Virus record (IMG/VR): IMGVR_UViG_3300011187_000006 | Coordinates: 1-64,000 of that record | Source: a virus | Direction: 5' to 3' (one strand) | DNA: 64,000 nucleotides | Part shown: positions 1 through 64,000 of the stretch, piece after piece | Position numbering within the stretch: the stretch's first letter is position 1 | How the letters are laid out: every line of letters starts with the position of its first letter | Notes under the pieces: generated by a model | The model's input: only the letters and a program-made list of their open reading frames with translations | What the model was told of the DNA's origin: nothing | Databases searched by the model: none | Program-made: the position numbers and the translations under genes

Positions 1-174
1 TTCTAAGTATCTTCTGTTTAAATATACACCACCATCAACATCAATGCTCAAATCATCATTAATAGTATAGTTCTCTATTCCATACTTATCACACACTTCT
101 ATAACTCCCTCTCTTGTAGTTGGTAAGTTAGGGCTAGTGCTTTCGAATATTTTATAGGGTTTTATATGTTTCAT
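1..174 (-). CDS. Leucine-rich-repeat-like phage protein, N-terminal fragment
   Basis: Partial gene: the start codon is at 174 and the gene runs off the left edge. The visible 58 residues begin MKHIKPYKIFE and match the N-termini of the two complete genes at 738-1406 and 1408-2079, so this is at least a third family member. It lies directly downstream of the 176-688 gene with a 1-nt gap, suggesting co-transcription. The short N-terminal peptide resembles the one shared by many proteins in this window (possible head-targeting peptide, inference). Function unknown. Confidence 0.75.
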   Translation of the reverse strand, partial: MKHIKPYKIFESTSPNLPTTREGVIEVCDKYGIENYTINDDLSIDVDGGVYLNRRYLE

Positions 175-175
175 T

Positions 176-688
176 TTACTTTTTAATTGTGGTAAACTCT
201 TTTTTTAAGAAGTTATTGAAATTCATAACAGATTTGCCCTTCTTGCTATCATCTTTAACACCATTCTTATCATCTTTTTTCTTCTGATTGAATGAATTTC
301 TAAGAGCTTTTAAATCTATTTTCTTCTCTCTTGACTTCTTACCAGTCATAGCACCATGATTTCTACCCATCGGTACCATTTGGAAAACCCTATTATTACC
401 ACTTGGATTATAAGGTGCTGCCACATCACCAGATCCAGATGTTCCACCATTGCTTGCCCAGCTAGTTCCTATAGTCTGACCACCAAGACCTGATGGTTGT
501 GATGAGACGATAGCTCCTGCACCACCACCTGCTGATGGTCCGCCAGTAGCCGAAGTGTTTTCAGTTAGTTTAGATTCTTCTATTTTTATAGCATCTAAAA
601 CGTTATACATTTTCAAACTACTAAGCTCTCTATTACTTATTAATTTACTCTTTAAATTATAAAGTTGTTCTAAATTAAGATTTTTCAT
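176..688 (-). CDS. Hypothetical protein, glycine/serine-rich centre and lysine-rich tail
   Basis: 170 residues, not recognised. The N-terminal ~45 residues look helical. Residues ~45-105 are Gly/Ser/Ala/Pro-rich low complexity, and the C-terminal third is strongly basic (KKSREKK, KKKDDKNG). A flexible linker plus basic tail would fit a virion-internal or nucleic-acid-associated protein, but this is inference. A TATATATA-rich stretch lies about 20 nt upstream of the start on the coding strand, compatible with the late-type promoter seen elsewhere. The next gene downstream starts only 1 nt after its stop. Confidence 0.6.
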   Translation of the reverse strand: MKNLNLEQLYNLKSKLISNRELSSLKMYNVLDAIKIEESKLTENTSATGGPSAGGGAGAIVSSQPSGLGGQTIGTSWASNGGTSGSGDVAAPYNPSGNNRVFQMVPMGRNHGAMTGKKSREKKIDLKALRNSFNQKKKDDKNGVKDDSKKGKSVMNFNNFLKKEFTTIKK

Positions 689-737
689 ATTCTTTTAAAG
701 CATTTAAAGTATATATAAAAATAAGATAATGTATTAG

Positions 738-1406
738 TTATTCTATTATTTCATAGTGTTTTTTAATTTTATCTAAGTCAGGCATTTCTAAATCATTATC
801 TTTAATAAAAGTTTGGAGTCTATCTAACATAACAGTATCACCATTTCTAACAATCTCATAGTCTACGAAGTCTTCTATCATAAAGCTATCCGCTTTATTG
901 ATAAAGGTATATACTAATAAATTTACTGTGTTTTCCTCTATATCTATAATTCCATTTACTTCTGGGAAGTGTTCTAGGTCTTTTAATTCATTTCTATAAC
1001 AACTAAAATTACCACCTACTGTCTGTGGACCACCCTCTAGTGTTTTTAATTCATTATTATAACAATTAAAATCCCCATTTACCGTTTGTGGACTACCTTC
1101 TAATGTCTTTAATTCATTATAACCACAACCAAAATTACCACCTACTGTTAGTGGACTACCTTCTAACGATACTAATATATTTTCACGACAAAAAAATCCA
1201 CCACTCACATAATTAAATCTAAGAGGTAGATATTTTAAGTCTTGTATATTTAAATATACACTACCACCAACATCGATACTTAAATCATCATTAATAGTAT
1301 AGTTTCCTATTCCATACCTATTACACACTTGTATAACTTCTTCTCTTGTAGTTGGGAAGTTAGGACTTTTATTCTCGAATATTTTATAGGGTTTTATATG
1401 TTTCAT
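738..1406 (-). CDS. Leucine-rich-repeat-like phage protein
   Basis: 222 residues. After the N-terminal peptide MKHIKPYKIFE comes an ~80-residue conserved head, then about three ~20-residue repeats of the form LEGSPQTVGGNFxCxxNELK, then an acidic C-terminal domain. Such short LRR-like repeats are common in phage and Bacteroidetes proteins and usually mediate protein contacts; the actual role here is unknown. It is a tandem paralogue of 1408-2079 with a 1-nt gap, so the two form one transcription unit. Repeat number differs between copies, as expected for unequal recombination. Confidence 0.7.
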   Translation of the reverse strand: MKHIKPYKIFENKSPNFPTTREEVIQVCNRYGIGNYTINDDLSIDVGGSVYLNIQDLKYLPLRFNYVSGGFFCRENILVSLEGSPLTVGGNFGCGYNELKTLEGSPQTVNGDFNCYNNELKTLEGGPQTVGGNFSCYRNELKDLEHFPEVNGIIDIEENTVNLLVYTFINKADSFMIEDFVDYEIVRNGDTVMLDRLQTFIKDNDLEMPDLDKIKKHYEIIE

Positions 1407-1407
1407 T

Positions 1408-2079
1408 TTATTCTATTATTTTATAGTGTTTTTTAATTTTTTCCAAATCTGGCATTTCTAAATTATTATCTTTAATGAAAGTTTGGAGTCTATCTAACAT
1501 AACAGTATCTCTGTTTCTAACTATTTCATAGTCGTTAAAATCTTCTATCATAAAGCTATCAGCATTTTCAATAAAGGTATATACTAAGTGATATACTGCG
1601 TTTTTCTTCATACTTATAAACCCATTCACTTCTGGGAAATGTTCTAAGTCTCTTAATTCATTTTTGTAACAATAAAAATTACCACCTACTGTTTGTGGGC
1701 TACCCTCTAATGTCTTTAATTCATTATGAGAACAATCAAAAAAACCATCTACTGTTTGTGGACAACCTTCTAATGTTTTTAATTTATTACTATGGCAATA
1801 AAAATGACCACCTACTGTTTGTGGACTACCTTTTAATGATCTTAATTTACGATTATAAGAACAATTAAAACTACCACTCACATAATTAAATCTAAGTGGT
1901 AAGTATTCTAATTTTTTATTACGCAAAAAAACACCACCATTAACATCAATACTTAAATCATCATTAATAGTGTATTTTCTTATATCATACTTTTCACACA
2001 CTTCTATAACTTCCTCTTTTGTAGTTGGGAAGTTAGTACTAGCACTCTCGAATATCTTATAAGGTTTTATATGTTTCAT
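1408..2079 (-). CDS. Leucine-rich-repeat-like phage protein (first of tandem family)
   Basis: 223 residues, closely related to its neighbours at 738-1406 and 1-174. Same layout: N-terminal peptide MKHIKPYKIFE, conserved head, about four ~20-residue repeats containing GSPQTVGG and a Cys, then a conserved tail ending IKKHYKIIE. The repeat number exceeds the downstream copy. The start is supported by a perfect TTAATATATA motif on the coding strand ending 4 nt before the ATG. It leads the tandem array, so one promoter may serve all copies. No enzymatic motif is visible. Confidence 0.7.
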   Translation of the reverse strand: MKHIKPYKIFESASTNFPTTKEEVIEVCEKYDIRKYTINDDLSIDVNGGVFLRNKKLEYLPLRFNYVSGSFNCSYNRKLRSLKGSPQTVGGHFYCHSNKLKTLEGCPQTVDGFFDCSHNELKTLEGSPQTVGGNFYCYKNELRDLEHFPEVNGFISMKKNAVYHLVYTFIENADSFMIEDFNDYEIVRNRDTVMLDRLQTFIKDNNLEMPDLEKIKKHYKIIE

Positions 2080-2083
2080 AGAG

Positions 2084-2093
2084 TATATATTAA
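2084..2093 (-). promoter_or_regulatory. Late-type promoter motif TTAATATATA
   Basis: Perfect TTAATATATA on the minus strand, 4 nt upstream of the ATG at 2079. The same motif at a similar distance recurs before many genes here (6399, 33733, 36531, 39428, 54123). By analogy with the T4 late promoter TATAAATA it is inferred to be the phage late promoter. Confidence 0.55.
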
Positions 2094-2168
2094 TTTGTAT
2101 ATTATGTATTAAAATATAAACAAAACATGTTTCTTATAATATATAAATATAAAGGTAACCACCACCCA

Positions 2169-2810
2169 ATGGATAGAATTAAAGAGTTAGAATTGAAAAA
2201 ACTTATAAAAGAGTTAGATTATATAGAAGAAAACTATAATTATGTATCCGAAATAGTCTCAAATTCTGATGATTTATTCACAAAAGCTATTGATGATGTT
2301 CTAGAAGATAATCCTAGTCTTAAAAAAGCATATAACAATAAATTAGAACAAGCTCTAAATAAAGACTTAGAAAATAAAATAAAAGAACTTAAAAATGAAA
2401 TATCACAAGAAAGTGAAAAGAATGATGATAATAAGGAAGAGAAGGAAAGCATTGAAGAGTCTGTTGGAAAAGTGGATGGTGATATAAAGTTAAAACAATT
2501 ATATAGGTCTATTGCTAAAATAACACATCCAGATAAAGTTAAAGATAAGAAAAAAAATAATACGTATATAAATGCTACTGTTGCATATAAAGATAAGGAT
2601 AGAATAGCTATGTATAGAATATGTGATGGGTTAGATATAAATTATAGCCTAGATGAAAGTGATAAGGATAACATGTTAGGAGTAATAGATTCTTATCGAG
2701 ATAAAACAGTATTTTTGGAATCTACCTTTACCTGGAAATGGTTTAATACAGAGGATAATAAAACAAAAGAAAATATTGTTATGACATTTATTAAAATGAA
2801 GTTAAGATAA
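2169..2810 (+). CDS. J-domain (DnaJ-like) phage protein
   Basis: 213 residues from the chosen start. The open frame extends to an ATG at 2127, but a TAATATATAAATAT promoter-like element lies inside that extension (about 2137-2150), so the ATG at 2169 (MDRIKELELKK) is preferred. The first ~110 residues are charged and helical or coiled-coil. After them comes a J-like segment with the diagnostic HPDK: LYRSIAKITHPDK. DnaJ-type J domains stimulate Hsp70 ATPase, so this may recruit host DnaK (inference). The J domain is C-terminal rather than N-terminal and no zinc or C-terminal DnaJ domains follow. Convergent with the endonuclease gene starting 4 nt downstream. Confidence 0.6.
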   Translation: MDRIKELELKKLIKELDYIEENYNYVSEIVSNSDDLFTKAIDDVLEDNPSLKKAYNNKLEQALNKDLENKIKELKNEISQESEKNDDNKEEKESIEESVGKVDGDIKLKQLYRSIAKITHPDKVKDKKKNNTYINATVAYKDKDRIAMYRICDGLDINYSLDESDKDNMLGVIDSYRDKTVFLESTFTWKWFNTEDNKTKENIVMTFIKMKLR

Positions 2811-2814
2811 TGCT

Positions 2815-4623
2815 TTATTTACCCAACCAGTCCCATCTACAAGATCCACAATCAAAAATTCTATAATATCCAATTTCATTCATTATTTCTATTTCTGTTT
2901 TATCTGAACTATACCCCATTTTAACAAGCTTGTCCTTCCTCCAGTTAAACCTATGTGTTTTTATACCATCAATAACCCAGTAATAATTAGGTACAGTTTG
3001 ATGATTTCTCTTAAATTTTAATACATCATACAGATTTCCCTTTCCCCTAGACGAATCACTATAACTCATTACATATTCTGGATTATAATTCTTTATGAAG
3101 AAATTAAATAACTTAGATGCACCACCTATAACAGATGTATTTATCTTATTACAGAACCTTAATAACTCCCATCTATTTGCAGAGGATTTATGACCTAAAG
3201 ATTTTCTAAGGCTACCAAAACTTATTAAACTAACTAGTTCTTTCTCAAAAAATAAGCCTATTTTAACTCTAGAACCAACAAATCCCTGTATATGATTGTC
3301 TAATAAAAACTTCTTAACTATAGAGTTATCTTTTATCTCTTTAATAACACACTTTCTAGCAAATATCCTATCTGATTTATTTAACTTATAAGATATAATA
3401 GATTTTACAATATCTTTCTTATAATCCCAATCATCTTCCCAAATGTGTATTAATTGAATATCAACATCTTCACACTCTTTACTTTTGTCTAAATGGTAAC
3501 TCTTGGTCTTAAACAAATCACTATGCCAATAAAGTCCATTAAACTCAAATGCTATTTTTAAAGAAGGTATATATATGTCTAACTCCTTTGATATAATATC
3601 CCTAGCATTTGAAACAATCTTTCCCTTGTATATGCTTTTTATAAAGTCTAATACTTCTAGCTCTTTATTAGATTTACCACTAGATATAGGATTACAATAT
3701 ACACATACACCACTATTTGATTTAATACGAAACCACATAAGTTGTCTATTTATACTAAAATGCTTATCACATGTTTCACACACTAGCTTAAACACAGTAT
3801 CAGTATTGTTATTATTTTGCTTCTTTGATATAAAGGATACTTCTTTTGGTAAAGAATCTATAAGGCTTTTCATTTGTGTATTATTATAAGAATCAATTCT
3901 TTTTTTAGCTATTGTATTTGCCTTAAAGTGATGGTCAACTCCCCATTTTTTCATTGATGATTCTTTTATCTTCTCATTCCTATAGTCATTAAATAATGAT
4001 ATACTACCCCAATTTTCTTCTAGTGTTTTCTTCTTCTTTTCATCTATTAACTTCTTTTCATCTAATGATTTGTCCTTATTAGAATTTGCCCTTGTTCTAA
4101 TTATATCCTCTCTATCTGTGTTGTGTGAAAAGGTACTTATGCTTTTCTTAGATATTAGATTTGATTGCTGAGCCCATTTAACACCATACCTATCATCCAT
4201 AGTGGAGTTAAATCTAGCCTTAACATCATTATTATGCATATAATGCTTACCATCCCATTTCTCTTTAATCTTATATTGTTCTTTATCTTTTATCTCTTTT
4301 GACTTCTTAGGATTGTCTACACCATATTTATCTATACAAGTATTTTTTCTTGATATAACTACACATTCTTTAGAACCACATGTTTTTCTATGTCCATTTT
4401 TAAAGCCTATGAACTTAGTTCTTTGTCCACAAAAACATAGATTCGGTATATTAATTCTATTTATATAATAATATATTTTTTCTGATGTTGTTAAGGGAAT
4501 ATCCATAAATGATTTACCAAGTGAGTCATTTATGTGTTTTAAATACAAAAAATTCTCACTTTTATTCAAAAAGCTACACAATGATCCTATATTGCATGTC
4601 TTTTTTTCTATTAGTTCTCGCAT
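2815..4623 (-). CDS. VSR-like (EDxHD-type) free-standing homing endonuclease
   Basis: 602 residues. The N-terminal half has Cys pairs (CFCG, CGSKEC) and repeated KYGVDNPKKS / KWGVDHHFK segments typical of DNA-binding repeats in phage homing endonucleases. The C-terminal half holds the nuclease core: ELDIYIPSLKIAFEFNGLYWHSD followed by HLDKSKEC and LIHIWEDDW, the very-short-patch-repair-like fold known from the I-Bth0305I family. A paralogue lies at 10992-12731. It cuts intron-less or gene alleles and promotes its own spread (family knowledge). Inserted between virion-type genes. Confidence 0.75.
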   Translation of the reverse strand: MRELIEKKTCNIGSLCSFLNKSENFLYLKHINDSLGKSFMDIPLTTSEKIYYYINRINIPNLCFCGQRTKFIGFKNGHRKTCGSKECVVISRKNTCIDKYGVDNPKKSKEIKDKEQYKIKEKWDGKHYMHNNDVKARFNSTMDDRYGVKWAQQSNLISKKSISTFSHNTDREDIIRTRANSNKDKSLDEKKLIDEKKKKTLEENWGSISLFNDYRNEKIKESSMKKWGVDHHFKANTIAKKRIDSYNNTQMKSLIDSLPKEVSFISKKQNNNNTDTVFKLVCETCDKHFSINRQLMWFRIKSNSGVCVYCNPISSGKSNKELEVLDFIKSIYKGKIVSNARDIISKELDIYIPSLKIAFEFNGLYWHSDLFKTKSYHLDKSKECEDVDIQLIHIWEDDWDYKKDIVKSIISYKLNKSDRIFARKCVIKEIKDNSIVKKFLLDNHIQGFVGSRVKIGLFFEKELVSLISFGSLRKSLGHKSSANRWELLRFCNKINTSVIGGASKLFNFFIKNYNPEYVMSYSDSSRGKGNLYDVLKFKRNHQTVPNYYWVIDGIKTHRFNWRKDKLVKMGYSSDKTEIEIMNEIGYYRIFDCGSCRWDWLGK

Positions 4624-4710
4624 GAGTAAGCATATATGTTTTAGTATATATCAAATATAGCCACTTTCTTAATATCAGAAAATAATATATAAGTAAAATA
4701 CTATTTATTT

Positions 4711-5496
4711 ATGGAAGGAGAAGATTACAAACCATTTCAAGGTGGTCAAACAATAGAAGAGTTTATAGATTCTATACAAACAGAATTAACAATAGCATGT
4801 TCTTTACCTAAGACATTACCAGATGAGGCAATAAGGCTTACAATAGAAAAAAGAGCATTGCCATATTTCTATAGGTCTTATATGTATGCAGTTCAGAAAA
4901 TGTACTTTTTAATAAGAAAGGAAGCCTTTCAGACAGATGAATTTACTAAGTATAACTATGTGACAGTTCCTTGTGAAATACAGTCTGTAACTTACTTATA
5001 TGAAGTTAGAGGGGATTCATTGTTTCAGTTGGGTATTAATACTCCTAATATGTCGGTTAATTTAGGTGTTACAAATCAACCCTACCTATCTTCCTACGTA
5101 ACCACAATCGGTGAGCTTGGGGTGTATAAAACAGTACTAGATAGTATGTCTGATATGCTTAACCAGATGAATAAGTATACATTAAAGCACCAATACAACC
5201 AATTAAACCACAGATTACACATATTGACTAATATTAAGCACAACGTGATTATGGAAGCCTATGCCGATATTCCTAAAGAGAATTTATTTAACGATGACCT
5301 TTTCTTTAAATATGTAGCAGGGTATGCTAAACAACAACTAGGCAACATGGTTGGTAGGTATGACTTCTCATTGCCTGGTGCTGTTAAGATAAATGGAGCT
5401 GACTTGGTATCACAGGGAAAGGAGGAAACTAAGGAGGTTACGGATTATATAGGCGAAATGTCTAATTCATCATTCTTCTTCATGGTTAAAAAATAA
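4711..5496 (+). CDS. Putative virion structural protein (neck or head-completion type)
   Basis: 261 residues, no signal or membrane segment. The sequence is helical at the N-terminus (TIEEFIDSIQTELT). It ends with a segment, QLGNMVGRYDFSLPGAVKIN then ADLVSQGKEE, resembling conserved structural proteins of large myoviruses, but a specific assignment to neck, adaptor or tail completion is not possible from sequence alone. An ATAATATATAA motif about 20 nt upstream resembles the late promoter used before other virion genes. Flanked by homing endonucleases on both sides, as is common for conserved phage genes. Confidence 0.5.
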   Translation: MEGEDYKPFQGGQTIEEFIDSIQTELTIACSLPKTLPDEAIRLTIEKRALPYFYRSYMYAVQKMYFLIRKEAFQTDEFTKYNYVTVPCEIQSVTYLYEVRGDSLFQLGINTPNMSVNLGVTNQPYLSSYVTTIGELGVYKTVLDSMSDMLNQMNKYTLKHQYNQLNHRLHILTNIKHNVIMEAYADIPKENLFNDDLFFKYVAGYAKQQLGNMVGRYDFSLPGAVKINGADLVSQGKEETKEVTDYIGEMSNSSFFFMVKK

Positions 5497-5545
5497 AATC
5501 TTTGTTCACCATCTATGGTATCCATATTTTTCTCATATATAATAT

Positions 5546-6370
5546 ATGAAAACAATATGCATATATACACTAGTAGATCCAATAACTAATCAGATAAGGT
5601 ATGTTGGCAAAACCCAATTAAAGGTAAATAAAAGGCTAAATGCACATATAACAACTTCTAAGCTAGGATCAAAATCTCACAAAGCTAATTGGATTAGATC
5701 TCTACTTGAAAAAGATAAAAAACCTACTATAGAAGTTATTGATGAGGTTTCTAGTGAGGATTGGGAGTTTTGGGAAACTTACTGGATAACACAACTAAGA
5801 TGCTGGGGATTTAACCTAACAAACTTAACTAGTGGTGGCATAGGACTCAATGGTTATAAACATAATAAAGATAGTAAGCTAAAAATGAGAAAATCCAAAC
5901 TAGGATGTACTTTGACAAATTCACATAAAGAAGAAATTTCAAAGTCTGTGAAAGACATATACATAGATAGGCCAAACTATAATAGGAGTGGTAATAATAT
6001 TAAAAAAGTAATTGATAAAGACTTACTATACAAATTATATATAACGGATAATCTATCTATACCAAGTATTTCTAAGGAATTAGGTTTTAGTGGAAAGAAA
6101 ATATGGCAGTCTTTACAAGACCATAATATTAAAAAAGAAAAAGAAGTTTGGAAAAAACAACTTAGTAACTCAAAGAAAATTGTGTATCAATATAGTTTAG
6201 ATGGTAACTTTTTAAAAGAATGGGATTCCCCAGCTCAAGTAAATAGAGAACTAGGTTATAATAAAGGCAATATAGCAAATGTGTGTAGGGGTTTGTCAAA
6301 GACAGCAATGGGATTCATATGGAGATATAAAGATGAGTTCATTAAGATTGATTTAGATTTGATAAGATAA
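5546..6370 (+). CDS. GIY-YIG homing endonuclease with C-terminal NUMOD1-like DNA-binding region
   Basis: 274 residues. The N-terminus carries the GIY-YIG core: YTLVDPITNQIRYVGKT, then an Arg-containing helix (KRLNAHI) and the catalytic Glu region EFWETYWI. Residues ~100-130 hold a NUMOD3-like HKDSKLKMRKSKLG stretch. The C-terminus has a NUMOD1-like motif, VYQYSLDGNFLKEWDSPAQV, followed by a helix-turn-helix-like segment and GFIWRY. This is the classic architecture of phage free-standing GIY-YIG homing enzymes. It starts 50 nt after the structural gene and overlaps a TATATAATATATG promoter-like stretch. No split gene is visible in the window. Confidence 0.85.
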   Translation: MKTICIYTLVDPITNQIRYVGKTQLKVNKRLNAHITTSKLGSKSHKANWIRSLLEKDKKPTIEVIDEVSSEDWEFWETYWITQLRCWGFNLTNLTSGGIGLNGYKHNKDSKLKMRKSKLGCTLTNSHKEEISKSVKDIYIDRPNYNRSGNNIKKVIDKDLLYKLYITDNLSIPSISKELGFSGKKIWQSLQDHNIKKEKEVWKKQLSNSKKIVYQYSLDGNFLKEWDSPAQVNRELGYNKGNIANVCRGLSKTAMGFIWRYKDEFIKIDLDLIR

Positions 6371-6384
6371 GCAATATTTGTAAC

Positions 6385-6394
6385 TTAATATATA
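6385..6394 (+). promoter_or_regulatory. Late-type promoter motif TTAATATATA
   Basis: Perfect TTAATATATA ending 4 nt before the ATG of the 6399 gene. Essentially the same sequence, TTAATATATACTnTATG, occurs on the minus strand before the gene starting at 2079, which argues for a conserved promoter-start unit. Confidence 0.55.
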
Positions 6395-6398
6395 CTTT

Positions 6399-6839
6399 AT
6401 GAATCATATTAAAAAATTCGAAAATTATACACCTGAATTAAACTATTCATTAGAATATTATAAAAAATTCAAAGAGTCGGATTTTCCCAAAACTCTAACT
6501 TTTAGTAATCCTAAAGCAACATATAAAAGAGTTGCATTTGTACCAGGATCTAATAAGGTATTTATGGACTATCGTTTAGATAGTAAAGATCCTAATAGGG
6601 ATAATAGTTACGAAGGAAGTATACCAGAGCAAGTTAGATTTAATTTTTCGGTCACATATGATATGACTGATAAGAAAGAGAAAACTAAATGCTTTGTGAA
6701 GATTGAAGCTGGGACACTTACTTGGTTAGAATTTGATTATGAGGATGGTGAAATTGATTACATGGATGTCAAAAGAGCTAAACTAACTACAAAATCATTT
6801 AGTGATATAAAAAAAATACTCAAAAAATACTCAATATAA
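6399..6839 (+). CDS. Hypothetical protein with N-terminal targeting-like peptide
   Basis: 146 residues, not recognised. It begins MNHIKKFENY, matching the recurrent N-terminal peptide of this phage (Met, basic/His, Ile/Leu, Lys-Lys, aromatic, Glu). The rest is a mixed alpha/beta domain with no known motif. A TTAATATATA motif ends only 4 nt before the ATG, so the transcript may be nearly leaderless. The following gene starts 2 nt after its stop. Possibly a late, packaged protein (inference from peptide and promoter). Confidence 0.6.
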   Translation: MNHIKKFENYTPELNYSLEYYKKFKESDFPKTLTFSNPKATYKRVAFVPGSNKVFMDYRLDSKDPNRDNSYEGSIPEQVRFNFSVTYDMTDKKEKTKCFVKIEAGTLTWLEFDYEDGEIDYMDVKRAKLTTKSFSDIKKILKKYSI

Positions 6840-6841
6840 TT

Positions 6842-7207
6842 ATGGGAAAAAGAAACAAAAGATTTATAAAAACAATGGCAATGTTTATAAAAGAAAGTGC
6901 TGAAGTGGACGAAACTTATATAGAGACAATTGAATTTGATGATGAAACATTAACTATACACAAAATTGCGGATAGTCCATTAAAAACACAGTTTTATGCT
7001 AATACATTGGAAGGAGAATCTTACATTGATATAAGTAAGATATTATCTGATAACATGTTAATAGATGCTGTGTGGATAGAGAAAGGTGGTGATGAAGAAA
7101 GAATAGCTGATAAAATAGATTGTTTGTCTAAAACAGACAAAACTACTAAGGCTGGTTTTAAAACTTTCATAATGTATAAAATGAACTACCCATTAGCTAA
7201 AGACTAA
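6842..7207 (+). CDS. Hypothetical protein; C-terminus supplied by IS right end
   Basis: 121 residues, no recognised domain; beta-rich with acidic centre. The last residues MNYPLAKD and the stop codon lie inside the IS200/IS605 right end (sequence from about 7181). The same MNYPLAKD-stop tail ends an unrelated short ORF at 43299-43406, next to a second copy of that IS end. The native C-terminus has therefore probably been displaced or trimmed by insertion. It is translationally close to the 6399 gene (2-nt gap), so it is probably in the same late operon. Confidence 0.6.
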   Translation: MGKRNKRFIKTMAMFIKESAEVDETYIETIEFDDETLTIHKIADSPLKTQFYANTLEGESYIDISKILSDNMLIDAVWIEKGGDEERIADKIDCLSKTDKTTKAGFKTFIMYKMNYPLAKD

Positions 7208-8382
7208 TGTGTTTCGGGTTTCACAGAGTGTGCTTCTTCACAGAAGTCTGATTTACTCTCCACCTTTGTATTGGACAGTCCCTGCCCAAATATTTTTAAA
7301 CCTTCTTTTAGAATGTTTTTACTTGCATTTATGTCCCTATCATGAGTTTCACCACAAGGTGAGCAAGTCCATTCTCTGTGTGAAAGTTTTAATCCTTGAT
7401 TTATCCAACCACAACTATTACAAGTTTTTGATGATGGAAAAAATCTACCTATTTTAACAAGTTCTTTTCCATACCAATTACACTTATATTGAAGTAATGT
7501 AACAAAATTACCCCAACTTACATCAGCAATATGTTTAGATAACTTATGATTTTTAATCATACCCTTTACATTCAAATCTTCAACACTTATTAAATCATAA
7601 GATTCGACAAGTTCTCTACTAACTTTGTGTAAGGTATCCAATCTACAACTTGCTATCTTTTCGTGAATTTTAGCAACTTTGAGTCTTTGTTTTTTAAACC
7701 CATTACTACCTTTTTGTTTACGAGATAAATGCTGTTGTACTTTCTTTAATTCTCTAGCATACTTTTTAGTATATTTATTATTTTTATATTTTTTATTATC
7801 TGAGGTAATCACAAAATCTTTGATACCTAAATCAATACCCACTTTTTTACCAGTTTTAGGTAATTGTTCGATTTCTTGTTCGGTGAAAATAGAAACATAA
7901 TATTTACCTGTTGGTGTTTTAGTAATGCTCATTTTACCAATTTTGCCTTTAATTTTTCTCCTATCTAATTTAACTTTAATACCACCTTTAAATTTAGGTA
8001 TAATTATTTTATTTTCTTCTAATCTACCAAACTGAGGAATAGTGAATGTGTTTTTGTTTTTTCTTGATTTAAAATTAGGAAACTGAGCATTACCACGAAA
8101 AAAATTAACATAAGAAGTATCTAAACACCTTAAAGCAAATTGTATAGTCTGGCTATTAACTTCTTTTAACCATTTATAATCTTCATCTTTCTTTAATTCT
8201 GTTAAAGATTTTGCTTGAACATAATAGTTATCTGATTTCTTATCTTTTTGATATTGTTCTTTACGCTCATTAAGAAAATGGTTATATATGAATCTTGAAC
8301 ACCCAAAATGTTTAGACAACAAGATTTCTTGCTCTTTATTTGGGCAAATTCTAAATTCATATGACTTATTAACGACTTTCAT
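7204..8382 (-). CDS. tnpB: TnpB RNA-guided nuclease (IS605 OrfB)
   Basis: 392 residues, the usual family length. An N-terminal helix-turn-helix-like region (FRICPNKEQEILLSKHFG) is followed by the split RuvC nuclease: GIDLGIKDF (Asp), SVEDLNVKGM (Glu) and HDRDINASKN (Asp), all present. A zinc ribbon, CNSCGW and CSPCG, lies between the last two. TnpB proteins are omega-RNA-guided DNA nucleases; the guide RNA normally overlaps the 3' end of the gene and the right end of the element, here around 7181-7400. All catalytic residues look intact, so it may be active. Divergent from tnpA. Confidence 0.95.
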   Translation of the reverse strand: MKVVNKSYEFRICPNKEQEILLSKHFGCSRFIYNHFLNERKEQYQKDKKSDNYYVQAKSLTELKKDEDYKWLKEVNSQTIQFALRCLDTSYVNFFRGNAQFPNFKSRKNKNTFTIPQFGRLEENKIIIPKFKGGIKVKLDRRKIKGKIGKMSITKTPTGKYYVSIFTEQEIEQLPKTGKKVGIDLGIKDFVITSDNKKYKNNKYTKKYARELKKVQQHLSRKQKGSNGFKKQRLKVAKIHEKIASCRLDTLHKVSRELVESYDLISVEDLNVKGMIKNHKLSKHIADVSWGNFVTLLQYKCNWYGKELVKIGRFFPSSKTCNSCGWINQGLKLSHREWTCSPCGETHDRDINASKNILKEGLKIFGQGLSNTKVESKSDFCEEAHSVKPETH

Positions 8383-8482
8383 AATATTATATATTAAATT
8401 TTTAAAGTCCCTTTTACAAAATCGTGAATTATTTTGTAAAAGTTTCCATCTTTGAGTAAAAAACTTTTAAAAATAATTTACT

Positions 8483-8896
8483 ATGTCTAAAAAATCTAAT
8501 TACAATTCAACAAATCGTTCGAAACATTATCTAAAATGTTATTTAATCTTTGTATGTAAATACCGAAAGAAATTACTTGTTGGTCAATTAAAAGATGATA
8601 TGAAACAATTATTATTAAATATTACTTCTAAAAGTGATTTTGAAATAGAAGTATTTGAAAGTGATATAGACCATATACATTTTTTAATTAGATATATACC
8701 TCGTTTATCTATTACATCAATTGTTAGAAAATTAAAACAAGAATCTACTTATCATATATGGCGTTCTACATATAGAAATTATTTATTTAATCATTTCTGG
8801 AAAGAAAAAACATTTTGGTCAGATGGTTATTTTGTTTGTTCAATTGGAGAAGCTAATCCAAATACCATCAAACAATATATTTTAACACAAGGTTAG
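8483..8896 (+). CDS. tnpA: TnpA Y1 transposase (IS200/IS605 family)
   Basis: 137 residues, full length for a Y1 transposase. The HUH metal-binding motif appears as DIDHIHFLI, and the catalytic tyrosine is in the C-terminal helix (TIKQYILTQG). The N-terminal segment KCYLIFVCKYRKKLL is typical of the family. It acts as a dimer that cuts and joins single-stranded DNA at the subterminal hairpins found at 7191-7209 and 8920-8942. It is intact and paired with an intact tnpB, so the element is predicted to be mobile. Confidence 0.95.
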   Translation: MSKKSNYNSTNRSKHYLKCYLIFVCKYRKKLLVGQLKDDMKQLLLNITSKSDFEIEVFESDIDHIHFLIRYIPRLSITSIVRKLKQESTYHIWRSTYRNYLFNHFWKEKTFWSDGYFVCSIGEANPNTIKQYILTQG

Positions 8897-8972
8897 AATT
8901 ACTTTTTGTCAAATTCATCACAGAAGCTAAAGACTTCTGTGTTTTCTTTGGCGAATTATATAAATAAATAAA

Positions 8973-9005
8973 TAAAAAAAACCACCTCTAATGTGGTTTT
9001 TTTTA
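8973..9005. terminator. Bidirectional intrinsic terminator
   Basis: AAAACCAC / GTGGTTTT stem with A- and T-tracts on both sides, between the IS left end and the 3' end of the GMP reductase-like gene. It overlaps the last codon of the minus-strand gene, which stops at 9003. Confidence 0.7.
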
Positions 9006-10031
9006 TTTATGGAATCTATTAAAAGACATTTGTGATATTTGAATAATCTCTGGTCCGCCTATAAAATCTTCTAGTGTTCTACACCCAGTATATGACATAG
9101 CGGATTTTAAATAATCGCTAAAGTTTTCTACCCATCCGTCCAAAGTATATTCGACCAAGTTATATTTGGTTATACCTTCACCTGTTTTTAAATCTTTTTT
9201 ATTCCAGGCTTTCTGTACTTCTTTTGTTGACATACCTCTATAGTATTTATATACATTATCACCACTTTCAAATAATGTCCTAGCAGTCATATAATCCTTT
9301 TCTACATAAGTATTATCACTAAGCTTAGTATAACTAGTGCTACAACTTTCCATACATTTATTAAAAATACCACCAAGCATAACATAATCAGCACCAACTG
9401 CAATGGCTTTTATAACATCTGAAAAGCTTCTAAAGCCACCGTCTGCTATTATTTTTGTTGGCTTAGCATACAACAATCCTATATCATAACACTCTGATAT
9501 AAGCGATGCCATTGGGTAATGGATAGATACATTGGCAGATGTTGTACAAGAACTTCCGCCACCTATACCAACTCTTATATAATCAACACCAATAGCACAA
9601 TAAGTTTTATATGTTTCTGGGTTGGCTATATTACCAACCATAAGTTCCTTATCATTGCCATACTTATCTTTTATCTTTTTTGATATATTTATAAGTTTTT
9701 CCATATGACCATTAGCAACATCTATTAGTATCCTATTTGGTAATAACAAATCATTATTTACTTTCTCTATAATATCATCAAGTCCATATGAATAGAAATA
9801 CTTCTGTTCACTGCCTTTCTTGAACTTAACATTTCTAGGTAGACAAACGTTTATATCCTTATCGTGAAATGTTTTAGAATTATTCCCATCAATAACTGTA
9901 TCCATTGGTGCAGTGAATAAAGGAAGCATATTATATAAGTCTTTTATAGTAACTTCATTTCTTGAAGATATGCTACTTATAGCCTGTGGTACTAATGATA
10001 TGTCATTCCAATCTAGTTTTATATCTCTCAT
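9003..10031 (-). CDS. GMP reductase / IMP dehydrogenase-family protein
   Basis: 342 residues from the preferred ATG at 10031 (MRDIKLDWNDISLVPQ); an upstream in-frame ATG at 10064 would overlap the preceding gene. A TIM-barrel of the IMPDH/GMPR family is shown by IDVANGH, the catalytic loop VGIGGGSSCTTS with its Cys, the phosphate-binding IADGGFRSFSD and YVMLGGIF, and the flap-like YYRGMSTKE. No CBS domains are present and the length fits GMP reductase (~345 residues). GMPR converts GMP to IMP with NADPH. The catalytic loop departs from the usual GIGPGSxCTTR (Gly for Pro, Ser for Arg). Rare in phages; purine-pool control is inferred. Confidence 0.8.
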   Translation of the reverse strand: MRDIKLDWNDISLVPQAISSISSRNEVTIKDLYNMLPLFTAPMDTVIDGNNSKTFHDKDINVCLPRNVKFKKGSEQKYFYSYGLDDIIEKVNNDLLLPNRILIDVANGHMEKLINISKKIKDKYGNDKELMVGNIANPETYKTYCAIGVDYIRVGIGGGSSCTTSANVSIHYPMASLISECYDIGLLYAKPTKIIADGGFRSFSDVIKAIAVGADYVMLGGIFNKCMESCSTSYTKLSDNTYVEKDYMTARTLFESGDNVYKYYRGMSTKEVQKAWNKKDLKTGEGITKYNLVEYTLDGWVENFSDYLKSAMSYTGCRTLEDFIGGPEIIQISQMSFNRFHK

Positions 10032-10032
10032 A

Positions 10033-10341
10033 TTAGTAAAAGATATATCTACCTTGTTCATCATCTATACAATAAATAGAAATGGGGTATAGTTTGACAA
10101 TTCCTTTCTCTTCCTTTACCATAACTCTAATAGTTCCATCTATAATCTCTTGATTACTTATCTTAGCAGTTGAGCCATTAAGACCTTTGAATACAGAAAA
10201 ACTATCACTAGTGCTATATATTTCCATAAAGTTCTCATTACCATTTATCCTACCCTTCATACTTTTGGGATAGGCTTTGTTAATCATACTCAAGATAGAG
10301 TCTTTCTCTGTGATTTCTACTTTTACTTCGTGTTTTGTCAT
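10033..10341 (-). CDS. Hypothetical protein upstream of GMP reductase-like gene
   Basis: 102 residues, not recognised; mixed charged sequence, beta-rich, ending EQGRYIFY. Its stop lies 1 nt before the preferred start of the GMP reductase-like gene, so the two are probably translated from one message. No targeting-like N-terminus. Upstream is A/T-rich with no clear promoter match. Confidence 0.55.
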   Translation of the reverse strand: MTKHEVKVEITEKDSILSMINKAYPKSMKGRINGNENFMEIYSTSDSFSVFKGLNGSTAKISNQEIIDGTIRVMVKEEKGIVKLYPISIYCIDDEQGRYIFY

Positions 10342-10420
10342 TTTAATGATTTTTATTATTTATTATTTATTGTTTTATGCTCAATGTTCTAAAAAGTTTA
10401 ATAAAAGGAGGCTTTGAATA

Positions 10421-10523
10421 ATAATATATACTTTTAACACCGAGGGGCGAATGCCCTTACTTTAGGATCGGTGTAGTTATAACAACTATAAAAAGCCAGA
10501 AATTCGCTACTTCTGGCTTTTAT
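10421..10523 (+). ncRNA. Putative small structured RNA with own promoter and terminator
   Basis: An ATAATATATA late-type motif (10421-10430) is followed by a compact structured stretch. An outer stem ACACCG (10437-10442) pairs with CGGTGT (10469-10474) and encloses the hairpin GGGC-GAAT-GCCC (10445-10456). A small AGTT/AACT hairpin comes next, then an intrinsic terminator AAAAGCCAGAA/TTCTGGCTTTT (10491-10521). There is no ORF. The predicted transcript is about 85 nt, opposite in sense to the genes on both sides. It matches no RNA family I recognise; it could also be a 3' UTR element read on the minus strand. Confidence 0.5.
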
Positions 10524-10525
10524 TT

Positions 10526-10876
10526 TTAAAGATATACTTGCTTTAACTTTAAATTTCTTATAAATGATTTATTTTCTATAGCTTGTGAATCAGTAACTGA
10601 CAATATAAATGTAACTCTAACATCACCGTTTTTGAAAGCCGATGAAATTGTCATTCTTTCTATAGTAGAATTGTATAATACATAAGACACTTTAGGACTA
10701 TTATCATCATATATTATAAATTCAATATCGCCACTAGTTCCTTTAATATCTAAATACACTTTTTTTGGAATGGTGCATGTCATTTTGACCGATTCCCAAC
10801 TTTGCCAGCTATCAGGTCTTATGTTACTAACAATCTTATTACAAATGTAAAATACACTATTGTATATGAATTTCAT
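10526..10876 (-). CDS. Hypothetical protein
   Basis: 116 residues, not recognised; a beta-rich protein with no signal peptide or catalytic motif. On the coding strand a host-type promoter, TTG-N19-TATATTTG, lies 15-45 nt before the start, so early expression is likely. The hairpin at 10491-10521 works in both directions and probably terminates this gene. Confidence 0.6.
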   Translation of the reverse strand: MKFIYNSVFYICNKIVSNIRPDSWQSWESVKMTCTIPKKVYLDIKGTSGDIEFIIYDDNSPKVSYVLYNSTIERMTISSAFKNGDVRVTFILSVTDSQAIENKSFIRNLKLKQVYL

Positions 10877-10991
10877 TTTATTTATTTAAAACAAATATAC
10901 TAAATAATTATATATTGACAACATAATCATTATAAAAAATATATTTTTAGTGTTTTTTGCAAGGAGCGATGGTTTAGATTATATATAGAAA

Positions 10992-12731
10992 ATGGATAAT
11001 AAAACAAGAGAAGAATATAATACATTTATAGAAAAGGTAAGTCAACACTCAGTAAAAGAGTCTTGGGTTAAAAAGAATTTGCCCAATTTTTATGAATTTA
11101 CAAATAATTTAATTGGAATATCATTTACAGAAAAGGTATACTTAATAGAAAATGAAAAAGCTAAGTGTAAATCATGTGATGGTAATGTAAAATTTTTATC
11201 AATAAAAAGGGGATATAGGGAATTTTGTTCTTATAAATGTTCTAATAATAATTTAGCCTTAATTAGTACTAAAATATTATCTTTTAAAAAAAATAGCATA
11301 GATAAATGGGGTGTTGATAATCCATCTAAAAGTGAAGTGGTCAGAGATAAAATCAAAAAAAGTAAATCTATGATAGATTACGATAAAGTGAATGAAAAAG
11401 TGAAAAAGACAAATAATGAAAGATATGGAGTTGATAACGTATCGCAAATAGATGAAATAAAGGCAAAGAAAAAAATAACAACTAAACATAACTTTGGTGT
11501 TGATAATCCTTTTGAGTCAGAGGAAATTAAAAATATAATAAAGAAGCAAAATATGGTAAAATATGGTGTCACACATCATATGAAGTTGGGAAAAGTGATT
11601 GATAAACTTAAAAAAGACAATATAAATAGATGGGGTGTTGATAATTATACAAAAACTAAAATGTATAAAGAATTAATGTTTGAGAAATATAGAGGTTGTG
11701 ATATTAGAACTAACTTAAATACTAGTACGAATTATATGAATTACTTAGGTTTGGGAAAACATGAGATGTATTGTGATAACAAAGAAAACCACACATTTAT
11801 TACCAATTCTAGTTTATACCATTTTAGGAATAGACTAAATAATAAGCAATGCACTACATGTTTCCCAGTTATGAGTACTTCGTTTAAGGAATTAGAATTG
11901 TATAACTTTATAAAGAGCATATATAATGGACAAATTATACAATCCTATAGAGATGGTCTAGAAATAGACATATATTTACCTGAATTAAAAATTGGATTTG
12001 AGTTTAATGGATTATACTGGCATAGTGAATTATTCAAAGATAAAAACTATCACCTAGACAAAACCAAGCATTTTAACAAAAGGGATATAAGAATTATACA
12101 TATTTGGGAAGATGATTGGTCAGATAGAAGGGATATCTTAGAAAGTCAGATAAAAAATTGGATTGGATTAACGGATAATAAAATATATGGTAGAAAATGT
12201 GTTATAAAAGAAATAGATGATGTTAGTGAATATAGAAACTTCTTAAATAATAACCATATACAGGGATATGTATCTGCATCTTTAAAAATAGGACTATATT
12301 ACAATGATGAATTGGTGTCCTTGATGACATTTGACCATTTTGAAGGACGTAAGAAGATGTTAGACTCTGAATGGAATTTGTCAAGGTTTTGTAATAAAAT
12401 AAATACTAGTGTTATAGGAGGTGCTAGTAAATTAATATCATATTTTAATAAAACATATAAACCAACTCGTGTCATATCATTTGCAGATAAATCATGGTCA
12501 ACTGGTAATTTGTATACTAATCTAGGATTTTATATTAAAAATATCACATATCCCAATTATTCATATATAGTTAATAAAAATAGATCAAATAAACAAAAGT
12601 GGACTAAGAAAAAGCTTATTAAGATGGGTTATGATAAAAATTTATCAGAATCCAAAATAATGGAAGATAACCTTGGTTCTTATAAAATATTTGATTGTGG
12701 ACAGATAAAGTTTGAAAAAATATATAGATAA
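10992..12731 (+). CDS. VSR-like (EDxHD-type) free-standing homing endonuclease, second copy
   Basis: 579 residues, same architecture as the protein at 2815-4623. It has an N-terminal zinc-like CKSC and FCSYKC pair, then four to five KWGVDNPSKS/RYGVDNVSQ-type repeats. The nuclease core is EIDIYLPELKIGFEFNGLYW, then HLDKTKHFNKRD and IIHIWEDDW, and the C-terminus has the shared CVIKEI...NNHIQGYV region. The two copies diverge mainly in the repeat region, which probably sets target specificity (inference). It sits ~100 nt upstream of nrdB, a conserved phage gene that often attracts homing endonucleases. A TATATATAG element 4-6 nt before the ATG may be its promoter. Confidence 0.75.
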   Translation: MDNKTREEYNTFIEKVSQHSVKESWVKKNLPNFYEFTNNLIGISFTEKVYLIENEKAKCKSCDGNVKFLSIKRGYREFCSYKCSNNNLALISTKILSFKKNSIDKWGVDNPSKSEVVRDKIKKSKSMIDYDKVNEKVKKTNNERYGVDNVSQIDEIKAKKKITTKHNFGVDNPFESEEIKNIIKKQNMVKYGVTHHMKLGKVIDKLKKDNINRWGVDNYTKTKMYKELMFEKYRGCDIRTNLNTSTNYMNYLGLGKHEMYCDNKENHTFITNSSLYHFRNRLNNKQCTTCFPVMSTSFKELELYNFIKSIYNGQIIQSYRDGLEIDIYLPELKIGFEFNGLYWHSELFKDKNYHLDKTKHFNKRDIRIIHIWEDDWSDRRDILESQIKNWIGLTDNKIYGRKCVIKEIDDVSEYRNFLNNNHIQGYVSASLKIGLYYNDELVSLMTFDHFEGRKKMLDSEWNLSRFCNKINTSVIGGASKLISYFNKTYKPTRVISFADKSWSTGNLYTNLGFYIKNITYPNYSYIVNKNRSNKQKWTKKKLIKMGYDKNLSESKIMEDNLGSYKIFDCGQIKFEKIYR

Positions 12732-12834
12732 ACAAGTCTTATATTAATATAAGTTAAACCTATCAAAAAATATCTAGAAATAACTAAACATAGTAGAGTT
12801 ATAATGATATATATAGTAAACAAAATTTAATTAT

Positions 12835-13803
12835 ATGAGCAAACAAGAAGAACCAATTTTAAAGGAAAATCCAAATAGATTTGTAATATTTCCATTACAA
12901 CATAACGATATTTGGCAAATGTATAAAACAGCAGAACATTCATTTTGGACTGCCGAAGAAATTGACCTATCACAAGATATGGACGATTGGGAAAATAAGT
13001 TAAATGATGATGAAAGATTTTATGTTAAGAATGTCTTGGCTTTCTTTGCGGCAAGTGACGGGATAGTTAACGAGAATTTAGCTGAAAATTTCTTAACTGA
13101 AGTTCAGTATGCAGAGGCTAAATTCTTTTATGGCTTCCAAATCATGGTAGAAAATATTCACTCGGAGACTTACTCTCTATTAATTGATACTTACATCAAA
13201 GATAATGAGGAGAAAGACCGCTTGTTTAATGCACTAGAGACTGTGCCTTCTGTGAAAAAGAAAGCAGATTGGGCTTTACAATGGATTGAATCAGATTCAT
13301 TTGCTGAGCGTTTAATTGCTTTTGCAGCAGTTGAGGGTATATTTTTCTCTGGATCATTTTGTTCTATCTTCTGGTTGAAGAAAAGAGGTTTAATGCCAGG
13401 TCTTACATTTTCAAATGAACTTATATCAAGAGATGAAGGCTTACATTGTCAATTTGCAACTATGATACATAACGATCATGTTATAGACCAAGTTCCAAAA
13501 GAAAGAATTAAGGCTATATTATGTGATGCTGTTGAAATTGAGAAAGAATTCGTATCAGAATCTTTACCAGTTGCACTTATTGGTATGAACTCAGACCTTA
13601 TGAAGCAGTATATAGAGTTTGTTGCAGACTTCTGGTTATTAGAACTAGGTTGTGAAAAAGTTTATAATTCTGAAAATCCATTTGATTTTATGGACATGCT
13701 TTCTTTACAAAACAAAACCAACTTTTTCGAAAAAAGAGTGGGTGAATATCAAAAAGTATCTGATAAAGCTATTGATTATGATGACCTTGATGAAGATTTC
13801 TAG
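12835..13803 (+). CDS. nrdB: Ribonucleotide reductase class I small subunit
   Basis: 322 residues, full length. Di-iron ligands can be assigned by position: D75 (AASDGIVNE), E106 and H109 (MVENIHSE), E167 (AAVEGIF), E201 and H204 (RDEGLHCQF). The radical tyrosine is Y113 in [11 protein letters not shown]. The motif order and the [10 protein letters not shown] segment resemble the eukaryote-like class Ia group rather than the E. coli type. It supplies the tyrosyl radical to the large subunit NrdA, which is not in this window. A terminator follows at once. A TATATATAG element ~25 nt upstream may drive it. Confidence 0.95.
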
Positions 13804-13824
13804 AAATTTATATTTCATTTTAAT

Positions 13825-13855
13825 AAAAACCCATAATTATATTATGGGTTTTTTT
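13825..13855 (+). terminator. Intrinsic terminator after nrdB
   Basis: AAAACCCATAAT / ATTATGGGTTTT hairpin followed by a T-run, 22 nt after the nrdB stop codon. Confidence 0.8.
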
Positions 13856-13903
13856 ATTTAATATATAACGTAAGTGATAAACTTAAAATGAGTAAAATAA
13901 ACT

Positions 13904-14452
13904 ATGAAATATTTAAGCAAATTCAGTGAAGTAGAAGTAATAAATGAATCTTTACCTAGGCAAAAAAGTGTAGACCAGCTGGAAAGAGTTATGAAGTTAT
14001 CTTCTAAGACAGATATAGGGAATAGAATATCAGATATGAGTAAGGAAGGTGCTAATATTGTGTATATTAGAAATCCTATTGAGAATGGATTAGAGTCATA
14101 TGAAGATTTTGAAAAAAAGAATAAAAAGTTTATACCATCATGGAACTTAAAACACTTAATGTCTCCTTTTAACGAAAGCTTTGAGTATGATAAAGATTCT
14201 AGAGGTAATACAGATCACACCGAGACAGAAAAAATAGCAACTGAAATACTTCCTCGTTTAGAAAAAATGAGAAGTGATGGTGAATCTGTAACAGTAAGAG
14301 TATTGGATAAGATGTTAGATAAGCTAGATATACACAAAAGTAAATTTGACTCAGTAATGCACCATGTTGTTGATAAAGGATTCGACCTTGATATGGAACA
14401 AGATTTAGGTGCAGATGAAGATGAAAGCTACTTAGATATTAAGATTAAGTAA
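13904..14452 (+). CDS. Hypothetical protein with N-terminal targeting-like peptide
   Basis: 182 residues, not recognised. The N-terminus MKYLSKFSEVEVINES fits the recurrent head-peptide pattern and holds two Glu sites preceded by hydrophobic residues (FSE, INE), as in T4 prohead-protease sites. The remainder is charged and helical, ending in an acidic tail. A TTAATATATA motif lies 36 nt upstream, right behind the nrdB terminator, so it is expected to be a separate late transcript. Confidence 0.6.
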   Translation: MKYLSKFSEVEVINESLPRQKSVDQLERVMKLSSKTDIGNRISDMSKEGANIVYIRNPIENGLESYEDFEKKNKKFIPSWNLKHLMSPFNESFEYDKDSRGNTDHTETEKIATEILPRLEKMRSDGESVTVRVLDKMLDKLDIHKSKFDSVMHHVVDKGFDLDMEQDLGADEDESYLDIKIK

Positions 14453-14620
14453 TTACCTAAGAACCATATACTTAATACCATTAACTATTTTAGTTTCATA
14501 CTTACTACCATCATTTACTTTTTTCTTAGTTGACTTTTTAGTAGACGAAGCGGTTTTTTTATTCTTTTCTGGTTCTCCATACTTATTTTTAAGAAGTTCT
14601 TTCATTGAAAATTTTTCCAT
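14453..14620 (-). CDS. Small basic hypothetical protein (55 residues)
   Basis: Runs MEKFSMKELLKNKYGEPEKN, then a Lys/Ser/Thr-rich centre, then a C-terminal NGIKYMVLR. Convergent with the 13904 gene and abutting its stop. It is credible because a TATATTTG host-type promoter box lies ~25 nt upstream of its ATG on the coding strand and the lysine-rich composition is protein-like. Function unknown. Confidence 0.5.
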   Translation of the reverse strand: MEKFSMKELLKNKYGEPEKNKKTASSTKKSTKKKVNDGSKYETKIVNGIKYMVLR

Positions 14621-14684
14621 AGCAGTTGTTTTTTTTACAAATATAATATTTTAATATATATATAAATTAAAAATAAGTAAAAAT

Positions 14685-15218
14685 ATGATAATTACAAGCT
14701 ATTCATTGTTCATCAATGAGAAAAACGAAACCAAAGAAGAAAAAATATATGAATATGGATGTGCTATGTTATACTTCAATGTTAAGAACTGGGAAGAAAT
14801 AACTAGCTTTATAGACAAAGAGGATATAGGTGAAGATGGTTTGGAAGATGAGCCTCACTTAACACTTCTATTTGGACTTCATAAAGATGAAGTTAGCATA
14901 GATGACGTGAAAAAGGCATTTGAAGGTTATACTTCTATTGATATAGAATTAGAGTCAGTTGATTTATTTGAGAATGATAAGTTTGATGTTGTTAAATTCA
15001 AAGTTAAAAAAACTAAAGAATTGTTAGATATTAATGAAAAATTATCTATATTGCCACATACTACAGACTTCCCTGATTATAATCCACATATCACAATAGC
15101 TTATGTGAAGAAAGGTAAGGGTAAAAAGTATGTTGTTGATAATTACAATGCTACTCTATCATCTAAAAAAGTTATGTACTCGGCAGATGAAAAGACTATG
15201 TTTAAACTAGAAGAATAA
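14685..15218 (+). CDS. 2H phosphoesterase (2'-5' RNA ligase/CPDase superfamily), Acb1-like candidate
   Basis: 177 residues with the two signature HxT motifs: H58-L-T60 in EPHLTLLFGL and H135-I-T137 in YNPHITIAYV. These define 2H phosphoesterases, which hydrolyse cyclic or 2'-5' phosphodiesters. The known phage anti-CBASS enzyme Acb1 (T4 57B) belongs to this superfamily with a similar size and HxT spacing, so a role in destroying host cyclic-oligonucleotide signals is possible; tRNA or RNA repair is the alternative. The first ~22 residues (SYSLFINEKNE) look like an added head-targeting peptide. A TTAATATATA motif lies 24 nt upstream. Confidence 0.8.
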   Translation: MIITSYSLFINEKNETKEEKIYEYGCAMLYFNVKNWEEITSFIDKEDIGEDGLEDEPHLTLLFGLHKDEVSIDDVKKAFEGYTSIDIELESVDLFENDKFDVVKFKVKKTKELLDINEKLSILPHTTDFPDYNPHITIAYVKKGKGKKYVVDNYNATLSSKKVMYSADEKTMFKLEE

Positions 15219-15234
15219 CCTTAAAATAAATAAA

Positions 15235-15975
15235 ATGAATTACAAGTCAATACCAGAAATGCTTAGTTGGTTAGAAAATAAATCTGAAATAAATTGGATT
15301 TTACTGGACACTGAAACCACAGGACTCAAAGGTTCTAAAATAGAGCAACTAACTCAAGTGTCTGCTAAGTTAGTTAAATATGATTATTTAGAAAATAAAT
15401 TCTTATACAAGGCAGAATTTGATGAAAAAATATTATTAACCGCTGAAACAATTAGGCGTTATGATATAGTTAAGCCTATATTAGAGTTTAATCATTATGA
15501 TGATGGTGATTATGTGTATAAAAATGAAAATATTGTACTAGATAGTTTTTTTGAATTTATAAAACAAAATACTCCTAGTCTATTAGTTGCACAAAACGCA
15601 CCGTTTGATGTTGATATGTTAACTGGTAGGTATAATCATAAAATAGTTGAAGAAGTTTTTGATACTAAAATGCTTATTAGGTTATATTTAATACCTATTT
15701 TCCAAAAATTATCTGAAACTGATAACCATTATAAAGAACTCCTAAATAAAATTGGAACATCTGATAGAGACAATGGTCTTATATCATCTTCTTTGTCCAA
15801 AATCGGTCCAGCACTAGATATAGATATGAAAGGATACCATGATGCACTTACAGATTGTGTATTAATGGGTGAGATGTGTATAAGTATATTTAGAACTATG
15901 AAAGATAACCATTCTTTAGACATAGAGAAGTATCAGCTAGATAGAGTGAATGTTATAAAGACTAAGAAACAATGA
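15235..15975 (+). CDS. DnaQ-like DEDDh 3'-5' exonuclease
   Basis: 246 residues. Exo I is LLDTETTGL (Asp, Glu), Exo II is LVAQNAPFDVDML (Asp) and Exo III is YHDALTDCVLM (His, Asp), giving a complete DEDDh active site. Such enzymes proofread or trim DNA and RNA 3' ends; in phages this fold appears as DexA-type or polymerase-associated exonucleases. It starts 16 nt after the 2H phosphoesterase and overlaps the next ORF by 4 nt, so the three form an operon. Confidence 0.85.
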   Translation: MNYKSIPEMLSWLENKSEINWILLDTETTGLKGSKIEQLTQVSAKLVKYDYLENKFLYKAEFDEKILLTAETIRRYDIVKPILEFNHYDDGDYVYKNENIVLDSFFEFIKQNTPSLLVAQNAPFDVDMLTGRYNHKIVEEVFDTKMLIRLYLIPIFQKLSETDNHYKELLNKIGTSDRDNGLISSSLSKIGPALDIDMKGYHDALTDCVLMGEMCISIFRTMKDNHSLDIEKYQLDRVNVIKTKKQ

Positions 15976-16175
15976 AATTAGATACAACAGATAAAACAAC
16001 AAGACCAGATTCCAAGCTATTTGAAGGTTGTTTAGTGTTTTGGGAATATGAGGAAATGGTATATCTTAGAGTATATAATAAAGAAGCAGAAACTGGGATA
16101 ATATCTTTCAAAAACCTTGATAAACCATATTTAGAAGTTCCTTTAGTTGAACTATCTATTATTTGGACACAGTGA
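15972..16175 (+). CDS. Small hypothetical protein, translationally coupled to exonuclease
   Basis: 67 residues, begins inside the stop of the exonuclease gene (ATGA overlap), which implies coupled translation. Beta-rich and acidic; no known motif. The ~200 nt that follow are A/T-rich with no gene visible before the gp32-like gene. Confidence 0.6.
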   Translation: MKLDTTDKTTRPDSKLFEGCLVFWEYEEMVYLRVYNKEAETGIISFKNLDKPYLEVPLVELSIIWTQ

Positions 16176-16377
16176 ACTTTAGATAGATAGGGTGAATATG
16201 TTAAATAAATACTAAAAAATAAACAAACAGTAATATTGCTTATATAAAGATTCAGTATTATAAAGTGTCGAGAAATAAAGAAAAATAAATAAAAATAAAT
16301 CTAAACTTTTCAGACCTTTTTAATATAACATATATCAACAATTAAGTTGAATATAAAAATAAATAAAAAGCAATATT

Positions 16378-17352
16378 ATGGAAGAATTAGATCAATTATT
16401 TGACGGAAGTCTAGACACGAAAATGGACTTCTTAGAGGAAAAAAAGACCTCAAACAACGATGGAATTTATCGTGTTGACTTGACAAAGGTTAAGGACACT
16501 AAAAGAGGATATCGTTCAGTTGTTAGGTTTTTACCTAACCTAACAGAGGAAGGTAAATTAGGACAAGTAGCACTTGAAAAGATTTCACACTATGTAGAAA
16601 TTAAAGAACCAAGAGAATTAGGTGGTTATTATGACTCTCCTAAAAACTTTGGAGAACCATGTCCACTTACAAATCTTTTTTACCAGATGAAGAACTCTAA
16701 GAATGCAGTTCTTGTTGAGAAGGCGAACGTTCTTAACTACTCTAGAAAGTACTACTCTTATGTATTAGTACTTGAAGATGAGCAACAACCAGAGTTAGTT
16801 GGTAAGATTATGGTTATGCAGTATGGTAAGACAATTAAGGACAAGATTTCGGCAGAAAAGAATGGAGAAATCTCTGGTGAACCTTGTAATGTGTTTGAAC
16901 TAGCAGATGGTAAGGACTTTGTATTAATCGTAAAAGAAATCTCTACAGGAGATGCAACTTACCCTGATTACAAAATGAGTATGTTTAAGCAACAAACTAC
17001 ATCTCTACCAATCTACTTTAAAGAAACTAAAGAGTTTAAGAATGTACCTTTAGATGAAAATAACAAAGTAAGTCAAAAGGCACAAGGAAAGATTAAAGGA
17101 TTTTTATTAGATAGAGATCATAATGTAGAAGACTTCGGTCCTAAGCCACTTACTGACGAACAACATTCGAAAATTTCAGAAATTACGAATATATTACTTG
17201 GTAAGTCGTCTAATAGCTTTAATAGTGCTAATTCAACTAGTGCTTCTGAACAAAAGCCCGAATCAAGCGACTTCGATTTCGAGAATAACTTCACGGAAGG
17301 TAAAGAAGAAGCAGTTAGTACTGACGAAGATGACTTTTTTGACGACCTCTAG
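16378..17352 (+). CDS. Single-stranded DNA-binding protein, T4 gp32-like
   Basis: 324 residues, close to T4 gp32 (301). Features: a short N-terminal oligomerisation-like segment, a basic-aromatic OB-fold core (YRSVVRFLPNL, GEPCPLTNLFYQM, YSYVLVLED) and a Ser/Asn-rich linker leading to a very acidic tail ending DEDDFFDDL. In gp32 that tail recruits replication proteins. The classical zinc cluster is not obvious; only one Cys is near the expected site. Strong terminator downstream. It coats replication and recombination intermediates. Confidence 0.8.
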   Translation: MEELDQLFDGSLDTKMDFLEEKKTSNNDGIYRVDLTKVKDTKRGYRSVVRFLPNLTEEGKLGQVALEKISHYVEIKEPRELGGYYDSPKNFGEPCPLTNLFYQMKNSKNAVLVEKANVLNYSRKYYSYVLVLEDEQQPELVGKIMVMQYGKTIKDKISAEKNGEISGEPCNVFELADGKDFVLIVKEISTGDATYPDYKMSMFKQQTTSLPIYFKETKEFKNVPLDENNKVSQKAQGKIKGFLLDRDHNVEDFGPKPLTDEQHSKISEITNILLGKSSNSFNSANSTSASEQKPESSDFDFENNFTEGKEEAVSTDEDDFFDDL

Positions 17353-17367
17353 TAGATAGTTAATATT

Positions 17368-17404
17368 AAAAAAGCACACATTATACAATGTGTGCTTTTT
17401 TTTG
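17368..17404. terminator. Intrinsic terminator after gp32-like gene
   Basis: AAAAGCACACATT / AATGTGTGCTTTT hairpin with a T-run, 16 nt after the stop codon. Confidence 0.85.
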
Positions 17405-17514
17405 TTGTATTATTAAACAAATTAATATTTAAGTATATAATAATAAATAATAAAAGTGTTTTGATAGAATATTTAAACAAAATTATTAAAACAATAAAAA
17501 ATAAAATAAATAAC

Positions 17515-18495
17515 ATGACTTTAGCTAACAAAACTTTTAGAAACAATAAGACAGGAGAAACTATAAGAGTTTTAGATAATTTTGGGGATACTGTAGTTTT
17601 AGAAAACAAGACTAAGATTGATAAGAGTGTATTATTAGATACATCTAAATACTCGGAACAAATAGATCCTAGTTCTTTTTTAGATACATCTAGTGCCTTT
17701 TCTAGTGTGCTTAATGACATCAAAAATCTAAAAACAGATGATATGATTGATGAAAATGTTAGTTTTGATAGAGATGACTCTTTTAAACCTTCTAGTAATG
17801 AGAGTGCAATCATACAATCTAGCGAAGAGGAAGAAAGAGCAGCATTAGCTAAAAAGTATGGTGCTGAGGTTGATGTTTCTGATAGTGTGAATAAGCAGAA
17901 TGAAGCTATGAATAGAATCATAAACGGTGATGATACCCCTAGTGAAAATCCTAGTAATGCTAGAAAATCACAAGATATATCTTATGATACTAAACAAACT
18001 AGCGAAACTAGGGAAACTACAACAAGACAATCTAATGCAGAACCTATACAACAAACACAGAGGATAGATGAAGATCCGATTATAGCAATGTTTAAAAATG
18101 TCAAGAAGAATGTACCGTTTACTTTTGATTTAGAGATAGATAGGAAAATACCTCGTCTAGATTTTATAGAGATGATGGAGGATTCATATAATGTATCTAT
18201 TATTGATTTTTTAGCTGAGGAATTCACTAGAGAATTATTACATAATCCATCCTTAGTAAAAGATAGAATTAAGAGAGAAATTGAGATAAAAGTCTATGGC
18301 GAATCTAAATCTGATAAGAAAGAATCTAAACCTAAAGCTAAAGCTAAATCTAGTAAAAAGCCTAGTGCAAGTGATAGGGTTAAATCGATATCTAAGTTAG
18401 AAACAGTAGAAGAAATTGGTGTAGCTTTAAAAGGCGAGACTGCTAAGACTGTAAAAGAAGCGGGTAAGAAAAGAATTAGTGAACTAAAAAAATAG
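17515..18495 (+). CDS. Hypothetical protein with low-complexity centre and basic tail
   Basis: 326 residues from ATG 17515 (MTLANKTFRNNKTGETIRVL). The frame stays open upstream to 17392, but that extension starts inside the gp32 terminator and is A/T-rich, so it is rejected. A small N-terminal beta domain is followed by a long Ser/Thr/Asn/Gln-rich linker. A conserved-looking domain follows (FTFDLEIDRKIPRLDFIEMM), and the tail is Lys/Ala-rich (KPKAKAKSSKKPS). Function unknown. The next gene begins 7 nt after the stop. Confidence 0.6.
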   Translation: MTLANKTFRNNKTGETIRVLDNFGDTVVLENKTKIDKSVLLDTSKYSEQIDPSSFLDTSSAFSSVLNDIKNLKTDDMIDENVSFDRDDSFKPSSNESAIIQSSEEEERAALAKKYGAEVDVSDSVNKQNEAMNRIINGDDTPSENPSNARKSQDISYDTKQTSETRETTTRQSNAEPIQQTQRIDEDPIIAMFKNVKKNVPFTFDLEIDRKIPRLDFIEMMEDSYNVSIIDFLAEEFTRELLHNPSLVKDRIKREIEIKVYGESKSDKKESKPKAKAKSSKKPSASDRVKSISKLETVEEIGVALKGETAKTVKEAGKKRISELKK

Positions 18496-18502
18496 ATATA
18501 AT

Positions 18503-18898
18503 ATGATTCAAGAAAATTTATTACAATCAGCAGTAACTATAAGACAAGAGTATTTAAAGGTTTCATCTAATATAGAACTATATCACAAAAGATCAAAAGA
18601 AATAGTATCTATTCTAGATAAGAATATAGAGAGTCTAGATAAGCTACAAAAAGACATCAAGAGTAAGAAGGTAACTGATCCAGAGAAGTCAATATCTAAG
18701 CTAATGGAGGTTATTAAAGAGGTAGAGGTAGAGGGAAATAAGCTAGAAACACTTATGGCACCCATGAATAAAGAGATTGAGAAACTACAAAAGGAAGAAA
18801 ATGAGTTATTTAGAACATTAAAAGAAAAAAACCCAGAATTATCTGATGATCAGATAATTAAAGAGGTTGGGGATAGGCTTAGACAAGAAAATTTATAA
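18503..18898 (+). CDS. Hypothetical coiled-coil protein
   Basis: 131 residues, almost entirely charged amphipathic helix with heptad-like spacing (KEIVSILDKNIESLDKL, EIEKLQKEENELF). Co-directional with and 7 nt behind the 17515 gene. It lies just upstream of the cas operon, but a separate host-type promoter follows it, so it is probably not a Cas subunit. A helical small-subunit role cannot be excluded from sequence alone. Confidence 0.6.
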   Translation: MIQENLLQSAVTIRQEYLKVSSNIELYHKRSKEIVSILDKNIESLDKLQKDIKSKKVTDPEKSISKLMEVIKEVEVEGNKLETLMAPMNKEIEKLQKEENELFRTLKEKNPELSDDQIIKEVGDRLRQENL

Positions 18899-18959
18899 AT
18901 TCTGACTATGTAAAATAATCGATTACTGTATTATCTCATAATAAAAGTAAAAAACTACA

Positions 18960-18987
18960 TTTTAATAGAATATGTTTTGTATATTTG
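18960..18987 (+). promoter_or_regulatory. Host-type promoter of the cas operon
   Basis: TATATTTG at 18980-18987, 30 nt before the Cas7-like start codon, preceded by A/T-rich sequence where the Bacteroidetes -33 element would be (no clear TTG). The box matches the Bacteroidetes housekeeping consensus TAnnTTTG. No TTAATATATA motif is present, so early expression by host polymerase is inferred. Confidence 0.5.
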
Positions 18988-19017
18988 TCAAAATAATATA
19001 AACTTAAAACATAAATT

Positions 19018-20103
19018 ATGAGTAATTCACCAGTAAGTGGTATTCTAGTAGACTTTAAATTAGAAGGAAGTGGTATTGTAAACTTTGATTCAACAGATCA
19101 GAAGTTCATGTTCTTCAAAGATGCTAATAAAAAAGATGATGATAGAATGCCAAAAGTAAAAGCATTGGCACAGATTAACGATAATTGTAACTATTCTAAA
19201 AAGAATTTCTTCTATAACGAGAAAGGTCAGTTAGATTTTAAGGTTAAGATATCAGCAGAATGTTTTAACAAGGCACTGTTTAAAGAAGATTACGTAGAAG
19301 ATAACCCAAGAGCTTTATATGATAAGAATACTCTTTATAACTACCTAGGATCTACACATGCAATCCTAAAGGGTTATTTGAAAGCAACAAAGGGTGAAAG
19401 TTTAAAAAGAAAAGGTCCAATAACCACAGGCAATATCCAACAGACATGTACTGCACTACCTACTTTACCACAAGCAGTTAAAGCAGGTAGTAAAAAGTCT
19501 CCAATCTCTGGAAAGGGTAGTACAAGCTTGTTTCAATATGAGTCTTTAGGAGATATAAAATATAGTGGTACTTCCTTTATAGACATTGGACAATTACAAT
19601 TTTTATCTTGTGATGCAGCTTTCGATAGATATGGATTTAATCCAGATAATGCTGAGATATTGATAAAGTCTTTGAATATGAATCTTAATAGCACTGATAC
19701 AAAGTTGGCATATTACAAATTATCAACATCATGTCTAGATCTTGCAGAATATGGTATTAAGCTGAATGATGATAATGTTGTATATTTGGTAAAAGAATAT
19801 ATATACCGTTTGTTAAAAACACAAATAAAAAGAAGTAATGCTAGTGCTGATGTAATTAGCGTTAGAATAAAGCTAGTAAGAGATCCTTATGTAGATACTA
19901 TGAGAAATCCAGAAGGTTGGGATGATATAAAAAATATGAAAGATATTAAAAATATCTCGTTTAAACCCTTTGATTTTTATGAGGAAGTTAGTGGTGTTAT
20001 AGTTGAAAAAACAGAAGAAAGAATTAATAAAGGTATCGAAAAAGAAAAGGCTATAATCAAAGAGGCGGCTGAAGAGAAAGCATTAAAGTCTAAAAAGAAA
20101 TAA
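19018..20103 (+). CDS. cas7: Cas7-like backbone subunit of a type I CRISPR effector
   Basis: 361 residues, first gene of the cas operon. Features consistent with Cas7 are a beta-rich N-terminus, a central ATKGESLKRKGPITTGNIQ then SPISGKGSTSLFQYESLG region, and DIGQLQFLSCDAAFDR followed by a helical segment. The C-terminus has an extra charged coil. Cas7 proteins polymerise along the crRNA guide. The assignment rests partly on context: 9 nt to the next gene, then Cas6, a CRISPR array and Cas3. Subtype cannot be fixed; a relationship to compact systems lacking Cas8 is possible. Confidence 0.65.
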   Translation: MSNSPVSGILVDFKLEGSGIVNFDSTDQKFMFFKDANKKDDDRMPKVKALAQINDNCNYSKKNFFYNEKGQLDFKVKISAECFNKALFKEDYVEDNPRALYDKNTLYNYLGSTHAILKGYLKATKGESLKRKGPITTGNIQQTCTALPTLPQAVKAGSKKSPISGKGSTSLFQYESLGDIKYSGTSFIDIGQLQFLSCDAAFDRYGFNPDNAEILIKSLNMNLNSTDTKLAYYKLSTSCLDLAEYGIKLNDDNVVYLVKEYIYRLLKTQIKRSNASADVISVRIKLVRDPYVDTMRNPEGWDDIKNMKDIKNISFKPFDFYEEVSGVIVEKTEERINKGIEKEKAIIKEAAEEKALKSKKK

Positions 20104-20112
20104 AAATAATTT

Positions 20113-20982
20113 ATGGAATATCTTAAACTAATATTCAAAGATGCCAAATTATTTAGGTATAATAAAGGCACTAAAGACAAGTCTATATATTCTGGACCTA
20201 AAGTTCATAGAGTTAATAGAAATAACTTATTTTCTTATGTAGAGCCAATAACACATCATCAATTGTCTAATTCAATTCATGTACTTCTAGGTGAGAGACC
20301 TGTTCCTCTTCATAGAAAAGTCTTTTATAAGAGAATAAGTGAAATTGATGACTTGGTGTCAAATTCACTTATTCGTGTAGAAACTGTGTTTAAACCTGTT
20401 TTTAAAAACAATAAGGTCAATAAGTATCTAGAGACTATATCAACTAAGAAAGCTTTCTACAATTCATTTAATCCATCAATTAAATTGAATTGGGAACTAG
20501 TTAGAAAATATATGACTTATAATAAAGGTCTAGCCTGGGGGTATTTTGTAAAGGAGTTTTCAAAAATACTTAAAAAGAACATTCTAGAATATAACTACAA
20601 AGACATAGAGTCAGAGATAAGAAATATAAAAGATGACACAAAAGTCAAAGCTGTTTTTGTAGCTATTTCTAGACTTGGTAAAACAGCATTGGTTAGAACT
20701 ATCCAGACTGGTAAAAATACTGTAACTTCATCAATACAAGATGGAAGTCCTATATTGGTAAATAGTGGTATTGAGAAGTTTGAAATATACAATGGTGAAA
20801 TATTAATACCAGTAAATGACTTTTTACGAGAAAGGGAGAGTGTGATGAAGCCATTTTCAACTATATTAGATGGTGGTATTGTATTTATTGATGGCATCAT
20901 TGATGAAGAAGATATAAGTAGCAGAGAGTTTGATAAATACAAAAAAGTATCTGATATATCAAATCAAATTATTAACCATTAA
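20113..20982 (+). CDS. Second cas-operon protein, Cas5-like candidate
   Basis: 289 residues. The N-terminus MEYLKLIFKDAKLFRYNKG is reminiscent of Cas5, which opens with a beta strand and a FRxP-type segment and caps the crRNA 5' handle. The rest is unlike common Cas5 and longer, with a helical middle and a C-terminal beta region. It could therefore be a divergent Cas5, or a protein combining Cas5 and large-subunit roles, since no Cas8 is present. Gaps of 9 and 10 nt to Cas7-like and Cas6 genes show a tight operon. Identity is inferred mainly from position. Confidence 0.5.
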   Translation: MEYLKLIFKDAKLFRYNKGTKDKSIYSGPKVHRVNRNNLFSYVEPITHHQLSNSIHVLLGERPVPLHRKVFYKRISEIDDLVSNSLIRVETVFKPVFKNNKVNKYLETISTKKAFYNSFNPSIKLNWELVRKYMTYNKGLAWGYFVKEFSKILKKNILEYNYKDIESEIRNIKDDTKVKAVFVAISRLGKTALVRTIQTGKNTVTSSIQDGSPILVNSGIEKFEIYNGEILIPVNDFLRERESVMKPFSTILDGGIVFIDGIIDEEDISSREFDKYKKVSDISNQIINH

Positions 20983-20992
20983 AACATAAAAC

Positions 20993-21697
20993 ATGAGAAT
21001 TAAAATTAGTTTTACTCCAAACACTGAACCATTAATTAATAACCAGAAAATAGTAAATGGATTTATACATAAATGTCTAGGCAAGAACAACAAATATCAT
21101 AACTCTGTATCAGATTATACAATATCAAACCTAGAAGGTGGTGTGTTTATAAATGGTGGACGAGATGTAAATTTTCCAAATGGTGGCTTTATTGTTGTGA
21201 GTTCGTTGAAAGAAGATTTTATCGGTAAAGTCATAAATGGATTACATTTAGATGGTAATCTAGGAAAGGGTATGAAAGTAAATGGTATTGATTACATATC
21301 TGGAAATTTTTATAGTGGATATAATCATTTTAAAACACTTAGGAATGGTATTCTTCTAAAGACAAAATTAGGATTTTTAACATTAAAAGATAGTGGATTT
21401 GAAAAAGCTTTAGAAGAACAAACTAGATCCAAGTTTTCTAAGATAAATAAAGGATTAAGTTTCAAAGACTTCAAAATTGAAATTGGTCATAATAACAAAT
21501 CAAACAGAACTATAAATGTTTATGTAAATAACATCAGAAACAAATCTAGCTATTGTCCACTCACTATATATGGTGATAGAAGTCTTATTGAACATATATA
21601 TAATTATGGATTGGGTAATAGCACTGGTTCGGGGTTTGGGACTCTAATTAGAACTGATAATATTAGCAAATACCATCCAAAAGAAGAGCTATTTTAG
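20993..21697 (+). CDS. cas6: Cas6 CRISPR RNA-processing endoribonuclease
   Basis: 234 residues, typical Cas6 size. The C-terminal glycine-rich loop YGLGNSTGSGFGTL is the hallmark Cas6 motif (GxGxxxxxGFG). The N-terminus MRIKISFTPNT is the usual first ferredoxin-like strand. It cuts the repeat RNA to give crRNAs with a short 5' tag; the 8 nt ending each repeat here are ATCACAAC. It is the last gene of the left operon and ends 60 nt before the first repeat. Confidence 0.85.
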   Translation: MRIKISFTPNTEPLINNQKIVNGFIHKCLGKNNKYHNSVSDYTISNLEGGVFINGGRDVNFPNGGFIVVSSLKEDFIGKVINGLHLDGNLGKGMKVNGIDYISGNFYSGYNHFKTLRNGILLKTKLGFLTLKDSGFEKALEEQTRSKFSKINKGLSFKDFKIEIGHNNKSNRTINVYVNNIRNKSSYCPLTIYGDRSLIEHIYNYGLGNSTGSGFGTLIRTDNISKYHPKEELF

Positions 21698-21719
21698 TAG
21701 TTTTTATATCCTAAATGAC

Positions 21720-21754
21720 ACTTATATATCTAGCTGAAAGCTAGATATATAAGT
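21720..21754. repeat. Perfect 16-bp inverted repeat in CRISPR leader region
   Basis: Arms ACTTATATATCTAGCT (21720-21735) and AGCTAGATATATAAGT (21739-21754) with a 3-nt GAA loop. It ends 3 nt before the first CRISPR repeat. No long T-run follows, so a plain terminator is less likely than a leader, processing or protein-binding element. Confidence 0.75.
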
Positions 21755-21757
21755 TAG

Positions 21758-23511
21758 GATAGTAATCATATTAATACGCAAGGTAATCACAACGAACTTG
21801 TAATTCCGAACACGGAAAGCCTAGATAGTAATCATATTAATACGCAAGGTAATCACAACTATTCTCTACATTAGTATGCCCCAAAATACGATAGTAATCA
21901 TATTAATACGCAAGGTAATCACAACACTTATAGCTAAACGAATTATACCGTTTTTGATAGTAATCATATTAATACGCAAGGTAATCACAACACTTACAAC
22001 GCAAGCTAGAAAATCTTGCAAGATAGTAATCATATTAATACGCAAGGTAATCACAACTCGATAATTAATATTTTGAATGAGCGTAAAGATAGTAATCATA
22101 TTAATACGCAAGGTAATCACAACCATATAACCTTTAGTCGCTTGTTAATCATAGATAGTAATCATATTAATACGCAAGGTAATCACAACGATAGCGACTC
22201 TGATGCCTACGTAAAGAACGATAGTAATCATATTAATACGCAAGGTAATCACAACAGATACTCTCAAGTTAATAACTGAATTAGTGATAGTAATCATATT
22301 AATACACAAGGTAATCACAACCACAAATCAAAGTTCCAACAACTCGATTATGATAGTAATCATATTAATACGCAAGGTAATCACAACCCATAAAAATTTG
22401 TAGCAAAAGACCTCCTAGATAGTAATCATATTAATACGTAAGGTAATCACAACGGTAGCTTAATAAGTAGCTTCATCATTCTTTGATAGTAATCATATTA
22501 ATACGTAAGGTAATTATCTACATAGATAAAAATAGTTCTTTGACATTTTAAAACAAACCACTAAATAATTAAATGTAGTAATTACAACACTTTATTGACA
22601 TATGCTTTAATAGCACTATATAGAAATCATATTAATACATAGGGTAATCACAACCTTAACACAAATATCTACCAAAAGGCTTAGATAGTGATCATATTAA
22701 TACGTAAGGTAATCACAACGAGATGAGAAGAAATGTTTCTGAGGTGATTGATAGTAATCATATTAATACGTAAGGTAATCTCAACTGGTAATTATTTTAT
22801 AAAGCATGGTAGCATGATAGTAATCATATTAACACGTAAGGTAATCACAACAATATAGATGATGTTCTGCCTCCTACTTTAGATAGTAATCATATTAATA
22901 CATAAGGTAATCACAACTAAATACACGTTTAAACTGTCTGAATATGAAATATTAATCATATTAATACGCAAGGTAATCACAACGAATAGTACTTTAGATG
23001 TTTCTTAACTTCTGATAGTAATCATATTAATACGCAAGGTAATCACAACATCCAATCAACTACTAAAAAAAGTCCATTTGATAGTAATCATATTAATACA
23101 CAAGGTAATCACGACACAATTTCAGCCATTATCATAGCTTCTGTTGATGGTGATCATATTAATACGCAAGGTAATCACAACTACTCTTCTCCCAGGAGTA
23201 AAAGTTATGTAGATAGTAATCATATTAATACGTAAGGTAATCACAACAGAAAGTTTATTAATCGTCCAAAAAACTTTGATAGTAATCATATTAATACATA
23301 AGGTAATCACAACCAAAAATAGGGTGAAAGTAATACTAAGCTAGATAGTAATCATATTAATACGTAAGGTAATCACAACTACGAAGTAGACTTAACACCC
23401 CTTTTTGGAGATAGTAACCATATTAATACATAAGGTAATCAAAACCGACCTTCGCAACAATCGAAGCTAATTATTAGTAGTAATCATATTAATACATAAG
23501 GTAATCATAAA
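21758..23511 (+). CRISPR. CRISPR array, 27 repeats of 36 nt, 26 spacers of about 30 nt
   Basis: Repeat begins GATAGTAATCATATTAATAC and ends GGTAATCACAAC, with a strict 66-bp period starting 21758, 21824, 21890 and so on. Repeats 1-8 are identical. Later ones change GCAAGG to GTAAGG, ATAAGG or ACAAGG, and the last (23476-23511) is degenerate. The leader end is therefore the cas6 side and transcription is plus. Repeats 12 and 13 (22485-22588) are badly decayed, splitting the array into a clean block and an older block that regains near-perfect repeats at 22948-23046. Spacers are all different. Stop-free frames across repeats are artefacts, not genes. Confidence 0.97.
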
Positions 23512-23523
23512 TATATATAGCAA

Positions 23524-23548
23524 TTGTTTTTTTTTATTAGTATATTCG
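23524..23548 (+). promoter_or_regulatory. Possible host-type promoter of cas3
   Basis: TTG at 23524 and TATATTCG at 23541-23548, just after the last repeat and 18 nt before the cas3 start. It resembles the TTG/TATATTTG host promoter, but the spacing of 14 nt is short, so support is moderate. Confidence 0.35.
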
Positions 23549-23565
23549 CAGTCTAAAATATTAAT

Positions 23566-25815
23566 ATGATAGTAGCAAAGTCGAATAATGGTAATAATAT
23601 ATCATTAGAGGAACATTCAAAGGAAGTCAGTGATAAGGCTGTGAAAGAATTAAAAAAATTACCAAATGTGAAAGAACACTTAATGGTAAACATAAAGGTA
23701 GCTTCTCTATTGCACGATATTGGGAAGTCAACAGACTCTTTCCAAAAACATATAAATGGAGAGAAAGTAGATAAGAAACATAAAAACAAGTACTTACATC
23801 AACAAGTTTCATGGGCTTTTGTAGATACTTATTTCGATTATGTAAATTATTTCAAAGACAACGAAATAAAGAATTGTGTTGGTAAAAACATAATACCCAA
23901 TCTAATATATTGGCATCATGGTATCTTGGACAATGAGGGGATTTGTGCCAAAGATGTTTTAGGTAGTATACCATCTAGTGATATAGATACCATGAAGAAA
24001 GAGCTTGGTAAACTAATTGACAGTAAGTATATCATTAATAATCCTAAAAAAAATAACAATACTAGACCTGATTACTTTTTATTTAACAAAGATAGGAAAG
24101 AAAAAACAGACAACCTCAACCGAGATATAACATTAATTAGAATGATATTAGTTTATTCTGATAGAACTATATCTGGTGCTGATGATATAAATCTTAAAAA
24201 AGCAAACAAGTTCTTATTTGAAGTTTGTCACTTCCCTGACGACAAAAGATTCAAAGAGCAAAAAAAGATTATAAATGATATTAAGGATGAGGATAAAACT
24301 ACAATAATTAAAGCACCTACAGGATTTGGTAAAACTATGTTAGGTCTTATGTGGAGTGAGAAGTCAGATAAAAAGTTATTGTGGGTATGTCCTAGAAATA
24401 ATATAGCAATATCAACATACTATTCTATTGTAAAAGAATTAGAAGACTCTGAAAAGAAAGTAAATATAGAACTAAGGTATGCTGGGAAGGTTCAAAAGTC
24501 AAGCTTTAATGGAGAAGGAAAAGAAGCAGATATCATTATTACAAACATTGATTATTATCTAAGACCATATAGTAATGCTGGTAAAGACATGTCTCTTATG
24601 TATTTTATAATACATAGTGATGTTATATTTGATGAGTATCATGAAAATGTAACTGATTTACCTATATTTAGCCTCTTTATAAACCTTATGAGAGTTAGAA
24701 ACATAAAGACAGATTCTAGAACTTTGTTATTAAGTGCTACACCCATCGATATAAGCCATTTGTGGACTACTAATTCAAACAAAACTAAGATTATACCCAA
24801 TGATAAAAATCACTTACCTTCTATACATAATAAAAAATATAATGTTAATATTGTAAATAAGATACCTAATACAATATCAAACAATGAGATATTATTTGTT
24901 AATTCAATAAAAGAATCACAAGAAATTGCAAAGAAATTAACAAATGCTATATTAATACACTCTAATTTCATAGAAGGTGATAAATCAAAGATGTTTGATA
25001 AATTGTTAAATGATTATGGTAAGGATTCTAAAACAACTAACAGAAAGCCTTACATATCAACACTTATTTTACAAGCGGCTCTTGATATATCTTTTAATAA
25101 TCTATATGAGATACCATTATCCCCAGAATCCACATTACAACGGATAGGAAGATGTAACAGATGGGGTCGGAATAAAACTGCTACTATAAATATTATAGAC
25201 ACTTGTCCCACCACATCAAATGGCTATGTCGTTGATATAAAATATAATGAGAGTTTAAGAAAACTTTGGGTTGATCATTTAAAATTATTGAGTGGTAGTT
25301 CCTTAACACTTGACGAGATATATGTACATTATAATGATTTTAATATTACAAATAATACTGAAATAGTAGATTACATAGATGACAGTCTTCATCAAAGTAA
25401 TGAAAGTTCGAGTAACAATATATACCCAGTCAAGCATTATAACACAACACCACCAAGTTATATGTCGGCAAATTCTAACCCACTTAGAAGCAACGGTTCA
25501 GAAGTATTTTTTATAGTACAGGACGTTAAAGGCAAATGGGTTGGTCCATTCACCAAGAGCATGTACGATAGTTTTGATAAAGATTTTAATGAAGGTGGTA
25601 CCGCCATTTCGGTAGGTAAGATGATAAAAATAATAAAAAATATATCATCACCTACTTCTGGGTATAAATATAATTATGGTATAAATAGTAATAAACATTA
25701 TAAAAATATTAAAATAGACGATCTTAGAAGAAAAGCTAGGTTAGATAAATCACCCTATATAGCTATTAATTTCTCTTACGACTATAGGCTAGGGATAATT
25801 AAAAAGATTATTTAA
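23566..25815 (+). CDS. cas3: Cas3 HD nuclease-helicase
   Basis: 749 residues. The N-terminal HD nuclease has H17, H50-D51 (SLLHDIGK), H78, H117-H118 (YWHHG) and a downstream Asp (YSDR), so the metal site looks intact. The SF2 helicase follows: Walker A APTGFGKT (~250-258), DEYH box (356-359), SATP (~390), and motif VI QRIGRCNRWGR (~525). A C-terminal accessory domain completes it. Cas3 is recruited by the crRNA complex and degrades target DNA. It is encoded downstream of the array, separate from the Cas7/Cas5-like/Cas6 operon. Confidence 0.93.
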   Translation: MIVAKSNNGNNISLEEHSKEVSDKAVKELKKLPNVKEHLMVNIKVASLLHDIGKSTDSFQKHINGEKVDKKHKNKYLHQQVSWAFVDTYFDYVNYFKDNEIKNCVGKNIIPNLIYWHHGILDNEGICAKDVLGSIPSSDIDTMKKELGKLIDSKYIINNPKKNNNTRPDYFLFNKDRKEKTDNLNRDITLIRMILVYSDRTISGADDINLKKANKFLFEVCHFPDDKRFKEQKKIINDIKDEDKTTIIKAPTGFGKTMLGLMWSEKSDKKLLWVCPRNNIAISTYYSIVKELEDSEKKVNIELRYAGKVQKSSFNGEGKEADIIITNIDYYLRPYSNAGKDMSLMYFIIHSDVIFDEYHENVTDLPIFSLFINLMRVRNIKTDSRTLLLSATPIDISHLWTTNSNKTKIIPNDKNHLPSIHNKKYNVNIVNKIPNTISNNEILFVNSIKESQEIAKKLTNAILIHSNFIEGDKSKMFDKLLNDYGKDSKTTNRKPYISTLILQAALDISFNNLYEIPLSPESTLQRIGRCNRWGRNKTATINIIDTCPTTSNGYVVDIKYNESLRKLWVDHLKLLSGSSLTLDEIYVHYNDFNITNNTEIVDYIDDSLHQSNESSSNNIYPVKHYNTTPPSYMSANSNPLRSNGSEVFFIVQDVKGKWVGPFTKSMYDSFDKDFNEGGTAISVGKMIKIIKNISSPTSGYKYNYGINSNKHYKNIKIDDLRRKARLDKSPYIAINFSYDYRLGIIKKII

Positions 25816-25816
25816 T

Positions 25817-25875
25817 AAGTGTTCATTATTTTATCCTGTTCAGTGACACTGAACACTTTAAAATAATGAACACTT
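25817..25875. repeat. Long fold-back inverted repeat after cas3
   Basis: Outer arms AAGTGTTCATTATTTTA (25817-25833) and TAAAATAATGAACACTT (25859-25875) pair over 17 bp. Inside lies a second palindrome, GTTCAGTG-A-CACTGAAC (25838-25854). GTTCA recurs in both nested parts. It may act as the cas3 terminator, although there is no long T-run, or as a protein-binding site. Confidence 0.7.
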
Positions 25876-25904
25876 TAAAACAACTTAATTAGAGCAACTA
25901 CCAT

Positions 25905-25914
25905 TTAATATATA
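25905..25914 (+). promoter_or_regulatory. Late-type promoter motif TTAATATATA
   Basis: Perfect motif 18 nt before the start of the 25933 structural gene and downstream of the cas3 fold-back. It marks the return to late, virion-type transcription. Confidence 0.55.
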
Positions 25915-25932
25915 TGTAAAACAATTACATTA

Positions 25933-27882
25933 ATGGCTAAAATCTCTAAATTTGTAAAATTAAATAAAGATATATTATTAGAATATATTTATAATGATGC
26001 TAACCTACTGAGTGAACCATATAACATATTGGTTAACTCAAAAGATAGGACAACTGGATATTTTTCAACAAGTACATCATCCACTAGCAATACAAAAACA
26101 AATCAATTATTTAGACTAGATCCAATAGAATCTAAATGGGGTAAGGTAGATGAAAGTAATTATACATTTTTACAAGAAAAAAACTATACTGCATCCTCAC
26201 CACTAAGACATGATACAGTTAAAATACATTTACCTATAAATTGGACATTTGGACAATACTTAGGATTTTATGTTAGAATATATGCATTTGATAGGTTAAA
26301 TCAAACACAACATGATTTATCAAATTTCTATTTTGATATGACAGATGTTGAACAACAGTATTTACTTAATTTTTCATCACCACCACTTCTATTCCAAGAG
26401 AAACTTTGGGGTAAGAATATTGTATTAGATATACCAGCTTTAAGTGAGGTTTCTACACAATTAACAAATCAAGAACCAACTGAAAATAGTCTTAACTCTG
26501 TTCTTACTAATGGTCTTGGTTTAAATATAAATTCCCCTGTATTTATAGATTTTCATTTTATAAATAAAACTCAGAGAATAAATCAAATAAAGACATATTT
26601 ATTAGAAAGTGCAATTACTACAACAATTCCACAGACACCAGAATTTGAAAAACTAGGTCTTAAAATAGAAAACTCCCCTAATGGTGACTTTTTTGAGATT
26701 TATGGAACATACAATGGTAATATAGCCGAATTTAAAAGGTTTATAGATGATGCAATACCATTGGGTAACAGATACTATGTACAATACAATATAACGATAT
26801 ATGAGCAAAATATAAGGGGTAAAACAACTACTATAACACTTACTAATAACTTCAATGAGACTGTTGAATATAGACCTATTATAAAGTACTCAACCACGAC
26901 TGCTATTATAGATGTAGAACTTAGACTTATAGACTCTGTTGACCAGTCTTATATAATAAGAAGGGCATCATATGGTATGTTACAAGATGAGGTATCTAAG
27001 TATTCTCTTAGAATGACTAAAATAAATATAGCTAATGCATCCAAGCCAAAGGTGTATAATATAAAATCTTCAATAAATCCAGATTTAGTTGGAGTTGCTA
27101 ACTCTTTTGGTGTTATACCAATAAACAACACTCCTAAATCACCTATTAGACCTAGAATAACACTAGATGAATTAAATTCAAATAATAACAATAGTAATAA
27201 TGGTGGCAATGGTGGCGTTATTGTAGAACAAGTTAAAGTACCATTCCCTGTTTTGGTAGATAGGTTTAATATAATGGCTAAATCAGAAAGTTCAGTATTG
27301 GACGAAAGTAGGTTCTATGGATTTGGTAAAATACAAATACTTTTATATCCGTTTGATAATGTAATATCATTCACAATAGCTTCTGGTACTAATGAAAAAC
27401 CAAAATACCTAGATTTAACAGGTTATTCTGAAATTCTATTTACCATAAAGAACGACAAAACATCAATATCATTCTCTCCTTTTATAGAATCTGGTGAAGT
27501 AGACCTAGCAAATGGTATAGTTGTATTTAAAATAACACAAGGTAAATTCAGTCAAATAAAACAAATATTTACTAGTGGTATAAACGTTTTTTATATAACT
27601 GGTACTAATTCATCAACTACTTCAGTTGTCTATACTGGGTTGTTTAAAATATATGATGATATGAACAATGTTGGAGAATTAAATGATGACATAGAAAATG
27701 GTGGGGTAGAACAAGATGTTGTAACTGAACCAGAGAAGGAAACTGCAATAGTAACTAGAAGAGTTATTAGTGATGACAACAGACCAATTAAAAAGTCTAG
27801 TTCTGCTAATACACCCAATACTAATAGCAGACCAAATGATGTTAGATTTAGGGATTCTGGTGATGATATATTCAATGAATAA
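25933..27882 (+). CDS. Large virion structural protein (tail/baseplate type, putative)
   Basis: 649 residues, no enzymatic motif; long beta-rich stretches, Asn/Gly/Ser-rich linkers around residues 415-430 (NNNNSNNGGNGG) and an acidic, Ser/Asn-rich C-terminal tail. Composition and size fit a tail or baseplate component. It is behind a TTAATATATA motif and followed after 44 nt by another structural gene with its own late motif. No homologue is recognised; virion role is inferred. Confidence 0.55.
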   Translation: MAKISKFVKLNKDILLEYIYNDANLLSEPYNILVNSKDRTTGYFSTSTSSTSNTKTNQLFRLDPIESKWGKVDESNYTFLQEKNYTASSPLRHDTVKIHLPINWTFGQYLGFYVRIYAFDRLNQTQHDLSNFYFDMTDVEQQYLLNFSSPPLLFQEKLWGKNIVLDIPALSEVSTQLTNQEPTENSLNSVLTNGLGLNINSPVFIDFHFINKTQRINQIKTYLLESAITTTIPQTPEFEKLGLKIENSPNGDFFEIYGTYNGNIAEFKRFIDDAIPLGNRYYVQYNITIYEQNIRGKTTTITLTNNFNETVEYRPIIKYSTTTAIIDVELRLIDSVDQSYIIRRASYGMLQDEVSKYSLRMTKINIANASKPKVYNIKSSINPDLVGVANSFGVIPINNTPKSPIRPRITLDELNSNNNNSNNGGNGGVIVEQVKVPFPVLVDRFNIMAKSESSVLDESRFYGFGKIQILLYPFDNVISFTIASGTNEKPKYLDLTGYSEILFTIKNDKTSISFSPFIESGEVDLANGIVVFKITQGKFSQIKQIFTSGINVFYITGTNSSTTSVVYTGLFKIYDDMNNVGELNDDIENGGVEQDVVTEPEKETAIVTRRVISDDNRPIKKSSSANTPNTNSRPNDVRFRDSGDDIFNE

Positions 27883-27896
27883 GAGATTTTCATAAG

Positions 27897-27906
27897 TTAA
27901 TATATA
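27897..27906 (+). promoter_or_regulatory. Late-type promoter motif TTAATATATA
   Basis: Perfect motif 20 nt before the 27927 start codon. Confidence 0.5.
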
Positions 27907-27926
27907 CTATAAATACATATAATTGA

Positions 27927-28526
27927 ATGAGACTTAGTTCGCAATCATCACAGTTCATCTTTAACCTACCACAATCATTTCTTCCAAATGAATTGATAGA
28001 GAGTTATCAACCTATATTGGAAAAAAACTGGGTTCAGTATGAAAACGTCATAGACTATATAAATTCTACAATCTTGTCAGTGAATTTTCCAGGTATATCT
28101 TTTGATATGCCAGAGCAGATAAGAATGAGGGGTAAGAAAAGAAATTTCAAACCTTCTAAGAATCCACAAGATATAGTATCTACTAGAGAACTTCAAATAA
28201 CTTTTAGATCAGTTGATGCTTATCTTAATTATTGGCTATTATTTGATATTATAAACAAGCATTATATAGATGTTGAGAATTCTTTTCTGGATCCATTTAC
28301 TATAACATCATTGGACATACACAGAGATGCTATATACATAATTAAATTTGGTGAGATAATTCTTAGGAGTTTATCAGATGTCAATTTCAATTACTCCCAA
28401 CAAAGAGTTACTGGTAAAGAATTTACACTAACGTTTAGTTTCAACTTCTATGACATAGAATTTTTATTAGATAAGAGTAAGGTATTAGAGACAAAGAATA
28501 TTACTACTATAATACAAAAAATATAA
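27927..28526 (+). CDS. Putative tail-tube or baseplate-type structural protein
   Basis: 199 residues. The pattern SVNFPGISFDMPEQIRMRG, then ELQITFRSVDAYLNYWLLFD and a final strand-rich region (KEFTLTFSFNFYDIEF), is reminiscent of the T4 gp19-like tail-tube fold and its baseplate relatives. The match is by pattern only. It has its own late-type promoter and sits between a large structural protein and a small ORF 4 nt downstream. Confidence 0.45.
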   Translation: MRLSSQSSQFIFNLPQSFLPNELIESYQPILEKNWVQYENVIDYINSTILSVNFPGISFDMPEQIRMRGKKRNFKPSKNPQDIVSTRELQITFRSVDAYLNYWLLFDIINKHYIDVENSFLDPFTITSLDIHRDAIYIIKFGEIILRSLSDVNFNYSQQRVTGKEFTLTFSFNFYDIEFLLDKSKVLETKNITTIIQKI

Positions 28527-28530
28527 CTAT

Positions 28531-28809
28531 ATGGAATATTTAAAAGAATGGAAAGAGTTCAATCCTGTATTAGATTTAAAAGTAAAGGAGTATGTGAGTA
28601 TGAATAAGTACAACCTACCAGATTTATGGAACAAGAGTTTGTCTGAGGACGAAAATGTAGATTCTATGATTGAGTACTTTACTAAGTATCCAAATGAAAT
28701 GGTACATTCTATAAGCAATGATAACATAAGAAAAGCGAGTCAGAAATCTAACTCGCTTGAATATGTGCCTATTCTACAGAATATAGGGGGTCATTCTTTC
28801 GAAGCCTAA
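28531..28809 (+). CDS. Hypothetical protein, 92 residues
   Basis: Begins MEYLKEWKEFNPVLD, loosely similar to the shared N-terminal peptide. The C-terminus is LQNIGGHSFEA. Starts 4 nt after the structural gene and overlaps the 3' end of the convergent ClpC-like gene by 4 nt. No known domain. Confidence 0.55.
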   Translation: MEYLKEWKEFNPVLDLKVKEYVSMNKYNLPDLWNKSLSEDENVDSMIEYFTKYPNEMVHSISNDNIRKASQKSNSLEYVPILQNIGGHSFEA

Positions 28810-30947
28810 ATTTCTTCGTCCTTGGGCTTAGAAACTCTCTTCTTTCTTTTCTTACCAAGACTAACTACTGACTCATCCAAATCTTTATCATAGCTAATTG
28901 TTAGTGTAGAACCCTCTTTAGGACTTTCTTGGATGATAAACTCTGTTACATAATCATCAATCCAAGTCTGTAAAGCTCTTTTAAGAGGTCTAGCACCACT
29001 ATCTAAGTTATAACCAACATCTAGAAGGTGTTCCTTCAATTCATCTGTTACAATTAGATTATATCCAATATCAGAACCTCTTTTAAGTGTCTTAGTAATT
29101 TCAAGTTCAACAATCTTCATAATGTCATCTCTGTCCAAATCTTTGAAGTAGATAATATCATCTAATCTATTGATAAACTCTGGTGGAAAAGCCACACTTA
29201 ATTCCTTTTGTAAAATAGCTTTAACTTTATTGTGTTCTTTCTCAACTGATGTTTTTGTTGAGAAGCCTAGTCCAGTTCCAAAACTCTTAACCTTTCTAGT
29301 ACCAACGTTTGATGTCATCAGAATAACACAATTCTTAAAAGATACTTTTCTTCCATGTGAATCTGTTACAACTCCATCATCTAACATTTGTAAAAATAGA
29401 TTGACAACATCAGGGTGGGCTTTCTCAATTTCATCAAAAAGAATAACAGAGTAAGGCTTTCTCCTTACCTTATCCAATACATTACTATCTTCATATCCAA
29501 CATACCCAGGTGCAGAACCTTGGATTCTAGTAAGGGAGACTTTCTCCATGTATTCAGACATATCTAAACGAATAATAGAATCCTCTGAGTCAAACATATA
29601 CTTAGCAATTTGTTTAGCCAATTCAGTTTTACCAACTCCACTATTACCAATTAGTATTCCTGAGAAAATTGGCTTGTTAGGATCTTTCATACCAACTCTA
29701 CCTCTCTGTATAGCTTGTACTACTTTTTTAACTGCTTTGTCTTGACCAACAACGTTATTTGAAATAACATCAAACATTTTGGCTAATTTAGAATTTTCTT
29801 TTTGCCCAACCTTACTAACAGGAACTCCAGTTATCATAGATACTACTTGTGCAACATCTTCTTGTGACACAACTTGTGGGTTATTTTTAGTATCTTCTTC
29901 CCACTTATCTCTAGCCAATTCTAATTCGGCATCAAGTTCTTTCTCAACATCTCTAAGTCTAGCAGCTTGTTCATATTTTTGAGACCTAATTACTTTTTTC
30001 TTTTCTTCTTTAATATCCTCAATCTTTTTCTCGATTTCAGTTATCCTTTTAGGAACAACTATATTTGAGATATGAACTCTTGATCCTGCCTCATCTAATG
30101 CATCAATTGCTTTGTCTGGTAAGAATCTATCACTCATATATCTGACTGTAAGATCAACACAAGATTCAATTGCCTCTTGTGAGTAAACCACATTATGATG
30201 CTTCTCATATTTATCTTTGATGTTTCCTATGATTTGTAAAGTTTCCTCTGGTGTGGCAGGTTCTACGATTACTTTTTGAAATCTTCTTTCCAAAGCAGCA
30301 TCTTTCTCAACATGCTTTCTGTATTCGTCTAATGTTGTTGCACCAATTATCTGAATTTCACCACGTGCTAATGCTGGTTTGAACATATTGGAGGCATCTA
30401 GGCTACCAGATGCTCCACCAGCACCAACCATAGTATGAATTTCATCGATAAAAAGAATAACATTTGGCTCATCTTCTATTTCACTCATAAGAGCCTTAAC
30501 TCTTTCTTCAAATTGACCCCTATATTTAGTACCAGCTACCATAGATGCTAAGTCTAACATAACAATTCTTTTATCAAAAAGAACTCTACTTACCTTTCTC
30601 TGTACAATTCTAAGTGCTAGACCTTCTGCAATAGAAGATTTACCAACACCAGCTTCACCAATGAGAATAGGATTGTTCTTTTTTCTCCTAGATAAAATTT
30701 GAGAAACACGTTCTATTTCTTTATCTCTACCAACAATAAGATCTAGCTTACCATCTTCTGCCATATTAGTAAGATCTCTACTATATGTATCAAGGACAGG
30801 AGTCTTAGATTTACCATTCTTCTTGTCAGGGACTTTAAAATCTTCATCTGGTGGTCCATCATCTGCAATAGAGTTTTTCACATCGATAGTTTTTCTTAAG
30901 TAATCTTTCCCTTCTTTGTCTTTTTGCATAATTTGATTTTTATTCAT
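28806..30947 (-). CDS. ClpC-like AAA+ unfoldase lacking the N-domain
   Basis: 713 residues, against ~810-850 for bacterial ClpC. Two AAA modules are complete: D1 Walker A GEAGVGKSS (97-105) and Walker B FIDEIH (~167-172); D2 Walker A GNSGVGKTE (434-442) and Walker B LFDEIE (~503-508). A UVR-like middle segment (~320-342, KYEQAARLRDVEKEL) is present. The two Clp_N repeats are missing, replaced by ~50 charged residues. GTGLGF (557-562) occupies the ClpP-docking loop position, so it could hijack host ClpP (inference). No ClpP gene in the window. A host-type TATATTTG box lies ~55 nt upstream. Confidence 0.9.
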   Translation of the reverse strand: MNKNQIMQKDKEGKDYLRKTIDVKNSIADDGPPDEDFKVPDKKNGKSKTPVLDTYSRDLTNMAEDGKLDLIVGRDKEIERVSQILSRRKKNNPILIGEAGVGKSSIAEGLALRIVQRKVSRVLFDKRIVMLDLASMVAGTKYRGQFEERVKALMSEIEDEPNVILFIDEIHTMVGAGGASGSLDASNMFKPALARGEIQIIGATTLDEYRKHVEKDAALERRFQKVIVEPATPEETLQIIGNIKDKYEKHHNVVYSQEAIESCVDLTVRYMSDRFLPDKAIDALDEAGSRVHISNIVVPKRITEIEKKIEDIKEEKKKVIRSQKYEQAARLRDVEKELDAELELARDKWEEDTKNNPQVVSQEDVAQVVSMITGVPVSKVGQKENSKLAKMFDVISNNVVGQDKAVKKVVQAIQRGRVGMKDPNKPIFSGILIGNSGVGKTELAKQIAKYMFDSEDSIIRLDMSEYMEKVSLTRIQGSAPGYVGYEDSNVLDKVRRKPYSVILFDEIEKAHPDVVNLFLQMLDDGVVTDSHGRKVSFKNCVILMTSNVGTRKVKSFGTGLGFSTKTSVEKEHNKVKAILQKELSVAFPPEFINRLDDIIYFKDLDRDDIMKIVELEITKTLKRGSDIGYNLIVTDELKEHLLDVGYNLDSGARPLKRALQTWIDDYVTEFIIQESPKEGSTLTISYDKDLDESVVSLGKKRKKRVSKPKDEEI

Positions 30948-31076
30948 AATGTTTATAGTGATTGATAAGTATTTTGTTTCTTAAATATGGACAAATATAC
31001 AAAATAGTTTTAATTAAATTGTTATAATTTGCTCAATAATTTTTTTAGTTTTTATAACCAACTGATTCATTGTGTT

Positions 31077-31433
31077 TTAATGAAGTATTTTTTTTAATTT
31101 GTAGCTTCTTATTTCTTGTTTGCTTAATCTTACAAAGTGATCACTGCAAAAAGTAATATGCATTGATTTAGAATTGGGATTATATCCATACGTAACATTT
31201 TTAACAAATGTGTTATAAAAATTAAACACATTGCTATTAACATTAAATTTGTACATATTTTTTAGTTTATTCAATAGATCCAAATCCAAATTTGTAATAA
31301 TTGACCAATCTATAGAAGGTATTACATCAGTGTATGTTGTATATGAATTTGATAGAGTGTTAAAATCAGTAACTTCTATTATTTCAGTAACTTCTATTAT
31401 TCCTATCCCCTCTATATTAATTTCAGTTATCAT
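31077..31433 (-). CDS. Hypothetical protein, 118 residues
   Basis: Not recognised. The N-terminus contains an internal duplication (EVTEIIEVT), reflecting an 18-bp tandem DNA repeat near 31375-31410. It overlaps the preceding PTH2-like gene by 4 nt, so translation is probably coupled. Confidence 0.5.
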   Translation of the reverse strand: MITEINIEGIGIIEVTEIIEVTDFNTLSNSYTTYTDVIPSIDWSIITNLDLDLLNKLKNMYKFNVNSNVFNFYNTFVKNVTYGYNPNSKSMHITFCSDHFVRLSKQEIRSYKLKKILH

Positions 31434-31927
31434 GCTAGTCTAAGTGGATATAGTAAATTTCTTATAAATACATTTTCCTCACCACCTATTGTATCAACCC
31501 ATTCTTCATAAGATTGACCACCAAGAATGTCAGCGTCATATTCAGGATATTTTTTCCTATTAAAAACTCTCTCGTCTATTATTAGACAAAAGGCAGTTAA
31601 TTGATCTCCGAGATCTGGTTCGTAAAAATCACTTGTTAGGATACCTCTATCAGTTAACATCTTGTGATAATTATTGAGACTACCTAGACAATTACCATCA
31701 ATACCTTTTCTGATGTTAGTAGTACCACCATTTAATATAACAAAAGTTTCGTGATTATCTGCCCAATCTATATACTGTTTATGATATTTATTAAAGGAAT
31801 TGAGTTTAGTAACATTTCTTCCATATCTAACTACGGAGTGTCCAAACTGTATTCCCTTTTGTATGTCCGATATATTATAAGGGACTAGTCCATACATTCT
31901 TAATTCTAGATTTTCTTCCTTTTTCAT
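31430..31927 (-). CDS. PTH2-like (peptidyl-tRNA hydrolase 2 family) phage protein
   Basis: 165 residues. The pattern MYGLVPYNISDIQKGIQFGH, a Trp-Ala segment (DWADNHETFVILNGG) and FYEPDLGDQLTAFCLIIDER parallels phage proteins of the Pth2 fold, where the conserved EPDL...LTA motif closes the active site. Pth2 releases peptides from tRNA. It lies just downstream, in transcription direction, of a tRNA. Assignment is by motif pattern only, hence moderate certainty. Confidence 0.5.
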   Translation of the reverse strand: MKKEENLELRMYGLVPYNISDIQKGIQFGHSVVRYGRNVTKLNSFNKYHKQYIDWADNHETFVILNGGTTNIRKGIDGNCLGSLNNYHKMLTDRGILTSDFYEPDLGDQLTAFCLIIDERVFNRKKYPEYDADILGGQSYEEWVDTIGGEENVFIRNLLYPLRLA

Positions 31928-31944
31928 AATTTTTTAATTAAATT

Positions 31945-31977
31945 AAAAAAGTTTATCTTTAAAAGATAAACTTTTTT
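31945..31977. terminator. Intrinsic terminator, bidirectional
   Basis: AAAGTTTATCTTT / AAAGATAAACTTT stem with flanking A- and T-runs. It ends the tRNA transcript coming from the right and precedes the PTH2-like gene by ~18 nt. Confidence 0.75.
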
Positions 31978-31982
31978 ACAAA

Positions 31983-32053
31983 GGGCTATGATTTTATCCT
32001 TCGAGATGGGAAGGGCTTATCACAATTAAGCTTTGCCTATTATACTAGCACCC
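31983..32053 (-). other. tRNA-like fold, possible degenerate tRNA
   Basis: On the minus strand a GCTTA/TAAGC arm with 7-nt loop ATTGTGA is followed by a CCTTC/GAAGG arm with a 7-nt loop, and the ends GGG...CCC can pair. This mimics anticodon and T arms, but the T-loop lacks TTCGA. It lies 7 nt downstream of a tRNA gene and just before the terminator. Low certainty. Confidence 0.3.
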
Positions 32054-32060
32054 AATTAGC

Positions 32061-32147
32061 GAGAGAGGATAGGATTCGAACCCCGAAGTCTGTTAAGACA
32101 CTCATATTACTTTATATAAGCCCATTTGACCACTCTGGAACTCTCTC
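32061..32147 (-). tRNA. tRNA-like gene, class II type, anticodon unclear
   Basis: GAGAGAG/CTCTCTC ends, a D-arm containing GAGTGGTCAAATGGG and a canonical GGTTCGAATCC T-arm are visible, with a variable segment GTCTTAACAGACTTC like that of tRNA-Tyr. The anticodon loop does not fold to seven bases with U33 (TAAAGTAA between CTTATA and TATGAG), so a GTA identity is only a guess. It may be degenerate. Confidence 0.5.
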
Positions 32148-32152
32148 ATATT

Positions 32153-32392
32153 CTATACTTTTTCAAATCCACATCTTTTAAGATAGTCTTGTCCAACTTC
32201 TGTACCTAACCATTGTACAGTAGAATTTACAATTTTTAATTCTCTTTTTGTTAGTATTTCATACTTAGAATTAAAATCACCAAAAACTCTTGATTCTATT
32301 TCTGCTAAGTTTACTTCCTCTGAGAACTCATCTACCATTTTTTTCTCTAATAAATTTCTTTCAAATCTATGATTTTTAAATGTGTCTGCCAT
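32153..32392 (-). CDS. Hypothetical protein, 79 residues
   Basis: Small charged helical protein (MADTFKNHRFERNLLEKKM...), not recognised. A host-type TATATTTG box lies ~40 nt before the start on the coding strand. It is immediately upstream of the tRNA at 32061, and the same transcript may include both. Confidence 0.55.
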   Translation of the reverse strand: MADTFKNHRFERNLLEKKMVDEFSEEVNLAEIESRVFGDFNSKYEILTKRELKIVNSTVQWLGTEVGQDYLKRCGFEKV

Positions 32393-32461
32393 GGTTATAG
32401 TTTTAGTTTATGGTTTTGTTTAAACAAATATACGAATAAATAATTGATTTGTATATATTTT

Positions 32462-33163
32462 TTATTTTATTGTGAATAGTTTTTCTGTGGCTCTTAACTT
32501 TTTATCTGTTATCCCATTCCCACTTGATGATATTTCTTTTTCCCACACACATTCAAAATCATCAGGAGCATTATATTCACTTATAAATACTTGATGACCT
32601 TCATTTGATGCCTTTCTACACCAGTCCCAAAACATATTATGATTAATTTTATTATCACCAATATAAGGTCTAGCACCTCTATAAGGTGGATCGCAATAAA
32701 TAAGACTGTTTGGTGGTATATCTAGACACTCATAGCTACAACAAACAAATTCAACATCTGTTAGATTTGGTTGTTGTTTCATAACATTATTATATGCTTC
32801 AATATCATAGTCTCTATTTCCTTTGTTATCTCTTCTATAAGAGCCGAACCACACACTACCGAATACTAGTTGTGTAGCAAAGTAACCAACCATTTCAAGT
32901 GGATAATCATCTCTGTTATCCTTCAAATGTAGATATTCTTCCTTAGACACATTCTTTGGTGGTATCCAGCCTTTTTGTAAAGCTTTGTGTAGTGCTATCA
33001 TATATTTATTACTATCAGAACCAATTCTATTGCCACCAACTTTATCAATTGTGTTCCCACCACCCACAAAAGGCTCGACATAATATTGTCCATTAGTTCT
33101 ACCTTCTAGTATAATTGGCAATATGTACTTAGATATTCTATTCTTACTCCCTAAATACTTCAT
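32462..33163 (-). CDS. Dam-like DNA adenine N6-methyltransferase
   Basis: 233 residues. N-terminal KYLGSKNRISKYI and EPFVGGGNT (SAM-binding motif I), a specificity region around YRRDNKGNRDYD, and the catalytic YCDPPY motif (DPPY) place it in the D12 alpha class like T4 Dam. It methylates adenine in a short site, probably protecting phage DNA from host nucleases. Co-directional with the kinase gene 12 nt upstream. Confidence 0.9.
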   Translation of the reverse strand: MKYLGSKNRISKYILPIILEGRTNGQYYVEPFVGGGNTIDKVGGNRIGSDSNKYMIALHKALQKGWIPPKNVSKEEYLHLKDNRDDYPLEMVGYFATQLVFGSVWFGSYRRDNKGNRDYDIEAYNNVMKQQPNLTDVEFVCCSYECLDIPPNSLIYCDPPYRGARPYIGDNKINHNMFWDWCRKASNEGHQVFISEYNAPDDFECVWEKEISSSGNGITDKKLRATEKLFTIK

Positions 33164-33175
33164 TTATATTTTTAT

Positions 33176-33694
33176 TTATTTTTCAACGGTAACTACTATA
33201 TCAAATTTATCTTCCTCATTAATAATTGCGTATTTTTCTAACATATCCTTTAATACTGTTAAGGAGATATGCTTTTTTTCTTCTCGTTTTCTTTTATCAT
33301 TTCTAATAGTATACTTTTCATCATCTAACAAAGGGAATAAAATAGCTACTCTAGTATAATCTTTTTTAAAATAGTTAAGAGTGTTTTTTCTTTTTTTAGA
33401 CATATTAGTCATATCAACAATAGCACATCTTCTATTTTTGTTAGATTCTATGAGCCTTTCTCTTAATAGTGTATTTACTTCTTTCTCATCAACTTCTGAA
33501 TAAGACTTATTATAATCATCACTACTTGATAACTCCATAATTATATCATCTCTAGATATAATATCAATATTTTCATAACCTTTCATATTTAGTATATTCT
33601 CTTTAATCCAAGTGGTTTTGCCAGATAGTGGTAATCCAATCAACATTATGATAAATGGTGTCTTTAATTCGGATATGTTTAAGGCTGGCTTCAT
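33176..33694 (-). CDS. Polynucleotide 5'-kinase-like P-loop protein
   Basis: 172 residues. Walker A GLPLSGKTTW, then SRDDIIM and AIVDMTNMSKKRKN match the AAA_33 polynucleotide kinase domain of T4 Pnk. The C-terminal phosphatase domain of T4 Pnk is absent, so this would be kinase only. It may take part in RNA repair together with the cyclic-phosphate receiver protein at 34745-35125. A TACATTTG host-type box lies a few bases before the start codon. Confidence 0.75.
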   Translation of the reverse strand: MKPALNISELKTPFIIMLIGLPLSGKTTWIKENILNMKGYENIDIISRDDIIMELSSSDDYNKSYSEVDEKEVNTLLRERLIESNKNRRCAIVDMTNMSKKRKNTLNYFKKDYTRVAILFPLLDDEKYTIRNDKRKREEKKHISLTVLKDMLEKYAIINEEDKFDIVVTVEK

Positions 33695-33716
33695 TTTGCA
33701 AATGTAGTAATTATAT

Positions 33717-33726
33717 TTAATATATA
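33717..33726 (+). promoter_or_regulatory. Late-type promoter motif TTAATATATA
   Basis: Perfect motif 6 nt before the ATG at 33733; divergent from the host-type promoter of the kinase gene. Confidence 0.5.
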
Positions 33727-33732
33727 CCTTAT

Positions 33733-34770
33733 ATGATTAAAAATTATTTAAGTTTTAAAAACCATTCTATTATGGAAAAGTTAATAACAGAATCTGTTGT
33801 GTATTACTCACCAAATTTTAGAAATACTATATCAATAATTGGTGGTGATATATCAGATGCATTACTTTCATTAGAAGGCGAGGATATAAACCCAGATATA
33901 ACTTTTATTGATAACGGTAAAAAAGAAGGATATGTTAGTTTTACAACAATGAATAGTGCTATTAGAAAAGTTAATAATAATGTCAGAGTACCCATAACTA
34001 AATTTGATGAGTTTAGTGAAGAATTGGCAGATGAGATACACAATAATGATGTTGGTGGCATATACAAAGGGAATAGAAGTGAGTTTAAAATAGGCAAATT
34101 TATTAATAGAGCATTCCCGAGTCGATTTAGTAAAGAAGAAGTTGAAAATTTTGTAAATAAATATAAATCAAACTCAAATTATTCAGAAGCACACATTGAA
34201 ATAGTATCTGGTGATGAAATACCAGAGTGGTATGACGCGGACAAACACTTTATACAAAAACGAACTGGTACACTAGGGAAGTCTTGTATGGTAGGCGTTG
34301 ATTCTAATTTGTTTAAAATGTTTGTAAATAATAAAGATGTTTGTAGCCTAGCAATATTAGTTAAAGATGGTAAGTTATTAGCTAGAGCTTTAGTATTTAA
34401 ACTAAATGGTATTAATACTATAAGTGATGAACTTGGGGATCTAGAATATTATATGGATAGAAGATATTATTTCACTGATTCAGATGGTGATAAGTTAGTT
34501 AAATATGCTAAGGATAATGGTTGGGGTTACAGAACTCACAATAGTATTAAAAACATGGATTTAATGAACTATGGTGATAAGACATATAGAGTTAATATGA
34601 ACATAAAGTTAGAAGGTGATTATAATGCTTATCCATTTATGGATACTTTCAGAAATTACGATAAGGAAAGAAAAATTTTATATAACAATAATGTAGAATA
34701 TGAGGGATACTATCTACTTGATAGCACATGTGGTGGATATAACACTAGAGGTGGTGATTTGGGCCTTTAA
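33733..34770 (+). CDS. Conserved-looking hypothetical phage protein with targeting-like N-terminus
   Basis: 345 residues. The N-terminus MIKNYLSFKNHSIMEKLITES ends in an ITE-S site of the type cut by T4 prohead protease. The body contains FKIGKFINRAFPSRFSKEEV, then a segment with TGTLGKSCM and LAILVKDGKLLARALVFKL, then YAKDNGWGYRTHN. I recall similar unnamed proteins in other large phages; no function is assigned. Late promoter adjacent. The 3' end overlaps the convergent cyclic-phosphate receiver gene by 26 nt. Confidence 0.6.
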   Translation: MIKNYLSFKNHSIMEKLITESVVYYSPNFRNTISIIGGDISDALLSLEGEDINPDITFIDNGKKEGYVSFTTMNSAIRKVNNNVRVPITKFDEFSEELADEIHNNDVGGIYKGNRSEFKIGKFINRAFPSRFSKEEVENFVNKYKSNSNYSEAHIEIVSGDEIPEWYDADKHFIQKRTGTLGKSCMVGVDSNLFKMFVNNKDVCSLAILVKDGKLLARALVFKLNGINTISDELGDLEYYMDRRYYFTDSDGDKLVKYAKDNGWGYRTHNSIKNMDLMNYGDKTYRVNMNIKLEGDYNAYPFMDTFRNYDKERKILYNNNVEYEGYYLLDSTCGGYNTRGGDLGL

Positions 34771-35125
34771 ACTGCTCAACAACCCTAACATAGTTATGTA
34801 GTATGCTATTTATATTATGAGCACCAACTGTGTTGTCAGAATGTACATACCATTTAGGCATTTTTAAACTATTATCTAAACATATCTCTATTAAATAATT
34901 GGCAGCATCTTTACCAGTGTATTCTTTACTATCTTTATATGAAGCTATGTCGTGATCAAATGATATAAGTGTTATATTTTCTATATTATCATCTAAGAAT
35001 TTAATGAAAGAAAAATAATCTCTTATTATAATCCATTTATTAGAATCAGAATATTCATTACCTAATCCTTTAGTTTTATTATGTGACATATTTGGTTCTC
35101 TTATATCATCTAAGAATATATTCAT
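34745..35125 (-). CDS. Cyclic-phosphate processing receiver domain protein
   Basis: 126 residues. N-terminal FLDDIREPN, central ISFDHDIA, then GKDAANYLIE and WYVHSDNTVGAHNI match the cyclic-phosphate processing receiver family, which is often linked to RNA-repair genes. The acidic Asp cluster resembles a receiver-domain metal site. It overlaps the 35122 gene by 4 nt (coupled) and the convergent 33733 gene by 26 nt. Confidence 0.65.
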   Translation of the reverse strand: MNIFLDDIREPNMSHNKTKGLGNEYSDSNKWIIIRDYFSFIKFLDDNIENITLISFDHDIASYKDSKEYTGKDAANYLIEICLDNSLKMPKWYVHSDNTVGAHNINSILHNYVRVVEQFKGPNHHL

Positions 35126-35574
35126 ATTTTATATGAGTTTAAAAAGTATTTTTCATTTTCTGTTAGATTATCAATTCCTACGCTAGATATCCTATCTAAT
35201 ACAAAGTCTATATCTAATTTTCCAAGAACCCATTCATTTAGGCAAATAATGAAGTCTTCAAAGTCTTCACAATTTTCCTTATTGATGTTATGTCTTAAGT
35301 TATCTTCTAGATTAACAGTTGAATTTAATATTCTATCGGAAAAATCTTTAACATATATATTTATTTTGTTTTTATCCATAACACCCACGTAAGTTCTCAT
35401 CTCTACCTCAGTAGTTATTAAATAACATACATAGTTACCTTCTTCGTGAAAATAGAAATATGCCTCAGCCTCTAACTCTTCAACATCATCTAGGTCTTCA
35501 TCAGAGAAATACATAAATAGGTCATCTAACTCTTCATCAGTAACATCAAACTTAATTTTATATATACGATCCAT
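35122..35574 (-). CDS. Acidic hypothetical protein, 150 residues
   Basis: Strongly acidic N-terminal third (DEELDDLFMYFSDEDLDDVE), the rest mixed. No known motif. First gene of a two-gene unit with the cyclic-phosphate receiver protein (4-nt overlap). A TATATTCAAATATAA stretch precedes the start. Confidence 0.55.
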   Translation of the reverse strand: MDRIYKIKFDVTDEELDDLFMYFSDEDLDDVEELEAEAYFYFHEEGNYVCYLITTEVEMRTYVGVMDKNKINIYVKDFSDRILNSTVNLEDNLRHNINKENCEDFEDFIICLNEWVLGKLDIDFVLDRISSVGIDNLTENEKYFLNSYKI

Positions 35575-35711
35575 ATACTATATATTCAAATATAACAGTT
35601 TAGTTTGAATTATATGTTGTTTTTTGTGTTAATTTTTTTTGTTGCTTATTAACAACAAAAAGTGCTAAAATGTTGCTTATTAACAACATTTAGTTTTAAC
35701 TATAATTTTTG

Positions 35712-35784
35712 TCGAAGATGTCCGATTCGAACAGCAATTCGATGTCCCAAACATCGTGTGTTACCAGATTACACTACACCCTCG
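35712..35784 (-). tRNA. tRNA-Pro (TGG)
   Basis: Anticodon arm CGATG-TTTGGGA-CATCG gives TGG. Acceptor CGAGGGT pairs with ATCTTCG (two wobbles). The T-stem is weak (mismatches). Last of six tRNAs transcribed leftward. Confidence 0.8.
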
Positions 35785-35793
35785 CTATACTTG

Positions 35794-35867
35794 TTACCCC
35801 AGTAGGGTTCGAACCTACAATCTCCTGGACCAAAGCCAGACGTGTTAACCAATTACACTATAGAGCA
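35794..35867 (-). tRNA. tRNA-Gln (TTG)
   Basis: Anticodon arm TCTGG-CTTTGGT-CCAGG; T-arm GTAGG-TTCGAAC-CCTAC. Acceptor contains several G-T pairs. Near-duplicate of the tRNA at 36041. Confidence 0.88.
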
Positions 35868-35873
35868 TTTTTG

Positions 35874-35945
35874 CAGTCCATAGGGGATTCGAACCCCTAT
35901 CTTCCGAGAGACAGTCGGAAATGATAACCTTTACACTAATGGACT
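35874..35945 (-). tRNA. tRNA-Asp (GTC)
   Basis: Acceptor AGTCCAT/ATGGACT perfect; anticodon arm TCCGA-CTGTCTC-TCGGA. Position 37 is T, which is unusual. Confidence 0.85.
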
Positions 35946-35957
35946 ATTAAAAATTTG

Positions 35958-36031
35958 TCGAGAAGACAGGAATCGAACCTGCTAACTGATGCCTCCAATG
36001 CACCCGTGCTTATAACCTTAGTCACTTCTCG
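35958..36031 (-). tRNA. tRNA, anticodon reads TGG (Pro)
   Basis: Acceptor CGAGAAG/CTTCTCG perfect; anticodon arm GGTGC-ATTGGAG-GCATC; T-arm GCAGG-TTCGATT-CCTGT. A second TGG tRNA with A at position 32 and 37, unlike the one at 35712, so identity is less sure. Confidence 0.75.
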
Positions 36032-36040
36032 ATTAACTTG

Positions 36041-36114
36041 TTACCCCAGCAGGGTTCGAACCTGCAATCTTCTGGACCAAAACCAGATGTGTTAGCCAAT
36101 TACACTATGGGGCA
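36041..36114 (-). tRNA. tRNA-Gln (TTG)
   Basis: Acceptor TGCCCCA/TGGGGTA; anticodon arm TCTGG-TTTTGGT-CCAGA. Second Gln tRNA of the cluster, apparently by duplication. Confidence 0.88.
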
Positions 36115-36126
36115 ATTTAATATTAG

Positions 36127-36199
36127 CAGCTCTGATGGGAATCGAACCCACTCCGTTACGTGAGACAGACGTACATCTTAACCATTTGACCTCAGAGCT
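36127..36199 (-). tRNA. tRNA-Asp (GTC)
   Basis: Acceptor CAGAGCT partner of AGCTCTG; anticodon arm TACGT-CTGTCTC-ACGTA. First tRNA of the cluster, only 8 nt downstream of an intrinsic terminator. Confidence 0.82.
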
Positions 36200-36207
36200 A
36201 TATAAAC

Positions 36208-36246
36208 AAAAAAACTCGGTTAATCTAAAAGACTAACCGAGTTTTT
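36208..36246 (-). terminator. Terminator hairpin between short ORF and tRNA cluster
   Basis: AACTCGGTTA / TAACCGAGTT stem with T-run in the direction of tRNA transcription. No room for a promoter before the first tRNA at 36199, so tRNA expression must pass this hairpin. Confidence 0.8.
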
Positions 36247-36264
36247 GTTTTTATTATTTAAATA

Positions 36265-36369
36265 TCAACTTAAATTTAAAACATAGTTAGCACCTTTCGT
36301 ATCAGAATCCTGATCGATATCAACTTGGGGTTGAGGGTTAACTACTATGTTTAAGTTTAAATTTTTCAT
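36265..36369 (-). CDS. Short leader-like ORF (34 residues) upstream of tRNA cluster
   Basis: Begins MKNLNLNIVVNPQPQVDID. A TTAATATATA motif ends 7 nt before the ATG and a host-type promoter lies further upstream. The layout (promoters, short MKNLNLN ORF, terminator, tRNAs) is repeated at 41672-41791, with similar upstream DNA including TATAAATAACCA. Could be a small protein or a leader peptide. Confidence 0.5.
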   Translation of the reverse strand: MKNLNLNIVVNPQPQVDIDQDSDTKGANYVLNLS

Positions 36370-36455
36370 TATGTTTTATATATTAACTTTTATTTCTCTC
36401 TATGGTTATTTATAGACTTTTTTTTTATAAAAGTTTAGAATTATATTATTTCTAT

Positions 36456-36487
36456 GCAAATATAATATAAATAAATGGTTTATACAA
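36456..36487 (-). promoter_or_regulatory. Host-type promoter upstream of leader ORF and tRNAs
   Basis: On the minus strand TTG, 21 nt, TATATTTG, matching the Bacteroidetes housekeeping promoter. Drives the leader ORF and tRNA cluster leftward. Confidence 0.55.
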
Positions 36488-36515
36488 GGTTTTTTTTAAA
36501 TTAAAATAATCTTTT

Positions 36516-36525
36516 TTAATATATA
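36516..36525 (+). promoter_or_regulatory. Late-type promoter motif TTAATATATA
   Basis: Perfect motif 5 nt before the ATG of the 36531 structural gene. Confidence 0.55.
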
Positions 36526-36530
36526 GAGTT

Positions 36531-38756
36531 ATGGTAAATATAAACTCAGATTTTGAGAAAGGAATAATAACTATATCAGATGAATATGACGTGATGGCAA
36601 CTGGTGTTGAAGATGAAACTCCTTATCTAAATTCTATCAATGATGAATACATATTATCTTTTGATAAGTTAGATAATGTGGAAAAGTTCAAAAGATTTAC
36701 ATACGATAGTTTAGGTCTTAAACAAGATAGATTTCTCTTACAATATTATAGAGTTTCCAGAGATGGTAACACATGGTCTGAGTGGTTAGACTTAAATATT
36801 AATATAACCAACTTCCCAGTTGTTGATACACTAGATAGTATGTACCTTGAAATTAAATGGGTGAGAAAGGGAACTTCTGAAATAGGTAGTATAAGAATAC
36901 TAGAATATAAATTAGAAGGTATTATAGATAGACAAGAAATACAATTCAATGGTGAACAAGCATTTTATATAGAGCCAGGTGATTCTAAGATAGTAAAAGC
37001 ACCTTTCATATATAAAGTTTTTAAATTAGAAGATATACAAATCATTAATATAACTAGTTTAGATGACATAAGTATAAAGTATAGATTCTCACAAGATAAC
37101 TCTAGAACTTGGACTGAATGGGAACCATTGACTAAAGAAAATATAACAACCAAAAGGATAAACCCTATACGTTTCTTTGAAATAGAATATCTTATTGATA
37201 ACAAATCGGGATCAGTGTCTAGGTTTCAAGACATAAATTTAGTAGGAGATTTTCAAAATGTTAAGGAAGATTATAAAAAGAGTAATCTATTTGGGATAAG
37301 AGAATGTTGTAAATCCAACCAGATAGGCTATATAAACAGTGAAGGTAAGTATATAATGAATGATAATTTAAACACAACAGGTAACAACTGTGAAGGTGAG
37401 AATGATGCATTTAAACCAATGACAGATACAGACAAGGCTCAGTTATATAATCCTTATGAACAAACACAAGCTACTCAACTATATGAAAAATTAAGTACAG
37501 ACTCTGAACAAGTACTAGGACATAAAGTAACTTATTATGCAACTGATCCAGATGCCAATGGTCAAGACCACACACTTAATGAATATCAATTATATAATGT
37601 TGTGTGTGAGGGAGATTTAAAAATATCTATTGATGGTAATAATTTTCCAGACTCACAGATTAAGATGAACATATTCGATTTAGGATTATTTGATTCAATG
37701 GAAGCACATATAACAAAGAAACAATTTAAGGAAATGTTTGGTGTCCAGAGAAGACCTTCTAAAGAAGATTTTATACATTTTTGTCAAGTTAATAGAATGT
37801 ATCAAGTTGACCATGCTCAACAGTTTAGAAATTTTAATAATGCGGCTGTTTATTATAAACTTATTCTCAAAAAATATTCTCAAAAATCAAATGTTCAGAC
37901 AGATATTCCAGAAATTTCTAATAGCATTAGTGAGTTAACAAAGAATACTACTATTGATGAACTATTTGGAAAGGAGATAGAACAAGATAAGAAGTCAATT
38001 GCTAATAAGAAGGAACAACAACCTTTATCTAGAGATCCTATTAGACTTGAGTATTTTTCTGAAGTTGATAAAGAACTTATTGAAAACTCAACAACCATAA
38101 TATCTAAATATTGTTATGATTTATCAACAGTAGAATATAATGGTTTGGCAGTTCAATACAAGAACTTTAATTCTATACTTGATGTATCTGACAACATATC
38201 ATTACAAGTTTGGTTTAGTATAAATAACTACATAAAAGATGAAGTTTATAAATTTATGGACGTTTATGACAATGGGATTAATAAAGGATGGAAGTCTAGT
38301 CTAAAGAATGATAGCATTACAGTTACTATGAATGAAGAAGAATATATATTTGAGTTAAATGATGGGGAAAGTGATGCATTAGAGGAAGATACTTGGTATT
38401 GTTATGTGCTAAATTTAAACCAACGTCAAAGGTATATTGAAAATTATATATATAAGAGAAATGTAGATATAGAAGATGATGCAAAAATGCTTAATAGTAC
38501 AATTTTGAGAAAAGAGTATTATAATAAACAAGACATAGAACCTATTCAGTATAATATTGATAAAAATCCTAAGATATTAGCATCTGATATGAAGGTTACT
38601 AACATAAGACTTTTTAGTGATGTTATCCCAGAGGAAGCTCATAATAAAGTATTGAATCAATATATATTGGGTGATGACTCTAAATATTTAATATTTGGTG
38701 ATAATGCCAATGATAAAATTTATCTAAAGAATTTTCCATTAAACGAAAATTTCTAA
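36531..38756 (+). CDS. Large tail/baseplate-type structural protein with LamG-like C-terminus
   Basis: 741 residues. Two related N-terminal segments carry the pattern LQYYRVSRDGNTWSEWLDL and IKYRFSQDNSRTWTEWEPL, each followed by a strand ending in an FEIEY-like motif, which suggests repeated beta-sandwich modules. Residues ~560-640 (ISLQVWFSINNYI, DTWYCYVLNLNQRQ) look like a concanavalin/LamG-type domain that could bind carbohydrate. Size, repeats and late promoter suggest a baseplate or fibre component. No catalytic motif. Confidence 0.6.
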   Translation: MVNINSDFEKGIITISDEYDVMATGVEDETPYLNSINDEYILSFDKLDNVEKFKRFTYDSLGLKQDRFLLQYYRVSRDGNTWSEWLDLNINITNFPVVDTLDSMYLEIKWVRKGTSEIGSIRILEYKLEGIIDRQEIQFNGEQAFYIEPGDSKIVKAPFIYKVFKLEDIQIINITSLDDISIKYRFSQDNSRTWTEWEPLTKENITTKRINPIRFFEIEYLIDNKSGSVSRFQDINLVGDFQNVKEDYKKSNLFGIRECCKSNQIGYINSEGKYIMNDNLNTTGNNCEGENDAFKPMTDTDKAQLYNPYEQTQATQLYEKLSTDSEQVLGHKVTYYATDPDANGQDHTLNEYQLYNVVCEGDLKISIDGNNFPDSQIKMNIFDLGLFDSMEAHITKKQFKEMFGVQRRPSKEDFIHFCQVNRMYQVDHAQQFRNFNNAAVYYKLILKKYSQKSNVQTDIPEISNSISELTKNTTIDELFGKEIEQDKKSIANKKEQQPLSRDPIRLEYFSEVDKELIENSTTIISKYCYDLSTVEYNGLAVQYKNFNSILDVSDNISLQVWFSINNYIKDEVYKFMDVYDNGINKGWKSSLKNDSITVTMNEEEYIFELNDGESDALEEDTWYCYVLNLNQRQRYIENYIYKRNVDIEDDAKMLNSTILRKEYYNKQDIEPIQYNIDKNPKILASDMKVTNIRLFSDVIPEEAHNKVLNQYILGDDSKYLIFGDNANDKIYLKNFPLNENF

Positions 38757-38773
38757 AAAAAAAAAGAATAATA

Positions 38774-39409
38774 ATGAAACATTTAAAAAAGTTTAATGAG
38801 GCAATAATAGATTGGAAGTCTGATAATTTAGAAAAGTTTATAAAAGAGGTCGAGGCTGAGTGGAGTATTGGTGTTGATGAATTACAAAGAATTGGTACAA
38901 AAAATGATATAGAGGTTGTTTATTACAGAACATTCTATGATGAATTACCAACTGATAAAATGAGGGAAGATGCACCACCAAATGGTATGAAAGTATTTGG
39001 TTTATTAAACCCAGTTACTAAAAAGCCTAGATTGGTTCTTGCTAATAATGTAAGATATCTTGAGAGTAATGATATCAGTTTTGCTATCCACGTATTAAAG
39101 CATGAAAATATACATTTAAAACAAGGTTTGAGACGACCAGCTGATTTAAATTTTGAATTTTTAGGAAACATTTCAGATCAAAAGGCTTATTTTTCGAATA
39201 AAGATGAGGTAATGGCTTTTTCACAATCTATAACAGACCTAATAATGGAAAGAAATCCAAATGATATAAAAGATGCATTTTCTAAATTAAAAAGTATTGG
39301 TCTATGGATGGGAATATCAAGGGCGGTGAGTGATGATATTAAGAAAAGGTATAAAAAATACATTTATCTTTATTTAGAAAAAGAGTTTGAAGAAATAAAT
39401 GGTAAATAA
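38774..39409 (+). CDS. Putative HExxH metalloprotease-like protein with targeting-like N-terminus
   Basis: 211 residues. Begins MKHLKKFNEA, the clearest example of the shared N-terminal peptide. Around residue 112 it has HVLKHENIHLKQG, a HExxH zinc-binding motif, and ~30 residues later NKDEVMAFSQS, where a Glu could be the third ligand. This pattern suggests a zincin peptidase, but HExxH alone is weak evidence. It starts 18 nt after the structural gene and is followed by another targeting-type gene. If packaged, it would enter the host with the DNA (inference). Confidence 0.55.
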   Translation: MKHLKKFNEAIIDWKSDNLEKFIKEVEAEWSIGVDELQRIGTKNDIEVVYYRTFYDELPTDKMREDAPPNGMKVFGLLNPVTKKPRLVLANNVRYLESNDISFAIHVLKHENIHLKQGLRRPADLNFEFLGNISDQKAYFSNKDEVMAFSQSITDLIMERNPNDIKDAFSKLKSIGLWMGISRAVSDDIKKRYKKYIYLYLEKEFEEINGK

Positions 39410-39412
39410 AAA

Positions 39413-39422
39413 TTAATATATA
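39413..39422 (+). promoter_or_regulatory. Late-type promoter motif TTAATATATA
   Basis: Perfect motif 5 nt before the 39428 start codon. Confidence 0.5.
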
Positions 39423-39427
39423 AGAGT

Positions 39428-39859
39428 ATGATAAAAAAATATAAAGACTTTAACAATAAAAAAGTGAGCGAAGCAGTAACTGCAAAAGCTAAAAAGACAG
39501 AGATATTTGGTGTTGATAGAAAACCATCTAATGTTATGTCTAGGGAGGAGCAAGATTTCTATGACTACTATACTAGAAAGAAATTTAGAGGTATGTCAAA
39601 ATATGAACTTAATAGTAAAGTATTCGATTTGGCACAAAGAGATGATGATTTAGCAGTGTTGGCACAATTCTGTTTGCAAATAGAAAGAGAAAGTATCGCT
39701 GGTGATGATTACATCGCTAAAGAAATAGATAAAGGGATAGAAGATGTTATTCCTGTAGTAACAGATAATACTGGTGATGCTGGTAAAGATTTAGATGATA
39801 TATCTTTAGATGATATAGATGAGATAAGGGATGATATAGAAAGTCTTAAAAATAAATAA
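39428..39859 (+). CDS. Hypothetical protein with targeting-like N-terminus, 143 residues
   Basis: Begins MIKKYKDFNNKKVSEA, fitting the shared peptide and ending in a VSE-A site. The middle (EEQDFYDYYTRKKFRGMSKYEL) is helical and the C-terminus is strongly acidic (DLDDISLDDIDEIRDD). No known domain. Terminated by the hairpin at 39872-39912. Confidence 0.6.
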   Translation: MIKKYKDFNNKKVSEAVTAKAKKTEIFGVDRKPSNVMSREEQDFYDYYTRKKFRGMSKYELNSKVFDLAQRDDDLAVLAQFCLQIERESIAGDDYIAKEIDKGIEDVIPVVTDNTGDAGKDLDDISLDDIDEIRDDIESLKNK

Positions 39860-39871
39860 AACAAATAATAT

Positions 39872-39912
39872 AAAAAAGAGGGGATATAATTAATTATATC
39901 CCCTCTTTTTTT
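39872..39912. terminator. Bidirectional intrinsic terminator between gene 39428 and tRNA cluster
   Basis: AAAAGAGGGGATATAATT / AATTATATCCCCTCTTTT stem with T-run; ends both the plus-strand gene and the leftward tRNA transcript. Confidence 0.85.
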
Positions 39913-39913
39913 G

Positions 39914-39999
39914 TACCGCTAGTTGGACTTGAACCAACAATAAGATTTCTCTAACTTGGATATGAGCCAAGCACAATTACCACATCTGTTCATAGCGAT
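39914..39999 (-). tRNA. Class II-type tRNA with CAT anticodon
   Basis: Acceptor ATCGCTA/TAGCGGT, anticodon arm CTTGG-CTCATAT-CCAAG (CAT), T-arm GTTGG-TTCAAGT-CCAAC. The variable region is 16 nt (TTAGAGAAATCTTATT), long enough for an extra arm, which is abnormal for Met or Ile2 tRNAs. Confidence 0.75.
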
Positions 40000-40003
40000 T
40001 TAG

Positions 40004-40093
40004 TACACCAGGTGGGATTTGAACCCACGTTGTTCACCTCAAAGGGTATCAGATTTTAAGTCTGATGCGTTTCATCCACTTCGCCACTGGTGC
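40004..40093 (-). tRNA. tRNA-Leu (TAA)
   Basis: Anticodon arm TCAGA-CTTAAAA-TCTGA; long variable arm; acceptor GCACCAG/CTGGTGT; T-arm with GTTCAAATC. Confidence 0.93.
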
Positions 40094-40103
40094 ATTTTTT
40101 TAG

Positions 40104-40177
40104 AGCTGACAGAGGGATTCAAACCCACAACTTTTTGATTACAAATCAAAATGCTCTACCAATTGAGCTATGTCAGC
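40104..40177 (-). tRNA. tRNA-Thr (TGT)
   Basis: Acceptor GCTGACA/TGTCAGC perfect; anticodon arm TTTGA-TTTGTAA-TCAAA; D-arm AGCTCAATTGGTAGAGC. Confidence 0.93.
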
Positions 40178-40184
40178 ATATTAG

Positions 40185-40256
40185 AGTACCTAGAGGGATT
40201 CAAACCCCCGTACGATGGGTTGCAGCCACCTACCTAAATCACTCGGTCATAGGTAC
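40185..40256 (-). tRNA. tRNA-Cys (GCA)
   Basis: Acceptor GTACCTA/TAGGTAC perfect; anticodon arm GGTGG-CTGCAAC-CCATC. Confidence 0.9.
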
Positions 40257-40262
40257 ATTTTG

Positions 40263-40336
40263 TAGTTCTGGTTGGATTCGAACCAACGACTTCTTCCTTG
40301 TAAGGGAAGCATTCTGAACCCCTGAATTACAGAACT
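40263..40336 (-). tRNA. tRNA-Val (TAC)
   Basis: Acceptor AGTTCTG/CAGAACT perfect; anticodon arm CTTCC-CTTACAA-GGAAG; T-arm GTTGG-TTCGAAT-CCAAC. Confidence 0.93.
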
Positions 40337-40345
40337 TTTTATTTG

Positions 40346-40426
40346 TACCCTAGATAGGACTCGAACCTATATTTTCAGCTTCCAATTACCCTTAATTGTT
40401 TAGAAGACAATCGGGACTACTAAGGC
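40346..40426 (-). tRNA. Atypical tRNA-like gene, possible Arg (TCT)
   Basis: Acceptor GCCTTAG pairs CTAGGGT and the T-arm ATAGG-TTCGAGT-CCTAT is canonical. A textbook anticodon arm ATTGT-CTTCTAA-ACAAT (TCT) lies only ~8 nt after the acceptor, leaving no normal D-arm, and 24 nt separate it from the T-arm. The 3' half resembles the odd tRNA at 41344. Either degenerate or a nonstandard tRNA. Confidence 0.5.
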
Positions 40427-40435
40427 ATTTATTTT

Positions 40436-40527
40436 GTACCAGTGGTCGGACTCGAACCGACAATGTTTACCTCTTGGGTACTAGTTCCTAAGACTAGCGT
40501 GTTTCATCCAATTTCACCACACTGGTA
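40436..40527 (-). tRNA. tRNA-Leu (TAG)
   Basis: Acceptor TACCAGT/ACTGGTA; anticodon arm CTAGT-CTTAGGA-ACTAG; long variable arm. First tRNA of this group, directly downstream of the HNH endonuclease gene. Confidence 0.93.
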
Positions 40528-40532
40528 TTTAT

Positions 40533-41273
40533 TTATATTTTACTATGTATTTCTCTATGACAATTAGAACATAATAAAATACATTTATCAACTTCTTTTT
40601 TTAACCTTTCAAGTGACCAAGACTTTCCGCCGATACTAAAATCTTTTTCATTAGGATCTAAATGATGAAATTCTAAAGCACTTATACATTTAGAATATCC
40701 ACATTTTTCACATTTACCACCTTTATATTCTAGTAGTTCGACTTTCTTTCTTTTTCTCCAAGATACTACATATATTGCTTTTTCTTTCTTTATTTCATCT
40801 TTTGTCATTTTTTTTCTTTTTTTAAGTGTTACATATTTTCGTATAGTACGAAAAGAATGTCCCATTTCTTTACTAACTTTCTTAATACTACCCAACTTAT
40901 CATATTGTGTTCTTATTTCATCTATCTCTGTTTCTGATAATTTACCATATTTACCACAATTTACCAAATCGTGCATTCTACATATTTTAGATATGGACTT
41001 TATTGAAATATTTGTTTTTTCTTTTATATCAGAATAACTTAATTTATTTTTCCTTAATTTTATTACCTCACCAATATCATAGTTTTCTATTAAAAATGAT
41101 TTATCTTTAAACTGTTTCTTATTTTTTTCAATTACATTTTTCAATTTTATTTTATTATTAGATTTTATTTTAGAGCAATGATAAGATACTGTTGATTTAG
41201 AACAGTTTAATTCTTCACATATTGTTTTATAGCTATGTCCCATTTTTCTTAGTTCTAATATTCTTTCTTTCAT
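40533..41273 (-). CDS. HNH endonuclease with N-terminal helix-turn-helix repeats
   Basis: 246 residues. Three HTH-like segments (GHSYKTICEELNCSKSTVSYH, LSYSDIKEKTNISIKSISKI, LGSIKKVSKEMGHSFRTIRKY) precede a C-terminal HNH domain with zinc Cys pairs: CEKCGY, LEFHHLDPNEKDF and CILLCSNCHREIH. Catalytic His-His and Asn/His positions are present. Architecture and location inside a tRNA cluster indicate a free-standing homing-type endonuclease. It is co-directional with the flanking tRNAs, ending 6 nt before the next tRNA. Confidence 0.85.
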   Translation of the reverse strand: MKERILELRKMGHSYKTICEELNCSKSTVSYHCSKIKSNNKIKLKNVIEKNKKQFKDKSFLIENYDIGEVIKLRKNKLSYSDIKEKTNISIKSISKICRMHDLVNCGKYGKLSETEIDEIRTQYDKLGSIKKVSKEMGHSFRTIRKYVTLKKRKKMTKDEIKKEKAIYVVSWRKRKKVELLEYKGGKCEKCGYSKCISALEFHHLDPNEKDFSIGGKSWSLERLKKEVDKCILLCSNCHREIHSKI

Positions 41274-41343
41274 ACTATTTATTTTTTATAGTATATATAA
41301 ATATTAGAACTCACCCCTAAACATACATGTCATTTATCTAAAA

Positions 41344-41427
41344 GTCGGCACAGTAGGACTCGAACCTACGTTTTCAACTTACCAACTACAGTTCTCCAAG
41401 GTATCAGCTTGGGCTGGTATGTGCCGA
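41344..41427 (-). tRNA. Atypical tRNA-like gene, anticodon not determinable
   Basis: Acceptor TCGGCAC/GTGCCGA perfect and T-arm GTAGG-TTCGAGT-CCTAC canonical, but the ~49 nt between do not fold into normal D and anticodon arms. A CAGC/GCTG mini-hairpin and a TACC/GGTA stem with a 16-nt loop are the best options. CTGTA within the loop could be a Tyr GTA anticodon. Shares its 3' half with the odd tRNA at 40346. Confidence 0.5.
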
Positions 41428-41434
41428 TTATTTG

Positions 41435-41508
41435 CTCCTCCCACGAGATTTGAACTCGTAACCTTCTGATTAACAGTCAGATGCATCTGCCAGTTGAGCT
41501 AGAGAGGA
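41435..41508 (-). tRNA. tRNA-Asn (GTT)
   Basis: Acceptor TCCTCTC/GGGAGGA; anticodon arm TCTGA-CTGTTAA-TCAGA; D-arm AGCTCAACTGGCAGAGC-like. Confidence 0.92.
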
Positions 41509-41520
41509 TTGTAATATCTG

Positions 41521-41605
41521 TACTAATGATGAGATTTGAACTCATATAATCATTTCTGATTAAAGGATTTTGAATCCCTCGTGTCTACCATTCCACCACA
41601 CTAGC
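41521..41605 (-). tRNA. tRNA-Leu (CAA)
   Basis: Acceptor GCTAGTG/CATTAGT; anticodon arm AGGGA-TTCAAAA-TCCTT; long variable arm. First tRNA of its group, 8 nt downstream of a terminator hairpin. Confidence 0.88.
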
Positions 41606-41612
41606 ATAAAAC

Positions 41613-41648
41613 AAAAAAACCCCTAGAATTTTCATTTCTAGGGGTTTT
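41613..41648 (-). terminator. Terminator hairpin between short ORF and tRNA group
   Basis: AACCCCTAGAA / TTCTAGGGGTT stem followed by a T-run in the direction of tRNA transcription; same arrangement as at 36208-36246. Confidence 0.8.
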
Positions 41649-41671
41649 AGTTATTTGTATTTTTTATTTCA

Positions 41672-41791
41672 CTATGTCATAAGATGAAATTTATTAAATA
41701 CACTAGAACCCCTAGATGGTCTATTACATAACATAATATTCACCACATTGAGCGTTAAGTTTCTATTTGTATTTAGGTTTAAATTTTTCAT
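41672..41791 (-). CDS. Short leader-like ORF (39 residues) upstream of tRNA group
   Basis: Begins MKNLNLNTNRNLTLNVVN; the first seven residues equal those of the ORF at 36265-36369. A TTAATATATA motif ends 6 nt before the ATG and a TTG-N20-TATATTTG host promoter lies ~110 nt upstream. Upstream DNA is similar to that of the 36 kb module, implying duplication of the whole control region. Confidence 0.5.
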   Translation of the reverse strand: MKNLNLNTNRNLTLNVVNIMLCNRPSRGSSVFNKFHLMT

Positions 41792-41936
41792 CGCTATTAT
41801 ATATTAAATTTTATTTCTTCCTTTGGTTATTTATATTCTTTTTTTACTAAAAGTTTAAATTATTTTAGGTTCTGTGCAAATATATAACTAATATTTGTTT
41901 CTCACAAGTGTTTTTTAAAAAGATTTAAATTTATTT

Positions 41937-42158
41937 TCATATGAGTTCTAATTCAACTTCACTATCATGACTAAACGTATAGTATTGGTCATGGTTTAAG
42001 TTTATATCAATCCCACTTTCGATAGTATCTATACGCCTATCGGATTTATCGCTTACATCTAGTCGCTTAACAACACTATCATTGTCATAATCCTTAATCT
42101 CGATATACTTAAAAAGAGGTACATTAGTATCTATAATAGAATTATTGTCTTTATTCAT
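41937..42158 (-). CDS. Acidic hypothetical protein, 73 residues
   Basis: Acidic, beta-type composition, not recognised. A TATATTTA host-like box lies ~25 nt before the start on the coding strand. First of a series of small minus-strand genes typical of phage early regions. Confidence 0.5.
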   Translation of the reverse strand: MNKDNNSIIDTNVPLFKYIEIKDYDNDSVVKRLDVSDKSDRRIDTIESGIDINLNHDQYYTFSHDSEVELELI

Positions 42159-42223
42159 TGTTTTATTATTATTATTGTGTAAATATAGAAGCTAATAGCC
42201 AAAAAATTTATAAAAACATTTAA

Positions 42224-42490
42224 CTAGGCTTGTGATTCGCTTTGTTCTTTTGTCCATTGTGTGAAGTGTAGCATATATGCTGGTTCAAATCCGTTTGTTT
42301 TAAGTGGGTGGTCGCTATTCATTATTACATCAATCGCACTTTTTGGTAGTATTTTAGCCTTTTGGTCATCATTTAATTTGCTATCCAAGTACTTGTGAAA
42401 TTCAATTCCGATTTCATCAATATCCTCATTGCTTATTTCGCCAATCTCAGAGAAGTTCTTTCTGATGAAGTATCTAAATGTATCTTTCAT
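42224..42490 (-). CDS. Hypothetical protein, 88 residues
   Basis: Helical and charged; no motif recognised. Ends with HFTQWTKEQSESQA. Separated by 3 nt from the upstream 42494 gene, so co-transcribed. Confidence 0.55.
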   Translation of the reverse strand: MKDTFRYFIRKNFSEIGEISNEDIDEIGIEFHKYLDSKLNDDQKAKILPKSAIDVIMNSDHPLKTNGFEPAYMLHFTQWTKEQSESQA

Positions 42491-42493
42491 AAT

Positions 42494-42841
42494 TTAAAAG
42501 TTGTTTGTTATTAATTTGGTCTGTAATTTCTTATGTCTTGCCAATCTCCAGTTCTCTAAATACACCATATCCTTTTTAGTCCTCCAAGAGTAACCACTTT
42601 GAAACCCAGTATTAATATTAATTAAGCCAAGGTTTTTAATAAGTTCAGTTGCTTGTTCACATGATATCGTTAGCTTTATCTCGGTATTTTGAGAGTCTTT
42701 TCTAATATATTTGACTATTTTCCAAGAATTGTCTACTTTCCACTCAGCAAGCATCCATAAATGATTCCACTTGTCTGTGACTAAGTCAATATCTATATCG
42801 TTAATATCAGTATATTTGAATGTTCCTTTTGTTATTTTCAT
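42494..42841 (-). CDS. Hypothetical protein, 115 residues
   Basis: Not recognised; aromatic-rich N-terminal half (DKWNHLWMLAEWKVDNSW) and basic tail. One nt downstream of the 42843 gene; part of a three-gene operon. Confidence 0.55.
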   Translation of the reverse strand: MKITKGTFKYTDINDIDIDLVTDKWNHLWMLAEWKVDNSWKIVKYIRKDSQNTEIKLTISCEQATELIKNLGLININTGFQSGYSWRTKKDMVYLENWRLARHKKLQTKLITNNF

Positions 42842-42842
42842 T

Positions 42843-43037
42843 TTAATACGTGCGTTTATTAATTAAATAATTTTCTTCTGCTAGTATTCTTAGGTTGTGT
42901 TTCAAATCAGATAAATTACAATCAATTACTTTACCAAACTTTGCACCACCTATTCTACATCCAAACTTTAGATTGCCAAAGTATGCAGTTCTAAGTGTTG
43001 TATTTATGTACAAGGTATACATTTTTCTAATTAACAT
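42843..43037 (-). CDS. Hypothetical protein, 64 residues
   Basis: Small basic protein, first gene of the operon 43037-42224. Its start codon is ~25 nt from the left end of the IS-derived element at 43060, which may therefore supply or displace its promoter. No known motif. Confidence 0.45.
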   Translation of the reverse strand: MLIRKMYTLYINTTLRTAYFGNLKFGCRIGGAKFGKVIDCNLSDLKHNLRILAEENYLINKRTY

Positions 43038-43059
43038 AGTTCATTTTATTAATTATGTC

Positions 43060-43327
43060 GTAAAATACATCGGTCTTCAGCCGATGTGATGTTAGACATA
43101 GGCAAATATACAAATAAAATTTATAATACCAATAGGGAAGGCAGACTTATTAATATATATGTTAATGGATGCCTACCTTAACTGGATGTGTTAGTCTTAA
43201 TTAAATAAATAAATATATGGTAAGGGACTTGCCATTACAAAGGTGGAGAATAAATCAGACTTTAGTGATAAAGCACATTCTATGAAACCCGAAACACATT
43301 AGTCTTTAGCTAATGGGTAGTTCATTA
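43060..43327. mobile_element. Non-autonomous IS605-derived element (PATE/MITE-like)
   Basis: About 0.27 kb. The right part (43222-43325) is a diverged copy of the resident IS right end and tnpB 3' end, in opposite orientation, including the hairpin CATTAG-TCTTTAG-CTAATG (43297-43315). The left part has a matching subterminal hairpin, ACATCGG-TCTTCAG-CCGATGT (43067-43087), followed by TGTGATG and GAC as in the IS left end. No transposase remains. It could be mobilised by the TnpA at 8483-8896. Borders are estimates. Confidence 0.65.
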
Positions 43328-43406
43328 GCCTATTTTCTGTAGCTACTAGGAAAACATTTAGAACTACTGACAATATCCCATTAGTTTCTTTTTTATTAGA
43401 TTCCAT
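43299..43406 (-). CDS. Short ORF (35 residues) ending in IS-supplied tail
   Basis: Begins MESNKKETNGILSVVLNVF and ends MNYPLAKD-stop, identical to the end of the 6842-7207 protein because both tails are encoded by the IS right end. Probably a gene truncated by the insertion; it could still be expressed. Function unknown. Confidence 0.4.
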   Translation of the reverse strand: MESNKKETNGILSVVLNVFLVATENRLMNYPLAKD

Positions 43407-43432
43407 AGTGTATAGTTTTATATTTATTACAT

Positions 43433-43669
43433 TTATTTTTTGGAAGTTTTCCAACCGTTCTTTTTATCAAATATAATTATAGTTCCTCTTTTTACAGAAT
43501 CTTTAAAAGTTTGTTTATCTGGGTCATCACAACTACATTTATTAGTGTGTCCACAATAACATAATTTTTCACCATGTCTATCTTTTGATTCTTCTCTTAT
43601 TTTTAGCCAGTAGTAGTGAGCAAGGTTAGTAATTGATAAATTTCTAAACCATTTTTTAATATTTTTCAT
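43433..43669 (-). CDS. Hypothetical protein with Cys cluster, 78 residues
   Basis: Contains CYCGHTNKCSCDD, a possible metal-binding cluster. Basic N-terminus (MKNIKKWFRNL). Not recognised. Confidence 0.5.
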   Translation of the reverse strand: MKNIKKWFRNLSITNLAHYYWLKIREESKDRHGEKLCYCGHTNKCSCDDPDKQTFKDSVKRGTIIIFDKKNGWKTSKK

Positions 43670-43779
43670 AATAACTTCTTTGTTTGTTCACAATACTATT
43701 ATCTGTAGTAAATTATATGATACAAACATACTGAATATATTTCGAATTATTAAAGTATTTATGAAATATTTTATTAAAT

Positions 43780-43938
43780 TTATTCCTTTTTCTTATTTCT
43801 CCATCCTTCTAAATCACGCTCAATGAACTTTCTAATCCTTTTTGATATGTTTATTGAGTTCTCATCACACATTTCGTGATATTCTTCTAATAATTTTGGT
43901 GGTATTCTAAATGAAAACATTTTATTCTTTGTACCCAT
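43780..43938 (-). CDS. Small ribbon-helix-helix-type regulator (52 residues)
   Basis: MGTKNKMFSFRIPPKLLEEY, then a second helix with SINISKRIRKFIERDLEGW, matches the Arc/MetJ ribbon-helix-helix pattern (short strand FSFRIP then two helices). Such proteins bind operators as dimers. Its target is unknown; it is divergent from the (p)ppGpp hydrolase gene at 44035 with overlapping A/T-rich promoters in the 97 nt between, so mutual regulation is possible (inference). Confidence 0.6.
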   Translation of the reverse strand: MGTKNKMFSFRIPPKLLEEYHEMCDENSINISKRIRKFIERDLEGWRNKKKE

Positions 43939-44016
43939 GATTTTTTATATTTTATTATATATATAAAAGTATATATCTCCCCTGTTGTATATATCAAATA
44001 AAAAGGTTATATTTGT

Positions 44017-44026
44017 TTAATATATA
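44017..44026 (+). promoter_or_regulatory. Late-type promoter motif TTAATATATA
   Basis: Perfect motif whose last A is also the A of an in-frame ATG at 44026; the next in-frame ATG, 44035, at the usual 8-nt distance, is therefore the better start. Confidence 0.5.
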
Positions 44027-44034
44027 TGACAACT

Positions 44035-44577
44035 ATGAAAACTAAAAAAGAAACAAAGCTAAGAAAGGCTCTATTATTTATGATAGAGGCACACGATGGA
44101 CAGTTTAGAAAATTTTCTGGCAAAGAATATGCATGGCACCCAATTGCAGTAAGCAAAATAGTTAGGGAGGTCAAGGTGAGTAAAAATAAGGAGCTAATTT
44201 GTATTGCGGCATTACTTCACGACACTGTTGAAGATTGTGATGTTACTATTAGTAATATAGAAGAAGAGTTTGGAAAAATGGTCAGTAGTATAGTAGAAGA
44301 ACTTACATCTGATAATAACAAAATAGAGAAGGTAGGTAAATCACAGTATTTATTAAATAAAATGCTAAATATGACTAGTTATGCTCTTGTTATAAAGTTA
44401 GCTGATAGATTACACAATTGCTCAGATTTAGAACAAGGTAGTGATAAATTTGTCAGCAAGTATGTGACAGAAACTAGATTTATTTTAGATGGTTTAGTAT
44501 CAAGGAATCTATCACAAACACACAATGAATTGATGTCTTTGATAGATTCTAAGATAAGTCCATTTGAGAATAACTAG
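44035..44577 (+). CDS. MESH1/SpoT-type (p)ppGpp hydrolase domain protein
   Basis: 180 residues from ATG 44035. HD-domain hallmarks of single-domain (p)ppGpp hydrolases: AHDGQFRKFSGKEYAWHP, the HD motif AALLHDTVEDCDVT and IKLADRLHN. No synthetase domain. Such enzymes remove the 3' diphosphate of the alarmone, and could keep host transcription and translation active during infection (inference). An upstream ATG at 44026 lies inside the promoter motif. Converges on the 44574 gene with a 4-nt overlap. Confidence 0.85.
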   Translation: MKTKKETKLRKALLFMIEAHDGQFRKFSGKEYAWHPIAVSKIVREVKVSKNKELICIAALLHDTVEDCDVTISNIEEEFGKMVSSIVEELTSDNNKIEKVGKSQYLLNKMLNMTSYALVIKLADRLHNCSDLEQGSDKFVSKYVTETRFILDGLVSRNLSQTHNELMSLIDSKISPFENN

Positions 44578-45014
44578 TCATTAGAATCATCTAATAATTT
44601 CCTTAGCTTTCTTGTCCTGATATGAAAGTCATTGTAAAGAGTTTTCTCTTTTAAAAGCCTATCTATTTTTTTATCAATTTCAACTAATCCATAGTCTATA
44701 TTTATCTTGTGCACATCATGTGAATCTGCTTCAATGGTATCATTTTCTAGATTAAATTTAAATTTAATTTTTAAATCTTTTACAAGCGTTTTAGAAAATT
44801 TACTAGAATCAATGTCTTTAAAGTTATTATCCTTTATTATTCTTATAAGCAATTTCTCTTTAGTGTTTAAATCTCCTTCACCAGTTACCATCATTATGCT
44901 ATTACTTGCAATACCAATTATTTCTACAAGTGAACCATAGTAATGGACTGAACGACCATTATCATAATGTGATGTAAATAAAAATAAATCTCCTTTTGTG
45001 ATTTTTTCTCCCAT
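44574..45014 (-). CDS. Hypothetical protein, 146 residues
   Basis: Beta-rich N-terminus and Lys/Glu-rich helical C-terminus; not recognised. Two nt after the PolB-type exonuclease start region on the same strand (45017), so co-transcribed with it. Confidence 0.55.
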   Translation of the reverse strand: MGEKITKGDLFLFTSHYDNGRSVHYYGSLVEIIGIASNSIMMVTGEGDLNTKEKLLIRIIKDNNFKDIDSSKFSKTLVKDLKIKFKFNLENDTIEADSHDVHKINIDYGLVEIDKKIDRLLKEKTLYNDFHIRTRKLRKLLDDSND

Positions 45015-45016
45015 AT

Positions 45017-45688
45017 CTAATGTTTATAATGTTTATATAGTTTAATCCCAGCATCAATTGATGATGAAACATCTGATTCGCAGTATTTTACAACTGAATC
45101 TAAATTACCAGACCAGTATGCTTTATGGACTTTAGAACCATCTAGTTCATTCTTAGGGGATTCCACACCTAATTCATAACACATTTCATCAAAGGTATGT
45201 GATAATAAGTAACCAGTTTTCCAATCATCAGACATATCAGCTACTCTCATCTCCCATGGTTTCTTATCATATACATATATCATATCAACTGGCTCTATAC
45301 CATATTTATGTAATTTGTGTAATATCCAAGGAATATCAAAATGTTTTATCCTGAATCCACATAAATGAAAAGCTTTTTTTTCTATGTATTTTAGAGATTC
45401 ATTGAACTTATTGACTAAATCCTTTTCATTATCAGAGTATAACGATTTTATTCTTTTTTCTCCGTTAACGGTAAATCCAAATGATATACATATTATCTTA
45501 CCATATGTTGATATTATCCCACCATTTTCAATGTATGCTTGCTCTATACTCCCACACTTTTCTATCCAATTCATTTTTTTGCATTTGGCTTCAAATAAAG
45601 CTGATCCCCTCTCATCGTTTTCCTTAAATGATTCGAAGTTTTCATACTCACTTGTGGTTTCTATATCAAAATGTAATAACTCTACCAT
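45017..45688 (-). CDS. PolB-type DEDD 3'-5' exonuclease
   Basis: 223 residues. Exo I LLHFDIETTSEY, Exo II HLCGFRIKHFDIPWILHKL and Exo III YCESDVSSSIDAG (Tyr four residues before Asp, so DEDDy) resemble the predicted exonuclease domain related to family B polymerases. No polymerase domain follows. A second, DEDDh-type exonuclease is at 15235. Likely roles are DNA end processing or proofreading in trans (inference). Confidence 0.75.
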   Translation of the reverse strand: MVELLHFDIETTSEYENFESFKENDERGSALFEAKCKKMNWIEKCGSIEQAYIENGGIISTYGKIICISFGFTVNGEKRIKSLYSDNEKDLVNKFNESLKYIEKKAFHLCGFRIKHFDIPWILHKLHKYGIEPVDMIYVYDKKPWEMRVADMSDDWKTGYLLSHTFDEMCYELGVESPKNELDGSKVHKAYWSGNLDSVVKYCESDVSSSIDAGIKLYKHYKH

Positions 45689-45775
45689 AGTTTCTTTATT
45701 AATATATACATACCTATGGAAAAGTTTATATAAAAAGGATACTTTAACATTTGTATCTGTTTACTATGTAAATAT

Positions 45776-45785
45776 TTAATATATA
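45776..45785 (+). promoter_or_regulatory. Late-type promoter motif TTAATATATA
   Basis: Perfect motif 19 nt before the 45805 start codon. Confidence 0.5.
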
Positions 45786-45804
45786 AGTAAATAAATAAAT
45801 TATA

Positions 45805-46146
45805 ATGATACATCTTAAAAAGTTTTTAGAACAGAATGAAGAAACAGAGGAGGTAAATGATAACTCTCAGCTAATAGATGATGTTAATAGCTGTATAGAG
45901 TTACTAAATAAGTCAATGGAAAAGACTAAAGTTAAAGCCTTTTCAGTAGACCTAGGAGAGTTTATTAAGATATGTGAAGCTTTTGTGTATGCACTTGAGA
46001 ATAAATCACACCATCTCTCTAATATATCGGATTTGGTATTTGAAAGTTCTGTTTATTGTGCTGATAGGTGTTTAGAGTTTAAACACGAAGAAACTGCAAA
46101 GGCTTGTATAGCACTATCAGAAACAGCAGAAGATATTGTGGAATAA
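45805..46146 (+). CDS. Hypothetical protein with targeting-like N-terminus, 113 residues
   Basis: Begins MIHLKKFLEQNEETEEV, fitting the shared peptide. The rest is helical (CIELLNKSMEKTKVKAF, then SSVYCADRCLEFKHEETA). Late promoter upstream, isolated plus-strand gene in a minus-strand region. Possible packaged protein (inference). Confidence 0.6.
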   Translation: MIHLKKFLEQNEETEEVNDNSQLIDDVNSCIELLNKSMEKTKVKAFSVDLGEFIKICEAFVYALENKSHHLSNISDLVFESSVYCADRCLEFKHEETAKACIALSETAEDIVE

Positions 46147-46147
46147 A

Positions 46148-46522
46148 CTACCACTTACCCTCTTCTAATAATCCTTTGTGTGTTTCTAGTTCTTCTCTAG
46201 TACATACCCAATGATTCCAGTTATTTTTCAATTTACGATGGTCATAATTAAGTGCAGATCCATTATTTCTACCTATATGTGACATTATAGATTCTGTCAC
46301 AATACTAAAGTTTCTGTATTGGTTTTCACCACAGCCACAACCAGTAGAAGATCCATTATTAAATTCCCATATAAGTGGCTTTAAATCACAAATTGGACAA
46401 TTCAACCAATGCTCAACGTCTTTTGGTATTTTGTATGCTGATATACATTTATATCTATTATTAACTATATCAATTTTAATACCTCTTATAATGTCTTTAA
46501 TATTTGTATCCATGCTTTCCAT
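46148..46522 (-). CDS. Hypothetical zinc-cluster protein, 124 residues
   Basis: Contains CPICDLKPLIWEF and TGCGCGEN, a likely zinc ribbon, and a C-terminal WNHWVCTREELE. Similar to unnamed phage proteins with a Cys-rich ribbon; function unknown. It abuts the convergent 45805 gene. Confidence 0.55.
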   Translation of the reverse strand: MESMDTNIKDIIRGIKIDIVNNRYKCISAYKIPKDVEHWLNCPICDLKPLIWEFNNGSSTGCGCGENQYRNFSIVTESIMSHIGRNNGSALNYDHRKLKNNWNHWVCTREELETHKGLLEEGKW

Positions 46523-46532
46523 AGTGTATTAA

Positions 46533-46949
46533 TTATTTTAAATTTAATTCTTTTAAGTGAGTTAGTTCAACATTTCTTAGCCCTAGGTTATTTCTATAGT
46601 AGTATCTTGATGTAAGACTTGTGTTTATCCTAAATGGTTTTGTAGTTGGTATTATATTAACAAAGTCAGTCGAACTAATTTTGTTAATAATAAATTGAAA
46701 ATTTTTGTAGTTATTCTCACTAACTAGGTTTATACACTTCCTTGCACTTTCTGAACTTCTAAAAAATAAGGCAAAGTATATATTATTTTGGGGTTCGATA
46801 TATCCCCTAGGTCCATTATAGTAAAGGGTCTCTAATGTTTCTGTTTGATGAGACAACACTTGAGCAATCCTTAATCTTCTATATTGTACAAGTGTGTACA
46901 TTTCTATATAATATAGATATCTAATTCGTGTCTTATTTTGATTATTCAT
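46533..46949 (-). CDS. Hypothetical protein, paralogue of 46942-47379
   Basis: 138 residues. The opening KTRIRYLYYIEMYTLVQYRRL parallels KKRYRLNTFFYIEVYDIAALRSKKL of the upstream gene, and both share a later Asn/Ile segment followed by FINIIP/FIKLIP-like text, so they look like diverged tandem duplicates. Overlaps the upstream gene by 8 nt. Confidence 0.5.
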   Translation of the reverse strand: MNNQNKTRIRYLYYIEMYTLVQYRRLRIAQVLSHQTETLETLYYNGPRGYIEPQNNIYFALFFRSSESARKCINLVSENNYKNFQFIINKISSTDFVNIIPTTKPFRINTSLTSRYYYRNNLGLRNVELTHLKELNLK

Positions 46950-47379
46950 TAATGTTGTCTATTTCCCTACACTTTAATGTTTCCATATATGCTTTCTCAT
47001 CACGCACAATGCCTATATTAATTATGTATAATCCCATATCCCATTTTGAACACTCTGGTACTTTTAGCGGTATTAATTTTATAAACTCTAATCTATTAAT
47101 TTCGATTATTTCCATAGTTAGATTCTTTTTATCACACTTTTCTTTCATAGCAGCCTTTTGGTTGATAGCACTTTGTTTCTTCTTCCAAAAGCTAGAAAGA
47201 TATATATTCTTTATAGAAGTATTTCTACTTAGTGTATTAAAATAGGTGGGTCTTATGTTATTATCTAATCCCATTACTTTATTTAGTTTTTTACTCCTAA
47301 GTGCTGCTATATCATATACTTCAATGTAGAAAAATGTATTTAATCTATAACGTTTTCTTTTCTTTTTAAGTTCTGCCAT
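46942..47379 (-). CDS. Hypothetical protein, paralogue of 46533-46949
   Basis: 145 residues, basic N-terminus MAELKKKRKRYRLNT. Related in layout to the following gene (see there). No recognised domain. Translation of the two is probably coupled through the 8-nt overlap. Confidence 0.5.
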   Translation of the reverse strand: MAELKKKRKRYRLNTFFYIEVYDIAALRSKKLNKVMGLDNNIRPTYFNTLSRNTSIKNIYLSSFWKKKQSAINQKAAMKEKCDKKNLTMEIIEINRLEFIKLIPLKVPECSKWDMGLYIINIGIVRDEKAYMETLKCREIDNINE

Positions 47380-47438
47380 AACTAATTACATATATCTATT
47401 TAATTCCTAATTTTTTTAATCTGTTTTTTCTAATTTCA

Positions 47439-47675
47439 CTAATTGGAGTTTTCACTAATTGGAGTTAGCTTTATCTCTCTCATTTCGTACCTTATGCCAT
47501 TTTGTGAAATTACATATGAATCTATAGGATAATAAGCTTTATTTATAAATTCTTGTATAGTTAAACCTACTGGCTCAACGAGTTTTATTATCTTATCAAA
47601 TTTAGGATTCTTATCATATCCAGACATGTATACAAAATGCATACCAATAAGGCTATCTTCTTTATTAAATTTCAT
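47439..47675 (-). CDS. Hypothetical protein, 78 residues
   Basis: Not recognised. The 3' end contains a tandem duplication of about 16 bp (CTCCAATTAGTGAAAA-type units near 47437-47468) that extends the C-terminus as SENSN. It directly follows the 47676 gene with no gap. Confidence 0.5.
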   Translation of the reverse strand: MKFNKEDSLIGMHFVYMSGYDKNPKFDKIIKLVEPVGLTIQEFINKAYYPIDSYVISQNGIRYEMREIKLTPISENSN

Positions 47676-48581
47676 CTATGAATACAATTTGTCTAGTTTG
47701 ACAGATCGATTATGTGTCTTTATAATGGATTTTTCTTCACCATCTAACCATTCTGATTCTGATTCTAAATCATTAATGATTAGATTATTTATTTCTTTAT
47801 TAAATTTGTATCTATATAAATCATCACCTTCTTGTGATCCATATAAGCTTGGTCTCAATAATACTTTCAATTCATTTGTCATCGTTGAAATAAGATTATA
47901 TTGTTTAATTATATAGTCTTTAAATATTAAATCAATTGGTAGCAATTCAAACATATTATATTGCCATAATGATTGAATATATGTCTTTTTTCTTGTAGTT
48001 TGTTTTCTTATTAAATCAAAAAACTCTTTCGAAATTTCTTCTGTAATATCAGCTTCTGTCATACTTTCAATATATGATATTCTTTCTGATATGTTTGTTA
48101 TGTTATAATCATCAATACCATCTAAAATACTTTTTATGTAAGCACCTCTAGTATATTCTTCGGGGTTGTCAATATTTATATCTAGGCTTCCATTGTCTAT
48201 GTAGTCAATGACTTCTGTTCTAAAAAAAGATATGAACAAATTGTCAATTATGTCTGTGTTTTTAACCTCTTCATCATAAGTTCTACTACTAGAATGTATT
48301 AGATTAAGTAATTCATATATATTTATGTTAAAGAATTTTTCTAACATTTCTACATTTATGTCATTTTCTATATGTCTTAATCTTCCATAGCTATCATATC
48401 GACCATTTATTGGAAACCCAAATGGTGAGAAGAACTCTTGTGTACCACTTTCTGATACAATTATGTTCTTATGTGAATTGAAATTTTCACTTCCACCAGG
48501 GACTAATATCTGAATACTTGCTCTATCGCCGTCACTTATGACTGTATTAGATATTGAACATATTATATTAAAACTACCCAT
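47676..48581 (-). CDS. Hypothetical protein, 301 residues
   Basis: Opens MGSFNIICSISNTVISDGD, a short CSIS/GD motif I have seen at the start of unnamed proteins in other large phages. The rest is acidic and helical. Overlaps the membrane-protein gene upstream by 8 nt. Function unknown. Confidence 0.5.
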   Translation of the reverse strand: MGSFNIICSISNTVISDGDRASIQILVPGGSENFNSHKNIIVSESGTQEFFSPFGFPINGRYDSYGRLRHIENDINVEMLEKFFNINIYELLNLIHSSSRTYDEEVKNTDIIDNLFISFFRTEVIDYIDNGSLDINIDNPEEYTRGAYIKSILDGIDDYNITNISERISYIESMTEADITEEISKEFFDLIRKQTTRKKTYIQSLWQYNMFELLPIDLIFKDYIIKQYNLISTMTNELKVLLRPSLYGSQEGDDLYRYKFNKEINNLIINDLESESEWLDGEEKSIIKTHNRSVKLDKLYS

Positions 48582-48843
48582 TTTTACATTTTTTATGATG
48601 AATAAAATCCTTGATACCGATGTATAAGGTCAAGATGCCTACTAATGCCCAAACTATTGTAAAATATGGACTGTGTAGTAAATCTGAAAATAAACCACTG
48701 TGATTTGTTGGTGTGTCTTGTAGTTCTATAGATGCCTTTACAAGCATAAAAGATTGAACAAATTGAAATATATGAAGGCTAGCATGTAGTATGTTAAGTA
48801 CGCCAAGTCCTATTATAATAAATGATTTCTTAAAAGTTTTCAT
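48574..48843 (-). CDS. Small membrane protein with two transmembrane helices
   Basis: 89 residues. Hydrophobic helices at ~8-36 (FIIIGLGVLNILHASLHIF) and ~60-80 (YFTIVWALVGILTLYIG), and a basic C-terminus HHKKCKNG. Host-type promoter TTG-N18-TATATTTG just upstream on the coding strand. Early inner-membrane protein of unknown role. Confidence 0.6.
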   Translation of the reverse strand: MKTFKKSFIIIGLGVLNILHASLHIFQFVQSFMLVKASIELQDTPTNHSGLFSDLLHSPYFTIVWALVGILTLYIGIKDFIHHKKCKNG

Positions 48844-48902
48844 ATTATTTTTTTACAAATATACAAATAAAAAATATTATACAAGTATTTTATGGTATTT
48901 AA

Positions 48903-49130
48903 TTAATCTACTTCGTAATCCCAAAAATCAATACCTATTGTAACTTCTTCTTGATAGCTATTTCTTAGCTTATCTAGCAGATGTTCTTTAATATCATTTT
49001 TAAAATCAGATACATTATTTTCTATTTGTAATTCGTTCAACCTATTATAGTCATTGCAAGAATTAATCTTTACTTTAACTTTAAGTGTTACCTCGATTTC
49101 CTTATCTATTTTATAGTTTCTATTTGACAT
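48903..49130 (-). CDS. Hypothetical protein, 75 residues
   Basis: Begins with a beta-strand pattern (EIEVTLKVKVKI) and ends ITGIDFWDYEVD-like; not recognised. Nine nt downstream of the nusA-like gene's stop, so probably the second gene of that operon. Confidence 0.55.
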   Translation of the reverse strand: MSNRNYKIDKEIEVTLKVKVKINSCNDYNRLNELQIENNVSDFKNDIKEHLLDKLRNSYQEEVTIGIDFWDYEVD

Positions 49131-49139
49131 TATTTTGTT

Positions 49140-50375
49140 TTAACTATCAACAAATTCTTGTTTGATTATTTTTATTATCTTCTCAATAGTCACATCCTCT
49201 AAATCTGTCATATTTACAAGTTCACTAAAACCATAAGATAGTAATGATTTAGCAGTATCTATACCAGCTTTTTTAAATTCATTTATTACCCATAAATCAA
49301 CTTCATCAGAAAATTCCATAAGATCTATATCTTCCTCTGTAGCTTGCTCATCATTTATAAGATTTATTTCTAGACCAGTAAGTAAGCTAGTTAATCTTAT
49401 ATTAGAACCTTTCTTACCAATAGCCTTACCAATATCTTCACCATTTAAATGAACGTCAGCTTTACCATCTTCTACCTTTATAAATTTAACAACGGCTGGT
49501 TTTAACGACCTAGTTATATATAAATCCATATTATTTGTGTAGCTTATGATATCTATACTCTCACCATTTAGCTCTCTAGTAACTGCCATTATTCGACTTC
49601 CTCTACTACCAACACAAGTTCCAACAGGATCAATTCTATCATCATATGTTTCCACTGCTACCTTAGCTTTAATACCAGGTACTCTAACTATGTTCTTTAT
49701 ATTTATTAGACCATCGAATATTTCAGGTATTTCTTGTTCCATTATTCTTTCTAGAAACTTACTTGATGTTCTTGATGCAATAATGTATGGCTTATTGTTT
49801 CTAATTTCAGCTTCTTCTACCACAAATGATATTGTATCACCTTTTCTGTAAAACTCACCAGGTATCTGATTATCTTTTGGTAAACAAATTTCAATACCCT
49901 CATCATCTAGTAATATAACCATATTTCTTTTTATGTGATGGACTTCGGCATTGAAAATATATCCAATCATATCTTCAAACTTCTCTATTGTTGATTTATT
50001 TTCGTAGTCTTTTATTCTAGCCTTTAGATTCTGTCTTAAACTTAATATAGATCTTCTTCCTAATTCTGATATTTTGAATTCTTGTGGATATTCTTCCCCT
50101 ATTTCAAAATCTGACTCCACCTTAAGAACTTCTGAAATTTCTATTTCAGTATTGTGGTTTTCAACCTCGCCATCTTGTACAACGATTTTGTTTTGCCATA
50201 TTTCTAAATCTCCGTTATCTGGGTTTAGAATTATATCAAAGTTTTCATCTGTATCATATTTTTTTCTAAACTCAAATCTAAAAACAGAGTCTAGGATTTC
50301 CATTATCTCTATTTTATTAATCATTTTGTCTGACTTAAGCTCAGTAAATGAATCTATAATTGATGTGTTATTCAT
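49140..50375 (-). CDS. nusA: NusA-like transcription elongation factor
   Basis: 411 residues, slightly shorter than bacterial NusA. The N-terminal domain (~1-125) contains VFRFEFRKKYDTDEN and the S1 domain follows (~135-200, VEEAEIRNNKPYIIASRTS). The middle has a conserved NusA signature: EIPEIFDGLINIKNIVRVPG then KVAVETYDDRIDPVGTCVGS. KH1 carries GSRGSRI and KH2 carries AIGKKGSNIRL. A short C-terminal helical domain ends the protein. NusA binds RNA polymerase and nascent RNA and controls pausing, termination and antitermination. A phage copy is unusual. Confidence 0.92.
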   Translation of the reverse strand: MNNTSIIDSFTELKSDKMINKIEIMEILDSVFRFEFRKKYDTDENFDIILNPDNGDLEIWQNKIVVQDGEVENHNTEIEISEVLKVESDFEIGEEYPQEFKISELGRRSILSLRQNLKARIKDYENKSTIEKFEDMIGYIFNAEVHHIKRNMVILLDDEGIEICLPKDNQIPGEFYRKGDTISFVVEEAEIRNNKPYIIASRTSSKFLERIMEQEIPEIFDGLINIKNIVRVPGIKAKVAVETYDDRIDPVGTCVGSRGSRIMAVTRELNGESIDIISYTNNMDLYITRSLKPAVVKFIKVEDGKADVHLNGEDIGKAIGKKGSNIRLTSLLTGLEINLINDEQATEEDIDLMEFSDEVDLWVINEFKKAGIDTAKSLLSYGFSELVNMTDLEDVTIEKIIKIIKQEFVDS

Positions 50376-50632
50376 ATATTTAATTTATTATTTTTTATTT
50401 TCTATTTTCTAGTATATGCTTTTATTAAAATTGATTGTTTGTGATATTAGAAGTTTATCATAAGTAGCACTTACACACTTATACTTACAAACAGATAATA
50501 AGTTGTATTTTTTATATAATTAATACTACTCATCTCATAATTAAATTAATAACCTACTCTGCACAACAATGTATAAAATTACCTAATTTTTAAAGTCCCT
50601 TATTTAATAGATATTTGGGACATTATCATAGT

Positions 50633-50854
50633 CTATTTTTCTGTTTTTACACTTTTTCTAGTATTTAAATCCACTTTAAATATTTCTCCACACTTACAAG
50701 TATGGGGTGAATGTCTGTTTACACCTACTAGTATATCATATGGGCAGTTTTCTAAATCAACTACTTCTAAAAAACCATCACCACTCTTACTTTGAAAATC
50801 TTTCTTCTCACCACATGAAGGGCAAGGTACTTTTACTGTATCGTATAGTCCCAT
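50633..50854 (-). CDS. Small zinc-ribbon protein, 73 residues
   Basis: Two Cys pairs, VPCPSCGEKKDF and HTCKCGEIF, make a four-Cys zinc ribbon. MGLYDTVKVPCP is typical of small phage ribbon proteins of unknown role. The ~220 nt between this gene and nusA hold no gene that I can support. Confidence 0.6.
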   Translation of the reverse strand: MGLYDTVKVPCPSCGEKKDFQSKSGDGFLEVVDLENCPYDILVGVNRHSPHTCKCGEIFKVDLNTRKSVKTEK

Positions 50855-50863
50855 AATTTATTT

Positions 50864-50962
50864 TTAAATAATTATCATTTCATAATCAGAATTAAGTAAA
50901 GCACTATTATTCTCATTAAGATATCCTCTCATTGTGGTTGCTATAGTCTTTCTTAATTTCAT
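50864..50962 (-). CDS. Small ORF, 32 residues
   Basis: MKLRKTIATTMRGYLNENNS; resembles short phage ORFs with an early YLNE segment. Nine nt upstream of the zinc-ribbon gene on the same strand. Weak support, based on codon make-up and spacing. Confidence 0.35.
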   Translation of the reverse strand: MKLRKTIATTMRGYLNENNSALLNSDYEMIII

Positions 50963-50985
50963 TGTTTTTCTCTTATATATAAATA

Positions 50986-51414
50986 TCAGTCATTCAATAA
51001 CATTTGAATATTTAAGTATCTTTTGTTTTCTTTCTTCATCATCCATTGATCCTTACAACTATTTATTGATGGGTGTAAACCATTATATTCTTCTTTGTTT
51101 ATCTTATTTTCATCAATATAAGGAATAATTTTATTAACTACAGACGTTATATTAGCTTCCCTTAGTGGAACTGAATTTAATTCTAGAATTATATAATATA
51201 TTGATGTTGTATTTTTATCAGTAACACCCCATATTTTAGTCCAAGTATCCAACTTAACACTTTTGGTTATATTATTATTTTCAATATCAGTTCCTATATG
51301 GAGTATCCACTTTTCTCTAAGATAGCTTGGTGATAGATGTAATATATCAATACCACATTCAGTGCTAATATTGAAATAAAAGTTAATTATATTATTTGTT
51401 TGAATTGTGGTCAT
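50986..51414 (-). CDS. Hypothetical protein, 142 residues
   Basis: Not recognised; alternating hydrophobic strands and a C-terminal basic helix (KKENKRYLNIQMLLND). The 128 nt upstream are A/T-rich without a clear promoter match. Confidence 0.5.
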   Translation of the reverse strand: MTTIQTNNIINFYFNISTECGIDILHLSPSYLREKWILHIGTDIENNNITKSVKLDTWTKIWGVTDKNTTSIYYIILELNSVPLREANITSVVNKIIPYIDENKINKEEYNGLHPSINSCKDQWMMKKENKRYLNIQMLLND

Positions 51415-51542
51415 ATAGATTTGTATTATTAAGTGATTAGTGTTGTTAATTCATCTAAAAACATGCAACATCATGATATATAGTAAAATAATATTATAAT
51501 TTTTCTTTCTTTTAGAATTCTTACTATGCAAATATATACTAA

Positions 51543-52298
51543 TTAAATTACTCTTAAAGACTTTATCCAATTTTTAACATTAAAAGATGGACATGCTTTT
51601 GATGAAAATTCATTATGTCCATGAAATGTTATTCTAGGTAATTTATGTTTAAAAGCTCTATAAATGGTTTCATAGACATCCTTTTGCTTTTTAGTTATAT
51701 TATCCAATGCTCTACCATTTCGGTCAACACCACCAATATATGATATATTTATAGTAGTAGAATTGATACCACGAACACCATTAGAGACTCTGTTAAAGTC
51801 TAGTAGTTGATTCCAAGTTCCATCTGGCCTAACAATTATATGATAACCTGGTGAACGCCACCCAAGTGTATTCTTCCAATAATTCACAATGGCAGATACA
51901 GTAGCTTTTTGAGATGTTGCAGTACAATGGAAAACAAGCCTTTTTATATTCCTAGTAATATCACTAGATTCTATTAGGTTTATAAGTTCCCTTGTACTAG
52001 GGGACAAAGGTTGTGTTTCCTCAATATCTTCTACACAGAACATACACTCTGGATCAGATACAGAATCTTCTTCGTTTAGATCAACATCGTAAATTGGTCT
52101 TATTCTATTCTTATCGTTTTTTACTAAAACAGACCAAGTATTAGGACCAACTATACCATCTACGCTTAATCCATTATCTCTTTGAAAATTCTTCAAAGCT
52201 TTCAAAGTGTTAGGACCAAATATACCATCAGGTTTTAGTCCTAACAAGTTTTGTAAATCCTTAACTTTTTCTCCTCTACTTCTAAATCTTATAATCAT
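51543..52298 (-). CDS. Endolysin: N-acetylmuramoyl-L-alanine amidase with peptidoglycan-binding domain
   Basis: 251 residues. N-terminal PG_binding_1 repeat (GEKVKDLQNLLGLKPDGIFG, then GLSVDGIVGPNTWSVL). The C-terminal Amidase_2 domain has zinc ligands in VFHCTATS, YHIIVRPDG near the core, and HGHNEFSSKACPSFNV. It cleaves the amide bond between MurNAc and the peptide stem. No signal peptide or membrane segment, so it needs a holin; no holin is recognised next to it. A second role in the virion cannot be excluded. Confidence 0.9.
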   Translation of the reverse strand: MIIRFRSRGEKVKDLQNLLGLKPDGIFGPNTLKALKNFQRDNGLSVDGIVGPNTWSVLVKNDKNRIRPIYDVDLNEEDSVSDPECMFCVEDIEETQPLSPSTRELINLIESSDITRNIKRLVFHCTATSQKATVSAIVNYWKNTLGWRSPGYHIIVRPDGTWNQLLDFNRVSNGVRGINSTTINISYIGGVDRNGRALDNITKKQKDVYETIYRAFKHKLPRITFHGHNEFSSKACPSFNVKNWIKSLRVI

Positions 52299-52342
52299 AA
52301 TAATATGTACATTTTCTCTATATATATATTATTAATATGTTT

Positions 52343-52558
52343 CTAAGAAATCTCCATTAATGAATCACCACCATAAACTATCACATCTACTGAATTTGTT
52401 AGCTTAGAAATCGGTGACATGTCCACAATATCAACAACTCACCTATCTATAGTGAAGCTTTGATATTTTCTAGCCTGATGATTTTTAGACAACTTCTCCA
52501 ATTCATCTGATGCAAATTTAGTAATTACTCCTCTCTCTATCTATCTCGCACTCAAATC
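52343..52558 (-). pseudogene. Degraded gene remnant with two in-frame stops
   Basis: On the minus strand one frame reads protein-like text interrupted by TAG (52541-52543) and TGA (52439-52441): GVITKFASDELEKLSKNHQA, then a stop, then DIVDMSPISKLTNSVDVIV, ending MEIS-stop at 52343. No start codon fits upstream, where a tRNA begins. Most likely a decaying gene; stop-codon recoding is a remote alternative. Confidence 0.5.
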
Positions 52559-52591
52559 TTCTATAATTATTGTTTTTTTTTAATTAAGCTG

Positions 52592-52669
52592 TGGAGGATA
52601 TCGGATTTGAACCGATGTATGACACAGCTTGCAAAGCTATCGCTTACGACCAGACTGAGCTAATCCCCC
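52592..52669 (-). tRNA. tRNA-Ala (TGC)
   Basis: Acceptor GGGGGAT/ATCCTCC; anticodon arm ATAGC-TTTGCAA-GCTGT; GGTTCAAATCC T-arm. Last of a four-tRNA group. Confidence 0.9.
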
Positions 52670-52677
52670 CATTAATG

Positions 52678-52751
52678 AGCAAATGATAGGATTCGAACCT
52701 ACAACTTTCTGAATGGAAATCAGACACTCTAGCCAATTGAGCTACATTTGC
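52678..52751 (-). tRNA. tRNA-Gly (TCC)
   Basis: Acceptor GCAAATG/CATTTGC perfect; anticodon arm TCTGA-TTTCCAT-TCAGA. Confidence 0.9.
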
Positions 52752-52761
52752 ATTTTATATC

Positions 52762-52837
52762 GAGCAGGTAATCGGGATCAAACCGATTCTATTCTAGCTT
52801 GGAAGGCTAGTGCACCATCACTTATGCGTTACCTGCT
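52762..52837 (-). tRNA. tRNA, anticodon TCC (Gly)
   Basis: Acceptor AGCAGGT/ACCTGCT perfect; anticodon arm CTAGC-CTTCCAA-GCTAG. Second TCC tRNA in the group with a different body sequence. Confidence 0.85.
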
Positions 52838-52844
52838 TATTTTG

Positions 52845-52918
52845 TTGGTATGATGGGTATCGAACCCACTATCTCATGGATATAAGCCATGTGCTTTTAC
52901 CATCTAAGCTACATACCA
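52845..52918 (-). tRNA. tRNA-Ile (TAT)
   Basis: Acceptor TGGTATG/CATACCA; anticodon arm CATGG-CTTATAT-CCATG. Reads AUA directly, useful for an AT-rich genome. First tRNA of the group, 15 nt after a terminator hairpin. Confidence 0.88.
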
Positions 52919-52932
52919 ATTTATAATAAAAT

Positions 52933-52962
52933 AAAAAACCCAGTCATTTCTGACTGGGTTTA
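52933..52962 (-). terminator. Terminator hairpin between short ORF and tRNA group
   Basis: AACCCAGTCA / TGACTGGGTT stem followed by a T-run in the tRNA direction; third instance of the ORF-terminator-tRNA layout. Confidence 0.78.
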
Positions 52963-52984
52963 TGATAATTTATAATTAAATTAA

Positions 52985-53059
52985 TTACATAACAATTCCC
53001 AGCCAATGAGTTTTCCCTTTGCCTATCGCTATTATTGCTATGTTATTAATTGTTCTCAT
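52985..53059 (-). CDS. Short leader-like ORF (24 residues) upstream of tRNA group
   Basis: MRTINNIAIIAIGKGKTHWL...; a TTAATATATA motif lies ~20 nt before the ATG on the coding strand. Position and size match the other pre-tRNA ORFs. Confidence 0.4.
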   Translation of the reverse strand: MRTINNIAIIAIGKGKTHWLGIVM

Positions 53060-53106
53060 AATTGTTATATTACACTATATATTAAAAGTTTACTCTCCCT
53101 CTTAAA

Positions 53107-53325
53107 TTAATCTGTATTTTCTAAAATTTTAATCTGTATTTCTGTTCCTTCATAATCAAATCCTCTCTGATAGGTAGGATTTAGATAGTCTTCAAAACTA
53201 TTAAAAGATACTTCTCTAAATATCCCTTTATGGTAAGTTTTCAGTCTTGGTCGATTACCTCGATGTAACAAATCATGTTTTATGTCGAATTCGCCAATTC
53301 CTTCTATCTCTATTTTTAAAACCAT
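53107..53325 (-). CDS. Hypothetical protein, 72 residues
   Basis: Beta-rich, begins MVLKIEIEGIGEFDIKHDLL; not recognised. Six nt after the 53332 small gene, so part of a two-gene unit. Confidence 0.5.
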   Translation of the reverse strand: MVLKIEIEGIGEFDIKHDLLHRGNRPRLKTYHKGIFREVSFNSFEDYLNPTYQRGFDYEGTEIQIKILENTD

Positions 53326-53331
53326 AATAAT

Positions 53332-53496
53332 TTATTTTTGTAATTCAATTTCTTTTAATATCCTTTTCGGATAAAAAAACGAAAAATGTGTCTTAGCTTG
53401 CTCAACATTGTAGGCTTTAAATACACATTTATGTATTTTTTTACCAGTCTTATAAACATATACACACTTAAAATCTTGTATTGTGTTTTTTTCCAT
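53332..53496 (-). CDS. Small hypothetical protein, 54 residues
   Basis: MEKNTIQDFKCVYVYKTGKK, then KCVFKAYNVEQAKTHFSFFY and a basic helical end. Looks protein-like with mixed strands and is closely followed by the 53107 gene. Function unknown. Confidence 0.5.
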   Translation of the reverse strand: MEKNTIQDFKCVYVYKTGKKIHKCVFKAYNVEQAKTHFSFFYPKRILKEIELQK

Positions 53497-53578
53497 TTAA
53501 AAGCTTTTTAAAATTAAATAATAGGCAAATATAAGCATTATATTATTATAATCCTATTTTAAACAATATTTAAATTAG

Positions 53579-53651
53579 TACTCCGTGGGAGAATTGAACT
53601 CCCGTTACCAAGTTGAAAGCCTGGGGTCCTAGTCCACTAGACGAACGGAGC
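53579..53651 (-). tRNA. tRNA-Glu (TTC)
   Basis: Acceptor GCTCCGT/ACGGAGT; anticodon arm CCAGG-CTTTCAA-CTTGG. Confidence 0.9.
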
Positions 53652-53661
53652 ATGTACTAAG

Positions 53662-53744
53662 TGGGCGTAGTGGGACTCGAACCCACAATACCTTTCGGAA
53701 TCGGTTTTACAGACCGACATGACTACCTGTGCCATATTACCCCC
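53662..53744 (-). tRNA. tRNA-Tyr (GTA)
   Basis: Anticodon arm TCGGT-CTGTAAA-ACCGA; long variable arm; T-arm GTGGG-TTCGAGT-CCCAC. Acceptor GGGGGTA/TACGCCC has one G-G mismatch. Confidence 0.88.
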
Positions 53745-53757
53745 ATATTTTTAAAAC

Positions 53758-53795
53758 AAAAAACCCAGTCTATATTACTAGACTGGGTTTTTTTT
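53758..53795 (-). terminator. Terminator hairpin between short ORF and tRNA pair
   Basis: AAACCCAGTCTA / TAGACTGGGTTT stem with a T-run in the tRNA direction, 13 nt before tRNA-Tyr. Fourth instance of the layout. Confidence 0.78.
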
Positions 53796-53810
53796 ATACT
53801 ATAATTTAAT

Positions 53811-53894
53811 TTACATTATAGACATCAAAAGACTAGCCGAGCGTTTTCGTTCAGATTCTTCATAATAATATTCTATGTTAGTAAAAGTATTCAT
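53811..53894 (-). CDS. Short leader-like ORF (27 residues) between tRNAs
   Basis: MNTFTNIEYYYEESERKRSA...; lies between the initiator tRNA upstream and the terminator plus Tyr/Glu tRNAs downstream. No promoter between the initiator tRNA and this ORF is evident. Confidence 0.4.
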   Translation of the reverse strand: MNTFTNIEYYYEESERKRSASLLMSIM

Positions 53895-53914
53895 TTTATT
53901 TATTTATTTATTTG

Positions 53915-53987
53915 TAGCGGGAGTTGGACTCGAACCAACGACCTCTAGGTTATGAGCCTAGCGAGCTACCTACTGCTCTACCCCGCG
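53915..53987 (-). tRNA. Initiator tRNA-fMet (CAT)
   Basis: Anticodon arm CTAGG-CTCATAA-CCTAG. The 5' end CGCGGGG and the D-arm GTAGAGCAGTAGGTAGCTCG closely resemble bacterial initiator tRNA, and position 1 (C) faces T at 72, the unpaired end typical of initiators. A TTAATATATA motif lies ~25 nt upstream. Confidence 0.85.
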
Positions 53988-54108
53988 ATTTATGTTTATA
54001 TACTATATATTAAAAAAGTTTTGTCTCTTTTGATATTTATTATACAAATATATGAAATGTATTAATTTAACACACTATTTTTAAGATATAATTAACAAAG
54101 ATATTATT

Positions 54109-54118
54109 TTAATATATA
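54109..54118 (+). promoter_or_regulatory. Late-type promoter motif TTAATATATA
   Basis: Perfect motif ending 4 nt before the ATG at 54123; an out-of-frame ATG overlaps its last base. Confidence 0.5.
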
Positions 54119-54122
54119 TGGT

Positions 54123-54455
54123 ATGAGAGCTACTACAAGACAAATAGAAGGACAAAGAGTTGAAAGTGAAAGGGAAGTAACTGGACAAGAGGCAGAGGAA
54201 CTACTAAGAAAGTACGGTTACTCTGATAGACAAGATACTATAAGAGATAATAGTGTAAATAAATCAGATAATCTAACATTTGAGGAAATGCTTAAAGAAA
54301 AAGAGGAAAAGGATAAGCAAAAGATGCATGGTGCTAAACCAATAACATTTCATTCTGATAATGGATATCACTCTGAGACTAAGTATGGTTCTGATGAAAG
54401 CACAGGACTTGGATTTAAGATTGAAGTAACAAGTGATATGAAATTACCTAAATAA
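54123..54455 (+). CDS. Hypothetical late protein, 110 residues
   Basis: Charged and helical (REVTGQEAEELLRKYGYSDR, KEKEEKDKQKMHG), low hydrophobicity, probably partly disordered. Late motif 4 nt upstream. No known domain. Converges on the 54459 gene. Confidence 0.55.
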   Translation: MRATTRQIEGQRVESEREVTGQEAEELLRKYGYSDRQDTIRDNSVNKSDNLTFEEMLKEKEEKDKQKMHGAKPITFHSDNGYHSETKYGSDESTGLGFKIEVTSDMKLPK

Positions 54456-54458
54456 CAA

Positions 54459-54980
54459 TTATCTTAATATGGAATTTATCTTTAAATGTCTTATCTTTTC
54501 TTTAGTTTTATGGAACCACCAAGTTTTATCATATGCTTTTCTCATTTGTTTCCAGTCAGGTTTTTTGTCCCAAACGTCATAAACAAATAAACTATCTTGC
54601 CATAATATAAGAGTACTAATCTCACTAGGAAAATCATACATTAACATCTCACTATCATCATTTGTTACACTTATATTATATTCCCATGTTCTTCTATAAT
54701 CATACCATTCCAACTCAAAGGTCTGATCTATTGGTATTGTATTTAAAAACACACCCATTTCTGGATAACATATAAGACTACTATTTCCTTTACTTCTTTT
54801 GTATAAATATTTCTCGTATAAAAAATGTTGTCCAATCTCCAATTGCTTAGACATATTGAAGATATCATATTCTTTATAGTGGCTTGTGAATTTTCTTCCA
54901 TTATCTATTTTCTCATAAATATCAAGAGTTTTTTTCTTGAAATCTCGTACTTCTTTAACTGATTTAAAATTCCGTGTCAT
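54459..54980 (-). CDS. Hypothetical protein, 173 residues, Trp/Tyr-rich
   Basis: Contains LEWYDYRRTWEYNISV, LILWQDSLFVYDVWDKK and a basic C-terminal helix (FHKTKEKIRHLK). No recognised motif. Isolated minus-strand gene between late genes. Confidence 0.55.
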   Translation of the reverse strand: MTRNFKSVKEVRDFKKKTLDIYEKIDNGRKFTSHYKEYDIFNMSKQLEIGQHFLYEKYLYKRSKGNSSLICYPEMGVFLNTIPIDQTFELEWYDYRRTWEYNISVTNDDSEMLMYDFPSEISTLILWQDSLFVYDVWDKKPDWKQMRKAYDKTWWFHKTKEKIRHLKINSILR

Positions 54981-55080
54981 ATGAAAGCATATTTACTTAT
55001 ATATTAAAATTACTACATTAAGTTTAAAAGCAATTGTGAAATTAAATATATATAGTATAATAAAAAATATTATAACGTAT

Positions 55081-55592
55081 GGTATTAGTATACTTTCAAA
55101 AAAAAATAACAATAGACTAAGCAATTGCTCCTGAGCCAGGTGGTTATGTAATAGCATATGACCGAGATAATTATTTTAGGAGGTGGTAAAATAAATATGA
55201 ATGGTGGTAGTATATTATCAACACAAGGAAGTGATGATATAAAAATGGAATCTAGTGGTCTAAGTTATTCTAATCTAATATATGATTCAGAAAATAACTA
55301 TTTAGGATTTAGTGGTACATCATCATCAGTATTTTCATCAACACCAGAGTACTTTGCATTAGCATTTGATGAAGAAGGTGTACTATACAGTAACGCTAGT
55401 AATGGCACTAGTAGTAGTACTTGGTCAAGATATTTAACAGTTGATGATGCTACTCCACTAGAATATGTTTCTATACCAACAAACAGTACATCTTCGGGTG
55501 TTCAAGGACAAAGAGATTCAGACGACTTATTTATTTACGAATGTATATCAACAGACAATTGGGTTAGATACGAAATCGATCAAAATTTTTAA
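55081..55592 (+). CDS. Tail-fibre-like small protein, apparently frame-disrupted at its 5' end
   Basis: From ATG 55081, placed ~35 nt behind a TATATATAG promoter-like element, the frame reads MVLVYFQKKITID then TAA, continuing AIAPEPGGYVIAYDRDNYF. The main open frame (144 residues from 55158, or 132 from ATG 55197) reads GGGKINMNGGSILSTQGSDD and a Ser/Thr-rich beta region ending YECISTDNWVRYEIDQNF. AEPGGYV-type and repeat-like text suggest a fibre-tip or adhesin-like protein. Either a pseudogene by stop plus frameshift or a gene starting internally; AGGAGG at 55178-55183 precedes ATG 55197. Confidence 0.45.
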
Positions 55593-55694
55593 AAAATAAA
55601 AAGAAGTGGCTATAACATAAAAATCTAAAGACTTACGAACACACCGTTTCCTTGTGGAATATATCTTATTATGCTTAAATAGATATAGTTGTGT

Positions 55695-56111
55695 TTATTG
55701 GTTATAAATTTCTCTAAAATATTTAGACACTAACTTCTTATCTGCTGGTAATTTACTAAACTTTTTCATAATACCACCTATGTTATCAACACCATCTTTT
55801 ATAAATTGTGAAACTTTCTCTTTTATCTCAATTTCGCTCATTTCTTTAGGAAGATACTTAGATATAATCTCAAGTTCTTCTTTAGCTACTTCATCACCAT
55901 TTGATAAGCTTTCCTTTAAAGATTTAGTCATCTTATTTAAAATTTTAGTAACTTCCTTATCAGATAGTGTTTCTACTCGCATATTCTTCTCTAATGTTTG
56001 AATTTCGCCTTTGACTACTGATAGAAGCTTTTTATCTAAATCTTTTCTAGCTTTAAAAGCCATCATGTAATCTTTACTGATTTCTTCCTTTAATGATAAT
56101 TTGTTTGACAT
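55695..56111 (-). CDS. GatB/YqeY-domain protein
   Basis: 138 residues, close to bacterial YqeY (~148). Features: an N-terminal helix (LKEEISKDYMMAFKARKD), VVKGEIQTLEKN, LSDKEVTKILNKMTKSLKES, the signature EELEIISKYLPKEMSEIEI and a C-terminal GGIMKKFSKLPADKKLVSKY. The domain is related to the tail of the GatB amidotransferase and binds tRNA; its exact role is unsettled. Fits the phage's strong tRNA and translation content. A structured RNA lies just upstream on the same strand. Confidence 0.8.
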   Translation of the reverse strand: MSNKLSLKEEISKDYMMAFKARKDLDKKLLSVVKGEIQTLEKNMRVETLSDKEVTKILNKMTKSLKESLSNGDEVAKEELEIISKYLPKEMSEIEIKEKVSQFIKDGVDNIGGIMKKFSKLPADKKLVSKYFREIYNQ

Positions 56112-56142
56112 CTTATAGTTATTTAGTTATTTATTATTAAAA

Positions 56143-56297
56143 AATATGAGAGACAAAAGCTTTTGTTAAGTGTGGACGGAAGCCTAGAACTCTAGTGTAC
56201 TTAACTTTTAGTGATCTAATCACTTGGGCTTACCTTTTAATGGTCTTGTGACCTTCTTTAAGCGTTGCTAAAACACTCATTTTAAGTCTCTCATATT
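56143..56297 (-). ncRNA. Structured RNA of unknown family, ~155 nt
   Basis: Ends pair perfectly over 12 bp: AATATGAGAGAC (56143-56154) with GTCTCTCATATT (56286-56297). Inside are GTTAAGT/ACTTAAC (56165-56171 with 56199-56205), the hairpins AGTGAT-CTA-ATCACT (56210-56224) and GGTC-TTGT-GACC (56242-56253), and AAAAGCTTTT. On the minus strand the closing stem is followed by T6, like a terminator, and the yqeY-like gene starts 32 nt further on. No ORF explains the conservation of pairing. Strand is inferred. Lacks tmRNA and RNase P hallmarks. The remaining ~280 nt up to 56575 show nothing clear. Confidence 0.55.
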
Positions 56298-56575
56298 CTG
56301 GATATTGTTATTAATATAATACACACCAGAAATATATTACATACTTTTTTATCATATATTTATATATATACGGGGTAGTTCATTGATTTTTATCAAAAGT
56401 AAAAAATTATTTGTCAACTACTTACTACCATAATTCCATTCATTCTACATACTTATACGTTATCGTATATTTTAAGTAATTGTATAAATGGCTCTAACAT
56501 AAAACTATCTTCAATTCAATTGTATCTACTAAGTTATGATTTTGGACTATCACATTTAAAATAAACAATTTGATA

Positions 56576-56791
56576 TTATTTAGAATTTCTGCACAAGATA
56601 TCCAATTTAGAACTAAGTTCATCATCAATTAATGTCTTGTCTGGTAGTTTTCTCCAATTCCAATAACCACAAGAGTATTCCTCTGTTGCTATGAATTTTA
56701 CCTGTTGTTTAAACAATCCAAGAAGAACAGAGTCTTGACAAGTTAATACTATGTTATTTTTTTTATTAATTTCTTTTTTAATTACCCTCAT
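56576..56791 (-). CDS. Hypothetical protein, 71 residues
   Basis: Basic N-terminus MRVIKKEINKKNN, mixed strands, and a GYWNWRKLPD segment. Overlaps the methylase gene by 4 nt, so translation is coupled. Not recognised. Confidence 0.55.
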   Translation of the reverse strand: MRVIKKEINKKNNIVLTCQDSVLLGLFKQQVKFIATEEYSCGYWNWRKLPDKTLIDDELSSKLDILCRNSK

Positions 56792-57501
56792 CGTACTTTA
56801 TTTATTACTTTTTTGTTAATTGTCTCTTCTAAACTAATGTCTATTTCTGATATTTCACAATATATGTTTTTTTCGTTACATACTTTTAGAGTAGTACCAC
56901 TTCCCCCAAATGGATCATAGACCTTTCTTACATTAGGTAAGCTCTCTAAAATGTTTGAAACTATTTCATCTGGCATAACAGCAATATGGCCTTCTTTTTT
57001 TCTTTTATGAGTAGGGACACATCGCCAAACATCACTCAATTTATTTTCATTGTATAATTTTGTTTTGGGATTTTTAACCAACCAATAGATTCTTTCTGAA
57101 AATGGAAAAAATCTAATCTTATCACAATTGGCACTTTTACCCATATCCCAGACAATTTCTTGTTTTAATAAAAAATTGCTTTTTAATATCCAAGATAGGG
57201 GATGTGTTGCAACTCCATTTTTTATTCTAACCTTATGATTGTAGAACATGCTCCCACCATCCTCAAGTATTCTATAACATCCATTCAGTATTTCTATTTG
57301 CCATTCTTGATAAGCACCTTCGCTCATATCATTATTCGCATAAGTGCCAAACTGTAAATTATTACTATGCATTTTACCAATATTGTAAGGTGGTGATGTT
57401 ATAATAGTGTCAAAACTACCATCTTCAAACCTAGGCATCGTTTCTTCACAAGGTTCTAAATGTATCATGTGTTTTTTTCGATTATTTTTAATATATTTCA
57501 C
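56788..57501 (-). CDS. DNA N4-cytosine/N6-adenine methyltransferase, beta class
   Basis: 237 residues. Motif order is catalytic first, SAM-binding last: TSPPYNIG (motif IV) near residue 36 and DPFGGSGTT (motif I) near 195, which is the beta-class order. FPFSERIYWLVKNP and a TGYxY-like middle form the target region. It modifies a short site, probably for protection against restriction. Together with the Dam-like enzyme at 32462 the phage has two DNA methylases. It overlaps the 57488 gene by 14 nt. Confidence 0.88.
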   Translation of the reverse strand: MKYIKNNRKKHMIHLEPCEETMPRFEDGSFDTIITSPPYNIGKMHSNNLQFGTYANNDMSEGAYQEWQIEILNGCYRILEDGGSMFYNHKVRIKNGVATHPLSWILKSNFLLKQEIVWDMGKSANCDKIRFFPFSERIYWLVKNPKTKLYNENKLSDVWRCVPTHKRKKEGHIAVMPDEIVSNILESLPNVRKVYDPFGGSGTTLKVCNEKNIYCEISEIDISLEETINKKVINKVR

Positions 57502-57766
57502 TCAATCTATTGTTTATATCTTTTTTTAATGCTTCTCTAGAATCCGTTGTATCTTCAATATAATAGCTTATTATATTTCTTTGGGATCTATATTTTCCAC
57601 CAAAACCAAAGTGTCCACAAAATCTCCATTCAGAACAACCGTTTTCACCACTACAATGGTTATAAACAAAGTCTTGTCTGTCAGACTCATTCGCACCTGC
57701 TAATTCTACTAATACATCATATACTGAATTAGCTTTTTTTGTTTGTAAAAATTCGTTCATAATCAT
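57488..57766 (-). CDS. Conserved hypothetical phage protein, 92 residues
   Basis: Contains ANSVYDVLVELAGANESDRQ and SEWRFCGHFGFGGKYRS, a pattern I recall from unnamed proteins of other phages and prophages. Host-type promoter (TTG, then TATATTTG) ends ~25 nt before the start, making this the first gene of the 57766-56576 operon. Function unknown. Confidence 0.6.
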   Translation of the reverse strand: MIMNEFLQTKKANSVYDVLVELAGANESDRQDFVYNHCSGENGCSEWRFCGHFGFGGKYRSQRNIISYYIEDTTDSREALKKDINNRLSEIY

Positions 57767-57811
57767 ATTTAAAATATTTTGGCAAATATACTTATTTAAT
57801 ACAATACAAAG

Positions 57812-58246
57812 TTATGTATTTCTAGATATTTCTCTTTTTAAATCTTTTTCTTTTAAATCTTTTCTTTTATCATACAGTTTTTTACCCTTGCCAAGTCCTA
57901 TCTTTACTTTTATCTTATTAGATTTAATAAACACTTTTAAAGGCACACACGTATTTCCTTTATCTTTTAGAAATTTCTGTATCTTCTCTATTTGTTTTTT
58001 TGTCAAAAGTAGCTTTTTATCCCTATCTTCTATATGTACAACAGATGGGTGTGCATGGCTATATTTGCTTACTCTAAAGCTTTTAATATAGACCTCAGAG
58101 TTAGATATGAATATAAAAGAATCATTCATAGACACATTACCATCCCTAATGCTTTTAACCTCACCACCTTCTAACATTATACCACAGTCAAATTCCTCTA
58201 ATATATTAAAATCAAAATATGCTCTTTTATTTTTTATAGTTTTCAT
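57812..58246 (-). CDS. smpB: SmpB, tmRNA-binding protein
   Basis: 144 residues, typical length ~150. Signatures: NKRAYFDFNILEEFDCGIML, EGGEVKSIRDGNVSMNDSF and KVKIGLGKGKKLYDKRKDLK with a basic tail KEKDLKRE. SmpB delivers tmRNA to stalled ribosomes. No tmRNA gene is evident in this window, so it may work with host tmRNA. Co-directional with the 58248 gene, 1-nt gap. A phage-encoded SmpB is uncommon and agrees with the other translation-related genes here. Confidence 0.93.
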   Translation of the reverse strand: MKTIKNKRAYFDFNILEEFDCGIMLEGGEVKSIRDGNVSMNDSFIFISNSEVYIKSFRVSKYSHAHPSVVHIEDRDKKLLLTKKQIEKIQKFLKDKGNTCVPLKVFIKSNKIKVKIGLGKGKKLYDKRKDLKEKDLKREISRNT

Positions 58247-58247
58247 T

Positions 58248-58733
58248 TTAGACGTATCTATTTTTTACACTAGTTATTATATTATTTTCTATATTACATC
58301 CAAAACTAGAACTATATAAGATTTTTCTATCTATACTTGTGATATTATTATTATTTAAAACTGTGAATATTAAGTTGTATTTGCTTGTTCTAACATACCT
58401 TAATATATCTAACAAATCCTTGCCTCTCTTAACAAATGAAGAATATGAATATCCATGAATTTCATTTATATGAATTACAAAGGTGTCTACATCTTTCTCT
58501 CTGGGTATTTTACTATTATTTATGTTCTCACTACCTAATAACTCTTTTATTCTAAGATTGCGGATTGATGATTTAATACCATATTTAGTGAACTCATTAA
58601 TGTATTTGATGTGTGTTTCTTTTGTGGTTAAATATTTGAACACATCTATGCTATGAGTATCATACTCTATAAAGGATATTTTCGACATACGCATAAAACG
58701 AGTAGTTTCCTCTATTGATATTGAATCTCTCAT
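58248..58733 (-). CDS. Hypothetical protein, 161 residues
   Basis: Not recognised; alpha/beta pattern, with RKILYSSSFGCNIENNIIT near the end. Sits between thioredoxin (8-nt gap) and smpB (1-nt gap) in one operon. Confidence 0.55.
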   Translation of the reverse strand: MRDSISIEETTRFMRMSKISFIEYDTHSIDVFKYLTTKETHIKYINEFTKYGIKSSIRNLRIKELLGSENINNSKIPREKDVDTFVIHINEIHGYSYSSFVKRGKDLLDILRYVRTSKYNLIFTVLNNNNITSIDRKILYSSSFGCNIENNIITSVKNRYV

Positions 58734-58741
58734 ATCTTAAT

Positions 58742-59062
58742 TTATATGTGCTTATCTAGTTCGGTGATTATATCTTTCTTAGACAACACGGCTGATGTTC
58801 TTGATACTATTTCACCATCTTTGTATACTAGTATAGTAGGAATACTCCTTATACCTAATAGTGCTGGTATCTTGCTATTATTATCAACATTTAGCTTACC
58901 AACTCTAATTTTGTTGAGGTATTCGCTAGAAATTTCATCTATTATTGGTGATAAAGATTTGCAAGGTGCACACCAATCAGCATATAAATCTATTAATACT
59001 ATCCCTTTCTTGACAAAATTATCAAAAGTATTATCTTTTAAATCTGTAATATAAGCTACCAT
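58742..59062 (-). CDS. Thioredoxin
   Basis: 106 residues, full-length thioredoxin fold with active site YADWCAPCKSLSP and cis-proline region IRSIPTILVYKDGE. It reduces protein disulfides and could supply electrons to ribonucleotide reductase (nrdB at 12835), or act as a polymerase processivity partner as in T7. In an operon between the sigma factor and the 58248 gene. Confidence 0.93.
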   Translation of the reverse strand: MVAYITDLKDNTFDNFVKKGIVLIDLYADWCAPCKSLSPIIDEISSEYLNKIRVGKLNVDNNSKIPALLGIRSIPTILVYKDGEIVSRTSAVLSKKDIITELDKHI

Positions 59063-59075
59063 AATTCATTTATTT

Positions 59076-59681
59076 TTAAGAATACATTTTATCTATTTTA
59101 TCGAAATTGTTTTCACATATGTCAATTAAAAGCATACGACCATTTCTAATCTGTGATTTTATAGTGGACAAGTTTTTACCAAGATCACTAGAGATGTCTT
59201 TATAAGACATCTTTCTAATCTCTCTCATTTCAATAACTGTTCTATAAGGCTCTTTTAACCTATATATCGAATCTTTCATTAACTTAGCCTTTTTATTAAT
59301 AACAATATACTTAGACTCATCTTCATCTTCATCATTTGATATGAAGCTTTTCATTGTTGTACCATCATTGTCATATTCAACATCGAGTGATATAGACTTT
59401 TTGCTTTTTTTCACATCTTGATAAGATAAATTTTTAGCTATTGTAAATAACCATGTAGAAAATTGTGCCTTTGATTTATCATAAAGTTCTATTTTATTAA
59501 ATGCTACTATGAAAGAGTCAGTAGATATATCCTCTGCCTTTTTTCTATCATTACATATCTTAGATGTGAAGTATATTAGTTTAGGATAATACTTTTTATA
59601 TAGAAATGTAAAATCTTTACCAGTTCTTTCTTTAAATAATTTCTCTTTTTCCGAGAAATAGCTTTCTTGTTTTATTTCCAT
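59076..59681 (-). CDS. ECF-type RNA polymerase sigma factor (candidate late sigma)
   Basis: 201 residues. Region 2: LYKKYYPKLIYFTSKICNDR, KAEDISTDSFIVAF, FSTWLFTIAKN. Region 4: LKEPYRTVIEMREIRKMSYK, then a helix-turn-helix with LSTIKSQIRNGRMLL. An acidic insert (ISNDEDEDES) lies between them. It is the only sigma factor found here and the natural candidate to recognise TTAATATATA, analogous to T4 gp55 (inference). Upstream on its coding strand are both TTAATATATA (~75 nt before the start) and ATAATATATAA, so it may be autoregulated. Confidence 0.88.
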   Translation of the reverse strand: MEIKQESYFSEKEKLFKERTGKDFTFLYKKYYPKLIYFTSKICNDRKKAEDISTDSFIVAFNKIELYDKSKAQFSTWLFTIAKNLSYQDVKKSKKSISLDVEYDNDGTTMKSFISNDEDEDESKYIVINKKAKLMKDSIYRLKEPYRTVIEMREIRKMSYKDISSDLGKNLSTIKSQIRNGRMLLIDICENNFDKIDKMYS

Positions 59682-59759
59682 TTATTGCCTTTTATTTTTA
59701 GTTATTAAACACTAATAGTTATATATTATATTTGTAATAAGTTGTGTATATATTAAGTA

Positions 59760-60173
59760 TTATTTTAATACAGTTTTTAGCTTTTCACTTCGTTGAAACC
59801 TTATATCATCATCCAAAAATATTATAGCATCCGATTCTACCCAAGAACCATCTATCATTTCCATTATTTTAGAAATATTTTCCTTTGATGATGCTCTACT
59901 ATTGTTAATATTAATATCATCAACTCTTATTTTAGAAATCATAGTACCTGAATTATTTTTAACAACCTTAAGTTCTGTTATTTCAAAAACAACACCAAAA
60001 TGATATTCATCATTAGGACTATAAACCATTGTAAATTCTTTTTGATATATGCCACGTCTTGAGTTAATATAAGGATCTAGTTTCTTTTTTTTTAAAAAAA
60101 ACATAACATAATTATATAAAAAAATTATCCCCATCCCTATCCCTATTCCAATTAATAATGATATCATGTCCAT
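59760..60173 (-). CDS. Membrane-anchored hypothetical protein, 137 residues
   Basis: One N-terminal transmembrane helix (~4-27, ISLLIGIGIGMGIIFLYNYV) then a KKKK stop-transfer and a soluble beta-rich domain. N-out or N-in orientation unclear. One nt downstream of ligA's stop; probably the second gene of that operon. Confidence 0.6.
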   Translation of the reverse strand: MDMISLLIGIGIGMGIIFLYNYVMFFLKKKKLDPYINSRRGIYQKEFTMVYSPNDEYHFGVVFEITELKVVKNNSGTMISKIRVDDININNSRASSKENISKIMEMIDGSWVESDAIIFLDDDIRFQRSEKLKTVLK

Positions 60174-60174
60174 A

Positions 60175-62013
60175 TTATATTTCGTTTAAGATTTTTTCCA
60201 ATCCCTCTACACTCAAAATCTCTATTCCTAAACTAGTAGCCTTCACCTCCTTTGAAGAACCGCTTCCTAATTCCTTCACTACTAAGTATGTAGTGTTCTT
60301 AGAGACAGATGTGCTTACCTTACCACCATTAGATTCGATTATTTCATTTAAATCTTTTCTTCTTACACCAGTAAAAACAAATGACTTTCCTTTAAGATTT
60401 TCAGATTCAATATTCTTATCTTCATAACTTATAGTTACTGGTAGGTCTTTAATAAATTCAAAAAACACATCAAACGAATCTACATATACATTAGCACTAG
60501 TGTCTGCAAAGCCTTCTAATGCTTTAACTTCTTCAACACTTGGTCTATGTTTAAAATGTTCTAGAAGTGCTAGCTTCTTAGACCCTAAGCCTTTGAATAT
60601 ACCAGTGGCATGTTGCAATTTGCTAAGCCTAACATCAGTAACTGATTTTTTAAAAGAATTATATACTTTTTCAGCTTTTTTCTTGCCAAATCTATCAATT
60701 TGTAATAAATCATCTATTGATAGGCTTAGAACATCTTTAATACTTCTATAATTAGCATCCCATAGTTGTCTAATAGTACCATCAGATACATTATCAGTAC
60801 CTAGTATTTCAAAAAATGCTATAATTTTTTTAATTTTTTGCTCATCAGTTTCAGTCTTCGTAATAAGTTCTATCCCATTTTCATCCCATTCAAGTTCGCT
60901 GCCTTCTATTAGAGGTATTTCAAAATCAACTCTTTCTAATACATCAACTATAAGAGGTATAACCATACCACTTCTTTTAATGGTTATAACTGCACCTATG
61001 CCTATACCCATTTCCTTTACAAATCTTGCATTATTACCAGTTACATTAGATACTTTAACACCATCAAGTTGAACAGGGTTTATATTTACAATAGGTTTTA
61101 CTAAGCCATGTTTTGAAACATTCCAAGTCATGTCTAATACTTGTGTTGTGGCAGTCTGTTCAAAACTATTATGCTTAAATGCTCTAGCAAAGACTGGATT
61201 TTTAGAAGAAGTCTCTCTACCCAAAACTCTTTGGTGGTTCAAATCATTTACCTCTATTATAATACCATCAATTTCAAATTCTTCAGACCATTCTTTGAAT
61301 AACTCAATCATTAAATCCTCTGTTATGTCGGATATCCTACATATTTTATATTTAACTTTTGATTCTTGGTTTTTATTTAAGAATTCTATAACTTGCTTTT
61401 TACTTTGAAAGTGTGGTCTAAATTCATTAGATATCCCATACTTTATATATTTACAATCTTTTAATTTATCAGTAGGTGTTTTAGAATTTAATAATCCAGC
61501 AACTAGATTTCGTGGATTTGCAAACTGTGTCGAGTACTTATCAGTGAATACTCTTTTGGCTATCATCACCTCACCATAAGTATATTGAAATAAACTTTCA
61601 TTAGATATAAGCTTATTTCCTATGAGGTCATAGTGTTCGTTTGACTTTTGACCAACAATACCATCCCCTCTTGTGTATGCATCCCCATTACTCTCGTCAA
61701 CACAAAGTGCTAGACCATCATATTTAGGGGTTAGTATAACCAATGTAGATTTGGGGACATCCCTAAGTCTAGACCAATCGTCAATATCTTCTATTGTTTT
61801 TATCTTATTCATAGATGCCATTACAATAGGAAGTTTTTGCTTTCGACTTTCATCTTCTGTTGCGTGTCCTATCTTTGTAAGTAATTCATCACTTGGTGAT
61901 AGTTTACTTAATTCATCAACTAAACCATCATATACTTTATCCGACATAATAGGAACACCTAATCGATAAGCATCATTGGCTTCTACAATTCTTTTTTTAA
62001 GATTACTAATCAT
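60175..62013 (-). CDS. ligA: NAD+-dependent DNA ligase
   Basis: 612 residues from ATG 62013 (MISNLKKRIVEANDAYRLGV). The frame extends to 62043, but that extension covers the TATATTTG promoter box, so it is rejected. Domains: Ia region, adenylation core with catalytic Lys in TPKYDGLALC and TRGDG, OB fold (VTIKRSGMVIPLIVDV), helix-hairpin-helix repeats and a C-terminal BRCT (FVFTGVRRKDLNEIIES). The Cys4 zinc finger of bacterial LigA is not visible. It seals nicks in replication and repair. Most large phages use ATP ligases, so the NAD type is notable. Confidence 0.95.
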   Translation of the reverse strand: MISNLKKRIVEANDAYRLGVPIMSDKVYDGLVDELSKLSPSDELLTKIGHATEDESRKQKLPIVMASMNKIKTIEDIDDWSRLRDVPKSTLVILTPKYDGLALCVDESNGDAYTRGDGIVGQKSNEHYDLIGNKLISNESLFQYTYGEVMIAKRVFTDKYSTQFANPRNLVAGLLNSKTPTDKLKDCKYIKYGISNEFRPHFQSKKQVIEFLNKNQESKVKYKICRISDITEDLMIELFKEWSEEFEIDGIIIEVNDLNHQRVLGRETSSKNPVFARAFKHNSFEQTATTQVLDMTWNVSKHGLVKPIVNINPVQLDGVKVSNVTGNNARFVKEMGIGIGAVITIKRSGMVIPLIVDVLERVDFEIPLIEGSELEWDENGIELITKTETDEQKIKKIIAFFEILGTDNVSDGTIRQLWDANYRSIKDVLSLSIDDLLQIDRFGKKKAEKVYNSFKKSVTDVRLSKLQHATGIFKGLGSKKLALLEHFKHRPSVEEVKALEGFADTSANVYVDSFDVFFEFIKDLPVTISYEDKNIESENLKGKSFVFTGVRRKDLNEIIESNGGKVSTSVSKNTTYLVVKELGSGSSKEVKATSLGIEILSVEGLEKILNEI

Positions 62014-62132
62014 ATTTTTTTTATTTTGAACAAATATAAGCAAAATAATTAATACAATAACAAGAATTATATAAATATTTAAATATTAATAAGGTTTTTG
62101 TCATTGCATTAATTATATGAAATGGAATAGTT

Positions 62133-62142
62133 TTAATATATA
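62133..62142 (+). promoter_or_regulatory. Late-type promoter motif TTAATATATA
   Basis: Perfect motif 19 nt before the 62162 start codon, divergent from the host-type ligA promoter. Confidence 0.5.
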
Positions 62143-62161
62143 AATAAAATATAATTATAAT

Positions 62162-64000
62162 ATGTCTATAAATAGTAGCTTTCCAAAAGTAGCAGATCAA
62201 GTTATAAGTTTCAACAAAAATTTGGTAGATACTTTATCAAAGATAAACACGTTGACAACAACAACATCATCATCTGTTGATATCCAGATATTTGACGAAG
62301 AGGGTGTTCTGAGAAATTATACATTGCCTTCTTTTGTATCCCTAAAGGGTGAGATAGACAGGTTGAATAATAACATAAATTCACTATACAGCATAGATGC
62401 TAATGGATCTATGATTCAACAAAGTGGTAGCAACAAATTTAAAAAAATAATAACAGTTGATTTAAACAGAGATCCAATACCAGTATCTGATTTGGGTGTG
62501 GTTATTGATTTCAAGACAAAGGCTAATTGGTTCTTTGATTCAATGATAGATCCTATGTTACAAGTGGAATTTGATCTATCTTCTAAAATAGATAACAATG
62601 TTAGTAAATGCTTAGTCAGAAGGTATATTATAGAGTTTGAAAGAACTAATGACGATGTCCTAACACCAAACGGACAGTCTGCTTTAAATAGCTTTAATCA
62701 AACATTTAGGGGACAGACTGATATAACCATTATTGAGTTTAATAAATGGACAGAAACCACACCAGGTGTATCTAATCCAAGAAATGTTAGATTTGATGAA
62801 GAAAAATTTGAACTAGAGCCTAATACTATACGCTTTGATGGTGAGTTTACTGTACTTAAAACTGATGAAGATAGGCTTAATAGAAAGCTTTGGTATGTAC
62901 TTAACACACTAAACTACATAGATATGAGTAATAATGATGAAGTTCTTGAACTATCTATAGATGATGATGTCATTATAAATACTACTAAATCATCCACTAG
63001 ATATCGAGTTTTAGAAATATCAAAGAGTGATTCTAATCCACGTGTTAGATTCGAAAGAGTTGAGGGTATAGAACCTATTGCAATTGGCAAAGGAACACTT
63101 AAAATATATTCACCAGTTGTATATAACAAATCTGTAAGAGTAAGCATAGGATATAATGAAAGGAATGTTATTTTTCTAAAACCAATAAATACTGATAATA
63201 ATCTAGTTGCTAAAAAATGGAGCAAAGGGACTGGGTTTTTTACTAATGATTTAAGAATGTCATCAGATGATGATACTGATGGTTTGACAATGGAGCAATT
63301 TTATACAGAATATGTTAATGACTATGGTGTGGTTTTACAGGATTTAGTTTCTAAGAAAATACCAAATAAATTAGGTGCTACACCAGTTGCTCCTATATTA
63401 GATATAAACAATTTTAAAGTTGCTCAGGTGAATAAGCACTTGACAAATACGTCTAATAACTCTGAATTGAAACAAAAGAGTAACTATCAATCTAGCCTTA
63501 AATCAGAAGTCAGACAAATAGAGAAAGCTATTTCTGATAGAAACAAAAAGATAAAAATAACTAGATTCAAATCTGAATCAGAAAAGAAACAAGCTAGTTT
63601 AGAATTAAAAGACCTCACATCTAAGAAAGAAACTAGAAGTAGGTTATTAAACACAGTCACAAAAGAGATAATTGATATTTCTAGAAGTGTGGATACCAAA
63701 TCAGAACCCAAATATAGACTAAGAGGATTCTGGGAATTCCCAACTGCTATATCTAAGCGTGGAACACTCCCACAGGAAGTTATACAGTTTAGAATACAGT
63801 ATAGGTATGTTAGTGTTGATGGAGAGGAGACCCCAATAGAACAGTATAAAATAGAAGGTACAAAAGCTAGTTTTTCAAATTGGAAAACTACAAAAACGGA
63901 TATAAGGGAAAGAATTTTTGATACACAAACTGGTCAATATTTATGGAAAGATGAAGATTTGTCTAATCCTGATGTACCAAATATAAATAGTCTAGATATA
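62162..64000 (+). CDS. Large structural (tail/baseplate-type) protein, 3' end beyond window
   Basis: Open from ATG 62162 to the window edge, 613 codons without a stop. Begins MSINSSFPKVADQVISFNKN. The middle has a Lys/Glu-rich coiled-coil (~440-495, KSEVRQIEKAISDRNKKIKI). This is followed by RGFWEFPTAISKRGTLPQEV and IQFRIQYRYVSVDGEETPI, strand-rich text typical of baseplate and tail proteins of large myoviruses. Late promoter upstream. No enzymatic motif seen. Confidence 0.7.
   Translation, partial: MSINSSFPKVADQVISFNKNLVDTLSKINTLTTTTSSSVDIQIFDEEGVLRNYTLPSFVSLKGEIDRLNNNINSLYSIDANGSMIQQSGSNKFKKIITVDLNRDPIPVSDLGVVIDFKTKANWFFDSMIDPMLQVEFDLSSKIDNNVSKCLVRRYIIEFERTNDDVLTPNGQSALNSFNQTFRGQTDITIIEFNKWTETTPGVSNPRNVRFDEEKFELEPNTIRFDGEFTVLKTDEDRLNRKLWYVLNTLNYIDMSNNDEVLELSIDDDVIINTTKSSTRYRVLEISKSDSNPRVRFERVEGIEPIAIGKGTLKIYSPVVYNKSVRVSIGYNERNVIFLKPINTDNNLVAKKWSKGTGFFTNDLRMSSDDDTDGLTMEQFYTEYVNDYGVVLQDLVSKKIPNKLGATPVAPILDINNFKVAQVNKHLTNTSNNSELKQKSNYQSSLKSEVRQIEKAISDRNKKIKITRFKSESEKKQASLELKDLTSKKETRSRLLNTVTKEIIDISRSVDTKSEPKYRLRGFWEFPTAISKRGTLPQEVIQFRIQYRYVSVDGEETPIEQYKIEGTKASFSNWKTTKTDIRERIFDTQTGQYLWKDEDLSNPDVPNINSLDI

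Follow-up and report, generated by a model that had tools for sequence, protein, structure and literature searches.

A Conserved Two-Domain Phage RNA Encoded Upstream of yqeY

Does the folded sequence in an AT-rich gap of a phage genome, just upstream of a gene for a YqeY-like protein, represent a conserved RNA, and, if so, with which gene product might it act? The DNA analyzed here (the window) is a stretch of 64,000 nucleotides, positions 1 to 64,000 of the IMG/VR record IMGVR_UViG_3300011187_000006. An earlier note, made from the sequence alone, described in it a 155-nt multibranched RNA that is closed by a perfect 12-bp stem and resembles no familiar RNA class. This folded RNA is real: phages conserve it in linkage with yqeY, and it matches no Rfam family. 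A literature search, which was not exhaustive, found no description of a structured RNA of these phages.

RESULTS

Extent and strand of the RNA

The reported element folds better than each of 200 dinucleotide shuffles on both strands, with z values of -4.6 on the minus strand and -3.9 on the plus strand. Its perfect 12-bp closing helix (P1; Table 1) is present as previously described, with AATATGAGAGAC on the minus strand pairing with GTCTCTCATATT. Taken alone, a 12-bp helix closing 100 to 220 nt of the AT-rich gap is mildly unusual, arising in 2 of 60 shuffles, so that folding by itself is unconvincing and the proof has to be comparative. At the paired positions of domain 2 in alignment A5 (see below), there are 25 G-U cells versus only 4 A-C cells, which assigns the RNA to the minus strand, in the orientation of yqeY. 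The full RNA spans ~370 nt, from ~56510 to ~56140, and consists of two domains. Thus, the earlier description of a structured, multibranched RNA holds, but its 155 nt correspond to the 3′ domain only, and the structured unit reaches upstream well past them, to about position 56510. Besides the strand, the first reading had overlooked the upstream domain, the promoter-like element, and the likely pseudoknot that the P2 loop forms with the segment preceding P1.

Table 1. Positions in the window of the RNA, its helices, and the genes discussed with it
Feature	Position	Strand	Evidence or comment
Promoter-like -7 element TACAATTG	56517..56524	-	Alignment; degenerate Bacteroidetes TAnnTTTG
Domain 1, H-type pseudoknot	56341..56433	-	Model R2, 78.3 bits, E 8.5e-10 (window is in the R2 training set)
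Pa, GGUAGU/ACUACC	56429-56424 with 56379-56374	-	Domain 1 helix
Pb, UACUUUU/AAAAGUA, crosses Pa	56401-56395 with 56348-56342	-	8 distinct helices (strands picked by hand)
P7 hairpin, UUCUGG/CCAGAA, joins the domains	56296..56331 (56331-56326 with 56301-56296)	-	Covaries
Domain 2 (reported element), closed by P1	56143..56297	-	Model R1, 113.7 bits, E 4.9e-18 (window is in the R1 training set)
P1 closing helix	56297-56286 with 56154-56143	-	Perfect in 11/11 sequences
P2 hairpin, GAGUG..CGCUU	56260..56278	-	3/6 pairs changed on both sides; GAGCAG-AAUGGUAACA-CUGCUC in relatives; loop probably pairs with strand 5′ of P1
P3 variable hairpin, GGUC/GACC	56242..56253	-	Fold; length and sequence differ among relatives
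P4 small hairpin, GG/CC, UAAK loop	56227..56234	-	GA/UC in L014 and L069
P5 hairpin, AGUGAU-UAG-AUCACU, then conserved AAAAGU	56210..56224	-	96.9% of cells paired
P6, GUUAAG/CUUAAC, encloses P6a and conserved loop	56165..56205	-	100% of P6 cells paired
yqeY, 138 aa	55695..56111	-	Pfam PF09424, E 6.2e-14; start 31 nt downstream of P1
smpB	57812..58246	-	Pfam PF01668, E 1e-49; 1.5 kb upstream of RNA

Distribution among phages

A distant DNA search detected the element directly before yqeY in the 634-kb phage LR745206, and the yqeY gene of the 642-kb phage LR756502 is preceded by the same element. Scanning 2.9 million viral contigs for the P5 motif, regardless of gene context, yielded 36 stretches, six of which are true copies (L006, L014, L015, L017, L023, and L031), all directly before yqeY; the remaining ones show no sign of other parts of the element. 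YqeY-guided searches added copies in L040 and L041. The covariance model R1, built from 11 domain 2 sequences, produced a de novo match to a twelfth copy (L069, E 1.7e-9), which is also directly upstream of yqeY. Altogether, 12 phage records, among them these 634- and 642-kb genomes, contain the element according to covariance models. Domain 1 alone is found upstream of yqeY by model R2 in five records (L196 to L198, L201, and L205, with L196 and L201 belonging to the R2 training set), and domain 2 alone is found upstream of yqeY in a single genome, LR756502. The RNA, in the form of either or both domains, is carried by 17 phage records; in those searched whole, it is present in a single copy, and neither domain is found away from yqeY. 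Among 84,980 bacterial and archaeal genomes, the P2 motif occurs in six stretches, none of which is convincing by model (the best scores 22.6 bits, E 0.02), so that no copy from a cellular genome came to light. For the five phages over 634 kb described in PMC7162821, the predicted hosts are Bacteroidetes.

Covariation and architecture

Covariation analysis, which the earlier note had proposed, came out in favor of the structure: sister phages carry compensatory changes, and these are found in every conserved helix. In alignment A5 (11 sequences, 31 pairs of domain 2), 95.3% of cells form standard pairs, versus 24 to 42% in slid controls with the pairing partners displaced by 1 to 3 columns; 10 pairs are changed on both sides, and none of 500 shuffles is equally good. 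With the strands picked by hand and each located in its own sequence (as for Pb in Table 1), P1 shows 11 different helix sequences among 11 relatives, all perfectly paired, P7 shows 7 distinct helices in 10 relatives, and P0, a helix at the 5′ end that is not recognized in the window, shows 8 versions in 8 relatives. In P7, whose last two bases overlap P1, own-strand pairing is 0.98, versus 0.45 after swapping strands among relatives. The 7-bp inner helix seen earlier is P6 (GUUAAGU/ACUUAAC), where two pairs are changed on both sides; P6a is 95.5% paired, and two of its pairs are broken in the window. The two further hairpins, GGUC/GACC and GUGAU/AUCAC, are likewise borne out, and P5 of L069 reads GUGGU/ACCAC. 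In the relatives, the GGUAAC loop of P2 can pair with a GUUCC that immediately precedes the 3′ strand of P1; the corresponding sequences are AGC/GCU in the window, a compensatory change, and GGGAC/GUUCC in L069, so that this pairing is likely a pseudoknot.

Domain 1 was found by aligning the sequence upstream of domain 2. Its pairs are 96% formed, with 6 of them changed on both sides, and Pa appears in relatives as GGUGGU/ACCACC and GGUAAG/CUUACC. Upstream of the RNA, at the aligned place, TAnnTTTG is found in all 11 other loci, with an imperfect match in the window; the background density of this motif is 0.91 per kb per strand. These elements are putative promoters. In L069, ~250 extra bases (~6960 to 7220) with further hairpin-like sequence lie between the promoter element and domain 1.

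Linkage to yqeY

The downstream gene had been correctly recognized as YqeY-like: its product scores 52.7 bits with the PF09424 profile, versus the curated cutoff of 27, and the profile matches solved YqeY structures (PDB 1ng6 and 8xje). A search of viral contigs with a single YqeY protein returned nothing; alignment queries succeeded. Every placed copy of the RNA lies upstream of yqeY on the same strand, usually 20 to 80 nt away. The sister contig L042 and the window share 99.7% identity on either flank, but window positions 55717 to 56547, which comprise the promoter element, the RNA, and almost the whole of yqeY, are replaced in L042 by ~176 bp (7700 to 7876). The rest of this 141-kb record contains no YqeY and neither domain of the RNA; RNA and gene are gained or lost together. 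RNA-bearing YqeYs fall within one clade (support 95/86), and the pattern of RNA presence on the YqeY tree requires two changes, versus 11.6 in shuffles. The same clade includes relatives without the RNA (G018, G045, and the tRNA-Cys types), so YqeY can do without it. In L199 (1415 to 1486) and L213 (1412 to 1483), a tRNA-Cys gene is found directly upstream of yqeY, at the place of the RNA.

Searches for known RNA classes

The Rfam scan suggested in the earlier note supports its view that no familiar class is involved. With Rfam 15 at the gathering score, no family matches at the element and only tRNA families match elsewhere; at E values up to 10, any matches are at chance level and to unrelated families. 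The tRNA model and ARAGORN make no tRNA call at the element, and the OLE RNA model (RF01071) has no match there at any threshold used. Models of tmRNA and RNase P were tested on entire records and rejected. The tmRNA model (RF00023) detects 14 of 14 controls and has no match at the RNA in its own record or in 12 relatives; its subthreshold matches lie at other places, mostly at tRNA positions. The phage G017 (3300005613_000025), which also carries the RNA and SmpB, has its own tmRNA at a separate locus (10782 to 11155, 49.4 bits). A conserved peptide or tag translated from the ATGGTAACA start was rejected as well, as the frames stop at different points after 8 to 26 codons and their length changes are not in threes. 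Hammerhead-like or T-loop-like loops, inspected by eye, are not conserved.

Neighboring genes and a second RNA

In the window, the tRNA array contains two adjacent copies each of tRNA-Gln(TTG) and tRNA-Asp(GTC) (35711 to 36199), and genes for a NusA-like protein (49140 to 50375) and a sigma-70 family factor (59076 to 59681) are located near the RNA. SmpB is encoded 2 to 4 kb upstream of the RNA in the other domain 2 records checked, and 0.9 kb upstream in L069. We regard smpB as a neighborhood marker of the RNA and, at most, as a candidate member of the same system.

A second conserved structured RNA (RNA-B) is found directly upstream of yqeY in L160 (~1262 to 1455), with copies of this type in L177 (~2456 to 2672; LR756502, 614.7 kb) and L178 (~2466 to 2705; the 735-kb phage LR756501). 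It contains two motifs, GAGGAAGUUC and ACAGAAA, together with a helix that resembles P4, covaries, and has a bulged U (AGU-U-CAAC/GUUG-ACU or AGU-U-CGCG/CGCG-GCU). It has the look of a divergent RNase P RNA encoded by phages, although the Rfam models give no match to it. Its kinship with the yqeY-linked RNA was considered and rejected: because R1 does not match L160 and LR756502 has both, the two are treated as different RNAs. Genes for RnpA (PF00825) are found in LR756502 (525189 to 525473), LR745206 (76444 to 76752), G004 (3300049793_000366; 165889 to 166158), and G035 (3300032236_002285; 440379 to 440669); two of these four huge-phage genes are in genomes that also carry an RNase P-like RNA.

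DISCUSSION

Possible functions of the RNA

Given this architecture and this linkage, we infer a mechanism in which a stand-alone phage noncoding RNA of ~370 nt acts with YqeY as a ribonucleoprotein, a tentative reading to which we give slightly less than even confidence. The RNA would be transcribed from its own Bacteroidetes-type promoter, and the transcript would end around the P1 helix and a U-rich tail; YqeY, the product of the gene behind, would bind it, and in the infected cell the resulting particle would work in trans, with the function of tRNA or of ribosomes as its most likely target. Such targets are proposed because YqeY domains bind tRNA at its D-loop side and because P2 with its AAUGGUAACA loop resembles a D-arm, a likeness seen by eye at a place where the tRNA model has no match. 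The YqeY domain of GatB has been placed at the tRNA D-loop by modeling, and without this domain activity is lost (PMC4027206); in addition, the group working on OLE RNA has presented preliminary evidence that YqeY binds that RNA (PMC12054373). The phage YqeY may likewise bind the RNA described here.

The main alternative, possible in our judgment though somewhat doubtful, is a cis-acting 5′ leader of yqeY that binds either YqeY, as autoregulation in which the RNA mimics the tRNA target of this protein, or a small molecule, and that employs P1 and the U-rich tail as a regulated terminator. The invariable strand and short spacing agree with a leader, as does the strict adjacency to yqeY, apart from which the RNA is never found. 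A U-rich stretch follows P1 in most relatives, and Pb of L201 and L205 ends in a run of U7-8 right before yqeY. Furthermore, most relatives have no promoter or terminator between the RNA and yqeY, which leaves room for a leader. However, in L196 to L198, the RNA and yqeY are separated by an intrinsic terminator of 11 bp with a U-rich tail (expected number in shuffles, 0) and then by a separate promoter-like element, TAATTTTG, and this arrangement favors a stand-alone RNA over a leader. A promoter-like element, TACATTTG, is found at this place in L040 and L041, and a small ORF intervenes in LR745206. Moreover, inspection by eye of the stretch from P1 to the ATG revealed no anti-P1 or start-codon-sequestering pairing, and the RNA is very large and sequence conserved compared to leaders.

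The remaining explanations fare less well. A partnership with SmpB or another neighbor, for example, as a very derived ribosome rescue RNA, would agree with the proximity of SmpB (0.9 to 4 kb upstream in the domain 2 records checked) and with the presence of an above-cutoff tmRNA in only 1 of 12 records checked, but it is improbable: the tmRNA model does not match the RNA, the sole record with its own tmRNA (L069/G017) carries the RNA as well, many SmpB-bearing phages lack the RNA, and L042 has kept SmpB without the RNA and yqeY. We consider it very improbable that the RNA is a highly derived RNase P RNA, closed by P1, with the bulged-U pseudoknot being P4-like and ACAGA just before it. Although the topology of the P2-loop/GUUCC pseudoknot with its bulged U is suggestive and an RNase P protein gene is present in some of the phages that carry the RNA, the type A model (RF00010), which detects 11 of 14 controls, finds nothing in 34 of 34 records, the RNA lacks the GNAANNUC that is universal in conserved region I, and LR756502 has a separate and better RNase P-like RNA at 614.7 kb. 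Finally, a functionless chance foldback of AT-rich DNA, with which the only mildly unusual closing helix would be compatible, is refuted by the extensive compensatory change across divergent phages and by the de novo model match in L069 (E < 1e-8), and its probability is negligible.

Returning to the ribonucleoprotein, a broader version of the proposal, which we consider unlikely as a whole, is that huge Bacteroidetes phages carry a YqeY ribonucleoprotein of their own, which contains a noncoding RNA of two domains, each able to exist by itself, and which remodels tRNA use or ribosomes in the course of infection as a viral counterpart of the OLE particle. If this is true, stand-alone YqeY proteins would have a defined RNA partner. 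To our knowledge, these proteins are widespread and have no settled function, and a strictly linked, covarying RNA is a concrete candidate ligand for them. With this RNA, a conserved family absent from Rfam is added to the translation-related genes carried by the largest phages known.

Comparison with known RNA systems

OLE RNA is ~600 nt long and occurs mostly in Bacillota. The phage RNA resembles it in being a large, ornate noncoding RNA with a fixed neighboring gene, and YqeY is a preliminary OLE partner (PMC12054373); the two differ in host and domain layout, and the phage RNA has no Rfam match. GOLLD and ROOL, large structured bacterial or phage-linked noncoding RNAs without an assigned function (PMC12286853), are similar in kind but much larger, and, again, the phage RNA matches no Rfam family. 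Huge phages carry tmRNA and SmpB (PMC7162821), and the full transcript is comparable to tmRNA in length, in having pseudoknots, and in having smpB nearby, but it lacks a tmRNA match and a tRNA-like CCA end, and its tag-like ORFs vary in length. Autogenous leaders of the ribosomal protein style and T-box leaders are, like it, structured and precede a gene whose product binds RNA; the phage RNA differs from them in its size, its two separable domains, its own promoter element, and, in one lineage, its own terminator.
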